46,446 bases of DNA from a virus: IMG/VR virus record IMGVR_UViG_3300035698_016527, positions 1 through 46,446 of that record; one strand, given 5' to 3'. The notes below the pieces were generated by a model. That model saw only the letters and a list, made by a program, of their open reading frames with translations, had not been told where the DNA came from and searched no databases. Made by a program: the position numbers and the translations under genes. The number at the start of each line of letters is the position of its first letter. Positions within the stretch are counted from its first letter, which is position 1. Of this stretch, positions 1 to 46,446 are shown in pieces.

Positions 1-233
1 CTGCGAAGGCAATAGGCAAAGAGGGAACGCTGCTGGGCGTGATGGGAAACCACGCATGGTACGCAGCCGCTAAGCACGTTGAGTTTGGTATCGCTTACGT
101 CATGATGCGCTTTCGCAGATTAGACAACAGGGAATCGAATATCATGTCACGCTTCGGATACATAGGCAATAAGAGAGTAGACATAGAGCTAATCGAGAAG
201 AGTCCACGCTTCGTAGGGTATGGAGACGCATGA
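1..233 (+). CDS. C-terminal fragment of unrecognised protein (5' cut by window)
   Basis: The frame is open from base 3 to the TGA at 231-233, so this is the last ~76 residues of a gene that begins before the window. A GTG at 39 and an ATG at 42 exist, but no good ribosome binding site precedes them and the frame stays open upstream. I do not recognise the family. A gene just before a portal is often the large terminase subunit, but no nuclease motif is visible in this tail. The residues MGNHAW recall the GNH motif of metallophosphoesterases, which is too little to name it. Its stop overlaps the next start (ATGA), which points to translational coupling. Confidence 0.5.
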   Translation, partial: AKAIGKEGTLLGVMGNHAWYAAAKHVEFGIAYVMMRFRRLDNRESNIMSRFGYIGNKRVDIELIEKSPRFVGYGDA

Positions 234-457
234 TGAGTGAGAACGAATACACAGAACTCCTCCCCGAAGGCTACTCTACAGAAGAGTGGGAGGCTATGTC
301 ATATCCGAACCGCATGCTTGCCTTACAAGAGGTTGCCTATAATGTAGTTGACGTAGCTCTTCTGAAGCTAATCAAGTTTGAGATAGAGCGGTACGCAGCT
401 TTACGCCAGGAAGTACAGAACTTGATGCTAGCCACACGCATCGGAGAACCGCACTAA
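233..457 (+). CDS. small hypothetical protein, 74 aa
   Basis: Unrecognised acidic protein, starting MSENEYTELLPEGYSTEEWE, with a helical-looking second half rich in Leu and Ala. Two ATGs stand in tandem at 230 and 233. The GGAG at 222-225 lies 7 bases before the second, so 233 is preferred. The gene sits between the truncated upstream frame and the portal, and overlaps the upstream stop. Its TAA (455-457) overlaps the ATG of the next tiny frame. Position alone suggests a packaging or head accessory role, but no function can be assigned. Confidence 0.6.
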   Translation: MSENEYTELLPEGYSTEEWEAMSYPNRMLALQEVAYNVVDVALLKLIKFEIERYAALRQEVQNLMLATRIGEPH

Positions 458-576
458 TGGAAACGAAATACGAAAACAAGGCTCGACTCAGCACACGACA
501 CGAGACAAAAGAGAAGTCGTCTGCGAAGCGACCCAAACCGAAACGGAGAAGGAACGATGGTACCTCAAATCTTTGA
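457..576 (+). CDS. very small basic peptide, 39 aa
   Basis: A 39-codon frame starts at the ATG overlapping the preceding TAA and ends at TGA 574-576, 20 bases inside the portal gene. The peptide is very rich in Lys and Arg, especially near the end (AKRPKPKRRRN). It fills a gap that is otherwise too long for this compact genome, and its end carries the ribosome binding site for the portal (GGAGAAGG at 545-552). It may be a real short basic protein or only a translated leader that couples portal expression. No family is recognised. Confidence 0.35.
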   Translation: METKYENKARLSTRHETKEKSSAKRPKPKRRRNDGTSNL

Positions 577-2785
577 GCGGATGATGGATAAATTCGGGTA
601 CGTATCCAAGGCGGGAGTCTCCTTGGTTAGTGACCAGACTACTACGTTCGGTGCGTTCGACACAGAGGGCTCGGGCAACTCGTACTCTGCGTTAGTCGAT
701 AACTACCGCTCGTGGGTATACACATCCATCGATAAGATAGCCAAGGCCATCGCGACGATACCTCTTCGTTTCTATGTTTACAAGCGGGGAGGAAAGATAT
801 TCAACGCCAAAGGTATGAAGGCGTACATGCACTCGATGAACACGAAGGCAGAGCGCTTGCGCTACATGAAGGCAGAGGGTATCGAGAAGGAAGAGATTAC
901 AGAGCATCCTGTTATCGACCTGCTGAACAATCCCAACATGATGTCTACCCGATTCATTTTGTGGTATGACACGATGGTGAGACTCGAGCTGAAGGGAGAG
1001 TGCGGCTGGTATCTCGTCCCAGGGATAGGCGGAGTACCTTCGGAGATAATGGTATTGCCTGTAAGAAAGAGCGCTGTGTTCAAAGCGCTACCGGACCCGA
1101 AGACGATGCTGAAGGGCTACTCCTATGTAGACGGTAACATCCGTCAGACCTTCAAGCCTGAAGAAATCATCTTCTACCGATACCCTTCTCCAGCTTCTCC
1201 TTACACAGGGATGTCTCCACTTCTCGCTCAGACATATCCTTACGACATAGAACTATACCTGATGCAGCAGCAGCTGGCGATGTTCAAGAATAAAGCAACC
1301 CCAGGTATGGTCTTCACGACTGACCAAAGACTCACCACGGCGCAGGTTGAAGCGATGGCCTCGCATGTAAAGAGTCAATTTGGTAAGGCGAGCAAGACAG
1401 GTAACCCGATGTTCGTGCATAGTGGAATGAAGTACGACCATGCGGCAGGCGTAACCAATAAGGAAATGGACATCGTAAACATCGCGGAGTTTACACGCGA
1501 TAAAATCATTACTGCGTACGACCTCTCCCCTGGGCATGTAGGATTGGTCAAGGATGTGAACCGCGCCAATATGGAAGTACTCCAGGAGACTTTCATCCGC
1601 GAGTGTCTCAAGCCGAAGACGATGCTAATAGAGGAGTATCTCGAAAAGCATCTCCTTCCGATGTACGATGATAACCTCACTGCTGGCTTTGACCTTCCTG
1701 ATATAGAAGAGAAGGAATTTATTGTCAAGGAACGCGAGTCGAATCTCAAGTCTGGATACACAACGATTAACGAAGAGAGAATGCGTAACGGACTTGACTC
1801 AGTAGAATGGGGTGATGCTCCTTGGTATCCAATGAATCTGATGCAGCCTGGAGGAGAAGCGAAACCGATACCTGTGAAATCCACAGAGGTGAAGACCTTC
1901 TCCACAGAGTACTGGACAGAAGAGAGAAAGGAACTCACCTGGAAGCAGTTTGTTGCACAGACAGACGCCCATGAGAAGCTATTCAACAATGTGATGCAGA
2001 AGACCTTCACAAGGCAAGAGGATGCAATACTGCAAGCGCTTAATACAAAAGGGAAGCGTATCATTGGACAAATGAAATCCTATCTCACGCGTAAAGATTG
2101 GGACATGGATAAATGGCTCAAGGCCAACGCATCCTATCAGGGCATTCTTCCTATCAGAGATGAAGAGGTCGTCAAACTAGCTGAAGACTTCCAGCCTGCC
2201 TACTCCCAGGTCATTGAAGATGTAGGCACGTCACGCTTCGACAGCCTCGTTGACGCCCGCAAGAGTTACCCTGAGAAGAAGCAAGCACTCGTAGGCTTTC
2301 AGTTCAACGTGAACGACCCTGCAGCTACCCAGTATATCGGGCAGAAGCTGGCGACCTCTCCCGCAGCTATTACAGACACTACTCTACTTCAGGTAGAGGA
2401 GATACTGAAGGAAGGTTTCGCAGCTGGTATCCCTGTGGGAGAGATAGCTGCAAACGTATCGAGTAAGTTCAGTCAGTACAGTGCGGGACGCGCTGCAGCA
2501 ATAGCACGCACAGAAACTATCTCAGCATCGAACTTCGCAGACCTTAACGCAGTGGAACAGACAGGCCTGGGAGATACGCTGAACAAGTTTTGGATTAACT
2601 CATTCGACAGTTCGGTCCGTGAGACACACGTGACTGCTGGACAAATCTATGGACCTGATGGAGCTATCGGCACGAAGGATAACTTCGTAGTCGGTGATGA
2701 CTACATGCCCGCTCCCGCAAATGGAAGCGTAGCAGGGGAGAATATTAACTGTCGTTGTACGCTTGGTTATGTTGAACGAAAATAA
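557..2785 (+). CDS. portal protein fused to MuF-type head morphogenesis domain
   Basis: The 742-residue product combines two virion functions. Residues ~40-430 match the HK97-type portal family: an early WVYTSIDKIAKAIA helix, an IPLRFYVY strand, and a conserved FKPEEIIFYRYPSP segment. Portals form the dodecameric ring at the capsid vertex through which DNA is packaged. Residues ~600-742 match the phage Mu gpF (MuF) domain, with AAAIARTETISA, a D..VRETH segment and the terminal NCRCTLGY. The fusion explains the length, since portals alone are usually 400-550 residues. The start at 557 has GGAGAAGG upstream. The prohead protease follows 31 bases after the stop, as expected of a head operon. Confidence 0.9.
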   Translation: MVPQIFERMMDKFGYVSKAGVSLVSDQTTTFGAFDTEGSGNSYSALVDNYRSWVYTSIDKIAKAIATIPLRFYVYKRGGKIFNAKGMKAYMHSMNTKAERLRYMKAEGIEKEEITEHPVIDLLNNPNMMSTRFILWYDTMVRLELKGECGWYLVPGIGGVPSEIMVLPVRKSAVFKALPDPKTMLKGYSYVDGNIRQTFKPEEIIFYRYPSPASPYTGMSPLLAQTYPYDIELYLMQQQLAMFKNKATPGMVFTTDQRLTTAQVEAMASHVKSQFGKASKTGNPMFVHSGMKYDHAAGVTNKEMDIVNIAEFTRDKIITAYDLSPGHVGLVKDVNRANMEVLQETFIRECLKPKTMLIEEYLEKHLLPMYDDNLTAGFDLPDIEEKEFIVKERESNLKSGYTTINEERMRNGLDSVEWGDAPWYPMNLMQPGGEAKPIPVKSTEVKTFSTEYWTEERKELTWKQFVAQTDAHEKLFNNVMQKTFTRQEDAILQALNTKGKRIIGQMKSYLTRKDWDMDKWLKANASYQGILPIRDEEVVKLAEDFQPAYSQVIEDVGTSRFDSLVDARKSYPEKKQALVGFQFNVNDPAATQYIGQKLATSPAAITDTTLLQVEEILKEGFAAGIPVGEIAANVSSKFSQYSAGRAAAIARTETISASNFADLNAVEQTGLGDTLNKFWINSFDSSVRETHVTAGQIYGPDGAIGTKDNFVVGDDYMPAPANGSVAGENINCRCTLGYVERK

Positions 2786-2816
2786 TTACTCACTTTATAA
2801 GAAGGAGGGCATTCAC

Positions 2817-3983
2817 ATGCCTATGGAACACAAACTATTCACAGCTCAGGTCAAGGCGTTCAACGACCAAGACCTTACCATCGACCACTTCATCTCCGTA
2901 GAGGTCGAAGACAGAAGCAAGGATATCGTCCGTGCGAAGGGAATGATAATGAACGGACTTCCTGCTGTTCTGAAAGACCACGGAATGGACCCTGATACAG
3001 GTAGAGAGCCGATAGCAAAACCTGTGGCCCTGAGCGTGCAGGAAGACGGTAACGGTAACCTCGGCGTGCTCGCCACTACCAAGTACTACGACGGCTCGCA
3101 TCTTACACCGCCCGATAACACAGGCCGCAAGCTATACGAAAAGGCTCGCGATGGTTTCATGGACAAATGGTCAATCGGTTTCATCTCCATCATCGCATCT
3201 CCGAAGAGCGGTGGCGGTCGTGATATAAAGAAGTGGGAAGTGCTCGAGTATTCACAGGTGGGCGTGCCTGATAACACATCCGCGACTACCGCGAAAGATA
3301 CTGTCTCAGAAGTAAAGTTCTGCATTGCGCGCAAGGATGGCGTAGGCGTCCCAGCAGAAGACGAGCCGGCAACAGAGATTCCTACTCCAGAGGCCGGAAC
3401 TGAAGCACCAGAGGCTCCCGCCACCCCCGAAATACCTGCAACTCCTCCTGTAGAAGAAGCAAAGGACGAGAAGACTGTGTCGAATCTCTCTACCCTTCAC
3501 AAGTCTATCCAAGAGCGTGTGCAGTATGAGCTCGCGTTCGATGTTATGCATGACTTCTGGTGGGCATTCCTTGATGAGCTATCGAGCGTCGACCCAGACG
3601 AGAAGAGTGTGAAAGGATTGATGAAAGAGTTCAACGACGTTGTCTCTCCGTGGGCGCTTTACTTCTCGAAGGTCATGCATGGAGAGAACCCTGAGCTGAT
3701 AGGTAAGTTTCAAAAGCAAATAGATAACAAGAGATACGACGCAGTCGCTGACGCTGAAGATACTCCCGCTCCTGCGGAAGAGGTCTCACCTGAAGAGACT
3801 CCGTCACCAGCACAACCAGAGAAGTCTGGGCTCAAGTTTTGCTTCGGCAAGGACGGCAAGCCCACCACCTCCACTCCAACCCCAGAGAAGAAACGTTTGC
3901 CCTTCACGCTCGAAGATATCACTAGTCTTATCGCGAGTGAGACGAAGAAGGCATACGACAAAGCCCTGGGCAAAGTATCGTAA
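2817..3983 (+). CDS. HK97-type prohead protease with long C-terminal extension
   Basis: The 388-residue product begins at ATG 2817, 7 bases after AAGGAGGG. In-frame upstream codons exist but lack a ribosome site. The N-terminal ~165 residues match the S78 prohead protease family: a VEVEDRSKDIVRAKGM strand region, a candidate catalytic His in LKDHG, and a candidate Ser in KWSIGF. The protease cleaves scaffold and capsid delta domains inside the procapsid. The rest is an acidic Pro/Glu/Ala-rich linker (from ~residue 185), a helical block, a second such linker and a basic helix. It probably works as built-in scaffold. Portal lies upstream and capsid downstream. Confidence 0.88.
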   Translation: MPMEHKLFTAQVKAFNDQDLTIDHFISVEVEDRSKDIVRAKGMIMNGLPAVLKDHGMDPDTGREPIAKPVALSVQEDGNGNLGVLATTKYYDGSHLTPPDNTGRKLYEKARDGFMDKWSIGFISIIASPKSGGGRDIKKWEVLEYSQVGVPDNTSATTAKDTVSEVKFCIARKDGVGVPAEDEPATEIPTPEAGTEAPEAPATPEIPATPPVEEAKDEKTVSNLSTLHKSIQERVQYELAFDVMHDFWWAFLDELSSVDPDEKSVKGLMKEFNDVVSPWALYFSKVMHGENPELIGKFQKQIDNKRYDAVADAEDTPAPAEEVSPEETPSPAQPEKSGLKFCFGKDGKPTTSTPTPEKKRLPFTLEDITSLIASETKKAYDKALGKVS

Positions 3984-4022
3984 CCATTTTAATTCATTCC
4001 CAATAAGAAAGGGAACCGTATT

Positions 4023-5486
4023 ATGTTTCGCAATTTCATGTTCAGTTCAAACTTCCTCTTCGCTAACCTGATGGCTTGCCTCGTTAAGTCGATGTGCTTG
4101 GTCGCGTGGGATGGCGAAGGTGGAGCCGCAGGTGGAGCACCCGCTCCTGCAGCTCCAAAGACGAAAGACATCAACGACATCACAATCGAAGACCTTCAGG
4201 GTATTATCTCTACTGCGGTCGCAGGCCAGACCAAAGACCAGATGGAATCTCTGAAGAAAGAGATAATTGATGTGAACCGCAAAGCCCTCTTTCCGAATTC
4301 TGATTTTGATGACGGTGGAGAGGTCGAGTCAATCGGAAAGTCTATTATAGACACGCGGCATTTCTCCAGTAAGTTCCGCAATGCAAGTGTTCTCTCAGGT
4401 AAAGGTCTCGGCGTGGATGACGGTATGGCAATGGGCCGCCAGCTTCTCCAAATCGGTGGGCCTTTCAAGAAACTGTCTCCTGAGATGGAAACGTTTGCGA
4501 AGATGTTGAAGTGCGGAATGGACGCACAGAAGATTTCTAACGAGGGCATCGACTTCAAGGCATACAACAACACTATTAAGGAACACCTGAAAGCCGCCCT
4601 CGGACTTTCTGAAGGTGTCGCCGCTGATGGTGGAAACCTCGTGCCTACAGAGTTCATGGCAACCGTTATCGAGTTCGCAACTGCTCAGTCTCCTATTCTC
4701 TCTCGTGTGTGGCGCGTTCCGATGAACGCTCTCACCCTGAAGATTCCTCGTCTCACCCAGAGTGCTGGTAGCTACTTCGGTGGCATCACGCTTTACTGGA
4801 AAGACGAAGCTGCGCAGAAGACGAGGACGAAGCCTGCTTTCGAGCAGCTCACCTTCACTGCGAAGAAACTGATTGGTTTGATTTATATGACTGACGAGCT
4901 TATCGCTGACAGCATGATAAATCTGGTCAACTACATCACCGGCCTTTTCGTCCGTGCTTTCCAGTACGAGATGGAACGGGTTATCATTGCAGGTTCGGGT
5001 ACAGGCCAGCCTCTTGGAATCACTCAGGATTCTAATATCAATCTCGTACCGCGCGCAGGCGCAGGCGCTGTCGCCTATGACGACATCGTTGACATGGACG
5101 CAACGATTGATGAGAACCTCCGTGACCTTTCCTGGATTACTCGCAAGGCTACTGTCGCTCAGCTCCGTAAGCTGAAGGACACGAACAACCAGCCTATCTT
5201 CCACGCTGACTACGCAACGATGCTCGGTCAGAAGACAGTACCGGATACGATGCTTGGATACCCTGTGTATCTGACTCGCAACGTTCCCGCTCTTGGAAGC
5301 GCTGGCGACCTTGTCCTCGGTGACCTCTCTCAGTATATGCTGGCCATGCGTCAGGATATCACAATCGACCAGAGTATCCACCTGCGATTCGACTACGATG
5401 AAACCGTTTATCGTTTCGTCGCTCGCATGGACGGGATGCCTGCAGTGCCGATTGCGTTTGCAATGCTGAAAGCCGCTACCTCCTAA
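4023..5486 (+). CDS. major capsid protein, HK97 fold
   Basis: The 487-residue product matches the HK97 major capsid family. It has the AADGGNLVPTEFMATVIE start of the shell domain (~residue 200), the P-domain LTFTAKKLIGLIYMTDELI, the E-loop/A-domain segment VIIAGSGTGQPLGI, and a C-terminal FDYDETVYRFVARMDG strand. Residues ~30-195 resemble a delta (scaffold) domain likely removed by the upstream protease. The first ~30 residues are strikingly hydrophobic and Met/Phe-rich, which is unusual. The start at 4023 has AAAGGGAA upstream. A hairpin follows the stop, in keeping with a highly expressed transcript end. Confidence 0.92.
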   Translation: MFRNFMFSSNFLFANLMACLVKSMCLVAWDGEGGAAGGAPAPAAPKTKDINDITIEDLQGIISTAVAGQTKDQMESLKKEIIDVNRKALFPNSDFDDGGEVESIGKSIIDTRHFSSKFRNASVLSGKGLGVDDGMAMGRQLLQIGGPFKKLSPEMETFAKMLKCGMDAQKISNEGIDFKAYNNTIKEHLKAALGLSEGVAADGGNLVPTEFMATVIEFATAQSPILSRVWRVPMNALTLKIPRLTQSAGSYFGGITLYWKDEAAQKTRTKPAFEQLTFTAKKLIGLIYMTDELIADSMINLVNYITGLFVRAFQYEMERVIIAGSGTGQPLGITQDSNINLVPRAGAGAVAYDDIVDMDATIDENLRDLSWITRKATVAQLRKLKDTNNQPIFHADYATMLGQKTVPDTMLGYPVYLTRNVPALGSAGDLVLGDLSQYMLAMRQDITIDQSIHLRFDYDETVYRFVARMDGMPAVPIAFAMLKAATS

Positions 5487-5511
5487 ACGTACGTCAGGAG
5501 TAATAGCGTAG

Positions 5512-5560
5512 AGGAAAATGTCGCGTCGGGTCTATTCTTCTTCCCGGCGCGGCTTTCCTT
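5512..5560 (+). terminator. hairpin after major capsid gene
   Basis: The arms GCGTCGGG (5523-5530) and CCCGGCGC (5543-5550) pair with one G-T, flanked by AGGAAA (5512-5517) pairing with TTTCCT (5554-5559). The loop is about 12 bases, mostly T and C. The T-rich segment lies inside the stem base rather than after it, so this may be a partial terminator or an mRNA-stabilising hairpin that lets capsid mRNA exceed downstream transcripts. Confidence 0.6.
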
Positions 5561-5574
5561 AACACAAGGAAACC

Positions 5575-6015
5575 ATGAGACAGAATATCAATAACGGAAT
5601 CACGCACGTGGAAGTAGAGCCGCTCACAGCTTCGCTCAAAGCGTGCTATGGTGCGAGCTACTTCTTAGAAGAACACAAAGCACTTGACCTGCAGCGCACA
5701 CGTATCGTTCGCATCATCGATAAAGAATACTTGGGGCAGTCCAATACATTCATGGATATCCAAACAGAATTATCATCTGTAGATAGTCGCGAGAAGTTCA
5801 GAATGGCAAAGCACAAAATCAAGATAGCATGGGTACAGGACCAGTCCAACCTAGGCGGCGCGGAACTTTCGAACCTCCACGTCATCAAGGTCGGCTTGGA
5901 TTGCGGCTTCGATATCGTACAGGTAACACCTGGACGTTTTAGCAAGGCTATCCTACTTCACAGCGATATCATCATCTTGAATAATATCTTCGAGTTTGAC
6001 AGTAGCGCAATTTGA
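5575..6015 (+). CDS. GT4-type glycosyltransferase, N-terminal half (split gene)
   Basis: The 146-residue frame starts at ATG 5575, preceded by ACACAAGGAAACC. After ~80 unassigned residues it enters a Rossmann-like glycosyltransferase start: KIAWVQDQSNLGGAELSN, then DIVQVTPGRF and HSDIIILNNIFEF. This is the acceptor-side half of GT-B enzymes of family GT4. The frame stops at TGA 6013-6015 exactly where the following frame (from 5996) continues the same fold with FDTLLQVLFGYAKPFIKYDHD. The two are therefore halves of one enzyme separated by a +1 frame change. It may be a recent inactivating insertion, a sequencing error at a T run, or programmed +1 frameshifting at ATT TGA C. Confidence 0.75.
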   Translation: MRQNINNGITHVEVEPLTASLKACYGASYFLEEHKALDLQRTRIVRIIDKEYLGQSNTFMDIQTELSSVDSREKFRMAKHKIKIAWVQDQSNLGGAELSNLHVIKVGLDCGFDIVQVTPGRFSKAILLHSDIIILNNIFEFDSSAI

Positions 6016-6667
6016 CACACTGCTGCAGGTACTCTTCGGATACGCAAAGCCCTTTATCAAATACGACCACGACCTACGAGAACTCAAGCGTATGAATATT
6101 ACGCGCAAGGTCTTCGAGCGTTCTCTCTTCAACGTCTTCATTTCTCCAGCGCACTACGAGATGTACGAAGTCGTGTATGGTAAGAAACTGAAAGAGGTCT
6201 CGCTTGTAACTCCTCTCGCAATCGACACTGATATCTTCTGCGAAGACGATACCGTTACACGCGAGCCGCACTCCGCAATTATTCCTACCTTCGCCAAAGG
6301 TCACGAGGCGCATGCGGTTTTTGTCAACTCGCATCCTGACTGGAAGTTCACTATACTAGGTACACCTCACAGATTCGAAGGCAGTAACATATCAAAGATA
6401 GGTAAAGCGTCGCTTGTACAAATGGCAAACCTCTACCGCAAACACGAGTACATGTTGCATACACCTATACAAAAGGGAGCAGGCGAACGTGTTTACTTTG
6501 AAGCACTCCTCTGTGGATGCAAACCGATTGTAAATGATAACGTCAGTCACATATCGTGGAATACTTCCGCAAACGATATAGAGCAGACACGCAGTTGGTT
6601 AGAGAGAGCACCCTATCAATTCTGGAAGGTAGTCGATGAGCACGCCAAAAACAATTGTCTACTTTAG
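5996..6667 (+). CDS. GT4-type glycosyltransferase, C-terminal half (split gene)
   Basis: The frame is open from TTG 5996 and continues the enzyme begun at 5575. It supplies the end of the first Rossmann domain (KPFIKYDHDLREL, NVFISPAHYEMYE) and the nucleotide-sugar-binding second domain. That includes FTILGTPHR, the loop HTPIQKGAGERVYFEALLCGCKPIVND, which matches the E-x7-E donor-binding region of GT4 enzymes, and a short helical end. There is no ribosome site before the TTG, so independent translation is unlikely. It overlaps the next gene by 32 bases. Donor and acceptor sugars cannot be inferred. Confidence 0.75.
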   Translation: MTVAQFDTLLQVLFGYAKPFIKYDHDLRELKRMNITRKVFERSLFNVFISPAHYEMYEVVYGKKLKEVSLVTPLAIDTDIFCEDDTVTREPHSAIIPTFAKGHEAHAVFVNSHPDWKFTILGTPHRFEGSNISKIGKASLVQMANLYRKHEYMLHTPIQKGAGERVYFEALLCGCKPIVNDNVSHISWNTSANDIEQTRSWLERAPYQFWKVVDEHAKNNCLL

Positions 6668-7559
6668 AAACGGGATAGGCAACTTCATAATGATGACGCC
6701 TGCTATCCGTGCGCTCGCTTCTATGGATGAGAGTGGTAAAGTGGACCTGTGTTTCTGTGAAGACTGGACCGATTCTCGCATGCCTGCAATACGCAATATT
6801 GCAGAGCGGTGGGATATTATAAATCGCGTGATAGTTTACCCAAGAGAACCTATCGCAGGATACTCTCTGTACTTCTGGGTACATCACACTGAAGGCGGTA
6901 AGGCGCTGAACTATTTCATACAGCAGCAGAAACCTCTCTGGCACTTGCAGAAGTGGGAACTAATGCATGAGATAGACTACTATATGGAACACGTCAGGCG
7001 CCTCGGCTACATGGACAGATGTCCTGACCAGTACATACCTGTAGCCGCAGAGCCTATCCTATCCTCAGCGTCGAAGATAATTGCATTTGGTAACGGAGCG
7101 TTCGCATCGAAGATGTGGGACAAGAAACGTTGGCCGCACTTCAACGAACTTGCGAAGACTCTCAAGAACTTCTTTGGTTGTACTATCGTACTAGTTGGCC
7201 ACGGAAAAGAGCTGCACGAAGTCGATAAGAAATATGTCGACTACAATTACGTTGGAGAGCTGTCCATTACAGAGACGGCGAAGGTTCTCCAGCAGGTAGA
7301 CCTATTCGTCACGACTGATTCTGGTAACATGCATATTGCTGATGCTTTACAGACTCCACTGATAGCTCTCTTCGGAGGTACATACCTGAGTAAGAATAGA
7401 CCGGTGAGTCGTAGATCTCTTGTCCTTCGCGTTGGCTATCCGTGTCAGCCGTGTCAGGGTAAGGAGGCGTTTAATACGTGTAAAGATTATAAGTGCATGA
7501 AAGACTTAACAGTTGGAGAAGTTATGCACACTGCTAGAAAGATATTCTCATATGCATAA
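6636..7559 (+). CDS. GT9 (heptosyltransferase-like) glycosyltransferase
   Basis: The 307-residue product matches glycosyltransferase family 9, the ADP-heptose:LPS heptosyltransferase family. It has an N-terminal RNGIGNFIMMTPAIRALAS nucleotide-fold start, a central KIIAFGNGAFASKMWDKKRWP strand and loop, and the donor-binding signature TTDSGNMHIADALQTPLIAL. A Cys-rich CQPCQGK...C...C end is also typical of the family. In bacteria these enzymes add heptose to lipopolysaccharide core. Here the enzyme lies between a GT4 and a sulfotransferase-like gene and close to a Ser-rich repeat protein, so a phage protein or host surface glycan is the likely target. It starts inside the previous frame and overlaps the next gene by 8 bases. 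Confidence 0.85.
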   Translation: MSTPKTIVYFRNGIGNFIMMTPAIRALASMDESGKVDLCFCEDWTDSRMPAIRNIAERWDIINRVIVYPREPIAGYSLYFWVHHTEGGKALNYFIQQQKPLWHLQKWELMHEIDYYMEHVRRLGYMDRCPDQYIPVAAEPILSSASKIIAFGNGAFASKMWDKKRWPHFNELAKTLKNFFGCTIVLVGHGKELHEVDKKYVDYNYVGELSITETAKVLQQVDLFVTTDSGNMHIADALQTPLIALFGGTYLSKNRPVSRRSLVLRVGYPCQPCQGKEAFNTCKDYKCMKDLTVGEVMHTARKIFSYA

Positions 7560-8151
7560 TAACTTCGCTATATCAAGTCTCTCCCGCTGTGGCACAACCT
7601 TCCTAGCTAGAATGATGGATAAGTCGGAAGAGTACCACGTGTACCACGAGCGGGACGAGCATGTTGCCCAGGTTGCAGAGGTACGTGATGTACAGAAGCG
7701 GTTCGCGCGTGAGAAGTATGGAGAAGTCAGTTCACGTTTGCGTTTCGTTCTCCCTCACTTAAAGGTCCGCCTTCGTGGTGCTATCCTGCGAAATCCTTAT
7801 GACGTATTCGTTTCCGTTTGTAATAGGCGCGACGACATGGATGAGTACGTAGATACATTTAGAGAGCAACTCATTACGCTTGAACAGATAGTAGACTGCG
7901 CCGATATACTTATCCGTTTCGAATACATGGTTACGAGCGCTACGTACCTGGACGATATATTGAGACGCTTCGGTATTAACGACGTGCATGTAACTGATGA
8001 ACTCCTTCACGCACGTGTTAACATAAGTAAAGAGTATAAATATCAGTCGTACCGCGAGTTACCCTTACGGTGGCGGAAGCGGTTCGAGGAACTGAGCGAG
8101 TGGTTCATCCTGAAGCACGGTTATGTTATGGCCGCGCCGAAAACATTTTAG
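7552..8151 (+). CDS. sulfotransferase-like protein
   Basis: Starting at ATG 7552, the 199-residue product opens almost directly with ISSLSRCGTTFLARMM. This matches the 5'-phosphosulfate-binding P-loop of PAPS-dependent sulfotransferases (SxSGTTxL). A second motif, RNPYDVFVSVCNR, corresponds to the 3'-phosphate-binding strand-helix (RxPxDxxxS). An in-frame TTG at 7513 would place 13 extra residues before the P-loop and seems less likely. Such enzymes move sulfate from PAPS to hydroxyls of sugars or Tyr. Its place among glycosyltransferases suggests sulfation of a glycan. The family includes P-loop relatives with other donors, so the chemistry is inferred. Confidence 0.7.
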   Translation: MHNNFAISSLSRCGTTFLARMMDKSEEYHVYHERDEHVAQVAEVRDVQKRFAREKYGEVSSRLRFVLPHLKVRLRGAILRNPYDVFVSVCNRRDDMDEYVDTFREQLITLEQIVDCADILIRFEYMVTSATYLDDILRRFGINDVHVTDELLHARVNISKEYKYQSYRELPLRWRKRFEELSEWFILKHGYVMAAPKTF

Positions 8152-8173
8152 GACGCTAACGTAGGAGAATTGC

Positions 8174-10417
8174 ATGTCAACAGTGCAGGGTAGAGTATCA
8201 GTAATTATTGCTGGAAGAAACGAACGGTACTTCAAGCAGACCGTCGAGAGCGTACTCGACCGCGCGAAGGGTGACGTTGAAGTTATTGCTATCGTTGACG
8301 GAGAAGAAGCAGAGCCGCGTGTAGAAATTGCAGACTCACGTGTGAAGGTCAGGCGCCTTGACGAATCAGTAGGCCAACGCACTGCGTACAACTACGGCGT
8401 TTGTGAATCGTGTGGCGAGTTCGTGATGAAGATAGACGCACATGCACTCCTCTCTCCAGGGTTCGACCTCGAGTTGAAGGCAGCGTATCTGAAAGCAGGA
8501 CCGCAGGTGGTCATCCTTCCAGAGATGCGCCGACTAGACGTTAATAAATGGCAACCGAAGAAGACAGGCAAAACTCTCTTCATGTTTCCGGGGTTGGATC
8601 TCTATTGCCATTACTGGCCTGAGTATGCAAAACGCGAGTACGCAAAATACACAGACTACCCTGAAGTCATGACAGGACAAGGTTCCTGCTGGTTCACAAG
8701 CCGCGAGTGGAATAATCACATCGGTCTACTTGATGAGAAGGTCGGCTCGTGGGGTAACGTCGGCATTGAGATATCTCTCCGCACTTGGCTTTGCGGAGGT
8801 CGACAGATTTCCACAAGTAAATGTTGGCAGGCACACTACTTCCGCAAGGACGTCGTGGATGGAGAGACTGGACGCAAGGGATTTCCATACGCGCTCTCTG
8901 GACGTGATGTAGCGAAGGCTCACAAGTACACGTGGAACAACTACTATTTCAAAGACGACGCGTTCGAAAATCAGACGCGGCCATTCAAGTGGTTCATCGA
9001 CCGCTTCGCTCCTGTTCCTGGCTGGGAGGCATACCTGACTGACGGCTTTACTTCTCCCCGCCATATCCTTTACTACACAGACTCGAAGCAAGAGAGTAGT
9101 GGTATCGGCCCGAAGGTTCGCAAGCGTCTCAGGAAGACCTGCGGCCCTATCCCTATCACAACCGTGTCACAAGACGCCTGCAATTTTGGTGAGAAAAATG
9201 TAATACTCGGAGAACAGCCACGGAAATACAAGAGTGTGTACGAAGCAATACGTGCCGGGCTTGAGAAGATACCCGACGATGCTATTGTGTATCTCTGCGA
9301 ACATGATGTGTTTTACCATCCGTCCCACTTCGCTTTCCTTCCTCCAGAGAAGGGCGTCCTCAATTTCAACACTAACCGTTTCTACTATCACCTGAATTGT
9401 GTTAGTTACATTCACGCCAGAGGTAAGCGTACGCTATCGCAGGGAGTAGGTTACAAGCAGGACTGGCTAGCACATGTAAACGAACGCCTTGCGACTGCAG
9501 AAGGCGATATCGTAGAACGTTGGGACGACTGGGAGAGAAGGAGCACAGTGAAGTGCAGGAACTTCGAGAGTGAGCGGCCGAACATAGATATCCTGCATGG
9601 CGACAACCTTACGATGAAGGGTGACTTCAAAAAGAATTACATCAACAATGAAGTCAGGCCGAAGAACAAAGGAATGCTCTCCAAGAACCTTCCCGGATGG
9701 GGAGGCACCACGCACTTTGGTAAGATTACAGGGTATAGGGTGGCCGAGGAGGAGAAACGGGCGCCACAGGCTCCCGCCGGGGCTGTGAATATAGCTACAC
9801 CCTCTTCTGGTACTGCAGACGATAGAGCAGACGCGACGGCCTATCTTTTGAAGAAATACAGCAGGATACTCCCGCAGGTATCTCCAGTGCGGGTCCGCCA
9901 GATGAAACGCTGGCAACTTCCGAAGCTATTCGCAGAGTTGGGATTGAAGCATGGCGCAGAGGTAGGCGTCAGAGATGGTAAATTCAGCCGGCGTATCTGT
10001 GAGTGCATTCCTGATGTAAAGTTGATATGTGTCGACCCGTGGGGAGCGTACTACCACTTCGATGATAAGTACGGCGAAGCGAATTATCACAAGGCGCAAG
10101 CGCGTCTCGCAGATTTTGATTGCACTCTCATTCGGAAGATAGGACAAGATGGAGCGCTGGAGGTTCCTGATAACTCGCTCGACTTCGTTTACCTTGACGG
10201 TGACCATAGATTTGACTGGGTGATGGAAGACATCATTACGTGGTCCCGCAAGGTGCGTCCAGGTGGTATCGTTTCAGGGCACGATTATTACCGATTCAGA
10301 AACAGTGGTGTAGTCCCTGCCGTAGACGTTTACACGTACCAACACAGCATACCGAATTGGTTTATCACCGATGAGAAAGAGGCATCTTTCTTTTGGGTGA
10401 AGCCGCAGGAGAAATAA
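8174..10417 (+). CDS. GT2 glycosyltransferase - second GT-like domain - methyltransferase fusion
   Basis: The 747-residue product has three parts. Residues 1-~250 are a GT-A family 2 domain: VSVIIAGRNERYFKQTVESV, VIAIVDGE, then FVMKIDAHALLSPGFD as the metal-binding region. Residues ~300-480 look like another nucleotide-sugar-transferase-type domain (IVYLCEHDVFYHP, a D-x-D-like EHDVF). Residues ~580-747 form a class I SAM methyltransferase of the Methyltransf_24 type, with HGAEVGVRDGKFSRRI, LICVDPWG, DFVYLDGDHRF and RPGGIVSGHDYY. The gene likely transfers a sugar and then methylates the glycan. It starts after TAGGAGA and its stop directly abuts the ATG of the repeat protein, suggesting tight coupling with that substrate candidate. 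Confidence 0.85.
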   Translation: MSTVQGRVSVIIAGRNERYFKQTVESVLDRAKGDVEVIAIVDGEEAEPRVEIADSRVKVRRLDESVGQRTAYNYGVCESCGEFVMKIDAHALLSPGFDLELKAAYLKAGPQVVILPEMRRLDVNKWQPKKTGKTLFMFPGLDLYCHYWPEYAKREYAKYTDYPEVMTGQGSCWFTSREWNNHIGLLDEKVGSWGNVGIEISLRTWLCGGRQISTSKCWQAHYFRKDVVDGETGRKGFPYALSGRDVAKAHKYTWNNYYFKDDAFENQTRPFKWFIDRFAPVPGWEAYLTDGFTSPRHILYYTDSKQESSGIGPKVRKRLRKTCGPIPITTVSQDACNFGEKNVILGEQPRKYKSVYEAIRAGLEKIPDDAIVYLCEHDVFYHPSHFAFLPPEKGVLNFNTNRFYYHLNCVSYIHARGKRTLSQGVGYKQDWLAHVNERLATAEGDIVERWDDWERRSTVKCRNFESERPNIDILHGDNLTMKGDFKKNYINNEVRPKNKGMLSKNLPGWGGTTHFGKITGYRVAEEEKRAPQAPAGAVNIATPSSGTADDRADATAYLLKKYSRILPQVSPVRVRQMKRWQLPKLFAELGLKHGAEVGVRDGKFSRRICECIPDVKLICVDPWGAYYHFDDKYGEANYHKAQARLADFDCTLIRKIGQDGALEVPDNSLDFVYLDGDHRFDWVMEDIITWSRKVRPGGIVSGHDYYRFRNSGVVPAVDVYTYQHSIPNWFITDEKEASFFWVKPQEK

Positions 10418-12808
10418 ATGGCTACCTACTTAGAAGCTGAAACGTATACCACCGAGCTAGATACGATAAAAAAGACAGACATTGCTGGGTATTCTGGAAC
10501 CGGTGCTGTGAAATGCAATTCATCAAGTTCGTATGTTGAATTTGCCAATTATGCTGCTCCCGATGGCGCGGGTGATTATACAATAAATGCTCGTGTGTCA
10601 GATAAGTATTCAACGGGTGGCAGAGATACAGATGTGGCAGTTGGTGGTGCGGGGATTGGGGTTATCAACGCTACGGTTGCCACGGTAGCAAACTGGTTTA
10701 TGGGAACAGCCATCACAGGAGTAACCCTTGCAGCAACAGGGAACACGCTTAGATTTACTACCAATAACAACGGGACATACTGGGACCGTTTCGAGCTAAC
10801 GAAAGAAGCAAGCCCGTCATCATCTACATCTGAGAGTGCGTCAGAGTCTTCTTCTGAATCAGCGTCGCCTTCTGCGAGTGCATCTACTTCAGCAAGTAAA
10901 TCAGAGAGCGCATCCGTCTCTCCTTCGGCATCTGCTTCGGCAAGCGAGAGTGCTTCTGAAAGTGCCTCATACTCTCCTTCTGCATCAGAGTCTGCGAGTG
11001 AGAGCACTAGCGCGTCAGCAAGCGAATCAGCAAGTGCTAGTGCTAGTGAGAGTACATCCGAAAGCGTTTCTCCTTCAACGAGCGAATCTGCTTCTGAGTC
11101 TACGAGTGAGAGCGCTTCATATTCTCCTTCAGCTTCTGAGAGTGCTAGTGAATCAACTAGTGAGTCTGCCTCAGAATCTGCAAGTGCTTCGAAAAGTGAA
11201 TCCGCGTCCTACTCTCCCTCAGCGAGCGAATCTGCATCTGAGTCAACAAGTGAGAGTGTGTCTGAGTCTGCGAGCGAATCGACTTCCGAGTCTGCCTCCT
11301 ATTCTCCTTCAGCTTCTGAGAGTGCTTCAGAGTCCGCTTCGGAATCTGCTAGTAAATCTGCATCTGAATCTGCATCCGAGTCTACAAGTGAAAGTGCTTC
11401 TGAAAGTGCAAGTGAATCTACATCTGAAAGCACTTCGCCGAGTACCTCTGAGAGTGCTAGCGAATCCACGTCAGAGTCTGCGTCTATCTCTCCCTCTGTT
11501 AGTGCGTCGGCTAGCGAGAGCACATCAGAATCAGCAAGTGAAAGTGCAAGTGAAAGCGCAAGTGAATCTGCATCGTATTCTCCTTCAGCAAGTGAGAGCA
11601 CTAGTGAGTCTACAAGCGAGAGCGCGTCCTATTCTCCTTCTGCAAGCGAGAGCGCTAGTGAAAGCGCATCGGAGTCAGCAAGCGAAAGTGCAAGTGAATC
11701 CGCATCGGAGTCTGCATCAGAATCCGCTTCTGCAAGTGCAAGCGAAAGTGCTTCAGAGTCTACTTCTGAATCAGCTTCTATCTCTCCTTCAGCTTCGGAG
11801 TCTGCAAGTGAATCCGTGAGTGAGAGCGTAAGCGGGAGTGCATCGGAATCCGCTAGTGCTTCTACCTCAGAGTCGGCAAGCGAATCCGCTTCTGAATCTG
11901 TAAGCGAGTCTGCGTCCATCTCTCCCTCCGCTTCTGAGAGTACCTCGGAGAGCGGGAGTGAATCCGCAAGTGAATCTGCAAGTGAGAGTGCTTCAGAGTC
12001 CGCATCAGAGAGTACTAGCGCAAGTGCAAGTGAATCTGCGTCGGAGTCTACTTCTGAATCTGCATCAATAAGCGAGAGCACATCTGCATCAGAAAGCGAG
12101 AGTGCTAGTGAATCAGCATCCGAAAGTACAAGCGAGAGCACCTCTGCATCCGCAAGTGAAAGTACAAGCGAGAGTACATCAGAAAGTACAAGTGCGAGTG
12201 CTAGCGAATCTGCTTCAGTCTCTCCTTCTGCATCTGAGAGCGCGAGTGAGAGTACATCTGAATCTGCATCGGAGAGCGCTAGTGAGTCTGCATCGGAGAG
12301 CGCTAGCGAAAGTAGATCTGAATCTGCGAGCCAGAGCGCTTCTGAATCCACTTCAGAGTCCGCGTCGATATCTCCTTCTGTATCAGAGTCTGCGAGTGAG
12401 AGCGCGTCTGAATCTGCTTCTCCTTCTGCAAGTGAATCTGCTTCTCCTTCTGCTAGTGAGAGTACATCTGCTTCTGCTTCAGCATCCGTAAGCGAGAGTA
12501 CATCTGAGAGCGCGTCTGAAAGCGCATCTGCATCTGCTTCTCCTTCAGCGAGCGAGAGTACTTCCGAATCCACTAGTGGGTCAACCTCCCTCTCCCCTTC
12601 TTCTTCAGAGAGCGCGTCGGAGAGTACTTCAGAAAGCGTTTCTGAGAGCGTGTCAGAGTCCGCGAGTGAATCTGCATCCGCAAGTGCTTCGCCATCGTTA
12701 GATATTTTTCAGGAAACGTTTGAAGCTGGAAGCGGAGTCACAGAATCGATGAGTTCAGGTAGTACAGTATCCACATCGTTCGCCATAAATTCAAAGGTAG
12801 GAGAATAG
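10418..12808 (+). CDS. giant Ser-X repeat protein with carbohydrate-binding-like head
   Basis: The 796-residue product has three parts. Residues 1-~128 resemble a CBM6/CBM35-type beta-sandwich: YLEAETY start, [16 protein letters not shown], a late GNTLRF and a closing WDRFELT. Residues ~132-760 alternate Ser with Ala, Glu, Thr or occasionally Pro, Val, Ile, Tyr, Lys, so nearly every second residue is Ser. The last 36 residues ([16 protein letters not shown]...) look like the first strands of a LamG-like domain cut short. Ser-rich repeats are classic O-glycosylation substrates in bacterial adhesins, and the adjoining glycosyltransferase genes fit that. It is probably a virion-surface fibre or decoration. 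The ATG follows GGAGAAATAA directly. Confidence 0.8.
10811..12697 (+). repeat. degenerate Ser-X coding repeat
   Basis: About 1.9 kb encodes an alternating Ser-X tract, roughly 310 serines. The commonest unit is SASESTSES. Breaks of the form (Y/I/V/T)-S-P-S recur about every 18-50 residues. At DNA level Ser is written with both AGT/AGC and TCN codons in changing order, so exact nucleotide repeats are short. The same tract keeps long open frames on the minus strand, which are shadows. Confidence 0.9.
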
Positions 12809-12809
12809 T

Positions 12810-13424
12810 ATGTCAGCAATTTTCGCAGACCAGCCTTATCGGATTATTCTTGATGTTGGGCAGACCATGGTTGGCGCAGTAGCTACACAGATTGCGTACG
12901 AAAAGCCAGACGGTACGGCAGGAGTATTTGCGGGCACAGTCAGTCCGCCTACTACGAGTACGGAGGTCTACCACGATGTAACTGCAGAAGAGAATAACGC
13001 TGCAGGTTTCTGGAAGTTTGCATCGTACATAACCTTCGCAGGTAGTACTGACCCAGTACGAGGAAAGACGGTAGCGAAGCAGATACTTACCGCCTTTACA
13101 TATGAACTTCTGAATACGCTCAAGTCAGAGACGTTCCTCAATAAGACGGACACATCCGATGACGAAGAACTCTCTTTCATGTTGCAGTCTATAGTAGAGC
13201 AGGCGGTCGATTACTGTGACGTGACTACACTCGACTACGATAATGCAACGCTGACACGTGCTATTGCAAAGCAGTGTGCTTTTGAATGGCGGAGGAAAAA
13301 AGACCTCGGCCTGAGTAGTATCGTGTATCCTGACGGTACGGTGAGTAAGTTTGAAGTTGGAGAATGGTTGAAGGAAGTCCGTTCGGTTCTGGATAGACAA
13401 CTAACCTTTACATTCGGAGCGTAA
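12810..13424 (+). CDS. head-tail connector (adaptor) with N-terminal Ig-like domain
   Basis: The 204-residue product appears to be two-part. Residues 1-~95 (RIILDVGQTMVGAVATQIAY, KPDGTAG, AAGFWKFASYITF) resemble small Ig-like beta domains attached to phage structural proteins. Residues ~105-204 are helical and match head-tail adaptor (HK97 gp6/SPP1 gp15-type) proteins: DDEELSFMLQSIVEQAVDYC, IAKQCAFEWRRKK and a closing EWLKEVRSVLD. Adaptors dock under the portal. The ATG lies one base after the repeat protein's stop, and GGTAGGAGAA overlaps that stop. The connector block is separated from the capsid gene by the 7-kb glycan cassette. Confidence 0.6.
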   Translation: MSAIFADQPYRIILDVGQTMVGAVATQIAYEKPDGTAGVFAGTVSPPTTSTEVYHDVTAEENNAAGFWKFASYITFAGSTDPVRGKTVAKQILTAFTYELLNTLKSETFLNKTDTSDDEELSFMLQSIVEQAVDYCDVTTLDYDNATLTRAIAKQCAFEWRRKKDLGLSSIVYPDGTVSKFEVGEWLKEVRSVLDRQLTFTFGA

Positions 13425-13426
13425 GC

Positions 13427-13645
13427 ATGGCACACAAAGGTGGATTCGTTGAAGTAACAATCAAGGCGGGCACAACTATCGCCGAGACGGGTGAGTATTA
13501 TGCAGTGAACACTACTGTAACCCGGACCGATAATGAAGCACATGCGATGGAGGACAACGGATATCTAATTCCAAAACAAACCGAACCTTCGAGCGATGAA
13601 GTGCTAACGAAGGAAGACTTCTTTGAAGACTGGACACCAGCATAA
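13427..13645 (+). CDS. small hypothetical protein in connector block, 72 aa
   Basis: Unrecognised 72-residue acidic protein, beginning MAHKGGFVEVTIKAGTTIAE and ending in an acidic EDFFEDWTPA. GGAG lies 7 bases before the ATG. It sits between the adaptor and the gp10-like protein, and its TAA overlaps the next ATG. Small proteins in this slot are often head-completion or stopper components, but there is no motif to prove it here. Confidence 0.6.
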   Translation: MAHKGGFVEVTIKAGTTIAETGEYYAVNTTVTRTDNEAHAMEDNGYLIPKQTEPSSDEVLTKEDFFEDWTPA

Positions 13646-14241
13646 TGATAAACCTTCGAATTATAAACGAGCAGGAGTTCCTGGATACCCTGGACAAAGT
13701 AGAGTCCACGGCGACACAGTACATGCGTCAAATCCTGCGCGTCGCAATGCGTGCTTTACAAACGCATATTCGTACGAAGTATCTACGTGGACAGACTGGA
13801 CCAAATAGTTTGCGACGTAGAACGGGTACGCTTGCTGCGCGTACTATCCCGATACCCATAACTACTCCAGAGAAGGATGTACTTCGCACAGGGATATCTT
13901 TCGGTACAAGATACGCAGCATCGCATATAGGTCCGCGCGGTTCGCAGCAAGTAATCCACGCGAAGGATAAGTTGCTCACTATTCCTTTCCCCGGTTCTCC
14001 TGTAGCGAAAGCAAAGAATCCGAAGTCAGCACGCTCTGGCGCGTACAAGGATGTATTTGTTCACAAGTCGAAAGCTGGTAACCTTATTCTAATGGGACGC
14101 ATGGCTCAACATAAGAAAAAAATACAGCCGCTCTTCATACTGAAGAAACGGGTCGTGATAAAAAGGCGCATCCATCCTGAAGACTTGATGAATTGGTTGG
14201 AGCCTCGAATCTATAGAGCACTACAGGAGATACCACTATGA
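13645..14241 (+). CDS. HK97 gp10-like / virion morphogenesis protein
   Basis: The 198-residue basic protein has an N-terminal helix, a Gly/Arg segment LRRRTGTLAAR and a later ISFGTRYAASHIGPRG strand. This arrangement is seen in HK97-gp10-like and Mu gpG-like tail-completion proteins, where an RTGxL stretch precedes a GTxYAxxH strand. Such proteins join the head connector to the tail. The start at 13645 overlaps the upstream TAA. The end overlaps the next gene by ATGA, so the connector genes are probably translated as a coupled series. Confidence 0.6.
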   Translation: MINLRIINEQEFLDTLDKVESTATQYMRQILRVAMRALQTHIRTKYLRGQTGPNSLRRRTGTLAARTIPIPITTPEKDVLRTGISFGTRYAASHIGPRGSQQVIHAKDKLLTIPFPGSPVAKAKNPKSARSGAYKDVFVHKSKAGNLILMGRMAQHKKKIQPLFILKKRVVIKRRIHPEDLMNWLEPRIYRALQEIPL

Positions 14242-14699
14242 GTACGCCAGTGAAGACTTTAGTACTGGAGAGAATCGAAGCGGTCGTAAATACTGTGAAG
14301 GCTGTACAGTCCGCAGTCCGTCACCCAGGGGTGAAGCCTACGGACCTTGATGACTACGACGATAATATTGTTTTCATATTTGATGACGACGAATCGAGTG
14401 AGCAGCGAAATCGAATCACCCGTAAAACTTTCCCTCTCCATATCGAGTGCTGGATAAAAAGAGAGGCAGGGATGCGCGCGATAAGCGATGCTGCTGATAT
14501 TCTGCAAGCTGAAATCACTACTGCTTTGCAAACGGATGTTTCTTTGCTGGGTATGTCCGTTCGAGTCGCAGAGAGTAAAGAAGATGTCTGTGCATCGAAG
14601 TTCTACCATACCGAAGAAGAAGGTGGAGTTGTATTGATGTATGATATCGCATATCAGCATGCACGGAATAACCTTTATTCGTTCGAGCCTACGAACTAA
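14238..14699 (+). CDS. tail terminator-like protein
   Basis: The 153-residue alpha/beta protein lies between the completion protein and the major tail protein, the usual slot of the tail terminator (lambda gpU-like). An N-terminal helix (KTLVLERIEAVVNTVKAVQ) is followed by strands with KTFPLHIECWIK and a closing GGVVLMYDIAYQHARNN, a pattern shared by gpU-like proteins. Tail terminators cap the tube and stop polymerisation. The start overlaps the previous stop (ATGA). Assignment rests on position and fold-like pattern rather than clear identity. Confidence 0.5.
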   Translation: MSTPVKTLVLERIEAVVNTVKAVQSAVRHPGVKPTDLDDYDDNIVFIFDDDESSEQRNRITRKTFPLHIECWIKREAGMRAISDAADILQAEITTALQTDVSLLGMSVRVAESKEDVCASKFYHTEEEGGVVLMYDIAYQHARNNLYSFEPTN

Positions 14700-14721
14700 C
14701 TTTTAACGAAAGGTATCGGAA

Positions 14722-15513
14722 ATGACAATCGCACCGAACACCGACAACTATACGCTTGGTAAAGGCGTGTTGTACTTCGGTCGCTTTGACGCGAACGGAG
14801 TGAGCGAAGGCTGGCAGGACTTGGGTAACTGTCCTGCGTTCTCAGTGCAGCCGACTATCGAGACGTTGGACCATTTCTCGTCTCGTGAAGGTTTGAAAGA
14901 GAAAGACAAGACGGTGAACATCTCAGTAGCAAACACAGCACGTTTTACGCTTGACGAATACTCAGCGGAGAACCTTGCACTCGCTATCCTGAGTACTGCG
15001 CCGACTACAGAGACGCAGGCCACCGGTGCTGCAGTCGCAGAAACCTTTACAGCTGCGCATGATAAATGGGTCGATCTTACGTACCGTAACGTTCTTGCAA
15101 CTGGTATCACAGTTGAAGACGCTGGCGGTGGTGGCGCATACGTCGAAGGTACCGACTACGCGTTGAACTACAAGAGAGGTATGATAAAGATTCTCTCGAC
15201 TGGTTCAATCGCAGACGATGCCGCAATGCAGATAGGTTACGGCTATTCTGGCGAAACTTGGAACCTGTTGAATGCAGTATCCAGTACTGACATCGAAGGC
15301 GCTCTCCTCTTCATCGGTGACCCCGAAGAAGGCGTATCGTATGAGATGGAAATCTGGAAGGGCAAACTTCGTATTGCAGGAGAGTTGAACTTCATCTCAG
15401 ACGACTGGGCAACCATGGAGTTTGAGTACGAAGTAGAGAAGGATGAGACAAATCATCCGACGAATCCGTGGTACGTTATCCGTGAGGAAGGTACCGCAGG
15501 CGGAGGTAGCTAG
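14722..15513 (+). CDS. major tail (tube) protein
   Basis: The 263-residue product follows the terminator-like gene and precedes the chaperone/tape-measure block, the standard place of the tube protein. It opens with NYTLGKGVLYFGRFDANGVSEG and QDLGNCPAFSV, and later has FTLDEYSAENLALAILS and IEGALLFIGD, which are typical of phage tail tube proteins that stack as hexamers. Upstream AACGAAAGG and CGGAA offer a ribosome site. A long perfect hairpin follows, as also seen after the capsid gene, which fits the need for abundant tube protein. Confidence 0.8.
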   Translation: MTIAPNTDNYTLGKGVLYFGRFDANGVSEGWQDLGNCPAFSVQPTIETLDHFSSREGLKEKDKTVNISVANTARFTLDEYSAENLALAILSTAPTTETQATGAAVAETFTAAHDKWVDLTYRNVLATGITVEDAGGGGAYVEGTDYALNYKRGMIKILSTGSIADDAAMQIGYGYSGETWNLLNAVSSTDIEGALLFIGDPEEGVSYEMEIWKGKLRIAGELNFISDDWATMEFEYEVEKDETNHPTNPWYVIREEGTAGGGS

Positions 15514-15536
15514 ATAGAACGCCCGTACGAGCTTGC

Positions 15537-15594
15537 GGAGCCGTTCCTGCGATTCTAGTGGTAGTATCTCTACTCTGAATAGCGGAACGGCTCC
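15537..15594 (+). terminator. 11-bp perfect hairpin after major tail gene
   Basis: GGAGCCGTTCC (15537-15547) is exactly complementary to GGAACGGCTCC (15584-15594). The 36-base loop holds a smaller GTAG/CTAC hairpin. No T tract follows, so it may be a partial terminator, an mRNA 3' stabiliser or a processing site rather than an intrinsic terminator. The ~140-base gap 15514-15656 holds no gene. Confidence 0.5.
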
Positions 15595-15656
15595 CACTCG
15601 GCCCGAATGACAGTGGACAGCTTAATAATTACGTATACACGTAGGAGATAACTAGA

Positions 15657-16052
15657 ATGACTACGAATAAGACCGCAGCAAAGAAAAAGACAGCAGAACC
15701 AGACTCGTCAGCACTCTTCCCTGTGAAGGTCGGAGGGTACGCGATAAAGCCTTGGAGTTTCGGCCAGACGATAGACCTCATGCCAATATGGGAAGCCGTT
15801 GCAGATAGGCTACAGCAGCAGGATATCAAACTCAAAGATATCCAAAAGAATATTCCAGCCCTGCTGAAGGCGCTTATCCCAGAGGCTCCATTCATTTGCT
15901 CTGTTACACTCGGTATCTCAAAAGAAGAAATACGCGACTGGGATTTACAGAAGGCATCAGTCATCATCCTGACTATTGTTAATCTGAATTTATCTCACCT
16001 AAAAAACTTGCCAGGCCTGATAACTCAAACAGTAGGTATGATACAGAGTTAG
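15657..16052 (+). CDS. tail assembly chaperone, short form (gpG-like)
   Basis: The 131-residue product lies between the tube protein and the tape measure, the position of lambda gpG and equivalents. It opens with a Lys/Ala tail (TNKTAAKKKTAEP). The body includes YAIKPWSFGQTIDLMPIWEAV and a helix around LLKALIPEAPFICSVTLGIS. These proteins coat the tape measure during tail assembly. Near its end lies the heptamer A AAA AAC (16001-16007) in the right phase for a -1 ribosomal shift into the frame ending at 16339. AGGAGAT precedes the start. Confidence 0.75.
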   Translation: MTTNKTAAKKKTAEPDSSALFPVKVGGYAIKPWSFGQTIDLMPIWEAVADRLQQQDIKLKDIQKNIPALLKALIPEAPFICSVTLGISKEEIRDWDLQKASVIILTIVNLNLSHLKNLPGLITQTVGMIQS

Positions 16053-16339
16053 TTCAGGCCATCGAGCTGTTAGTGAGTAGAGGTCATGAAAAAAACGCGG
16101 TGCTGAACGAGTACTCTATTCCAGAGGTCATGCTATTCGCGAAGACCGCAGTGAAGAATCAGAACCAAGAACTTGCAAGTCTACTCATGGGCATGCGCAT
16201 GGCTACGCTAGGTAAGGGAGAAACGTTTGAGAAATATGTTAACAACTTACTTGGAACCAAGAGCAGGTCTATTCGGAAAAAGAGATCGTCAAAAGCGGAC
16301 GTAAACAAGCTGAGGCAACTTGGCGAACGGAGACGGTAA
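15657..16339 (+). CDS. tail assembly chaperone, frameshifted long form (gpGT-like)
   Basis: A -1 shift at 16001-16007 joins 15657-16007 to 16007-16339, giving about 227 residues. After Lys-Asn the new frame reads LARPDNSNSRYDTELVQAIE, then EYSIPEVMLFAKTAVKNQNQ, and ends in a basic KSRSIRKKRSSK tail. The second frame has no stop between the slip and its end, and no convincing ribosome site near the internal GTG at 16073. Expression by frameshifting is therefore preferred over a separate gene. This matches the conserved G/GT arrangement before tape measure genes in long-tailed phages. Confidence 0.8.
16001..16060 (+). promoter_or_regulatory. -1 programmed frameshift signal
   Basis: The slippery heptamer A AAA AAC (16001-16007) is followed by a 6-base spacer and a stem-loop. 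GGCCTGA (16014-16020) pairs with TCAGGCC (16054-16060), and TAACTC (16021-16026) pairs with GAGTTA (16046-16051), with a 2-base bulge at 16052-16053. Heptamer, spacing and stem are those of classical -1 sites. The direction agrees with the frame relation of the two chaperone frames. Confidence 0.85.
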
Positions 16340-16341
16340 CC

Positions 16342-19300
16342 ATGGCACAAAGTAAAGAAATCGCAAAACTCATCTTCGCTATCGAGGGAAATCTCAAAGG
16401 GCTGAGGAGTTCCTTTGCACAGGCGCAGTCAACCACGAAAGGATTTACGAAGCAGCTGAAGAGTTCCTTCGCAGGTATCAAAAAGAATTGGCTTGCCGTG
16501 ACTGCATCCTTGGTTGCAGGTTCTATTGTTTTCAAGCGTACGTTCGCTACCTTCACAGAGTTCTCTCAGAAGATGCGAGAAGTTTCTACGCTACTCGATA
16601 TTCCTATCGCGCAGTTTAACAAGCTCACCGAGTCTGTACTCGAGTTAACGAAGTCAGTACCACAGTCCGCACGCGAACTCGCTGCAGCGCAGTACGATAT
16701 TGTGTCTGCAGGTGTTACCGACTTAGCTGCATCGATGGAGGTTCTGGAACTCTCTGCGCAAGCAGCCGTCGCTGGAGTAACGGATACGAAGACAGCAGCA
16801 AATGCAGGTATCTCAGTTATAAATGCATACGGTAAGGAGATAGGTGAACTCGGAGATGTCTACGATACTCTCTTTACGACAGTGCGTCTAGGTGTTACAA
16901 CCTTCGACCAGCTTGCAAGTTTTATTGGTCCTGTCCTTCCTGTAGCCCGAGCCGCAGGAGTCAGCTTCGAGGAAGTAGCGGCCGCAATAGCGACGATGAC
17001 CAAGGCTGGTATCCAGACGAATAAAGCGGTTACCTTCCTCAGAGGTTCGCTTGTTGCTCTCGCTGCGCCAACCGCGGATGCAAAAGAGAAGATGGCGGCG
17101 ATGGGTATTGTGTGGAAAGGTCTTGTGCCTACGCTTGAGCAGATAGCAAAGCAAGGTCTAAGCATAGACCAGCTCCGCAATATCATTCCAGATATTCGCG
17201 CAGGCCAGGCCATACTAGCTCTCTCTCAAAATATGGATACGTTCAGCGATGTACTTGCCGGAATAGAAGAGAGAGCCGGAGCGATGCCTGCGGCCTATGC
17301 GAAGATGGAAGATACCCCAGAGAATAAAATCAAGCTCTTTACAAACTCCATAGACCGACTCGTCATAAAGATGCACGAGTTTGCGGCCACTGCGTTCCTC
17401 CCAGAGTTGGAAAATATCTCAGAGCAGTTCGATGAGATGATAGCTTCTGGAGCTGTTGCCGAATTGGGTAAAGGAGTAGGCGCCCTTGTTAAAGGATTTG
17501 CACAGCTTGCTGTACTAGTAGTCAAAAATTGGAAAGTAATCGCAGGCTTTGGTATTGCAATCGCGATAGCGAAGTTCGTTACGCTTATCCACTCGCTTGC
17601 TGTTGCTTTTAGTGCTCTCACAGTCGCGATGCTTGCGAACCCGCTAATCCTTGCCAGCGTAGGTATAGTCGGAGCGCTTGCAACGATTACTGTGGGAGTT
17701 ATTGCAACCACGAAGCACTTCAAGGAATTGAATGCGGAGTACAAGCGACTCGGGGAGTATTCGAGAAACGCGCGTACTGAAATTATCTCAACAGATAAAG
17801 TGATATCAGATCTCGCAGGTAAACTACTGAACACATATAAGACGAGCTTGGTAGTTTACGGTGAGGAGTTTAAGAAGTGGCCAGAGGAAGCGCTCAGCAA
17901 GGTCGGTAGACTTTCAAAAGGTCTTAAAGATTTGGGCGTAGAGTTGGACGTCAGTAGCGTAAAGGCTACATTGGAACAGCTCTTCAAATTAGCAAACCCA
18001 AATGCGTTTAAGGTTCCTGGGATAAGTTATGACGACCCAGAGAAACCAAAGGTGAAGCCTGAAGATACAGATACTCCTCCTCCTCCAGGGATTCCAAGTG
18101 AGCAGGTACTCGCAGAGGCGCAGGCACAGCTTGCGAAGTTTGTTGCTGATGTGAACTTGCAGTTGGATATTCTTACAAACTCCTACGAGGATAACAAAAC
18201 TGGTATAGAGGAATACTTCGCCACACGTCTTCAACTTCTGAAGGATGTCTACGACCAGGAAGTAGTTGTACTACAGCAGAAGTTAGCACTCGAGACTGAT
18301 GAAGCAAAACGTATAGAGATACGCGCTGCACTGGCAGTACGGGAGATAAAACTCGGCCGCGCAGTAATTGCTACCAACAAGGAAAAAGCAAAAGCAATAA
18401 AGGATCTGGCACAGGCCGAGAAGGACGCAGCCCAATTAGTAGAGAGCGTACGCGCACGTGTAAACACACTGAGTACCGCGCCTGGAGACCTAGGTGAGCA
18501 GCAAGCAGAACGGCTACGAGTTCTCACTAACCAGCATACGCAAGAGCTGGAGGCATTCAAGAAGTTCGAGCAAGACAAAACAAAGATAGCCGCTCTTGAG
18601 AACCAACATCGGTTAGAGGTAGAACAGGTTGGGCTCATGCAGTCCCAGGAATTACGTGCGTGGCATCTGGACCAGATAAGTAATCTCATCTCGCAGTCTA
18701 CCCAACTCTTCGAGAGTATGTACCAATCTTTACTTCAGGTAGAGAAAGCAAAGGCCGAAGCGTCTATCACTATTGCAGAGAAGGAAGCCGGCGTGAAAGC
18801 CGACACGAGTGAAGCTGCTCTCATAGAGAGTAGCAAAACGCTAAAGGCTGCATTCATCTTCAACAAGTCTGTTGCTATTGCAAATATTGCAATGAGTACT
18901 GCGGTCGGCGCAATGAAAGCGATAGAGCAACTTGGTACGTATGGAGGCGCCGCTTCAGCGCTTATCATAGCACAGGGCGCTCTCGCTATCGGTCAAGTTC
19001 TCGGCACGACTATCTCTACACTAGCCGGCTTAGCAGATGGTGGTGCAATCCGACAAGGTACTGGACCGAAATCTGATGACGTTATTATTCGCGCCAGCAA
19101 GGGAGAGTTCATGCAGCCCGCTTCGGCTGTGGACTATTACGGCGCAAGTGCGATGGAAGCTATACGTCAACGGCGTCTCCCTAAAGATGCGCTCAGAGGT
19201 TTCGCAGGAATCTCTGCCCGTAGCCCGAGGTCAGGCCGCTTCGCAGAAGGCGGTCTTGTCTCACAGTCCACACCAACACAGAGAGAAGACTCGGTGCAAA

Positions 19301-19419
19301 TTATTAATGTAGTAGACCCGAAAATGTTCGACCGGTATATGTCGTCTACTACGGGAAAGCGCACACTCATTAATGTACTTGCGGAGAATGCTTTTGAAGT
19401 ACGAAAGGTCTTGCGATAA
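16342..19419 (+). CDS. tape measure protein
   Basis: The 1025-residue product is the longest in the tail block and directly follows the chaperones. It has an N-terminal helical region with KGLRSSFAQAQSTTKGFTKQ, a TP901-type core (LDIPIAQFNKLTESVLELTK, GPVLPVARAAGVSFEEVAAA), hydrophobic helices at ~390-460, long coiled-coil segments rich in Ala, Glu, Lys and Gln at ~600-830, and a Gly-rich LAGLADGGAIRQGTGPKSDD segment near the end. Tape measures set tail length and may be injected with DNA. At the usual ~1.5 angstrom per residue this predicts a tail near 150 nm. The start at 16342 follows GGAGACGG. Confidence 0.9.
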   Translation: MAQSKEIAKLIFAIEGNLKGLRSSFAQAQSTTKGFTKQLKSSFAGIKKNWLAVTASLVAGSIVFKRTFATFTEFSQKMREVSTLLDIPIAQFNKLTESVLELTKSVPQSARELAAAQYDIVSAGVTDLAASMEVLELSAQAAVAGVTDTKTAANAGISVINAYGKEIGELGDVYDTLFTTVRLGVTTFDQLASFIGPVLPVARAAGVSFEEVAAAIATMTKAGIQTNKAVTFLRGSLVALAAPTADAKEKMAAMGIVWKGLVPTLEQIAKQGLSIDQLRNIIPDIRAGQAILALSQNMDTFSDVLAGIEERAGAMPAAYAKMEDTPENKIKLFTNSIDRLVIKMHEFAATAFLPELENISEQFDEMIASGAVAELGKGVGALVKGFAQLAVLVVKNWKVIAGFGIAIAIAKFVTLIHSLAVAFSALTVAMLANPLILASVGIVGALATITVGVIATTKHFKELNAEYKRLGEYSRNARTEIISTDKVISDLAGKLLNTYKTSLVVYGEEFKKWPEEALSKVGRLSKGLKDLGVELDVSSVKATLEQLFKLANPNAFKVPGISYDDPEKPKVKPEDTDTPPPPGIPSEQVLAEAQAQLAKFVADVNLQLDILTNSYEDNKTGIEEYFATRLQLLKDVYDQEVVVLQQKLALETDEAKRIEIRAALAVREIKLGRAVIATNKEKAKAIKDLAQAEKDAAQLVESVRARVNTLSTAPGDLGEQQAERLRVLTNQHTQELEAFKKFEQDKTKIAALENQHRLEVEQVGLMQSQELRAWHLDQISNLISQSTQLFESMYQSLLQVEKAKAEASITIAEKEAGVKADTSEAALIESSKTLKAAFIFNKSVAIANIAMSTAVGAMKAIEQLGTYGGAASALIIAQGALAIGQVLGTTISTLAGLADGGAIRQGTGPKSDDVIIRASKGEFMQPASAVDYYGASAMEAIRQRRLPKDALRGFAGISARSPRSGRFAEGGLVSQSTPTQREDSVQIINVVDPKMFDRYMSSTTGKRTLINVLAENAFEVRKVLR

Positions 19420-20039
19420 TGCTACCACAAAAGAAAACGTTAGCGGACATATTCGCGTACGAGCATAACTGGGTACAGTCGTACAAGTTTACGTATGGAT
19501 ACTCTACTGTTATCATTCGCGGACGTGCGCGGAATGAACAACGTAAATCAATGAACATACCTCCGTCACGTAGCGTCGAAATGGTATTCTTGACCGAGTA
19601 TGACCAGACGACCGAGGTGCTAAATTGGCTGCGCTACTATCAGAGTTCGCTCGAACAAGTAGTACAAGTTCCACTCTATCATGAGCCAATACGCACACGC
19701 ATTGTGAGCGATATGTTTGGCCTATCTGTGGTCACAACGAACGATATCTCGTACTATAAAAATTTGCAGGATTTATCAAGCGACCTTCTCTTCATCGATA
19801 AATCGTGGGTACAGCAGCCAACAGTCGAGGCAATAGCCTCAGTACAAAATGATAGTATCACCTTGACAAATTTCGTTAGTAAACATTATGTCGGACGCAC
19901 GACGATTATATACCCGTTGATGAATGCAGTTATTACGCAGCATTCAATTCAGCACATCACGGATAGATGGTCTTCAGTGCGTCTCTTCGCGCAAGAGGTA
20001 CTTGATGTAAGCCCTGTTGTCGGAATAGGAGCAAGTTAA
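19419..20039 (+). CDS. minor tail protein after tape measure, 206 aa
   Basis: Unrecognised 206-residue protein, with its ATG overlapping the tape-measure stop. It is beta-rich, with SYKFTYGYSTVIIRGRARNE early, FLTEYDQTTEVLNWLRYYQ in the middle, and an end resembling tail-tip adaptor proteins. The slot between tape measure and tail-tip module is that of a distal tail or tail-adaptor protein. It shares a loose pattern (aromatic-rich strand, then VPLYHEP) with the next protein's FWCPYWYNSF region, so the two may be distantly related. Function is inferred from place only. Confidence 0.55.
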   Translation: MLPQKKTLADIFAYEHNWVQSYKFTYGYSTVIIRGRARNEQRKSMNIPPSRSVEMVFLTEYDQTTEVLNWLRYYQSSLEQVVQVPLYHEPIRTRIVSDMFGLSVVTTNDISYYKNLQDLSSDLLFIDKSWVQQPTVEAIASVQNDSITLTNFVSKHYVGRTTIIYPLMNAVITQHSIQHITDRWSSVRLFAQEVLDVSPVVGIGAS

Positions 20040-20040
20040 A

Positions 20041-20682
20041 ATGGCAGACAATATACTCGACCTTGGCAATGAGTCTTCGATTTTTCGCACGAAACCAGAT
20101 TGGGCAAAAGGCGTTACGGTCACTACGGATCTGAAGAGCGAGATTCAACAGTATGTGCCTGGCGCTATGGAGATGACGCATATCAATTCGGTTACAAAAG
20201 GATTCCCGCTCATATGGGAGATGGGGTACGCGTGCCTCGATAAAGAAGATGAACACGAGCTACTCGATTTTTTCATTGATAGACAAGGGAGACTCAAACG
20301 TTTCTGGTGTCCTTACTGGTATAATTCTTTTGTGCTCTATAACGATGTGAGTAGCGGAGCGTTCACAATAGACGTGCGGAAGACTGGTTTGCCTGACGTG
20401 TGGATAGAAGGGTACATGCGATTTTTTATCTACACAAAAACTGGCGACATAATTGTGCGTCGTGTTACCGCGATTAATGACCTAACAAACTACGACCAGC
20501 TCATCTTCAGCGATGCTACAGACAGAGCAATAACGAATAACGACATTCTCTTCTTCTCATATTTTGCACTAGCGCGTTTCGATACGGACGTACTAGAAAT
20601 GACACACAAAACCGCCAACGTAAGTACGTGCAGCGTGCGCGTAGTTGAGTTACTTGGTGAATACAATAACGTGGGGACGTGA
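20041..20682 (+). CDS. distal tail / minor tail protein, 213 aa
   Basis: The 213-residue product starts after AGGAG. It holds FFIDRQGRLKRFWCPYWYNSFVLY, a segment type seen in distal tail proteins of phages whose next genes are DUF2163, NlpC/P60 and J-like. In gene transfer agents that slot is filled by a DUF2460 protein, but I do not see clear DUF2460 hallmarks here. It is rich in beta strands and aromatic residues. It probably forms the hexameric ring between tube and tip, a claim resting on gene order. Confidence 0.55.
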   Translation: MADNILDLGNESSIFRTKPDWAKGVTVTTDLKSEIQQYVPGAMEMTHINSVTKGFPLIWEMGYACLDKEDEHELLDFFIDRQGRLKRFWCPYWYNSFVLYNDVSSGAFTIDVRKTGLPDVWIEGYMRFFIYTKTGDIIVRRVTAINDLTNYDQLIFSDATDRAITNNDILFFSYFALARFDTDVLEMTHKTANVSTCSVRVVELLGEYNNVGT

Positions 20683-20684
20683 TT

Positions 20685-21499
20685 ATGACAGACTATAACG
20701 ACAGAGAAGGCGACCAGCAGCAACAGCAATCGTGTGAACTCTACACGCTCACCACGGGATTAGTTTTCGGACATACTTCACTTCGTACTATACAGACATC
20801 ACTGTGGATGGAAATACGTATACACATATTCCTATCAAGCGCAGTGGCTTTACACGTGATATTACAGGAAGCATTCCAACTATCACAGTCGAGGTTCCTA
20901 TCACAGCACCGTTCTCTAACTACCTTGCAGAGACTCCTGTTGAACCGACGACGATTGAAGTACGCAAATACTTCCTCTACGGAGCGCAGTGGCCGAACGT
21001 TCTTATGTTTACAGGAACGATTCGTAGCGTATCTGTGTCACAAAATATTGCACGTGCTATGTGCGTATCAAAAGAGTTCAAGCTCAAGCAAAGAATCCCA
21101 CGTGTACTCGTGCAGAGTTATTGCAACAATGAGTTTTGCGATTCCGTCTGCGGACTCAATAGAGACAACTACAAAAATACAGCAGTCCTGGTTACCCACG
21201 TTGAGACAAACCCACCGACACTACGTGGGGCATTTGGTGGTGTGGGTATTGGCGATATGCAACAAGGGTACGTAGAGTTCGGAACGGATAAGCGTCTTAT
21301 AGTCGAGCACATAGGTGATAAACTTTGGTTGCAAGGCCGACAGTTCTCTGGTATACAAGCGGGAATCAGCACAGTCGATGCGTATGCAGGTTGCCAGAAG
21401 AGTCCAGCAGAATGCACAGATCGGTTTAATAACCTAGAAAATTTCATCGGCTTTCCGTATGTACCACACGCTTCACCCGTACGGTTCGATACCGTTTAG
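20685..21499 (+). CDS. DUF2163-like tail-tip protein, interrupted by a frame change
   Basis: The likely start is ATG 20685, reading MTDYNDREGDQQQQQSCELY and then TLTTG. The homologous continuation FRTYFTSYYTDITVDGNTYT is in the -1 frame, which runs to 21499. The join lies near 20756-20768, around GGATTAGTTTTCGG. The rest matches the DUF2163 family: IPIKRSGFTRDITG, RIPRVLVQSYCNNEFCDSVCG and the terminal signature AGCQKSPAECTDRF followed by NFIGFPYVP. These Cys-bearing proteins form the baseplate hub before an NlpC/P60 protein. A missing T in the TTTT run (biological or sequencing), or low-efficiency -1 shifting, would explain the break. Confidence 0.75.
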
Positions 21500-21509
21500 G
21501 ATAATTCAA

Positions 21510-21998
21510 ATGAACAAATCGTACTTCACTGATACGAAAAATCGTGACTGCCTCTATGACCTCATCACATCATGGAAGGGTACACGCTTTCGGCATGGCG
21601 CTATGGTTAAAGGACGCGCTGTAGACTGCGCACTGTACGTTGCGTCTCTACTCAGAGAGCTAGGTGTATTCACAAGCATAGTTCACGAGCGCGTTCTGCA
21701 GACATGGTGTTTGCACACAAAGCGTGAAGTCATGCTGGATGGATACAGGGCTCAGTTTCAGAAACGTATGTCGCATAGACTTATTGCAGTTGAAATTGGG
21801 TTGGATGAAGAAACGCAATTCGGTGATATCCTATTCTTTGCCACGACTAAGATGGGTGTTTCAAATCATTGTGCTATCATGCTCGACTCGCCGAATATGG
21901 CATGTGCACTTGAGCATCGAGGCACGTGTATCGTAATACTATCTGATGTCTGGCGTAATCGTCTTCAACACAAATACAGGATAATGCACTATGGCTGA
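21510..21998 (+). CDS. NlpC/P60-family tail-tip peptidase
   Basis: The 162-residue product starts at ATG 21510. It has the NlpC/P60 layout: SWKGTRFRHGAMVKGRAVDCALY, with the candidate catalytic Cys in VDCALYVASLLRELG, then FGDILFF and SNHCAIML with the candidate His. In tail tips these enzymes cut peptidoglycan peptides to open the wall during DNA entry. It lies between DUF2163-like and J-like genes, an order conserved in gene transfer agents and related phages. Its TGA overlaps the next ATG. Confidence 0.82.
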   Translation: MNKSYFTDTKNRDCLYDLITSWKGTRFRHGAMVKGRAVDCALYVASLLRELGVFTSIVHERVLQTWCLHTKREVMLDGYRAQFQKRMSHRLIAVEIGLDEETQFGDILFFATTKMGVSNHCAIMLDSPNMACALEHRGTCIVILSDVWRNRLQHKYRIMHYG

Positions 21999-24900
21999 AG
22001 CAGTAATTGTTGGGATTTACATTGCGCTACTTGTTATCAGCGCAGCGCTCGTTATCTACTCAGCGTACCAAATGTCGCAGATACCCGACATGGACGATTT
22101 TCTTGACGACATCAATGTGGACTTTTCGGATAAAGCCCCAACCACGAGGGAGGGAATACCGATACCAATTCACTGGGGTACTTGTCGAATGGGAGGTGTC
22201 GTAATAGGATGGGATACTTTTCCAGATGCACCTACGTATGCAAATGGACAAACGCAAGCAGGTATCGAATCTATCGGCCCACGTCGCGGTGTGTGGATTG
22301 CTAATTGCATGAAGGGAGATTTCGGAACGGTCGTTCGCGGAGTTCCCGACGGAGCAGTAAGCCTCGACCATCAGATTCTTGGGCATACTATTATTGATGA
22401 ATTAGCACTGCAGGGATACTTCATCGGTACGCCAGATACTTGGTTTGGTTTTGTAAGTGATACAGATCTAGTTGGTGGTATTTTCTTCAACGACGGAGCC
22501 GATATTACTAATCCAGCATGGTGCAAGATCGGACCTCATTCTCGCTATCTTCCATTCCCAGGAAGTTTTGAAGAGGCGAAATATATGAGTAAGTTACCAG
22601 GCGTTGCACATTCATATGTGCGTAGTATTTACTGCACACCTTCCGGTGGCCGCTGTCCTGGTATCTCATTTGTTATGCAGAGGAAAGTTGAAGGCACGCC
22701 GCTGAATAGCGCTTATGCAAACGTCGGTACTGACGGTGCTGAAGGTCCGGCACCTGCGTCTGTTATTTACGATATCCTATGTGATAAACAATGGGGCATC
22801 GGCCTTGACTCATCGGAGATTGATATTGATAGTTTCGATACAGCGAACGAATACTATCACGGCAAAGGCTGGGGAATGAATCTCCAGATTAAGCAGCAAA
22901 TGGAAGCGCGTGAAGTAATTAGCATGATTGAATCCGCAGTGGGCTGTGTCTTAAATGTAAACAACGCTGGGCAGTATGCTATTACGATTTTGAAACCGCG
23001 TGATGTTTATGTTGCAGAACTAACCGACGAAGACATTGTGTCCTTTCAGATGCAACGGCAGACATGGGACGATACGTTCAACGACTTTCGCGCAATGTCA
23101 AAACCACGAAGGTCGTACAATGCTGCTGCCTCACCAGCCCAGATATTTCCATCCGCATTTACTTCGCGAGAGATGAGTGTCAAGAACTCCGCGAATATCC
23201 AAATGACTGGTTCGCATTTACAGATGAGCGGTATCGACCTCACACTGTTCTATAATAACAACAGCGCGAGTGAACGTCTATGGGAAATCATGGAAGACCA
23301 TTCATTTCCAAAGGCAAAAGCGAATCTTGTGACGAACATGCAATTCATCTACCTTAATCCCGGCAACGTTATCAAGTTGACGAGTACGGAATATGGATTA
23401 ACAGGTGACCACTACTTCCGTGTTGCACGTAAAGATATCCCAGAGCTGGATTCCAACGAACTTAACTTCGAGTTGACCGAAGTCAGTAGCGCTAGCGGTT
23501 ACTACGATATAGGTGGAGGAACAGAACACGAACCACCAACAGTTGACCTTGAAGACCTAACGAATGTCAAGATATGGGAACTTCCATATGTAAAGAATGA
23601 ATTTCCGTACCTACCTGTAAGCGCGCGTGGTAGTTACATCCCAACGTACCTTGTACTCGCTGCGAAGAACGATCCTGAAGATGTGATACATGAAGGATTC
23701 CGAATTGCATACTCGCAGGACGATACTGATTATTTAGGATACAGTGACGTGTTTGGTTTTTCTCTTCGTGGTGAATTAGCAGAGGATTATTCTACAGCAG
23801 GGCTTGGAACTTCTATCATAGACACGTTTGGCCTCGGATATAATCCGTGGTGGAATACCGACTTCACTTCAAACGTAACGCGCACGCTTATCGATGGAGT
23901 GTGGAGCGCCGTGGGTATTGACTTACACGAGTTAACGCCCGCAGGTGCAGAGATAGACGGCGACTTCGATTTACAGATGGGTATCAAGTTATCAGGGAGC
24001 TTGTCAGGGAATACTAGTTTCCATCTCGATGTCTACGATGTAGCTACGGATACACTTCAAATGGATGTTGCGTATGAAGGCAGTAGCAATAAGTTTGCAA
24101 ATGATATTCTGGGTTCTCTCGAAGACCAAGTTTCACATACGTGGGTCGCGTATGATGCACTGGGATTGCGCATTACGCGCGTCGGCGCACTTGTCACAGG
24201 GTATTATAGTATTAATGGTGGTGGTACATGGATTGCATTTGCCACGACACACACGCTGAGCGGTCCCATTTATATCAAGGTGGATTCAGCAACGCAAGAT
24301 GGTATATCAGGTTTTGACTTTACAGCAGAGAGTGGTCTACCAGACATAACTGGATTGACTTATGAAATAGACGACCTGCTAGGTATTCTCATCACACCTG
24401 ACGATGATAGGCTTGCTGCAAACCTTAGCGACTTGTCGCGAGCTAATCTATTTAACAGACCTCGCCTCATTCTTATTGGTGATGAGTTGATGGCTTTCCA
24501 AACTATTACACCAGAGGGCGTTGGTGACTATCGACTCGAAGGTGTGGTACGGAATCTAGCATGGACGGAACGTGTGGCGCATGCGCAAAGTACAGAGGTA
24601 TGGATATTTGGCGAAGAGATATCTGCTGGACAATTCTTCATGCAGCTCGCTATACCAGACTTCTATGTAAAGCTGCTCACGTTTTACCGCAGTGGAACCT
24701 TCCGTCTTGACGAAGCTGATGCAACCGCGCATCATGTAACCGCAGAGTTCAAAGCGAAGACTCCACAGCCGCCACGTGTGCAGGCTGTCCGCACGGGCTC
24801 GTCCGTCGTTATTACTTGGTGGCCTATATCCTACGAGTTCAGCGATGGAGCTGGTGTGCAGGATGCGGACAGCTACTCGGACTCGTATCCATTCAGAGCT

Positions 24901-25083
24901 GAAGGAGACTTCCTGCTGCAGAAGGACGCAGGCACGGCTTACGCCTCGGTAAGTATCACGGAGACGATTGTAGACGCAGCAGAATTTGACTTCAGCGTGA
25001 CGCATAGGAATCAAGGATTCAGCGGGCCTGCAGTTACAGTAACGATTGAAACTGGCGACGGCACATACACTTCCTGGACGTAA
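21991..25083 (+). CDS. J-like tail tip / host specificity protein
   Basis: The 1030-residue product starts with a hydrophobic helix (IVGIYIALLVISAALVIYSA), then EGIPIPIHWGTCRMGGVVIG. A hub-like core follows with IYDILCDKQWGIGLDSSEID and an adhesion-hub fold, and a laminin/Ig-like middle around residues 600-780. A beta-rich end contains QPPRVQAVRTGSSVVITWWP, reminiscent of a fibronectin type III strand. This is the central fibre or tip protein that contacts the receptor and is threaded by the tape measure. Length and order match lambda gpJ-type proteins. It overlaps the NlpC gene by 8 bases. Confidence 0.82.
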   Translation: MAEAVIVGIYIALLVISAALVIYSAYQMSQIPDMDDFLDDINVDFSDKAPTTREGIPIPIHWGTCRMGGVVIGWDTFPDAPTYANGQTQAGIESIGPRRGVWIANCMKGDFGTVVRGVPDGAVSLDHQILGHTIIDELALQGYFIGTPDTWFGFVSDTDLVGGIFFNDGADITNPAWCKIGPHSRYLPFPGSFEEAKYMSKLPGVAHSYVRSIYCTPSGGRCPGISFVMQRKVEGTPLNSAYANVGTDGAEGPAPASVIYDILCDKQWGIGLDSSEIDIDSFDTANEYYHGKGWGMNLQIKQQMEAREVISMIESAVGCVLNVNNAGQYAITILKPRDVYVAELTDEDIVSFQMQRQTWDDTFNDFRAMSKPRRSYNAAASPAQIFPSAFTSREMSVKNSANIQMTGSHLQMSGIDLTLFYNNNSASERLWEIMEDHSFPKAKANLVTNMQFIYLNPGNVIKLTSTEYGLTGDHYFRVARKDIPELDSNELNFELTEVSSASGYYDIGGGTEHEPPTVDLEDLTNVKIWELPYVKNEFPYLPVSARGSYIPTYLVLAAKNDPEDVIHEGFRIAYSQDDTDYLGYSDVFGFSLRGELAEDYSTAGLGTSIIDTFGLGYNPWWNTDFTSNVTRTLIDGVWSAVGIDLHELTPAGAEIDGDFDLQMGIKLSGSLSGNTSFHLDVYDVATDTLQMDVAYEGSSNKFANDILGSLEDQVSHTWVAYDALGLRITRVGALVTGYYSINGGGTWIAFATTHTLSGPIYIKVDSATQDGISGFDFTAESGLPDITGLTYEIDDLLGILITPDDDRLAANLSDLSRANLFNRPRLILIGDELMAFQTITPEGVGDYRLEGVVRNLAWTERVAHAQSTEVWIFGEEISAGQFFMQLAIPDFYVKLLTFYRSGTFRLDEADATAHHVTAEFKAKTPQPPRVQAVRTGSSVVITWWPISYEFSDGAGVQDADSYSDSYPFRAEGDFLLQKDAGTAYASVSITETIVDAAEFDFSVTHRNQGFSGPAVTVTIETGDGTYTSWT

Positions 25084-25095
25084 GGAGAAAGCACA

Positions 25096-25839
25096 ATGAC
25101 AATTCTAAGTCCATCCACGCTCGAAACAGTAACGTACAGCCAGCAAGGCTGGAACGCTATTGTCAACTCAAACTTCGAGAAGATAAATGATATCTGGGGC
25201 GGCTTCGCTTCCTACTGGGAACGCGACGTAGTTAATACGGAAGTCTATCCAGCGACCGCAGGTGACAGCCTACACATAATGGATGGAGGTGTTATCCGTA
25301 TCGGTGACGATAGCGACTTCATTTTCAATGCTGAGCAAACAGACTCAGTCGTTTACGTTATAGCTGGAGGCGATTGCGATACCGGCTTTATGATGAAGGT
25401 AGATTCCGCAGCACAAGATGGAGTCGGACTTGCAATTATGAATGATGACGCTGACCCACATTCTGCAGCGCTTCTTCTTGGTTCGACTGGCGACCCTGAC
25501 TCAGTACTAGACAATGCTGAGCTAGGTATTATCGGCCTTGCGTTTGTTGGCTGTCCTGTAAGTGTGCTCGATATGGGAGACACAAAAGCATTCATCAAAG
25601 GTATTGCAGACCAGAACTGGGATGTCGGAAATACCTATCAGGGTGCGCGCTTAGATTTTGGGATAACAATACCGTACTTGGATACACCTGCAATTTACGC
25701 ACGCCTTGATAGAACTGGTTTTCGTTGCACGTCGAAGAGTGACATCGCTACAGTTGATGGAAATATTGACACAGGGTATACAGGGCTTTCGTACGCCTCA
25801 TATACTGGTCAACAATCGATAGTAGCACAGACCGCGTAA
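25096..25839 (+). CDS. tail fibre-like protein, 247 aa
   Basis: The 247-residue product follows the tip protein after AAGGAGAAAGC. Its opening (SQQGWNAIVNSNFEKINDIW) is a helical anchoring segment common at the start of phage fibre or tip-attached proteins. The rest is beta-rich with Gly/Asp turns (GDSLHIMDGGVIRIGDDSDF). The family is not recognised. It is probably a fibre attached to the J-like protein. Confidence 0.55.
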   Translation: MTILSPSTLETVTYSQQGWNAIVNSNFEKINDIWGGFASYWERDVVNTEVYPATAGDSLHIMDGGVIRIGDDSDFIFNAEQTDSVVYVIAGGDCDTGFMMKVDSAAQDGVGLAIMNDDADPHSAALLLGSTGDPDSVLDNAELGIIGLAFVGCPVSVLDMGDTKAFIKGIADQNWDVGNTYQGARLDFGITIPYLDTPAIYARLDRTGFRCTSKSDIATVDGNIDTGYTGLSYASYTGQQSIVAQTA

Positions 25840-25904
25840 ATGTAAAAGGGTTATGCAGTACGCGCGATTCCGCAAGTTCCTCAGCATGTCATGGATACAA
25901 AGAA

Positions 25905-26204
25905 ATGGCTAATAATAATGTTGCTGGAATGACGGATTTTATTTCGCAACAGACACTTCCTATGGGAGTAACCAGCCCGCTTCTAATGATGATAATGGTC
26001 GACCTCGAAACAGTTGACGCGTACGCCTTAGCACATTGGGACGCAACGAACGGTGTAGTGCTCCTCTCTTCAGGAGCTGAAGTCAGCACGACCTACAATA
26101 CAGCGGGTCACTTGAACCTCTACACAAGTACAGGCGAATTTAAGATTCAAAATCTTATTGGTGCTACTGCAAAGGTTGCTATATGGATACTGTCTGCAGG
26201 ATAA
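25905..26204 (+). CDS. small tail-associated hypothetical protein, 99 aa
   Basis: Unrecognised 99-residue protein rich in hydrophobic and small residues, with PLLMMIMVDLETVDAYALAH and a beta-like closing segment TAKVAIWILSAG. The ribosome site is weak. The glycosyltransferase gene starts inside its last codons, so the two are likely coupled. It could be a small fibre-associated protein. The 65 bases before it hold no recognisable signal. Confidence 0.5.
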   Translation: MANNNVAGMTDFISQQTLPMGVTSPLLMMIMVDLETVDAYALAHWDATNGVVLLSSGAEVSTTYNTAGHLNLYTSTGEFKIQNLIGATAKVAIWILSAG

Positions 26205-27046
26205 AAATATGTACGCCTTTCTATGCAAGCGTCTCTGATGAAACGAGAGCTAGTGTAGGTGCGCTACGTGCAGCAGGTATTGATTTACATTGGGAAGCTG
26301 CACGTTCAACATACATAGGCAAGACGCGGAACGCTTGTGTGTCACGTGGACGGCAGACGTATGCGTGGCCTGAGATAGACGCAGGCTACACTCACTTCCT
26401 TCACCTAGACAGCGATATCGCTTTCAGCGTAGAAGACCTCCGCAGGCTACTCTCCCACGACGTACCTATCGTGTCCGGTTCCTATCAGAGCAGGCACAAT
26501 CCGAATCACTCTACAGCAGGATACTGGGACCTGGCTATTGGAGATACAGGCCAGTACCTTCGGATGAATGCTACAGGGTTGCTCGAAGTTGATTGGTGTG
26601 GAGGTGGATTTCTCCTTGTAAAGAGAGAGGTATTTGAGAAGACAGAGCAGCCGTGGTTTCACCACCATCTTGTTACAGTAATTACTCCGGACGATAGAGT
26701 CCACAACATAGAGAGCGGAGAGGACCAAGGATTTTGTGTCAAGGCCGCAGAAACAGGCTACGATATACTAGTAGATTCCGATTGTAAAGTTCAACACCTA
26801 ACAGACCGAGGGAGGTCAAACATGCCAGAGACAAAGATGACACCGAACGTGTCGCAGAAGACTCTCGACATCGACGCTGTCCTAGCAACGGCGCACAAAC
26901 GCTTGCGCCAATCAGCTACTGACTTCGACAAGTTCGGAGACATAGTTGGTCAGCTCATTCAACAGAATGCCGCAGACCAGAAAGAGATCGCAGCGTTGAA
27001 GGAAAAAAACGAATCACTGAAGGTGACAGAAATTAAGGAGCAGTAA
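26183..27046 (+). CDS. GT-A glycosyltransferase with C-terminal coiled-coil extension
   Basis: Residues 1-~205 of the 287-residue product resemble GT-A glycosyltransferases: KICTPFYASVSDETRASVGAL, a DxD metal site in FLHLDSDIAF, an acceptor-side WCGGGFLLVKREVF, and EDQGFCVKAAETGYDILVD with a closing His. Residues ~214-287 are a charged helical segment ending AALKEKNESLKVTEIKEQ. Between the two lies an internal ATG with its own strong ribosome site, so two products are possible. It sits beside the lysis genes and a methyltransferase, away from the main glycan cassette. Donor and acceptor are unknown. Confidence 0.75.
   Translation: MDTVCRIKICTPFYASVSDETRASVGALRAAGIDLHWEAARSTYIGKTRNACVSRGRQTYAWPEIDAGYTHFLHLDSDIAFSVEDLRRLLSHDVPIVSGSYQSRHNPNHSTAGYWDLAIGDTGQYLRMNATGLLEVDWCGGGFLLVKREVFEKTEQPWFHHHLVTVITPDDRVHNIESGEDQGFCVKAAETGYDILVDSDCKVQHLTDRGRSNMPETKMTPNVSQKTLDIDAVLATAHKRLRQSATDFDKFGDIVGQLIQQNAADQKEIAALKEKNESLKVTEIKEQ
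26822..27046 (+). CDS. possible separate 74-aa coiled-coil protein from internal start
   Basis: In frame with the glycosyltransferase, ATG 26822 is preceded by GGGAGG (26810-26815) at a 6-base spacing, stronger than most sites here. Translation from it gives a 74-residue helical, charged protein opening MPETKMTPNVSQKTLDIDAV. Its neighbour is a single-TM protein and then an endolysin candidate, so it may act with the lysis module. There is no stop codon between the two parts, so it may be both the end of the longer protein and an independent product. Confidence 0.5.
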   Translation: MPETKMTPNVSQKTLDIDAVLATAHKRLRQSATDFDKFGDIVGQLIQQNAADQKEIAALKEKNESLKVTEIKEQ

Positions 27047-27348
27047 TGGGAGCATTCCTGATTCACCCACTCACGATAGCACTAGTCGGTGGCTTTTTGG
27101 CTATCAGTATCGCACTTTACAATAGTCACAAGTCAAAGGAGCTACTGAATCATCAGTTTCGTATTGAAGCACAGGTTAAAGCCGAGGATACTATCGCGAG
27201 TAAAGTGAATCAAGTTGATTGTGATTCGCAGGTCGAAAAATGCGCATCACGTTTTGGTAAAGGAGAGGAGCAGTTCAGGAAGATAGAAAGAGCACTCGTC
27301 GCTATCTATGTGAAGCAAGGCGGCACACCCCAGGAGCTTGATTTATGA
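27046..27348 (+). CDS. single-TM membrane protein, possible holin
   Basis: The 100-residue product has one N-terminal transmembrane segment (residues ~7-25, LTIALVGGFLAISIALY) and a charged soluble region with two nearby Cys. Its ATG overlaps the previous stop and its TGA overlaps the ATG of the peptidase. Directly preceding an endolysin candidate is the usual holin place, but a single TM with a long soluble tail also fits a spanin-like or other membrane accessory. Confidence in holin is modest. Confidence 0.5.
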   Translation: MGAFLIHPLTIALVGGFLAISIALYNSHKSKELLNHQFRIEAQVKAEDTIASKVNQVDCDSQVEKCASRFGKGEEQFRKIERALVAIYVKQGGTPQELDL

Positions 27349-27794
27349 GTTACTTCATTCAGCAGATTCCGCTAACTGTAAAGCACGGCAACATGATAGG
27401 AGAGTTCTATCGGCTCACAGACCGCACACGGGCCGTCGTCCTCTTCGTATCCAACCTACTCGTAGGTAAGTATAATCGCATACCTATCTGGACCGAGTTT
27501 GATAGGACACAAGAGCAGCAGGACATATACTATGCGAAGGAGATAGTCGCAGGGAAGTTCGTTGAGGTAGATGGCGCAAAGCACTACAGCCTTAACGGAG
27601 AGCGTCCTACGTATAGTGTTCATCAGTTTCATCGCGGGGCAGATCTATCTCGCAGGAACCTCTCCGATAATATCATCGAACAGATACGCACGTCTGTGAA
27701 TAACGTCTTTCCTTATGGGAAGACTGGACTCAGTACGTGTCTCTTCCATCAACAGTATGGCAAGTCACATCTTCACTTTCAATCGGGGGTGTAA
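27345..27794 (+). CDS. M15-family-like peptidase, probable endolysin
   Basis: The 149-residue product resembles the M15 D-Ala-D-Ala carboxypeptidase/endolysin family. It has FDRTQEQQDIYYAKE (the R-x2-Q-Q helix), a zinc-site segment VHQFHRGADLS that corresponds to S-x-H-x2-G-x-A-x-D, and a closing HLHFQSG that supplies the H-x-H zinc ligands. Length fits small phage M15 enzymes. No signal peptide is present, so it needs a holin, and the upstream TM protein is the candidate. It overlaps neighbours at both ends by a few bases. Confidence 0.7.
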   Translation: MSYFIQQIPLTVKHGNMIGEFYRLTDRTRAVVLFVSNLLVGKYNRIPIWTEFDRTQEQQDIYYAKEIVAGKFVEVDGAKHYSLNGERPTYSVHQFHRGADLSRRNLSDNIIEQIRTSVNNVFPYGKTGLSTCLFHQQYGKSHLHFQSGV

Positions 27795-28408
27795 TGGATA
27801 CGCTCGACAAACTCGCTCTGGAACACAAGACAGATAAGTGTAGTCGTGGGCATGGCTACACAGACGCCTACGATATCCACTTCTCCTGTCTCAGACATGA
27901 TAAGATTCGATTGCTGGAGATAGGCGTCTGGCGTGGTGCATCTCTGCGTATGTGGAACGATTACTTCACCCAGGGGTATATCGTGGGTATAGATAAGACG
28001 CTGTGCACAGTAGAGGGAGAGCGCATCGCCACGGAGATGGGTGACCAGACTGACGCTCTCTTCCTTGCACGTGTAAATCAAAACCACGGACCGTTCGACA
28101 TTATCATAGACGACGGCGGGCATACTATGCGTCAGCAGCAACAGACTGCTGCGGTACTCTTCCCTATGTTAAGCCCTGGTGGTATCTACGTGGTCGAAGA
28201 TTTACATACCTCCTACGATAAGGATTTCCACGACGCGCCGTTGACAACTATCGAGTATATGAAGAGCCTGATTGACGATATCAATTTGAATGGTAAGCGG
28301 GCAAACGGATTAGAAGACCTAACACAGAAGGAAGGTCTGACATATAACGAGCAGCATATCAGCTTCATGTCTGTCTACCGCAGTATCGTCTTCATTGGAA
28401 AGAGGTAA
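27794..28408 (+). CDS. SAM-dependent methyltransferase (macrocin O-methyltransferase-like)
   Basis: The 204-residue product starts at ATG 27794, overlapping the previous TAA. It opens LDKLALEHKTDKCSRGHGYTD, a hallmark of demethylmacrocin/CmcI-like O-methyltransferases that act on sugars. It then has RLLEIGVWRGASLRMW (SAM-binding motif I), IVGIDKTLCTV, FDIIIDDGGHTMRQQQ and SPGGIYVVEDLHTSY (metal and catalytic region). In bacteria such enzymes often decorate surface polysaccharides. Together with the GT-A gene upstream it suggests methylation of a glycan carried by a virion or host surface component. Confidence 0.78.
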   Translation: MDTLDKLALEHKTDKCSRGHGYTDAYDIHFSCLRHDKIRLLEIGVWRGASLRMWNDYFTQGYIVGIDKTLCTVEGERIATEMGDQTDALFLARVNQNHGPFDIIIDDGGHTMRQQQQTAAVLFPMLSPGGIYVVEDLHTSYDKDFHDAPLTTIEYMKSLIDDINLNGKRANGLEDLTQKEGLTYNEQHISFMSVYRSIVFIGKR

Positions 28409-28410
28409 GC

Positions 28411-28887
28411 ATGGGAAGGAAGATTGACCGAGATAACTTCTTCTATTACACAGCGCAGCCTATCGACCAGCAGATAGGAAAGCGTGCCACGAAGGTAACT
28501 GAAGTCTGGAAGTGCTGGTGGTGTTATCGTGGTAAGACCCGTATCATGACCGTCGTAGCAGCCTATCTATATGATGGCGGTTCTATCCCTCGCATCGCTT
28601 GGTCTATCCTCGGTATTACGCCGAGCGGTCCAGGCGACGGTGGGTTCCTTCCCCACGATGTTCTCTTTCGTGCGATGGGTGGGAAGAAACCAAAAGCGTA
28701 TAAAGGCTGCACTGTTACAAATGAGAACGGCAATGCGGTATGCGTACCACGAGTCGAAGCAGACTGGGTTATGTATGAAGGTCTGCGTCGTGGAGGTATT
28801 GCAAAACATCGTTGCAGAATAGCTCACGCGTTCGTGCGTACCTTTGGTCGTTGGCATTGGGGTGGGCCTATGCCCGTTGCTGAATAG
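28411..28887 (+). CDS. DUF1353-like protein
   Basis: The 158-residue product has YDGGSIPRIAWSILGITPSG and PHDVLFRAMG, matching the DUF1353 family of phage proteins (an SIPR loop and a later HDxLY-like segment). Cys pairs occur around KCWWCYRG. DUF1353 genes are common near phage lysis or tail-end genes, and their biochemical role is not established. It is the last gene of the structural block and is followed by a strong terminator. Confidence 0.65.
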   Translation: MGRKIDRDNFFYYTAQPIDQQIGKRATKVTEVWKCWWCYRGKTRIMTVVAAYLYDGGSIPRIAWSILGITPSGPGDGGFLPHDVLFRAMGGKKPKAYKGCTVTNENGNAVCVPRVEADWVMYEGLRRGGIAKHRCRIAHAFVRTFGRWHWGGPMPVAE

Positions 28888-28912
28888 TCCTGCTGTCTTC
28901 TGACAGCCTCCG

Positions 28913-28957
28913 GCGCCTCGCATAGTTTGCCTTTGACTTGCGGGGCGCTTTTATTTA
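28913..28957 (+). terminator. rho-independent terminator of the late operon
   Basis: GCGCCTCGCA (28913-28922) pairs over 10 bp (one G-T) with TGCGGGGCGC (28939-28948), with a 16-base loop and the tail TTTTATTT. Typical plus-strand intrinsic terminator placed 25 bases after the last structural gene. Confidence 0.85.
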
Positions 28958-29116
28958 CACACGGTAGATAGTTATAAAAATGCTATACTCGTACATACCC
29001 TATGTGTATACACCACTACTAATATCTATACATTACTATTTGTAAAGTAAGTTTTATAAAGATACCTAGGGTATGTATTGGTATAGCATTTTTATAACAT
29101 TCTACCATCTGTAAAT
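28953..29116. repeat. long imperfect inverted repeat, 50-base arms
   Basis: Arm 1 (28953-29002) and arm 2 (29067-29116) are reverse complements with few mismatches. The core GTTATAAAAATGCTATAC (28971-28988) matches exactly at 29079-29096, and TACATACCCTA matches again beyond a 3-base mismatch. The 64-base AT-rich spacer holds no gene. It could be a replication origin, a recombination site or a cruciform regulatory element. Arms this long with a long loop are unlike a simple terminator. Confidence 0.75.
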
Positions 29117-29666
29117 AAGCAAGTCTTCGTATAAACCTTTTGCAAAAGTACGTTCCTTTACAAAAAGAATATTACTGACTAGCCAGTATGGTAGAATAAC
29201 CGGACAGAATGGTAGTGCCCTCCCTAGCAAATCGTCATTTAATTGCCCTGCTAACGCATTGATTCTAAAGGGCGTCTATTTAAGGCCCAAAAAAAGTGTT
29301 TCAAATCCCCCTATACCTAATATATCTTTGGGTGTCGGTGGAGATAGGCCGGCAGCTCTTTCTCACTTCCGGATAGCTCAGAGGACACGAACGCCGAAAA
29401 GCAACCTTCTCACAAGCAGCCCGCCGCAAGTACAGCCTTGCAGGCCGCCTGAAATCTTGGAGAAGCAACCCGAGTACGCTAGTAGCTAGTACCTTTGCAA
29501 AAATTCTGGAAGCGCTCTTTGAAATTATCGGCACAAAAGGTTCTATCTACGAGAACCTTCACTCAGCGGACCAAAACGATACGAGAGTCTGCACCACATA
29601 AACTACTTGGAGTTGTCACCGAAAGCCCCGAGAGTGAAAAACCAAAAAGCATAACAGCTTAATAAA
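29117..29666. other. gene-poor control region
   Basis: No convincing protein gene is seen in these ~550 bases. A 76-codon frame at 29259-29489 lacks a ribosome site and has Pro/Ser-rich low-complexity content. The region has the 10-mer ATGGTAGAAT at 29188-29197 (also on the minus strand at 29099-29108), ATGGTAG at 29209-29215, a GCAAG/CTTGC hairpin near 29427-29443, and the hairpin AAGGTTCT/AGAACCTT (29537-29559). It may be an origin, a promoter region or a structured non-coding RNA. I could not fix a promoter with confidence. Confidence 0.5.
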
Positions 29667-29700
29667 AGTAGAGGCACCTCAGACGTGCCTCTACTCTTCT
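29667..29700. terminator. hairpin terminator, stronger on the minus strand
   Basis: AGTAGAGGCAC (29667-29677) pairs perfectly with GTGCCTCTACT (29685-29695) around a 7-base loop. On the plus strand only CTTCT follows. On the minus strand the stem is followed by TTTTATT, so it is a better terminator for leftward transcription and possibly bidirectional. Confidence 0.7.
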
Positions 29701-29777
29701 AACCATGCCAGCGGCGGTTACAAGCCCGCGAGTAAATGGGAGTAGAAGAACTCACAAACTTTAATGGAGGTAGACAA

Positions 29778-30113
29778 ATGAGAGACTCACAATTGGATGC
29801 ATACCTGGTAGAGGACGACGACTTTCACATCACGGGACGCACCACGAATAAAGACTGGGACATCGAGGACATCTTCGAAGAGATAGAAGAAGAGATGAAC
29901 GAGAACGTTGCAGCATTCGTCATGCAGGAAAATACAGAAGTCAAGGTGCTCTGCGTCTACTGTGAAGGCGTAGGCTGCGGACACTGCGATGACCTCGGCT
30001 TAATGGATATAGTAGAAGAAGGAGAGATGCTATCACAGTGGGAGGTAGACAACGTGGCTTTACTTGCAGAGATAGATGCTATGTGTGATGAGGCCATATA
30101 TGAACTATCGTAA
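29778..30113 (+). CDS. small acidic zinc-finger-like protein, 111 aa
   Basis: The first gene of the replication block starts at ATG 29778, 7 bases after GGAGG. An upstream in-frame GTG/ATG-like extension lacks such a site. The 111-residue protein is very acidic. It carries CVYCEGVGCGHCDDLG, a Cys-rich knuckle like the C-x2-C-x-G-x-G repeats of DnaJ zinc fingers. It might bind zinc and a nucleic acid or protein partner. No family is recognised. The next short gene begins inside its 3' end. Confidence 0.65.
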   Translation: MRDSQLDAYLVEDDDFHITGRTTNKDWDIEDIFEEIEEEMNENVAAFVMQENTEVKVLCVYCEGVGCGHCDDLGLMDIVEEGEMLSQWEVDNVALLAEIDAMCDEAIYELS

Positions 30114-30255
30114 GCGTGTGGAACAGATAATCGCAGAACGGTCCAAGCTCAGGTGGCGTAAAGCACATCGATGGGGTAGACGCGCTTTACTCTTGCAAGG
30201 TCTTATTGGTTTTGCGACTGGAGTGATTGCTGTTTTGAATATGCTAGGTATCTAG
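30100..30255 (+). CDS. 51-aa single-TM membrane peptide
   Basis: A 51-residue frame starts at ATG 30100, six bases after GAGG, and overlaps the preceding stop. It begins with a basic amphipathic part (MNYRKRVEQIIAERSKLRWR) and ends in a hydrophobic span LLLQGLIGFATGVIAVLNML, giving a clear positive-inside single-TM topology. It lies at the head of the early operon, where phages often encode small membrane toxins, superinfection-exclusion peptides or host-takeover factors. Its function is not known. Confidence 0.55.
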   Translation: MNYRKRVEQIIAERSKLRWRKAHRWGRRALLLQGLIGFATGVIAVLNMLGI

Positions 30256-30298
30256 GCGAACGCCTACTCCTTTATATACACCCACAGATGGAGGCACG

Positions 30299-30484
30299 AT
30301 GAGTATCAGTATAAAGATACGATGGAAGGAACGCACTGGACATGTTAAGGGCTACGACACGAAGAAGAACCTTGTGTTCAGCGAATCGTTCAGCGCGCCA
30401 ACGCGCAAGGCGTTCAGCACGAAGGTCCAGAAGAAGCTCGAAGAATACGCGGGCGTCGACGCTACAACAGTCGAGACCGCATAG
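30299..30484 (+). CDS. small hypothetical protein, 61 aa
   Basis: The 61-residue basic protein starts 6 bases after GGAGG (ATGGAGGCACG). It begins MSISIKIRWKERTGHVKGYD and looks like a short beta hairpin followed by a helix (TRKAFSTKVQKKLEEYAG). The family is not recognised. It lies directly before the DUF932 gene, with the 28-base gap carrying that gene's ribosome site. Confidence 0.6.
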   Translation: MSISIKIRWKERTGHVKGYDTKKNLVFSESFSAPTRKAFSTKVQKKLEEYAGVDATTVETA

Positions 30485-30512
30485 TTCACTTACAATTTTT
30501 TGGAGGCTACGA

Positions 30513-31562
30513 ATGAAAGCAGGAAGAACACTTACAGCAATCGCAACAGAACTCGACCGGCAGATGAAGACGAAGAAGGATTACGTTGTAAGTACACAGA
30601 TGCTCACGATGAAAGAGAACGGAGAGGTGTCGGGAGGTAACCACAGCTACGCCCTCACACAATACGCTCACAGTCAGGTTGCATCTCGGGTAGGTATTCC
30701 AAAGCAGTACTACGACCGCATGCGTACCGAGGCTCCGAAGCTACTCTCCAGCAATGTCAATCACTGGTTCCATGATAAGCCTGAGAAGAGAATGCTGCGG
30801 ACCTTGGATGGAAACATCCGAGCGTTCCTCTCAGACCGTTACCGCCCTCTCGATAATTACGACCTCGCCGAGGTGGTTCTCCCTGCACTCCAGGATACTG
30901 GTTGTGAAGTAGTCTCTGCGGAAGTCACAGATATTCGCATGTATATCAAGGCCGTGACGCCTCGCATCCAGCAGGAAGTAGGAAAGGGAGACGCAGTGCA
31001 AGCCGGCCTTGTCGTTTCCAACTCTGAGATAGGCGCCGGCTCCTTACGCATTGAACCGCTTGTCTACCGCCTCGTATGTCTTAACGGAATGATAGCAGCT
31101 GACCACGCGATGCGAAAGTATCACGTCGGTCGCCGCTCGCAAGAAGAGCAGGTGAACATGCGGTTCTATTCTGATAGCACAAGGGCTGCTACAGATAAGG
31201 CTTTCTGGCTTCAGGTCAAGGACACAGTTAACGGAGTTCTCTCAGAGGACGGCTTCGCAACGATAGTAGCCTCGATGAAAGGCCTGAAAGATTTCCAGAT
31301 AGACTCCAAGAATACAGATGCGAATAAGGTAGTCGAAGATGTAACTACCAAGCTGTGCATGTCGGATACGGAATCAGGAGGAGTGCTGGACCATCTTATC
31401 AAAGGCGGCGACCTCACAGGTTACGGTGTGATGAATGCGGTAACGCGCATGTCGCAGGACGTAGAAGATTACGACCGCGCCACGGAGCTGGAGAGATGGG
31501 GCGGCATGATGACAGGCTGGTCCATCGCGGAGTGGAAGACAGTCGGACTGGTAAGGAGCTAA
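30513..31562 (+). CDS. DUF932 family protein
   Basis: The 349-residue product starts at ATG 30513 after TTGGAGGCTACG. Features match the DUF932 phage/plasmid family: VGIPKQYYDRMRTEAPKLLS, the mid segment IRAFLSDRYRPLDNYDLAE, GLVVSNSEIGAGSLRIEPLV, and YRLVCLNGMIAADHA. DUF932 proteins are common in phage early regions and conjugative elements, and their role is unknown though often linked to replication or recombination. An in-frame upstream extension of 57 Arg/Ser-rich residues is excluded because it is the shadow of the preceding gene. Confidence 0.78.
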   Translation: MKAGRTLTAIATELDRQMKTKKDYVVSTQMLTMKENGEVSGGNHSYALTQYAHSQVASRVGIPKQYYDRMRTEAPKLLSSNVNHWFHDKPEKRMLRTLDGNIRAFLSDRYRPLDNYDLAEVVLPALQDTGCEVVSAEVTDIRMYIKAVTPRIQQEVGKGDAVQAGLVVSNSEIGAGSLRIEPLVYRLVCLNGMIAADHAMRKYHVGRRSQEEQVNMRFYSDSTRAATDKAFWLQVKDTVNGVLSEDGFATIVASMKGLKDFQIDSKNTDANKVVEDVTTKLCMSDTESGGVLDHLIKGGDLTGYGVMNAVTRMSQDVEDYDRATELERWGGMMTGWSIAEWKTVGLVRS

Positions 31563-32515
31563 TGGCAAAACGGAAGCGCCAAACGCAAACTGTCGCGCAG
31601 ATAATTGAGGAAGGAACCTACATGACTCATGCCGGAGGTGGAAAGCGCAGGCGGAAGAAAGACGACGACCTACTTATCCCAGCGTCGGGTAGCTCGACGA
31701 AACCTTCCAAGCCTACGCCTTCAGACTTCACAGTCACACACGGACGGCATGAAGAGTTCTGTTGGATGATGCACAGTTACACACGCGCTGGAGAATGGAA
31801 GAAGGTCAAAGGATTTCTTACTGGTTGGTGGCGTCAGGTCTACGGCGCGGGTTCTACACTACCAGAAGGAGAGGTCAGGGCATTAGATATCTACGTAATA
31901 ATTCAGTATGAATTGCTAGCACACGGACACGAGGTTGCGGGTATTCCTCTCCCGGCGAGAGTGGCTACCAATCTCACAGCCGCGCGGTCACTGTTGGAGG
32001 ACAGACCGCGTGCTGTTAAGATGTTTACAAAAGGCAGCTCGCAATTATTCGAGTATGAAGCCTGTTCAGAGTTCGGTCAGTATTTCATAAACTTTACAAA
32101 TGAGGAGTCTATCATGGCTGCAAAGAAACGTACAGCAAACACAACCGCAAAGAAGACCGCCACGAAGAAGACAGCAGTGAAGAAGGTTGCGAAGAAGAAG
32201 ACAGCGGAGAAGAAGACAGCAGTGAAGAAGGAACCGGCGAAGAAGACTGCAGCGAAGAAACCTGCAAAGCTGAATACGAAAGCGCGTGAGTCTGCAAAGA
32301 AATCTGAGCCGCGTGTTTCTGCAGGCGGGTACATCTGTGACCTTCTTATCGAGAAGAAGTACACAGACGAACAGCTCACGAAGATGGTTGCGAAGAAGTT
32401 CCCTGACTACGCAGAGAAGTCTTGCGCAAATGCAGGGCCGTTCTACCGCTCCAAGTTGGCCGCGGGTGCTATCAAGCGTCACGGCGTCGTGAAGCTGAAA
32501 GCAATAGAGAAATAG
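31562..32515 (+). CDS. hypothetical protein with histone-H1-like Lys/Ala region
   Basis: The 317-residue product starts at ATG 31562 (AAGGAGCTA upstream), overlapping the DUF932 stop. Residues 1-~50 are basic and disordered. Residues ~55-180 form a compact unknown domain (DFTVTHGRHEEFCWMMHSYT, VKGFLTGWWRQVYGAG). Residues ~187-245 are a Lys/Ala/Thr repeat of the KKTAVKK type, like histone H1 tails. Residues ~255-317 (GGYICDLLIEKKYTDEQLTK) resemble a small helical DNA-binding-like domain. An internal ATG at 32114 has its own ribosome site. It may bind or compact DNA. Confidence 0.6.
   Translation: MAKRKRQTQTVAQIIEEGTYMTHAGGGKRRRKKDDDLLIPASGSSTKPSKPTPSDFTVTHGRHEEFCWMMHSYTRAGEWKKVKGFLTGWWRQVYGAGSTLPEGEVRALDIYVIIQYELLAHGHEVAGIPLPARVATNLTAARSLLEDRPRAVKMFTKGSSQLFEYEACSEFGQYFINFTNEESIMAAKKRTANTTAKKTATKKTAVKKVAKKKTAEKKTAVKKEPAKKTAAKKPAKLNTKARESAKKSEPRVSAGGYICDLLIEKKYTDEQLTKMVAKKFPDYAEKSCANAGPFYRSKLAAGAIKRHGVVKLKAIEK
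32114..32515 (+). CDS. possible separate Lys/Ala-rich DNA-binding protein from internal start
   Basis: ATG 32114 is in frame with the longer gene and preceded by GAGGAG (32101-32106) at 7 bases. From here a 133-residue protein begins MAAKKRTANTTAKKTATKKT, a histone-H1-like tail, followed by the C-terminal helical domain. This looks like a natural gene start, and the upstream domain may be a different ancestral gene fused in frame. Both products could be made. Similar internal starts occur at 26822 and 46175. Confidence 0.5.
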   Translation: MAAKKRTANTTAKKTATKKTAVKKVAKKKTAEKKTAVKKEPAKKTAAKKPAKLNTKARESAKKSEPRVSAGGYICDLLIEKKYTDEQLTKMVAKKFPDYAEKSCANAGPFYRSKLAAGAIKRHGVVKLKAIEK

Positions 32516-33903
32516 TGGCAGGGAAGAGAAAGAGGCAGCGGCCGAAAGGTCGCTGCCTCCGCCCTTACCAAAGGTCCGCATTGTCCTTCGCGAGGGAACG
32601 GAGACGCGTTGCCCTCTACATGGATATGAGACTAGGGAAGACGCTTGTGACAGTCCGTGCTATTAAGGCCGACCCCAAAGTAAAGAGAGTACTTGTGGTC
32701 GCGCCTTATTCAGCGCTGTATGGATGGAGAACAGAGCTAGCGATTGAAGGCGAGCATAATGTGGTCGATTTAATTGGCGCGGCTCCTGTACGAAAAGAAG
32801 CACTTGCTTCTGTACAGGACGCCGCGCCTTTTTCGTATTGCGGCCAAAGAATTTGGTGCATTATGAACAAGGAAGGGCACAGAGTTATCGGCGCTGAAAT
32901 CCTACGAGTAAAGTGGGACGCAGTCGTGTGTGATGAATCAACCTTCTTGAAGAATCCAGACGCAACCATCAGTCAGTACTTTGCTACGAACTTTCGCCAG
33001 GCGCGTTGGAGAGTTTGCCTCAGTGGTACTCCTGCCCCAGAAGGCGAGATAGAATACTTTCAGCAGATGAAGTTCCTGGATGAGAAGCTGCTCGGTGATA
33101 ACTTTTGGAAGTGGAGGCATGCGAACTTCGTCTGTCCTCCTAAGACTCACGAGTGGTTCATGCGGAAGAAGAGTCGCGAAGCGCTCACGAAGAAACTTGC
33201 AAAGCGGTGCTACTTCCTCAAGCGTAAGGACGCAGGCTGTGACGAGAAGAAGGTATACGAAGTTCGCAAGGTTGAGATGCCTGCAAAGGTTCGCAAGATA
33301 TATACGAAGCTTGAAGATGAGTTCCTGCTGGAGGCAGAGAAGCGAGAGACGCTGAAGACGATTTGGTCGATGCAACAATTCATCTGGGCTCGCAGACTCA
33401 CAGGTGGTTTCTATGATAAGGAGCTGCTATGGAATGGAAAGGTGAGAGCGCTAACGGAACTCCTGAAGGGAGAGCTATTAACGGAGCAGGTTGTAGTGTG
33501 GGCAGACTTCAAGTTGGAGGGTGAAGCTATCTGTAAAGCACTCGGGAAAGACTGTGCTTTCATTAATGGAAGCGTGCCGATGCCGAAGCGCGTTCCTATC
33601 TGTACCGCCTTCATGAAGAAGAAGACTCGCATACTAGTATGCCAGCCCGAATGCTTCAGGCATGGAGTAGACTTATCCAGTGCTGATACGATGGTCTACT
33701 TCTCCTCGCCTTTAGGATTGGAGACGCGTCAGCAAACAGAAGACCGGACGATACGAATAGGTAAAGGAACACCAGCACTAATAATAGATTTACTTGTGGA
33801 GAATAGCGTCGATGAAGATATACTCACTTCACTAAAACGAAAGGAGAGCAAGAGTGACAGGATGCGCAGAATGGTACAGGGTGCCCAACGTCGCTGCGCT
33901 TGA
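32515..33903 (+). CDS. SNF2-type superfamily 2 helicase/ATPase
   Basis: The 462-residue product starts at GTG 32515, overlapping the previous TAG, and begins with a basic AGKRKRQRPKGRC stretch. The SF2 motifs are visible: LRPYQRSALSF (Q-like region), MRLGKTLVTVRA (motif I, Walker A), VVCDESTFLKN (motif II, DEST box), CLSGTPAPEGE (motif III), and QTEDRTIRIGK (motif VI). DNA-dependent ATPases of this type remodel replication or recombination structures in phages. A small extra helical region occurs between the halves. The product overlaps the RuvC-like start by 50 bases. Confidence 0.85.
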   Translation: MAGKRKRQRPKGRCLRPYQRSALSFARERRRVALYMDMRLGKTLVTVRAIKADPKVKRVLVVAPYSALYGWRTELAIEGEHNVVDLIGAAPVRKEALASVQDAAPFSYCGQRIWCIMNKEGHRVIGAEILRVKWDAVVCDESTFLKNPDATISQYFATNFRQARWRVCLSGTPAPEGEIEYFQQMKFLDEKLLGDNFWKWRHANFVCPPKTHEWFMRKKSREALTKKLAKRCYFLKRKDAGCDEKKVYEVRKVEMPAKVRKIYTKLEDEFLLEAEKRETLKTIWSMQQFIWARRLTGGFYDKELLWNGKVRALTELLKGELLTEQVVVWADFKLEGEAICKALGKDCAFINGSVPMPKRVPICTAFMKKKTRILVCQPECFRHGVDLSSADTMVYFSSPLGLETRQQTEDRTIRIGKGTPALIIDLLVENSVDEDILTSLKRKESKSDRMRRMVQGAQRRCA

Positions 33904-34366
33904 AGGCGCTCTCACTGTTGACCCGTCGATAGAAAATGTCGGATGGGCATGGTGGGATGGAACGGATAAGCCTTACACTGGAGTTATCCATGTGAAGCAT
34001 CCGAAAAAACCACAGCCTATTGGGAAGCGCTTGCAGGTGTTAGGCCAGCACATGAAGAATGTTCTACTCGTACTCTCTTGTGTAAACCGAGTGATTATCA
34101 AGCAGCCTGAGTTCTGGGGTGGAGGTAGCGTAGCGAGTGCCGGCTCCGGAAGTCTTGGAACGCTCACGCTTGCTACTGGCTACATCGCGGCCGTAGTCGA
34201 GCAGATGACAGAAGCGGAGATAGTAATGGTTCCGGTTCGTGCTTGGAAAGGTACGATGAGCAAAGCGGTAGTCGGCTCAAGAGTAGAACGCGTGAACGGA
34301 AAGATTTACCGAGACCACGAACTCGATGCAGTAGGTATCGGGTTTGGTATCGCAGGAGTTTTGTAA
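33854..34366 (+). CDS. RuvC-like RNase H-fold nuclease
   Basis: The 170-residue product starts at GTG 33854 after AAGGAGAGCAAGA. It has an RNase H fold with the acidic residues of RuvC-type Holliday junction resolvases: ALTVDPSIENVGWAWW (first Asp), RVIIKQPEFWGGG (a later Glu), and DHELDAVGIGFGIAG (final Asp pair). It also holds a Gly/Ser-rich stretch. Phage RuvC-like enzymes resolve recombination intermediates before packaging. It lies between the helicase and the UDG-like gene. Confidence 0.72.
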   Translation: MTGCAEWYRVPNVAALEGALTVDPSIENVGWAWWDGTDKPYTGVIHVKHPKKPQPIGKRLQVLGQHMKNVLLVLSCVNRVIIKQPEFWGGGSVASAGSGSLGTLTLATGYIAAVVEQMTEAEIVMVPVRAWKGTMSKAVVGSRVERVNGKIYRDHELDAVGIGFGIAGVL

Positions 34367-34939
34367 ATGGGAAAGCGGAAGAAGAAAGCCTACGACCCAG
34401 TTGAAGAAGTTATGCAATGCAGGAAGTGCGGACTTGCAAAGACGAGACGGCACGTCGCGGCTTGCCGCATCATCGGTTCTACTCCAGCGAAGGTTCTCAT
34501 TATCGGAGCTGCGCCGAGCCGCAGTGATGATTTGAAAGGTAGAGCATTTGCAGGTCCGGATGGCAAACTGATGGAGTACCTTCTCAGAGAAGCGGGCGCG
34601 CCCAGTTCCATCCTGCTGGTAAACTCCGTGTGCTGCATTCCCTGTGAGAGCAGAGGAGGTGAGGAGAGGGAAGCTACGGCGGCCGAAGTACTAACTTGCA
34701 GGGCAAATATTGCCGCGCTTATCCGGGAGCTATCGGCCCCACAGCTAGTCTTCTTCCTCGGCCCTATCGCAGAGAGGTTCTGGCGGAAGGAGTATCCAAA
34801 GGGAGTTACCCTGCGGAACCCTGCTGACCTCCTCAAAACAGGTGGGAATGCCTCTCCAGGATACCCCGGGCAGGTGAGGCTACTGGAATCTATGTTTGCC
34901 GCCCTCTCGGAGCCTCGTCCTGGGCGGATAGCTACCTAG
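34367..34939 (+). CDS. uracil-DNA glycosylase-like protein (type 4/5 superfamily)
   Basis: The 190-residue product starts at ATG 34367 after AGGAG. It keeps the layout of Fe-S type-4 uracil-DNA glycosylases: Cys18 and Cys21 (CRKC), a motif-1 region VLIIGAAPSRSDDLKGRAFA, further Cys near 89-93 and Cys111, and LVFFLGPIAERFW. Yet motif 1 is GAAPS where GEAPG is usual, and the HPS-type motif 2 is replaced by NPADLL (~151). Altered chemistry, a binding-only role or a different substrate is possible. In a phage with a DNA base-modification enzyme it may discriminate modified bases. Confidence 0.65.
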   Translation: MGKRKKKAYDPVEEVMQCRKCGLAKTRRHVAACRIIGSTPAKVLIIGAAPSRSDDLKGRAFAGPDGKLMEYLLREAGAPSSILLVNSVCCIPCESRGGEEREATAAEVLTCRANIAALIRELSAPQLVFFLGPIAERFWRKEYPKGVTLRNPADLLKTGGNASPGYPGQVRLLESMFAALSEPRPGRIAT

Positions 34940-34977
34940 TACGATAGAGACTACCCTATAACGAAAGGAGGGCTTGT

Positions 34978-35973
34978 ATGGCCCTTAAAACAGTCAGTAC
35001 GAATTTGGCCGATATCGGTCTCCCTGCAGACTGGACCTTAGAGGAGGGAATAACCCAGTCGCTACTTAGCAGCTACCTGTGTTGCCCTTTCAAAGGTCTG
35101 CTCAAATTTAATCGCTGGCAGCACGCTTCAAAGAAGACTGCGACCCGCTTCGGCTCTGGCTTTCACGAGATACTCGATATTGCCTACACGAGACAGAGGG
35201 CGCTGAAGCCTAACGAGTTAGAGGTAGCGCTTGCGAAGTACATCGATGCGTCTAAAGACTACACGTCAAAAGAAACGGAGCAGAAGGAAGAAGACAAGGC
35301 ACTGCTGCATGCTGTTCTCAGATGCTACTTCGTTCGGTACAGCAGTGACTTTGTGAAGAAGAATTTCAAGCACGTCGAGAAATCGTGGGAGGTTCCGTTC
35401 GAGATGTCGACGTTACGTGGAAAGGTTGACGGAGAGTTCATCGACAAAAAGAATAAGATCTGGCTAATGGAGCATAAGACGAAGTCGCGTATTGATGAAG
35501 AGACACTGATGCTCAAACTTGCCTTTGACTTTCAGAACCTTATGTACATAACGATGTACGAACGGGCTACTGGGAATACGGTCCGGGGTACGCTCTACAA
35601 TGTAATTCGTAAACCAGGCTTGCGAAGGAAGGCGGCAGAAACTCTGAAATCATTTGCGGACCGGGTAGCTGTGGACGTTACTGAGCGACCAGAGCATTAC
35701 TTCAAGCGGATGGAGGTAGTGTATTCGCAACGAGATAAGAAACTCTTTGTCGACGAGCTCAGCGTAATCCTTAATGAGTTACGGACCAGGCTCACCTGCG
35801 GCGTGAAATCATTCTATCGTAATAGGTTTGCATGCGAGCTACCTTACAAATGTGAGTACCTCCCCGCATGTGCAGCAGGACACCTTGGAGGTTACGAGCA
35901 GGGCGATACTCTATTCCCAGAGTTGCCTGAAGTAGCTGCTAAGAAGAAGCTACCGAAAAAGCGCAAGCGTTAG
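34978..35973 (+). CDS. PD-(D/E)XK nuclease, Cas4/AddB-like with Fe-S cysteines
   Basis: The 331-residue product starts at ATG 34978 after AAAGGAGGGC. It has the RecB-type nuclease core: RGKVDGEFIDKKNKIWLMEH with the Asp and Glu of the GxxD...ExK motif, and EHKTK as its end. Cys in SYLCCPF and the C-terminal CELPYKCEYLPAC suggest the Fe-S cluster of Cas4/AddB-type nucleases. Such exonucleases make single strands for recombination. A basic tail (KKKLPKKRKR) closes the protein. The next gene is a Sak4-like ATPase, a natural recombination partner. Confidence 0.78.
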   Translation: MALKTVSTNLADIGLPADWTLEEGITQSLLSSYLCCPFKGLLKFNRWQHASKKTATRFGSGFHEILDIAYTRQRALKPNELEVALAKYIDASKDYTSKETEQKEEDKALLHAVLRCYFVRYSSDFVKKNFKHVEKSWEVPFEMSTLRGKVDGEFIDKKNKIWLMEHKTKSRIDEETLMLKLAFDFQNLMYITMYERATGNTVRGTLYNVIRKPGLRRKAAETLKSFADRVAVDVTERPEHYFKRMEVVYSQRDKKLFVDELSVILNELRTRLTCGVKSFYRNRFACELPYKCEYLPACAAGHLGGYEQGDTLFPELPEVAAKKKLPKKRKR

Positions 35974-36006
35974 TCCACATTTACAACAGAAGGAGGAGGT
36001 TGCCCC

Positions 36007-36939
36007 ATGGCAGCTGTGAAGAAAATTGAGAAGAAGAAAGCTGGTGTGAAGCGTACCGTTAAGAAGTCTGCGACCGCCGCGAAGAAGGTAGGCGGTGGGA
36101 TGTCAGTAGCTAACGGTGTGGGTGTGACTCTTCCCACTGAGAAGAGTACACCGTCACAGAATCTCGAAGACTATACCTGGCTTATCTATGGAGAGAAGAA
36201 GATTGGAAAGACTTCGCTGGTGTCCCACTTCCCTGATGTACTCTTCAGTATGTTTGAGCCTGGAGGTAAGGCACTAGAAATCTTCCAGACTGAGGCGCTT
36301 ACCACATGGGAACAGTTCCTCGGATATATCTCTGCACTGGAGAAGGACAAAGGGAAGTTTAAGAATGTGTGCATCGACCCAGGTAACCAAGCGTACGATA
36401 GATGCCTTGAGTACGTGTGCAGAAATGCAGGTATCGGACATCCAGGCGAGCTGAAAGACTATGGCGCGACGTGGAAGAAAGTCTCGCAGGAGTTCCAGAG
36501 CGCACACATTAGAATAGCGGCACTGAACCTCGGCTTCATCGTACTAGCTCACTCCAAGGAGAAGGAGATAGAGAGCAGTACCGGAGATACTTTCACACGT
36601 ATCGTTCCTGTGATGAGTGGAAGCACTGAGGAGTTCTATGCGGGCGTAATAGATATCATCGGATACTACCACTACGTAGGCCGCAGAAGGTTCCTGCAGA
36701 TACGCGGCGATGCTTTGGTACAATCGGGTACGCGCTGCGAGCGAAACTTCCTCACCCCAGAGGGAGAGCCGATCGTAAGTATTCCTATGGGTAGAACGAG
36801 TAAAGAAGCATATGACAATCTTGTCCATGCTTTCCATAATAAGCAAACCAAAACCTATTCGGACTTGAGCGTTCAGGAGGACGCAAGTCCACGCAAAGCA
36901 GGAGCACGGAAGAAGAAGCCGAAACGTCGCACGGTATAA
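36007..36939 (+). CDS. Sak4-like RecA-fold ATPase
   Basis: The 310-residue product starts at ATG 36007 after GGAGGAGG. It opens with a Lys-rich tail (KKIEKKKAGVKRTVKKSATA), then a P-loop domain: TWLIYGEKKIGKTSLVSHFP (Walker A) and VCIDPGNQAYD (Walker B-like), followed by IVLAHSKEKE. This pattern matches AAA_24/Sak4-type phage ATPases, which act as single-strand annealing or recombinase proteins. A second basic tail (ARKKKPKRRTV) ends the protein. The nuclease upstream and the DUF669-like protein downstream complete a recombination set. Confidence 0.75.
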   Translation: MAAVKKIEKKKAGVKRTVKKSATAAKKVGGGMSVANGVGVTLPTEKSTPSQNLEDYTWLIYGEKKIGKTSLVSHFPDVLFSMFEPGGKALEIFQTEALTTWEQFLGYISALEKDKGKFKNVCIDPGNQAYDRCLEYVCRNAGIGHPGELKDYGATWKKVSQEFQSAHIRIAALNLGFIVLAHSKEKEIESSTGDTFTRIVPVMSGSTEEFYAGVIDIIGYYHYVGRRRFLQIRGDALVQSGTRCERNFLTPEGEPIVSIPMGRTSKEAYDNLVHAFHNKQTKTYSDLSVQEDASPRKAGARKKKPKRRTV

Positions 36940-36987
36940 TTGCGACAGTATTTCAAAACCAACCCAACATACCATGGAGGTATACAA

Positions 36988-37821
36988 ATGGGAAGTCAAT
37001 TCAAGAGCCAGCTTGCAAAGATGCAGAAGAGTTTCACAGAAGGTAAGAAAAAGGCGAAAGAGTTCGGCACAGATATTCCTAACGGAATATACGAGGGCCA
37101 GCTGCAGACTTACAAGATGGAAATCAGCCGCGGTGAGGCGAAGCGTCTCCAGGTATGCCGTGAGGTTCTCATCGATGACGGTGGGTCGCAGGATGGAAAC
37201 GTATCGCGCGACTGGCAGGGTATCGAGCATCCTGTCGGTATGTCTTTCCTCATGCAGAATATCGCGATGCATGGATACGAGATGCCTGACGATACTTCTG
37301 GAATAGAAGACTGCGTCGAAGCTATCGATGGCGATGCTCCTCGTTATCGTTTCCAGATCTCTGAGAAGGGTGGATACAAAAACTTCCGCATCTTGGAAAT
37401 CCTTGAGAGCGGCGAAGAAGCCGATGGAGGAGAAGCCGGTGAGCCTGAAGGCGAAGAGCCTGAAGCTGATGGTGAAGCTGACGGTGAAGGCGAAGAGATG
37501 ACAGAAGAAGAAGCACAGATTGCGAACGTGCAGGAGTTCTGCGACGGTCAGGGAGTAGAGTACGACGCGGACGATGACCTCGACGTACTGAAAGAGAAGA
37601 TAAGCGAGTATGAGTTCTACCTTGACTCGCTGACGCAGGAAGATATCGACGAACTCGGCTTCGACGAGTCTTCACCTGAAGAAGGTATCTCGGAAGATGA
37701 TAAGGCGCTTCTGGAAGACCTTGACCTTGGTGAGTTGGTGAAGGCACCTGTTGCGAAGAAGAAGACTGTTGCGAAGAAGAAGACTGTTGCGAAGAAGGGC
37801 GCAGCCCGCAAACGTAAGTAG
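36988..37821 (+). CDS. DUF669-like (probable ssDNA-binding) protein with acidic and Lys-rich tails
   Basis: The 277-residue product starts at ATG 36988 after GGAGG. Residues ~20-150 (IPNGIYEGQLQTYKMEISRG, KRLQVCREVLID) resemble the DUF669/single-strand-binding beta fold that lies beside Sak4 ATPases in phages. Then comes a long Glu/Asp/Gly-rich acidic linker (~150-170) and a more ordered acidic helical region to ~260. It ends with a perfect tandem KKKTVA-type basic tail of ~20 residues. An acidic then basic tail is unusual. The acidic part is reminiscent of the partner-binding tails of SSB proteins. Confidence 0.6.
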   Translation: MGSQFKSQLAKMQKSFTEGKKKAKEFGTDIPNGIYEGQLQTYKMEISRGEAKRLQVCREVLIDDGGSQDGNVSRDWQGIEHPVGMSFLMQNIAMHGYEMPDDTSGIEDCVEAIDGDAPRYRFQISEKGGYKNFRILEILESGEEADGGEAGEPEGEEPEADGEADGEGEEMTEEEAQIANVQEFCDGQGVEYDADDDLDVLKEKISEYEFYLDSLTQEDIDELGFDESSPEEGISEDDKALLEDLDLGELVKAPVAKKKTVAKKKTVAKKGAARKRK

Positions 37822-37836
37822 TTGACAGAACAGTTC

Positions 37837-38007
37837 ATGCCTGGTTTCGAGAAGAATCACCGCGCGTGCAAGTTCCTCAGGTTTCGGCCTGGGGAATGCG
37901 CGCGGTGCTCTCGTAACAATGCACGCGTCGTGGATATAGACGAACTGTGCACCTACACTGAGGAGGCGGAAGGTGGGGAAACGCAGACGCAGCAAGAAGG
38001 AAGTTGA
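37837..38007 (+). CDS. small Cys-containing hypothetical protein
   Basis: A 56-residue frame from ATG 37837 (a TTG at 37822 would extend it by 5) ends at 38007, overlapping the polymerase start. It holds CKFLRFRPGECARC and a later Cys, which could be a small zinc knuckle. The ribosome site is poor and it may be only a coupled leader for the polymerase. The family is not recognised. Confidence 0.35.
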   Translation: MPGFEKNHRACKFLRFRPGECARCSRNNARVVDIDELCTYTEEAEGGETQTQQEGS

Positions 38008-39757
38008 AATCACGAGCGTCTGTAGTTTCGACTTGGAGACTACAGGCCTGGAGATGTACCGCGGTGATACGATATTTGCATTCTGCATCGGAAGCGTAGA
38101 TGGGGAGGTTGAAGTAGTACGGCTCGACCGTACCGGAAGCATGGGCAAAGAACGCCTGCAAGAGTTTCTCAACGATACCTCTATTGCGAAGGTCTGTCAC
38201 AATACGAAGTTCGAGCTAGGGATGTTAATTGCAAACGGCTACAGCGTACCGAAGGAAACTGTGTGGCACGATACGATAATTATGTCAGGTCTTCTGCGGA
38301 ACCTAGCTCAGTCGCATGCGCTGGACGCAGTCGCGTGGGAGCTGGCAGGATGGTCACGCGAGCTAGATGTGAAAGTATCTAGGGAGGCAAGAGCGTACCG
38401 CGGTTATCAGAATGTTCCGGAAGTAACGATGAAGCCTTATCAGGTTGCAGACGGTCAGCGTGCCATGCTACTCTACCAGACGTTCTGGCCAGAGATAGAA
38501 TCCAACCCCGACCTGCTTGCAGATTACTGGAATGAGATTGAGCTCATAAAAGTAACGCAGAGAATGGAGCAGTACGGCATACAGCTAGACGTTAAGGCAA
38601 CGAAGAAGGTTATCGCGAATTGCCATAAGAAAGTACTGGACGCAGAGGAGGAGTTGGAGAAGACTGTTGGAGAATCGTTCAACCTTGCAAGCGGTCCGCA
38701 GGTTTCCGAGTTACTCTACACAAAGCTGAAGCTGCCTATCCTTAAGTTCACAGGTAGTGGTCGACCTTCCACAGATAAAGATACGCTGAACGAATTACGA
38801 ATGAAGACTCCACACCCAGTGTTGGACCTCATTCAGAAACACAGGTCGTTCAAGAAGGGTGGTGCTATCGCAGAAGGATACTTGGACTTGGCCGATAGTA
38901 AAGGTATAGTCCATCCGAATATCAAGACGAACTTCGCGCAGACCGGACGTGAAGCATGTGACACTCCCAACCTTCAGAACGTACCGAAGGATACGAATGC
39001 CAAGAATCCATTCATCGTTCCCTTGCGTAAATGCTACACTCCACGTGAAGGTCGCGTACTCTTCTCCTTAGACCAGTCTGGTATCGAGTTGAGATTGATT
39101 ATAGAAGCGGCGCAGAGTATGAAGATGGTGGAATTGATGAAGAAGGGCATCCACCCGCATATTTACGCATGCAAGTTATTCTACGGAGATACGTGGAAGA
39201 GCAAGAAGGAACAGCCCGAACTTTATAGCGCAGGGAAGAATGGACATTTCTGTTTGTGCTATGGCGGTTCGCTAGGGAAGTTCGCTTCAGCACTCACTCT
39301 TGAGATAGGAGCAGCACGCCCTGGGTATGAGAAGTACCGCAGGGAGTTCCCTGAAATCGCTTTCCTATCTAGTACAGGAGCGAAGGCAGTAGAGGACGCA
39401 GGTTTCGTAGTTACTCCGTTCGGCCGCAAGTTGTACATACCGCACGGGAAGTCTTACGTGTGGTTGAACTATTACATTCAGGGAACAGCAGCAGGGATAA
39501 TAAAGCGCGGACAGGTCGCTGCGGATAAGTGGCTAACAGAAAGCAAATTCGATTCTGTGCATCAGGTACTAACTGTGCACGATGATATCATGTACGAATG
39601 TCCGCAGAAGCTATGGAACAACGAAGAGATACGCAAATGTCTTCTTAATGGAATAGCAAGATGCATGACTAACCTACTACAAATAAAGGTACCGCTCGAA
39701 GTAGAGGTATCGTACACATCCCATTCGTGGGATAGAATGGAGGACGTCGCCTTATGA
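37973..39757 (+). CDS. polA: family A DNA polymerase with 3'-5' exonuclease domain
   Basis: The 594-residue product starts at GTG 37973 after GGAGGCGGAAG. Exonuclease motifs appear first: SFDLETTGLE (D20, E22) and CHNTKFELGML. A helical thumb region follows, then polymerase motifs: FAQTGREACDTPNLQNVP, motif A FSLDQSGIELRLI, motif B GKNGHFCLCYGG (K422, F426, Y430), and motif C TVHDDIMYE. Motif C ends HDD instead of the usual HDE. The residue four before the motif B Lys is Tyr418 rather than the usual Arg. Phe at the Pol I 762 position (F426) is usual in virulent phages. There is no 5' nuclease domain, as in T7-like enzymes. Confidence 0.92.
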   Translation: MGKRRRSKKEVEITSVCSFDLETTGLEMYRGDTIFAFCIGSVDGEVEVVRLDRTGSMGKERLQEFLNDTSIAKVCHNTKFELGMLIANGYSVPKETVWHDTIIMSGLLRNLAQSHALDAVAWELAGWSRELDVKVSREARAYRGYQNVPEVTMKPYQVADGQRAMLLYQTFWPEIESNPDLLADYWNEIELIKVTQRMEQYGIQLDVKATKKVIANCHKKVLDAEEELEKTVGESFNLASGPQVSELLYTKLKLPILKFTGSGRPSTDKDTLNELRMKTPHPVLDLIQKHRSFKKGGAIAEGYLDLADSKGIVHPNIKTNFAQTGREACDTPNLQNVPKDTNAKNPFIVPLRKCYTPREGRVLFSLDQSGIELRLIIEAAQSMKMVELMKKGIHPHIYACKLFYGDTWKSKKEQPELYSAGKNGHFCLCYGGSLGKFASALTLEIGAARPGYEKYRREFPEIAFLSSTGAKAVEDAGFVVTPFGRKLYIPHGKSYVWLNYYIQGTAAGIIKRGQVAADKWLTESKFDSVHQVLTVHDDIMYECPQKLWNNEEIRKCLLNGIARCMTNLLQIKVPLEVEVSYTSHSWDRMEDVAL

Positions 39758-39969
39758 CGAACCTGACAAAGAAACCTGGACGACGTGAGCTGGCTGCGCG
39801 CGTGTGCAAGCTGGCTTCGATTACGTCGTTCACTGATGAACAGCTGGGCTTTACACGCGAACAACTAGTCGACCTGACCTTGTACCTAACCAATACGAAC
39901 GACCTACTATCTCAAATGAAGGAGCGGCTGGATGGCAACGAAAAAACGGAAAGCACGGCCGGAAGGTAA
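39754..39969 (+). CDS. small helical hypothetical protein, 71 aa
   Basis: The 71-residue protein starts at ATG 39754, overlapping the polymerase TGA. It is basic at the N-terminus (MTNLTKKPGRRELAARVCKL) and looks helical throughout. The family is not recognised. It overlaps the primase start by ~38 bases and carries that gene's AAGGAG ribosome site inside its frame. It could be a replisome accessory or just a coupling peptide. Confidence 0.5.
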   Translation: MTNLTKKPGRRELAARVCKLASITSFTDEQLGFTREQLVDLTLYLTNTNDLLSQMKERLDGNEKTESTAGR

Positions 39970-41971
39970 AGCGGTCGACGTCCGGGCTTTCGTGCAACAC
40001 GGGTTTATCCAGCAGTCAGAGACGCGTGACCACGTTGGAGGTCGATGTCCTTTCTGTAGTAAAGACGGACACTTTGCAATTAACGTGAGCACACATGCGT
40101 GGGATTGCAAACGATGCGGAGTGAGCGGAGGTTTCCAAACATTCCTGCGTCAGATTAGTGATAGGAATATAGCGGAGTTCAAAAGACAACCTGCTATTGC
40201 CCTCTCCAAGAATCGGGGTATACCGATAAGCACGCTCCGCAGTTGGGACGTAGGCTATAATCCTGCAACTGGTGGGTACAGCATACCAATCTACGATTGC
40301 GGCGATACGAAACGCCTGCACGATTTGAGGTACTATACAATCGGAAAGGACACGAGGTCGACAGCGACATGCTCACTCGGATTACTCGGGTGGGAGAAGC
40401 TAGGTGAGACGAAGGAGGTCTGGGTATGCGAAGGAGAGTGGGACTGCATCGCTCTCAGTGAGCACCTGGACAATGCGGTAGTAGTGGGCACGCCTGGAGC
40501 TGGTACGTTCAAGATGGAGTGGGCGCGACTCTTCGAAGACAAGGACGTTATCTTCGCATACGATAATGACGAACCTGGAAGAGTGGGAGCAATCAAAGCC
40601 CACAACACAGTCGCTCCATTAGCACGCACGGTACGGCATATCAAATGGAAAGAGGACACGCCTGAGAAGTATGATGTGCGGGACCAATGTGCTGCAAATA
40701 AGCGAGGCGCTGTAAAGAGTTTACGCGCGCTCTTCGACGACACGCCTGCTCCTGCTGAGAATGAGAAGGTGGTTGTGAATACTAGCAAGCCTGAGGAGGT
40801 AGTCTATGAAGGCAACGGACTGCGGGCAGAGACGCTCTACAAGCACTTCACAAAGTGGTTGCATCTTCCCGATACTATGTGCCTTGATGCTATCTTCGGC
40901 ACGGTGATAGCTAATAGGCAACCGGGCGACCCACTGTGGCTATTCCTTGTAGCTCCGCCAGGAGGAACGAAAACAGAACCTCTCCTTGCTCTCAGTGATT
41001 CGCTAGGTATCATTTGTAAATCGTCACTATCCGCAAAGTCGCTTGTGTCGGGACAGATAGTCAGTGGAGGTGTTGACCCTTCCCTGCTGCCGCGGTTAAA
41101 CGGAAAGGTACTTATCATAAAGGATTTCACAACCGTGTTATCTATGCCTCAGATATGGCGAGAGGAAGTCTTCGGCATATTGCGAGACGCATACGATGGT
41201 AAGTTCGAGCGTGACTACGGTAACGGAGTGTTTCGGAAGTATGAAACCTCCTTCGGTATCATAGCTGGAGTTACCCCAGCGATAGAACATTACTCTGAAG
41301 GGTGCTCTGCTCTTGGCGAAAGATTTCTATCGTACCACATGCCGATAGCAAGAGGTATCCGCGCACGTAGGAAGTTTATCGAACGTGCACAGGCGAACGT
41401 AGGTAAAGAGGAGGAGATGAAAGACGAACTTCGCTCAGCTGCGAAGCGCTGTCTCGACTACGCCTTCGATGAACCGTGCTCTATGCCTGTGGATATTGCT
41501 GGGAAGATAATCGACCTCGCTCAGGTAACGTCACAGATGCGTGGAGTAGTCGCACGTGATAGATTTACAAAAGATATTACGCATCGTGCGTATGCTGAGC
41601 TAGGTACACGATTAGTGAAGCAGCTTACAAAGTTAGCCGTAGGGATAGCAAAGTTCAGACGGTCAGATGTTGTAGGCTTGCGCGAGTATCAGGTACTCGA
41701 GAGAATAGCCCGAGGTTCGATGCCCTCTGGGGCAAAGGCGGCTATCGAATCGATGGTACTGAAGACTGAGAAGGAAGGGTGGACAACCAAGGAACTCTCT
41801 GAGATTATTGGACTGCCGCCGTTTCCTACTACAGATAGAATCATGCAGAACCTTCACCTGCTTGGCGTAGTTAGACGCGCGCGTGGTGTGGTTGCGACTA
41901 CTAATCACTGGACGCTTGAGGACGAGTTCCTGGAAGCGGCAATAAATGCAGAGGTATTCGATGGCAGCTAA
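39932..41971 (+). CDS. primase-helicase with zinc finger, TOPRIM and AAA+-like domains
   Basis: The 679-residue product starts at ATG 39932 after AAGGAG with 7-base spacing. It begins with a basic tail (MATKKRKARPEGKA), then a CHC2-type zinc finger (CPFCSKDGHFAINV, CKRCGVSGGF). A TOPRIM-like domain follows with VCEGEWDCIAL (~166) and FAYDNDEPGR (~210). A C-terminal ATPase-like region holds FLVAPPGGTKTEPLLAL (~340-349, a P-loop variant with GGTKTE) and LNGKVLIIKDFTTV. The layout matches phage primases that make RNA primers and load on DNA. A helical winged-helix-like end is present. It pairs with the polymerase A upstream. Confidence 0.8.
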   Translation: MATKKRKARPEGKAVDVRAFVQHGFIQQSETRDHVGGRCPFCSKDGHFAINVSTHAWDCKRCGVSGGFQTFLRQISDRNIAEFKRQPAIALSKNRGIPISTLRSWDVGYNPATGGYSIPIYDCGDTKRLHDLRYYTIGKDTRSTATCSLGLLGWEKLGETKEVWVCEGEWDCIALSEHLDNAVVVGTPGAGTFKMEWARLFEDKDVIFAYDNDEPGRVGAIKAHNTVAPLARTVRHIKWKEDTPEKYDVRDQCAANKRGAVKSLRALFDDTPAPAENEKVVVNTSKPEEVVYEGNGLRAETLYKHFTKWLHLPDTMCLDAIFGTVIANRQPGDPLWLFLVAPPGGTKTEPLLALSDSLGIICKSSLSAKSLVSGQIVSGGVDPSLLPRLNGKVLIIKDFTTVLSMPQIWREEVFGILRDAYDGKFERDYGNGVFRKYETSFGIIAGVTPAIEHYSEGCSALGERFLSYHMPIARGIRARRKFIERAQANVGKEEEMKDELRSAAKRCLDYAFDEPCSMPVDIAGKIIDLAQVTSQMRGVVARDRFTKDITHRAYAELGTRLVKQLTKLAVGIAKFRRSDVVGLREYQVLERIARGSMPSGAKAAIESMVLKTEKEGWTTKELSEIIGLPPFPTTDRIMQNLHLLGVVRRARGVVATTNHWTLEDEFLEAAINAEVFDGS

Positions 41972-43529
41972 GAAGAGGAAGAAGGACGCAGGCGCATTAC
42001 CTATACGTACAGCAATGCGTGGTGCGATTGAGAATGTTCCTATTGGTAAACTGAAGCTATGGGCCAAGAACCCAAGGAAGAACGATAAGGCAGCACCGAA
42101 GCTGGCCAAGCTTTTGAAGGAGCATGGACAGCAGTCGCCTATCGTCGCATGGGCAAAGGACCGTGTTGTTTACAAGGGAAATACAACCTTGAAGGCAGCA
42201 AGGCTACTCGGATGGAAAGAGATACGCGTGCTCTGGGCGGACTTCCCTAGTGAGACTGCGGCTATTGCCTACGGCATCGCAGATAATAAGAGTAGTGAGT
42301 TCGCAGACTGGGATGGAGAAGTACTGGCTTCCATCATGGAGTCCGAATCTATTGACGCGTCAATGGTAGGATTTGAGGAAAATGATATCAGGATAGGTCA
42401 AATCTCAGCTACCGTGTCAGATGATTCCAAGGCGCTGCTTCGGGCCGCTCATGAGCTTAGCGGGAGCGCCAGAGGGCAGCTTAATGGAATCGGGCTATAC
42501 CGAGAGGGCTATCTGTGGGCAACGAACCTTGAGGTGTTTATCGGCGTGAAGGTTGGCCTGGGTATCGTAACCGAAGGGCTGTACGATCTCTCCCTCCTTA
42601 TTCGTGGCGTACAGGGTACGAAATGCAAGTACCCAAAGCAGGTTGAGTTTCCTTCTCTCCCTTTGAAACATGTGACACCTGCGACCTTCAAGGATGCTCA
42701 GGACATTCAAGACCTCGCGCCCTTCGTGCAGTTTGCCTATCCCAGAGAGCAGCGCCCCATGTTGTACGGTGCTCAGGTAGTCAAGGGAACGCTCTATGCG
42801 TCAGACGGAGCCTGGGGCGCTTTCTGTCCGTATAAGATTGCAGACGGACGCTCTCTTCAGATACGTGCTGAAGGTCTTCGCTCGCTCGGCGGATTACTGG
42901 CAAAGACTACGAAGGTTATGGTAGGAAAAAAGTGGGTGACTCTTGCCTCTGAGGACGGGTCTGTAGTTCTCTGCAGTAAACTCGATGACTCGCTTGCGTA
43001 TGTCGATATCAACAAGGCTATACCGAAGGGCAGGAAGTTTACAGCTATCCCTGATGACTTTGTGGACGCAGTAGCAGAGTGTCAGCAGATAAATAATTCG
43101 GTGGTGAACCTTCCTATCCTATCCGATAAAGAGCTGACGCTTGTTGATGTGGATAACCACCGGAAGTTTATCTGGAAGCACAGTCTTCGCATGAAGCCTG
43201 GGAGGAAGTACGGTGTCAATGCACATAGGCTTCATCAGATTCTCTGCACAGGCGCTACTGGTATCGCGGCTGAAGGTACGCTCGACCCAATACTCTTCTC
43301 TGTAAGCGAATCCAATCTCCAGTTCCTGCTGATGCCGATTACTTTAGCGAACGTACCTGATGTGAAGAAAGTGATAGTTATGAAGCCACCTATCCAGGAC
43401 GAGAAGGATGCGCAAACGCACACGTGTGTCCAGCAGTCAGGTATCTACAGTATTGGTATTACGCTAAAGACTACACGTGGCATGGATGCGTCGTTCGTCT
43501 CGAAACTATTCCTGCAGAAGGAGATCTGA
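41961..43529 (+). CDS. ParB-like domain fused to sliding-clamp-like (DnaN) domain
   Basis: The 522-residue product starts at ATG 41961 after AGAGG and overlaps the primase stop. Residues ~25-110 are a ParB/Srx-type domain: VPIGKLKLWAKNPRKND, SPIVAWAKDRVVYKGNTTLK, AARLLGWKEI. Residues ~250-460 look like two domains of a DNA sliding clamp: REQRPMLYGAQVVKGTLYAS followed by DGAWGAFCP, IRAEGLRSLGGLL, TAIPDDFVDAVAECQQ, and the clamp-like ending SESNLQFLLMPI. A phage clamp would tether the polymerase. Fusion to ParB is, to my knowledge, unusual. An ordinary clamp of this size works as a trimer. Confidence 0.7.
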   Translation: MAAKKRKKDAGALPIRTAMRGAIENVPIGKLKLWAKNPRKNDKAAPKLAKLLKEHGQQSPIVAWAKDRVVYKGNTTLKAARLLGWKEIRVLWADFPSETAAIAYGIADNKSSEFADWDGEVLASIMESESIDASMVGFEENDIRIGQISATVSDDSKALLRAAHELSGSARGQLNGIGLYREGYLWATNLEVFIGVKVGLGIVTEGLYDLSLLIRGVQGTKCKYPKQVEFPSLPLKHVTPATFKDAQDIQDLAPFVQFAYPREQRPMLYGAQVVKGTLYASDGAWGAFCPYKIADGRSLQIRAEGLRSLGGLLAKTTKVMVGKKWVTLASEDGSVVLCSKLDDSLAYVDINKAIPKGRKFTAIPDDFVDAVAECQQINNSVVNLPILSDKELTLVDVDNHRKFIWKHSLRMKPGRKYGVNAHRLHQILCTGATGIAAEGTLDPILFSVSESNLQFLLMPITLANVPDVKKVIVMKPPIQDEKDAQTHTCVQQSGIYSIGITLKTTRGMDASFVSKLFLQKEI

Positions 43530-43533
43530 AAGC

Positions 43534-43866
43534 ATGGCAAAGAAGCTGAGAAAAAAGAAACCCCAAGACGTTACTCCAGAAGAGAAGAAGGAGCGCAACG
43601 AACAGACGGCGCTCTTCTCCTCAGAGGAATGGTGGGAAAAAGATTGGGAAGGAATGCCTGAGTACGCGCAGGAAGATATTATGGCATTCAAGTCGTTGTT
43701 GGTTCACTTCGACCGCGTGGAAGACTTGCAGGCGTTTGCGAAGTTAGTCGACCAGCCCATCAATACGACAACGAAGTTCATGTGGTATCCGAAGGCCGCG
43801 ATATCTCGCATCACAGATAGACGGTACGTAGATAGGAAGAAGGGAGGGCGTAGTGGAACTCGGTAA
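43534..43866 (+). CDS. small conserved-looking phage protein, 110 aa
   Basis: The 110-residue product starts at ATG 43534 after AAGGAGAT. Its first 40 residues are highly charged and disordered (KKLRKKKPQDVTPEEKKERN). The rest includes LLVHFDRVEDLQAFAKLVDQ and TTKFMWYPKAAISR. A short protein with an FA-x2-h-Q ... W-Y-P pattern is often found near ParB-type and DNA-modification genes in phages, but I cannot name a function. It overlaps the methyltransferase start by 14 bases. Confidence 0.55.
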   Translation: MAKKLRKKKPQDVTPEEKKERNEQTALFSSEEWWEKDWEGMPEYAQEDIMAFKSLLVHFDRVEDLQAFAKLVDQPINTTTKFMWYPKAAISRITDRRYVDRKKGGRSGTR

Positions 43867-44662
43867 CCTCAGAAGTCAGTTCGACCTCTTCTCTTCTCTC
43901 TGCGGTTTGCTCTTCATGGTAGATGAGAGTATGCTCGCTGATAGGATTAAAGAGATGGAGCGGACAGAACTCTTCGACCTATCCGCAGGAGGTCCGGCGA
44001 TAGAGCGCTGGTACGCCTCCCTGGAGGCTGGAGAGCCTGACTACAACCTCTACCTTGCGGACTATTACATCCTTCAGGCGTGGCTCTCCTGGAAGCACTA
44101 CAGTCGTGGGTATGTTAAGTTCATTCAGAAGCACCCGGACCTCTTCAAGGATGTGCTTAACGTTATCGACTACGGCTGCGGTCTCGGTATCTCTACGTTT
44201 ATGTTGGGTGAGACCTTTACAGATGCCAAAGTATACGGCACGAACCTCGCGCTCTCAAAGCAGATTCAGTTCGCGCGTGCGGTTACAAAGGAGAAGAGGA
44301 ACACCACTATCGTAGGAAGTCGCAGCAATAAGCTACCGTCGTACTGCGACCTCGCTTTCTGCAGTGAATACTTTGAGCACTTCGAACGTCCGATAGAACA
44401 CCTGAGAGAAATCATAGCCAGTAGTTCGCCGCGGATATTCCTTATTGCGAACGCATTTGGTGCGCGTTCTGTAGGACATTTCGAAGTCTACTACGATAGG
44501 AAGTCTACCTATGATAAGTCGAGTATCGTCCGCGCTTTTAACGGAGAGCTACAGGCGAGCGGCTATCTGAAGGTGAAGCATGATGGATGGAATAATAGAC
44601 CGTCTATCTACGTGCGTGAAGCTGTAGCAAATGCACAGCTCAACTTCACAGGGAGGTCATGA
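43853..44662 (+). CDS. SAM-dependent methyltransferase in DNA-modification locus
   Basis: The 269-residue product starts at GTG 43853 after GAAGGGAGGGC. A helical cap (~1-90) precedes a class I methyltransferase: VLNVIDYGCGLGISTFMLGE (SAM-binding motif I), AKVYGTNLALSKQIQFARAV, CDLAFCSEYFEHFERPIEHL and SPRIFLIANAFG. It has no visible PCQ or DPPY motif of standard C5 or N6 DNA methylases, so a small-molecule, sugar or hypermodified-base target is likelier. It overlaps the TAGT glycosyltransferase start, which suggests joint action on a DNA base or its sugar. Confidence 0.7.
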   Translation: MELGNLRSQFDLFSSLCGLLFMVDESMLADRIKEMERTELFDLSAGGPAIERWYASLEAGEPDYNLYLADYYILQAWLSWKHYSRGYVKFIQKHPDLFKDVLNVIDYGCGLGISTFMLGETFTDAKVYGTNLALSKQIQFARAVTKEKRNTTIVGSRSNKLPSYCDLAFCSEYFEHFERPIEHLREIIASSSPRIFLIANAFGARSVGHFEVYYDRKSTYDKSSIVRAFNGELQASGYLKVKHDGWNNRPSIYVREAVANAQLNFTGRS

Positions 44663-45528
44663 TGAATCCTAAATACCCTGTGTATGTTATTTCGAAAGGT
44701 AGATGGGAAACCAGGCTGACTAGTAAAGCACTCGAGCGGATGCATGTTCCATACTCTATCGTAGTCGAGCCGCAGGAGTATGATGAGTATGCCTCCGTTA
44801 TCGACCCGAAGAAGATACTTGTGTTGCCCTTCAGTAACCTCGGCCAAGGTTCTATCCCAGCGAGGAACTGGGTGTGGGAACACTCGCTATCTATCGGAGC
44901 GAAGCGCCATTGGATTCTGGATGATAACCTCAAGATGTTCTTTCGGTTCAACAGGAACGAAACTACGCCTGTGACTTCTGGGACTATCTTCAGGTGCGCC
45001 GAGGATATGGTTGACCGTTATGTAAATGTTGGTATCTCCGGGTTCCAATACTACATGTTCATAACTCGCAAGCGGAAGATATCTGCACCGTTCATTTTGA
45101 ATACGCGAGTCTACTCGTGCATACTTATTCAGAATGATATTCCTTACCGATGGCGTGGAAGGTATAACGAAGATACCGACCTATCTCTTCGCGCGTTAAA
45201 AGATGGGTGGTGTACGATACTCTTCAATGCGTATCTTGCTCTGAAGATAACGACGATGACGATGAAGGGTGGGAACACAGAGCAGCTTTATGAAATAGAG
45301 GACGGCAGGTTGAAGATGGCAAAGTCGCTGCAGGACCAGCATCCCGATGTTGTGTCTATCGCTCGCAGGTGGAATAGGTGGCAGCACAAAGTTGACTACT
45401 CTGCGTTCCGTAAGAACGTACTTGTAAGGAAGAAGGGTGTAATTATCAAGCCAGGTATAAACGATTATGGTATGCAGTTACAAATGCTCCGCGACGACCG
45501 CTGGGTGAATACCAAGGAAGGAGAATAG
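44662..45528 (+). CDS. TET-associated-type glycosyltransferase (TAGT), DNA base modification
   Basis: Preferred start is ATG 44662, five bases after GGGAGG, giving 288 residues; ATG 44659 overlaps the previous stop. The sequence reads like the TAGT/GREB1-associated glycosyltransferase family: KYPVYVISKGRWETRL, VEPQEYDEY, GQGSIPARNWVWEHS, RHWILDDNLKMFF, RWRGRYNEDTDLSLRALKDG and TMTMKGGN. Family members in phages are predicted to add sugars to hydroxymethylated DNA bases that a TET/JBP-type oxygenase makes, hiding the DNA from host nucleases. No oxygenase is visible in the window and it may lie outside it. The adjacent methyltransferase and ParB-like gene support this role. Confidence 0.75.
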   Translation: MNPKYPVYVISKGRWETRLTSKALERMHVPYSIVVEPQEYDEYASVIDPKKILVLPFSNLGQGSIPARNWVWEHSLSIGAKRHWILDDNLKMFFRFNRNETTPVTSGTIFRCAEDMVDRYVNVGISGFQYYMFITRKRKISAPFILNTRVYSCILIQNDIPYRWRGRYNEDTDLSLRALKDGWCTILFNAYLALKITTMTMKGGNTEQLYEIEDGRLKMAKSLQDQHPDVVSIARRWNRWQHKVDYSAFRKNVLVRKKGVIIKPGINDYGMQLQMLRDDRWVNTKEGE

Positions 45529-45531
45529 AGA

Positions 45532-45831
45532 ATGGCGTTTACGAAACACATAGTATCGCCGACTGAGAACTTCGCATTTGCTCTCCGGCATAACGATATC
45601 CGCGATGAAGCGTCTATTGGTGGGCTATCTAGGGAGAGGGAGACGATGGAGCGTTTCCTCACATACTACTTCAACGTCGAAGCGGACGAACCTACTGCGT
45701 GGCCGCAGAGGAACAAATGCCGCTATGACTTTTCCTGCGACTGGCGAACGTACAAGATTGCGATAGACAAGATGAGAGAAGACGGGATACAGGTAGGTAG
45801 TGTTGCGAGTCACGGGAGGTTAATGACATGA
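45532..45831 (+). CDS. hypothetical protein, 99 aa
   Basis: The 99-residue product starts at ATG 45532 after GGAAGGAGAATAGAG. It has mixed charge, with a helical RERETMERFLTYYFNV segment and a Trp/Cys-containing middle (WPQRNKCRYDFSCDWRTYK). The family is not recognised. It follows the DNA-modification genes in the same transcript and its TGA overlaps the ATG of the zinc-ribbon gene. Confidence 0.6.
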   Translation: MAFTKHIVSPTENFAFALRHNDIRDEASIGGLSRERETMERFLTYYFNVEADEPTAWPQRNKCRYDFSCDWRTYKIAIDKMREDGIQVGSVASHGRLMT

Positions 45832-45944
45832 GTGAGCACAAGTTACCAAAGGACATCAAACTTTGCGCACACTGCGGAAGTCTAGTCGCTACGTGGAATA
45901 AACGCTGCGCTGTATGTGGGAAGGATTGGAGGCAGAAACGATGA
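45828..45944 (+). CDS. 38-aa zinc-ribbon protein
   Basis: A 38-residue frame starts at ATG 45828 after GGGAGGTTAATGAC. It has two C-x2-C pairs, LCAHCGSLV and RCAVCGKDW, separated by 12 residues, a compact zinc ribbon. It begins within the previous stop and ends by overlapping the next ATG. Very small zinc ribbons are common in phage early regions as nucleic-acid-binding or host-interaction proteins. Its role is not known. Confidence 0.6.
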   Translation: MSEHKLPKDIKLCAHCGSLVATWNKRCAVCGKDWRQKR

Positions 45945-46446
45945 GGGACCACAAACCAGTCGCAATAGAAATCCCAGATGGGTACAGAAGGTTGTCTGTC
46001 GGTGAACTGGTAAAGACTGGAGATTTCGTGCTTGATTGCTGGGATTTGGGAGCAGATGGATACGATCTTAATTGGCATAAAATAAAGAACGTCGATTTCA
46101 AGTGGGGCGTCAAGGAACAAGTAAGAGCTATTCGCAAGAGGCCAGTAACAAGCAACACTGAGGAGGTGGGAACGATGAGCACGAAGAGACATTTCGAGTG
46201 CCGAGACTGTGCCGGTGGTGAGAAAGAGCCGTGTACCGCATGGATTGAAGACCGATATTCCCCACCGGATAGATGCCCTTATGGGAATGGCGTAGATTGT
46301 AAATGGGAGTTACGCGACACCCCTCCCGTTGCCGATCCAGTGACTCTGGGAAAGATTGCCGACGAGATGGACAGTGTTGCGGACAGTAGCGATGTTAGGC
46401 CCCGGTCGCACAACTGGATGCATGGCTGGGCTCGACAACTCCGTAA
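45941..46446 (+). CDS. hypothetical protein running past window end
   Basis: The frame from ATG 45941 stays open to the last base, so at least 168 residues are encoded. The first ~75 residues (VAIEIPDGYRRLSVGELVKT, GDFVLD) look like a small beta domain seen in short phage proteins. From ATG 46175 the sequence is Cys-rich (CRDCAGGEKEPC, PDRCPYGNGVDCKW), suggesting zinc binding. Its own end lies outside the window. The ATG at 46175 has GAGGAGG upstream and may start a separate product. Confidence 0.55.
   Translation, partial: MRDHKPVAIEIPDGYRRLSVGELVKTGDFVLDCWDLGADGYDLNWHKIKNVDFKWGVKEQVRAIRKRPVTSNTEEVGTMSTKRHFECRDCAGGEKEPCTAWIEDRYSPPDRCPYGNGVDCKWELRDTPPVADPVTLGKIADEMDSVADSSDVRPRSHNWMHGWARQLR
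46175..46446 (+). CDS. possible separate Cys-rich protein from internal start, 3' cut
   Basis: ATG 46175 is in frame with the preceding gene and follows GAGGAGGTGGG (46159-46169), a strong ribosome site. The product begins MSTKRHFECRDCAGGEKEPC and continues to the window end with further Cys. Either this is a natural separate gene joined without a stop, or both forms are made. It is the third such case in the window. Confidence 0.45.
   Translation, partial: MSTKRHFECRDCAGGEKEPCTAWIEDRYSPPDRCPYGNGVDCKWELRDTPPVADPVTLGKIADEMDSVADSSDVRPRSHNWMHGWARQLR

Follow-up and report, generated by a model that had tools for sequence, protein, structure and literature searches.

A TAGT glycosyltransferase with a near-invariable partner domain in phages: a candidate TET-independent module for DNA glycosylation

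A small domain of about 65 residues is the near-invariable partner of one clade of TAGT (TET-associated glycosyltransferase) proteins encoded by phages. With moderate confidence we read the locus described here as a TET-independent TAGT module, which would glycosylate phage DNA via a dedicated adaptor and whose methyltransferase would tailor the transferred sugar. The analysed stretch of DNA (the window) is the whole IMG/VR record IMGVR_UViG_3300035698_016527 with a length of 46,446 bases. Since the record is classed as linear, the window is probably a genome fragment from which parts are likely missing.

The module comprises three adjacent open reading frames (ORFs), all on the plus strand, between positions 43534 and 45528. 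The first (43534..43866) encodes the partner protein of 110 amino acids, recognised as an ORF with a conserved WxxMPEF...VHF/VRF...IWYP domain at about residues 38-97. The second (43853..44662), which opens with GTG, encodes a class I SAM-dependent methyltransferase (MTase) of 269 amino acids, and the third (44659..45528) a GT-A/GT2-like TAGT of 289 amino acids. Hereby, the small gene and the MTase gene overlap by 14 bases, the MTase and TAGT genes share an ATGA overlap, and the Shine-Dalgarno-like sequences AAGGAG and GGGAGG precede the ATG of the small gene and that of the TAGT gene, respectively. The gene order and the translational coupling proposed in the initial annotation are thus confirmed, while the TAGT ORF opens at 44659, the position 44662 given earlier being that of the second Met. 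The window also contains genes for portal, capsid, helicase, uracil-DNA glycosylase (UDG), nuclease, a Sak4-like protein, polymerase A and primase. The UDG superfamily gene lies at 34367-34939 in the replication region (PF03167, E = 1e-15), and weakly similar genes occur in two related loci (L005, L006). A separate glycosyltransferase cluster at 5996-10417 is situated among the structural genes, right after the major capsid gene. It contains a GT9-type gene (6636-7559; PF01075, E = 5e-26), a GT2 domain fused to Methyltransf_24 (8174-10417), a weak third glycosyltransferase (5996-6667) and a weak sulfotransferase-like match (7513-8151), and possibly serves virion-protein glycosylation.

Judged by its sequence, the 44659-45528 ORF is a genuine TAGT family member. 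The Pfam profile PF20691 (TAGT) is matched over its full length (1-205 of 205) with 158 bits (E = 3.9e-46; cut-off 27.5), which rules out that the match is a weak one, and PHROG 842 (phrog_842, 'beta-glucosyl-HMC-alpha-glucosyltransferase') matches with E = 4e-44. The four blocks on which the family assignment had originally been based (RNWVWEHS, HWILDDN, YNEDTDLSLR and TMKGGN) are all present in the ORF. An alignment of 49 TAGTs, including those of the phages T6 and P12024L, shows W85, D88, D89, D172 and G204 to be invariant, and the window protein retains W85, D88-D89, E171-D172 and G204-G205, i.e. the DxD-like and acidic motifs of GT-A enzymes. As these catalytic positions are intact, the protein is most likely an active transferase. 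In a tree of the 49 sequences, the partner-bearing TAGTs split from P12024L and from the second TAGT copies of two related loci (L035, L056; support 97/99); T6 forms a very long branch whose placement is not possible.

A scan of IMG/VR with the window TAGT returned 56 related loci with 45-74% identity, ruling out that the module is unique to the window contig. These loci lie in otherwise mostly unrelated phages, in which hardly any other window gene, the small protein excepted, has a homologue. When 84,980 genomes of bacteria and archaea were scanned twice with exact-peptide patterns, which distant prophage copies may escape, no relative turned up of either the TAGT or its partner; this absence is consistent with a lytic-phage module. 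The recognisable neighbours in the relatives, read by eye from their sequences, mainly belong to replication and recombination (DUF1376-like initiator, ERF, YqaJ, NinB, DNA polymerase, UvsX/RecA, terminase), a placement that recurs in several unrelated phage groups. Portal and head genes flank the module in Vibrio phage 1.076.O.

The partner domain is present at all 56 IMG/VR loci, of which 54 were recognised by tblastn and two (L047, L048) by HMM. A reverse scan, for which a single partner sequence served as query and the TAGT was ignored, yielded 80 loci. A TAGT adjoins the partner in 77 of them; the remaining three contigs (L090, L115, L133) stop at this point. All 35 TAGT clusters obtained at 70% identity from 140 loci likewise carry the domain, but this set was partly gathered via the partner itself, so that the one-way counts, 56/56 and 77/80, give the fair measure. 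A chance neighbour is ruled out by the reverse scan together with the clusters. The initial annotation had described the small protein as conserved-looking and had missed that this protein, not an oxygenase, is the near-constant companion of the TAGT.

The consensus of the domain reads WxxMPEFxQE...VHF/VRF...F..L..Q..T.KTKSIWYP; among 68 sequences, W38, M41 and P42 are invariant and E43, F44, F59, F68, Q74, W84 and P86 are conserved to at least 90%. Comparison with Pfam, NCBIfam, PHROGs and the PDB gave chance-level matches only and no named family, and PDB sequence searches with the partner and with the TAGT were empty or at chance level. The AlphaFold2 model of the partner has a core (residues 51-80) with pLDDT values of 94-97, for which Foldseek returned no PDB fold match. 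One related locus (L093, 3522-4003) carries two tandem copies of the domain ahead of the TAGT.

The domain occurs in three forms, namely as a stand-alone protein, fused to the N-terminus of the TAGT, and fused to the C-terminus of a ParB-like domain. The TAGT fusion is seen in four IMG/VR loci (L005, L006, L010, L114) and in the phages Aeh1, 65, POP12, PTm1, 1.124.O and 1.076.O, and the ParB-like fusion in about 13 of the 35 clusters. Phrog_620, a ParB-like family, was detected in 13/13 tested fused loci versus 0/10 unfused ones, and additionally in L007, L055 and the window, so that 13+2 loci besides the window have a ParB-like domain joined to the small one. In the window, the ParB-like domain resides in a separate plus-strand ORF directly upstream of the small gene (41946..43529; 527 amino acids; phrog_620, E = 1.7e-26) and is not fused. 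It spans about residues 24-149, with the phrog_620 match at 42015-42392 and further matches to other ParB-like PHROGs, while the C-terminal part of about 380 residues has no Pfam or PDB match. By eye, the last ~100 residues look like the C-terminus of a sliding clamp (LQFLLMPITL). The partner nearly always stands adjacent to the TAGT, and follows it in T4-like marine contigs. In a group of such contigs (L035-L057, e.g. L039, L044, L049), the order is TAGT, partner and a second, divergent TAGT beside a gene for DNA polymerase; genes resembling those for UDP-glucose dehydrogenase and GDP-mannose dehydratase lie close by.

Since the domain is near-invariable and is repeatedly fused both to the TAGT and to ParB-like domains, we read it as an adaptor. 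In the mechanism that we favour, the TAGT would take a sugar from a nucleotide-sugar donor and attach it to an acceptor that is most likely phage DNA, either while the DNA replicates or afterwards. The WxxMPEF...IWYP domain would serve as a dedicated docking adaptor for the transferase, with a fused or adjacent ParB-like domain recruiting the complex to DNA in many phages. The position between the adaptor and TAGT genes would constitute an exchangeable tailoring slot, and the MTase that fills it in the window would probably O-methylate the transferred sugar. DNA is, in our estimate, the probable acceptor because of the ParB-like fusions and the replication and recombination neighbours. Several observations count against this explanation as a whole: no base-hydroxylating enzyme was found in the searches described below, the MTase family also occurs without a TAGT, the module of 1.076.O is placed among head genes, and the partner model had no counterpart among PDB folds.

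The first of these points is the main difficulty for DNA as acceptor, as an enzyme that makes the acceptor would be expected. None of the profiles PF12851 (TET/JBP), PF00145 (C5-MTase) and PF00303 (thymidylate synthase/hydroxymethylase) is matched in the 46,446-base window, in line with the earlier statement that oxygenase and hydroxymethyl-nucleotide genes are missing from the window. A conventional pathway could account for this if TET/JBP oxidation, or a hydroxymethyl-dNMP route, were encoded in an unsequenced part of the genome and the TAGT then glucosylated the product as in T6 or P12024L. As the window is a probable fragment, such genes could lie elsewhere; TET/JBP adjoins the TAGT in P12024L and gp42 adjoins ggt in T6, and a C5-MTase is present in 3 of 42 related records. 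In Tenacibaculum phage PTm1, one of the phages with the partner-TAGT fusion, a second, weak PF00303 match (NC_049340.1, 123231-123866; E = 1.5e-10) that contains an internal stop could moreover be a deoxynucleotide hydroxymethylase. However, PF12851 was absent from all 42 related records (window included) and from 36 more, so that none of 78 records of the clade, five complete isolate genomes among them, has a match, although the same profile detects the TET/JBP adjacent to the TAGT of phage P12024L with E = 2.8e-29. In the complete isolate genomes, which offer the strictest test, Aeh1, 65, 12B8 and POP12 each show a single convincing PF00303 protein, which is td-like, whereas the same search finds both td and gp42 in T6 (gp42 at 1.7e-16). 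Petrov et al. 2010 (PMC2993671) state for Aeh1 and 65 that genes 42 and 56 are absent, and regard a major cytosine modification as improbable in T4 relatives that lack gene 42, which also counts against the explanation favoured here. Finally, the TAGT of P12024L, which is encoded next to a TET/JBP gene, has no partner domain. We therefore regard the conventional pathway as quite improbable. Of the TET-pathway reading put forward initially, the TAGT family and the module hold, but the TET/JBP or hydroxymethylase companion expected elsewhere in the genome is not supported. Of the T-even glucosyltransferases, PF11440 (alpha-glucosyltransferase) was absent in 19 records with a positive T6 control; the search for PF09198 (beta-glucosyltransferase) ran without a positive control.

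The lack of an acceptor-making enzyme in these searches would also be expected if the sugar were transferred to a phage or host protein or to another molecule, with the partner being the acceptor itself or a substrate adaptor. The position of the module between portal and head genes in 1.076.O could fit a protein target, a small and near-invariable partner is what a dedicated substrate or adaptor might look like, and the TAGT fold group is a sister to ordinary GT2 enzymes (PMC13216743). On the other hand, the clade is homologous to TAGTs that act on DNA, the ParB-like fusions are repeated, and placement with replication and recombination genes recurs in unrelated phage groups. A non-DNA acceptor thus appears unlikely, and we retain DNA glycosylation via a dedicated adaptor as the preferred reading.

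The gene in the slot between partner and TAGT varies. A homologue of the window MTase fills it in four related loci (L003, L031, L104, L105), and in a fifth (L100) the window-type MTase is joined by an FkbM methyltransferase (PF05050, E = 8e-7). L101 and L102 hold a nucleotide-sugar epimerase there (phrog_540, E = 4e-56), and L056 and L091 a second TAGT-like glycosyltransferase, while in L087 the MTase homologue directly follows the TAGT. MTase-bearing TAGTs are closer to MTase-less ones (L003 and L056, 86% identity; L031 and L030, 74%), which argues that the slot gene has been gained or lost repeatedly and independently of the TAGT. Every slot gene would make sense as a sugar-tailoring function.

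Profile matches place the window MTase itself no more precisely than in class I (Methyltransf_23, PF13489, E = 2.9e-7; PF08241), and its motifs include DYGCGLG, FCSEYFEH, GHF and WNNRP. Its AlphaFold2 model (pLDDT 82) has small-molecule O-methyltransferases and tRNA methyltransferases as nearest folds, with TM values of 0.4-0.5. Homologues without a TAGT occur in two further loci (L146, L147), so that this type of MTase also exists outside TAGT modules. The operons concerned (L146, 3445-6720; L147, 6013-9200) contain ThyX-like (PF02511 in L146), thymidylate-kinase-like and UDG genes as well as genes for a nucleotide-sugar epimerase and an FAD-dependent oxidoreductase, and look like a nucleotide-level pyrimidine modification pathway. 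It is accordingly quite possible, without being the probable case, that the window MTase has no part in sugar tailoring, being instead an unrelated passenger or an enzyme that methylates bases or RNA: it adjoins the TAGT in just 7 of about 140 loci, its TAGT-free homologues have genes for a ThyX-like protein, a dNMP kinase and UDG as neighbours, and its structural neighbours include the tRNA methyltransferase MnmM. Against this, the MTase recurs in the same slot though the TAGTs beside it are not nearest relatives, the remaining slot genes (FkbM methyltransferase, epimerase, glycosyltransferase) are sugar-related, and reading the alignment of the MTase homologues revealed no DPPY/NPPY or C5 PC motif. 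We therefore keep to sugar tailoring, in which the sugar would be the methyl acceptor of the window MTase. The methylated sugar suggested in the initial annotation gains indirect support from the slot, which in other phages often holds sugar-tailoring genes, but the sugar as substrate of this particular MTase is presumed.

As a TAGT match the locus is ordinary; it is less so as a TET-independent partner-TAGT module whose small domain has no family name and whose slot would serve sugar tailoring. Solitary TAGTs, i.e. those without an alpha- or beta-glucosyltransferase, were described in a 2026 paper in 288 of 753 glycosyltransferase-bearing phage genomes with no function assigned (PMC13216743). 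One large clade of these now gains a near-invariable partner, fusions that suggest recruitment to DNA, and an exchangeable tailoring slot. Should the acceptor prove to be DNA, with neither TET nor hydroxymethylase involved, the module would represent a novel route to glycosylated bases; otherwise, a large family carries a mistaken annotation as DNA-modifying. More broadly, and only tentatively, the clade might stand for a widespread, phage-only DNA glycosylation without a known base-hydroxylating enzyme, in which the partner, often ParB-fused, would make or present the acceptor and the slot gene would diversify the sugar. The module is carried by complete-genome isolates, namely Aeh1, 65, POP12 and henriette 12B8.

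Compared to known systems, the window TAGT shares PF20691 with the Ggt enzymes of T6 and T2, in which the equivalents of W85, D88, D89 and D172 are conserved, at about 15% identity to T6 Ggt. T6 Ggt adds glucose to alpha-glucosyl-hmC in DNA (PMC13216743); it acts as a second glucosyltransferase after the alpha-glucosyltransferase, on hmC made by gp42. In contrast, the window clade is without alpha-glucosyltransferase and shows no convincing gp42 in Aeh1, 65, 12B8 and POP12, and it possesses the partner domain that T6 lacks. Nonlabens phage P12024L, with its operon of TET/JBP, TAGT and DNA MTase, likewise has a TAGT of the same family beside a methyltransferase gene. However, this TAGT has about 23-26% identity and falls outside the partner-bearing clade, and the window clade differs in all three of its other features, i.e. 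the adjacent TET/JBP, the MTase with a DPPY motif and the missing partner domain. The ParB-like domains belong to the same family as those of phage DNA-modification proteins (phrog_498, phrog_620); phrog_498-type domains head DNA-methyltransferase proteins in phages, whereas here the domain is fused to the partner and the enzyme served would be a glycosyltransferase. A further comparison is offered by the solitary TAGTs of the Aeromonas phages Aeh1, 65, phiAS5 and Ah1, which a table crediting Iyer 2013 lists, the Aeh1 protein among them, as glucosyl transferases for an 'unknown base' (PMC8056088). These proteins belong to the window clade with 46-49% identity and carry the partner domain, which, unlike in the window, is fused to the TAGT N-terminus with no MTase in the slot.
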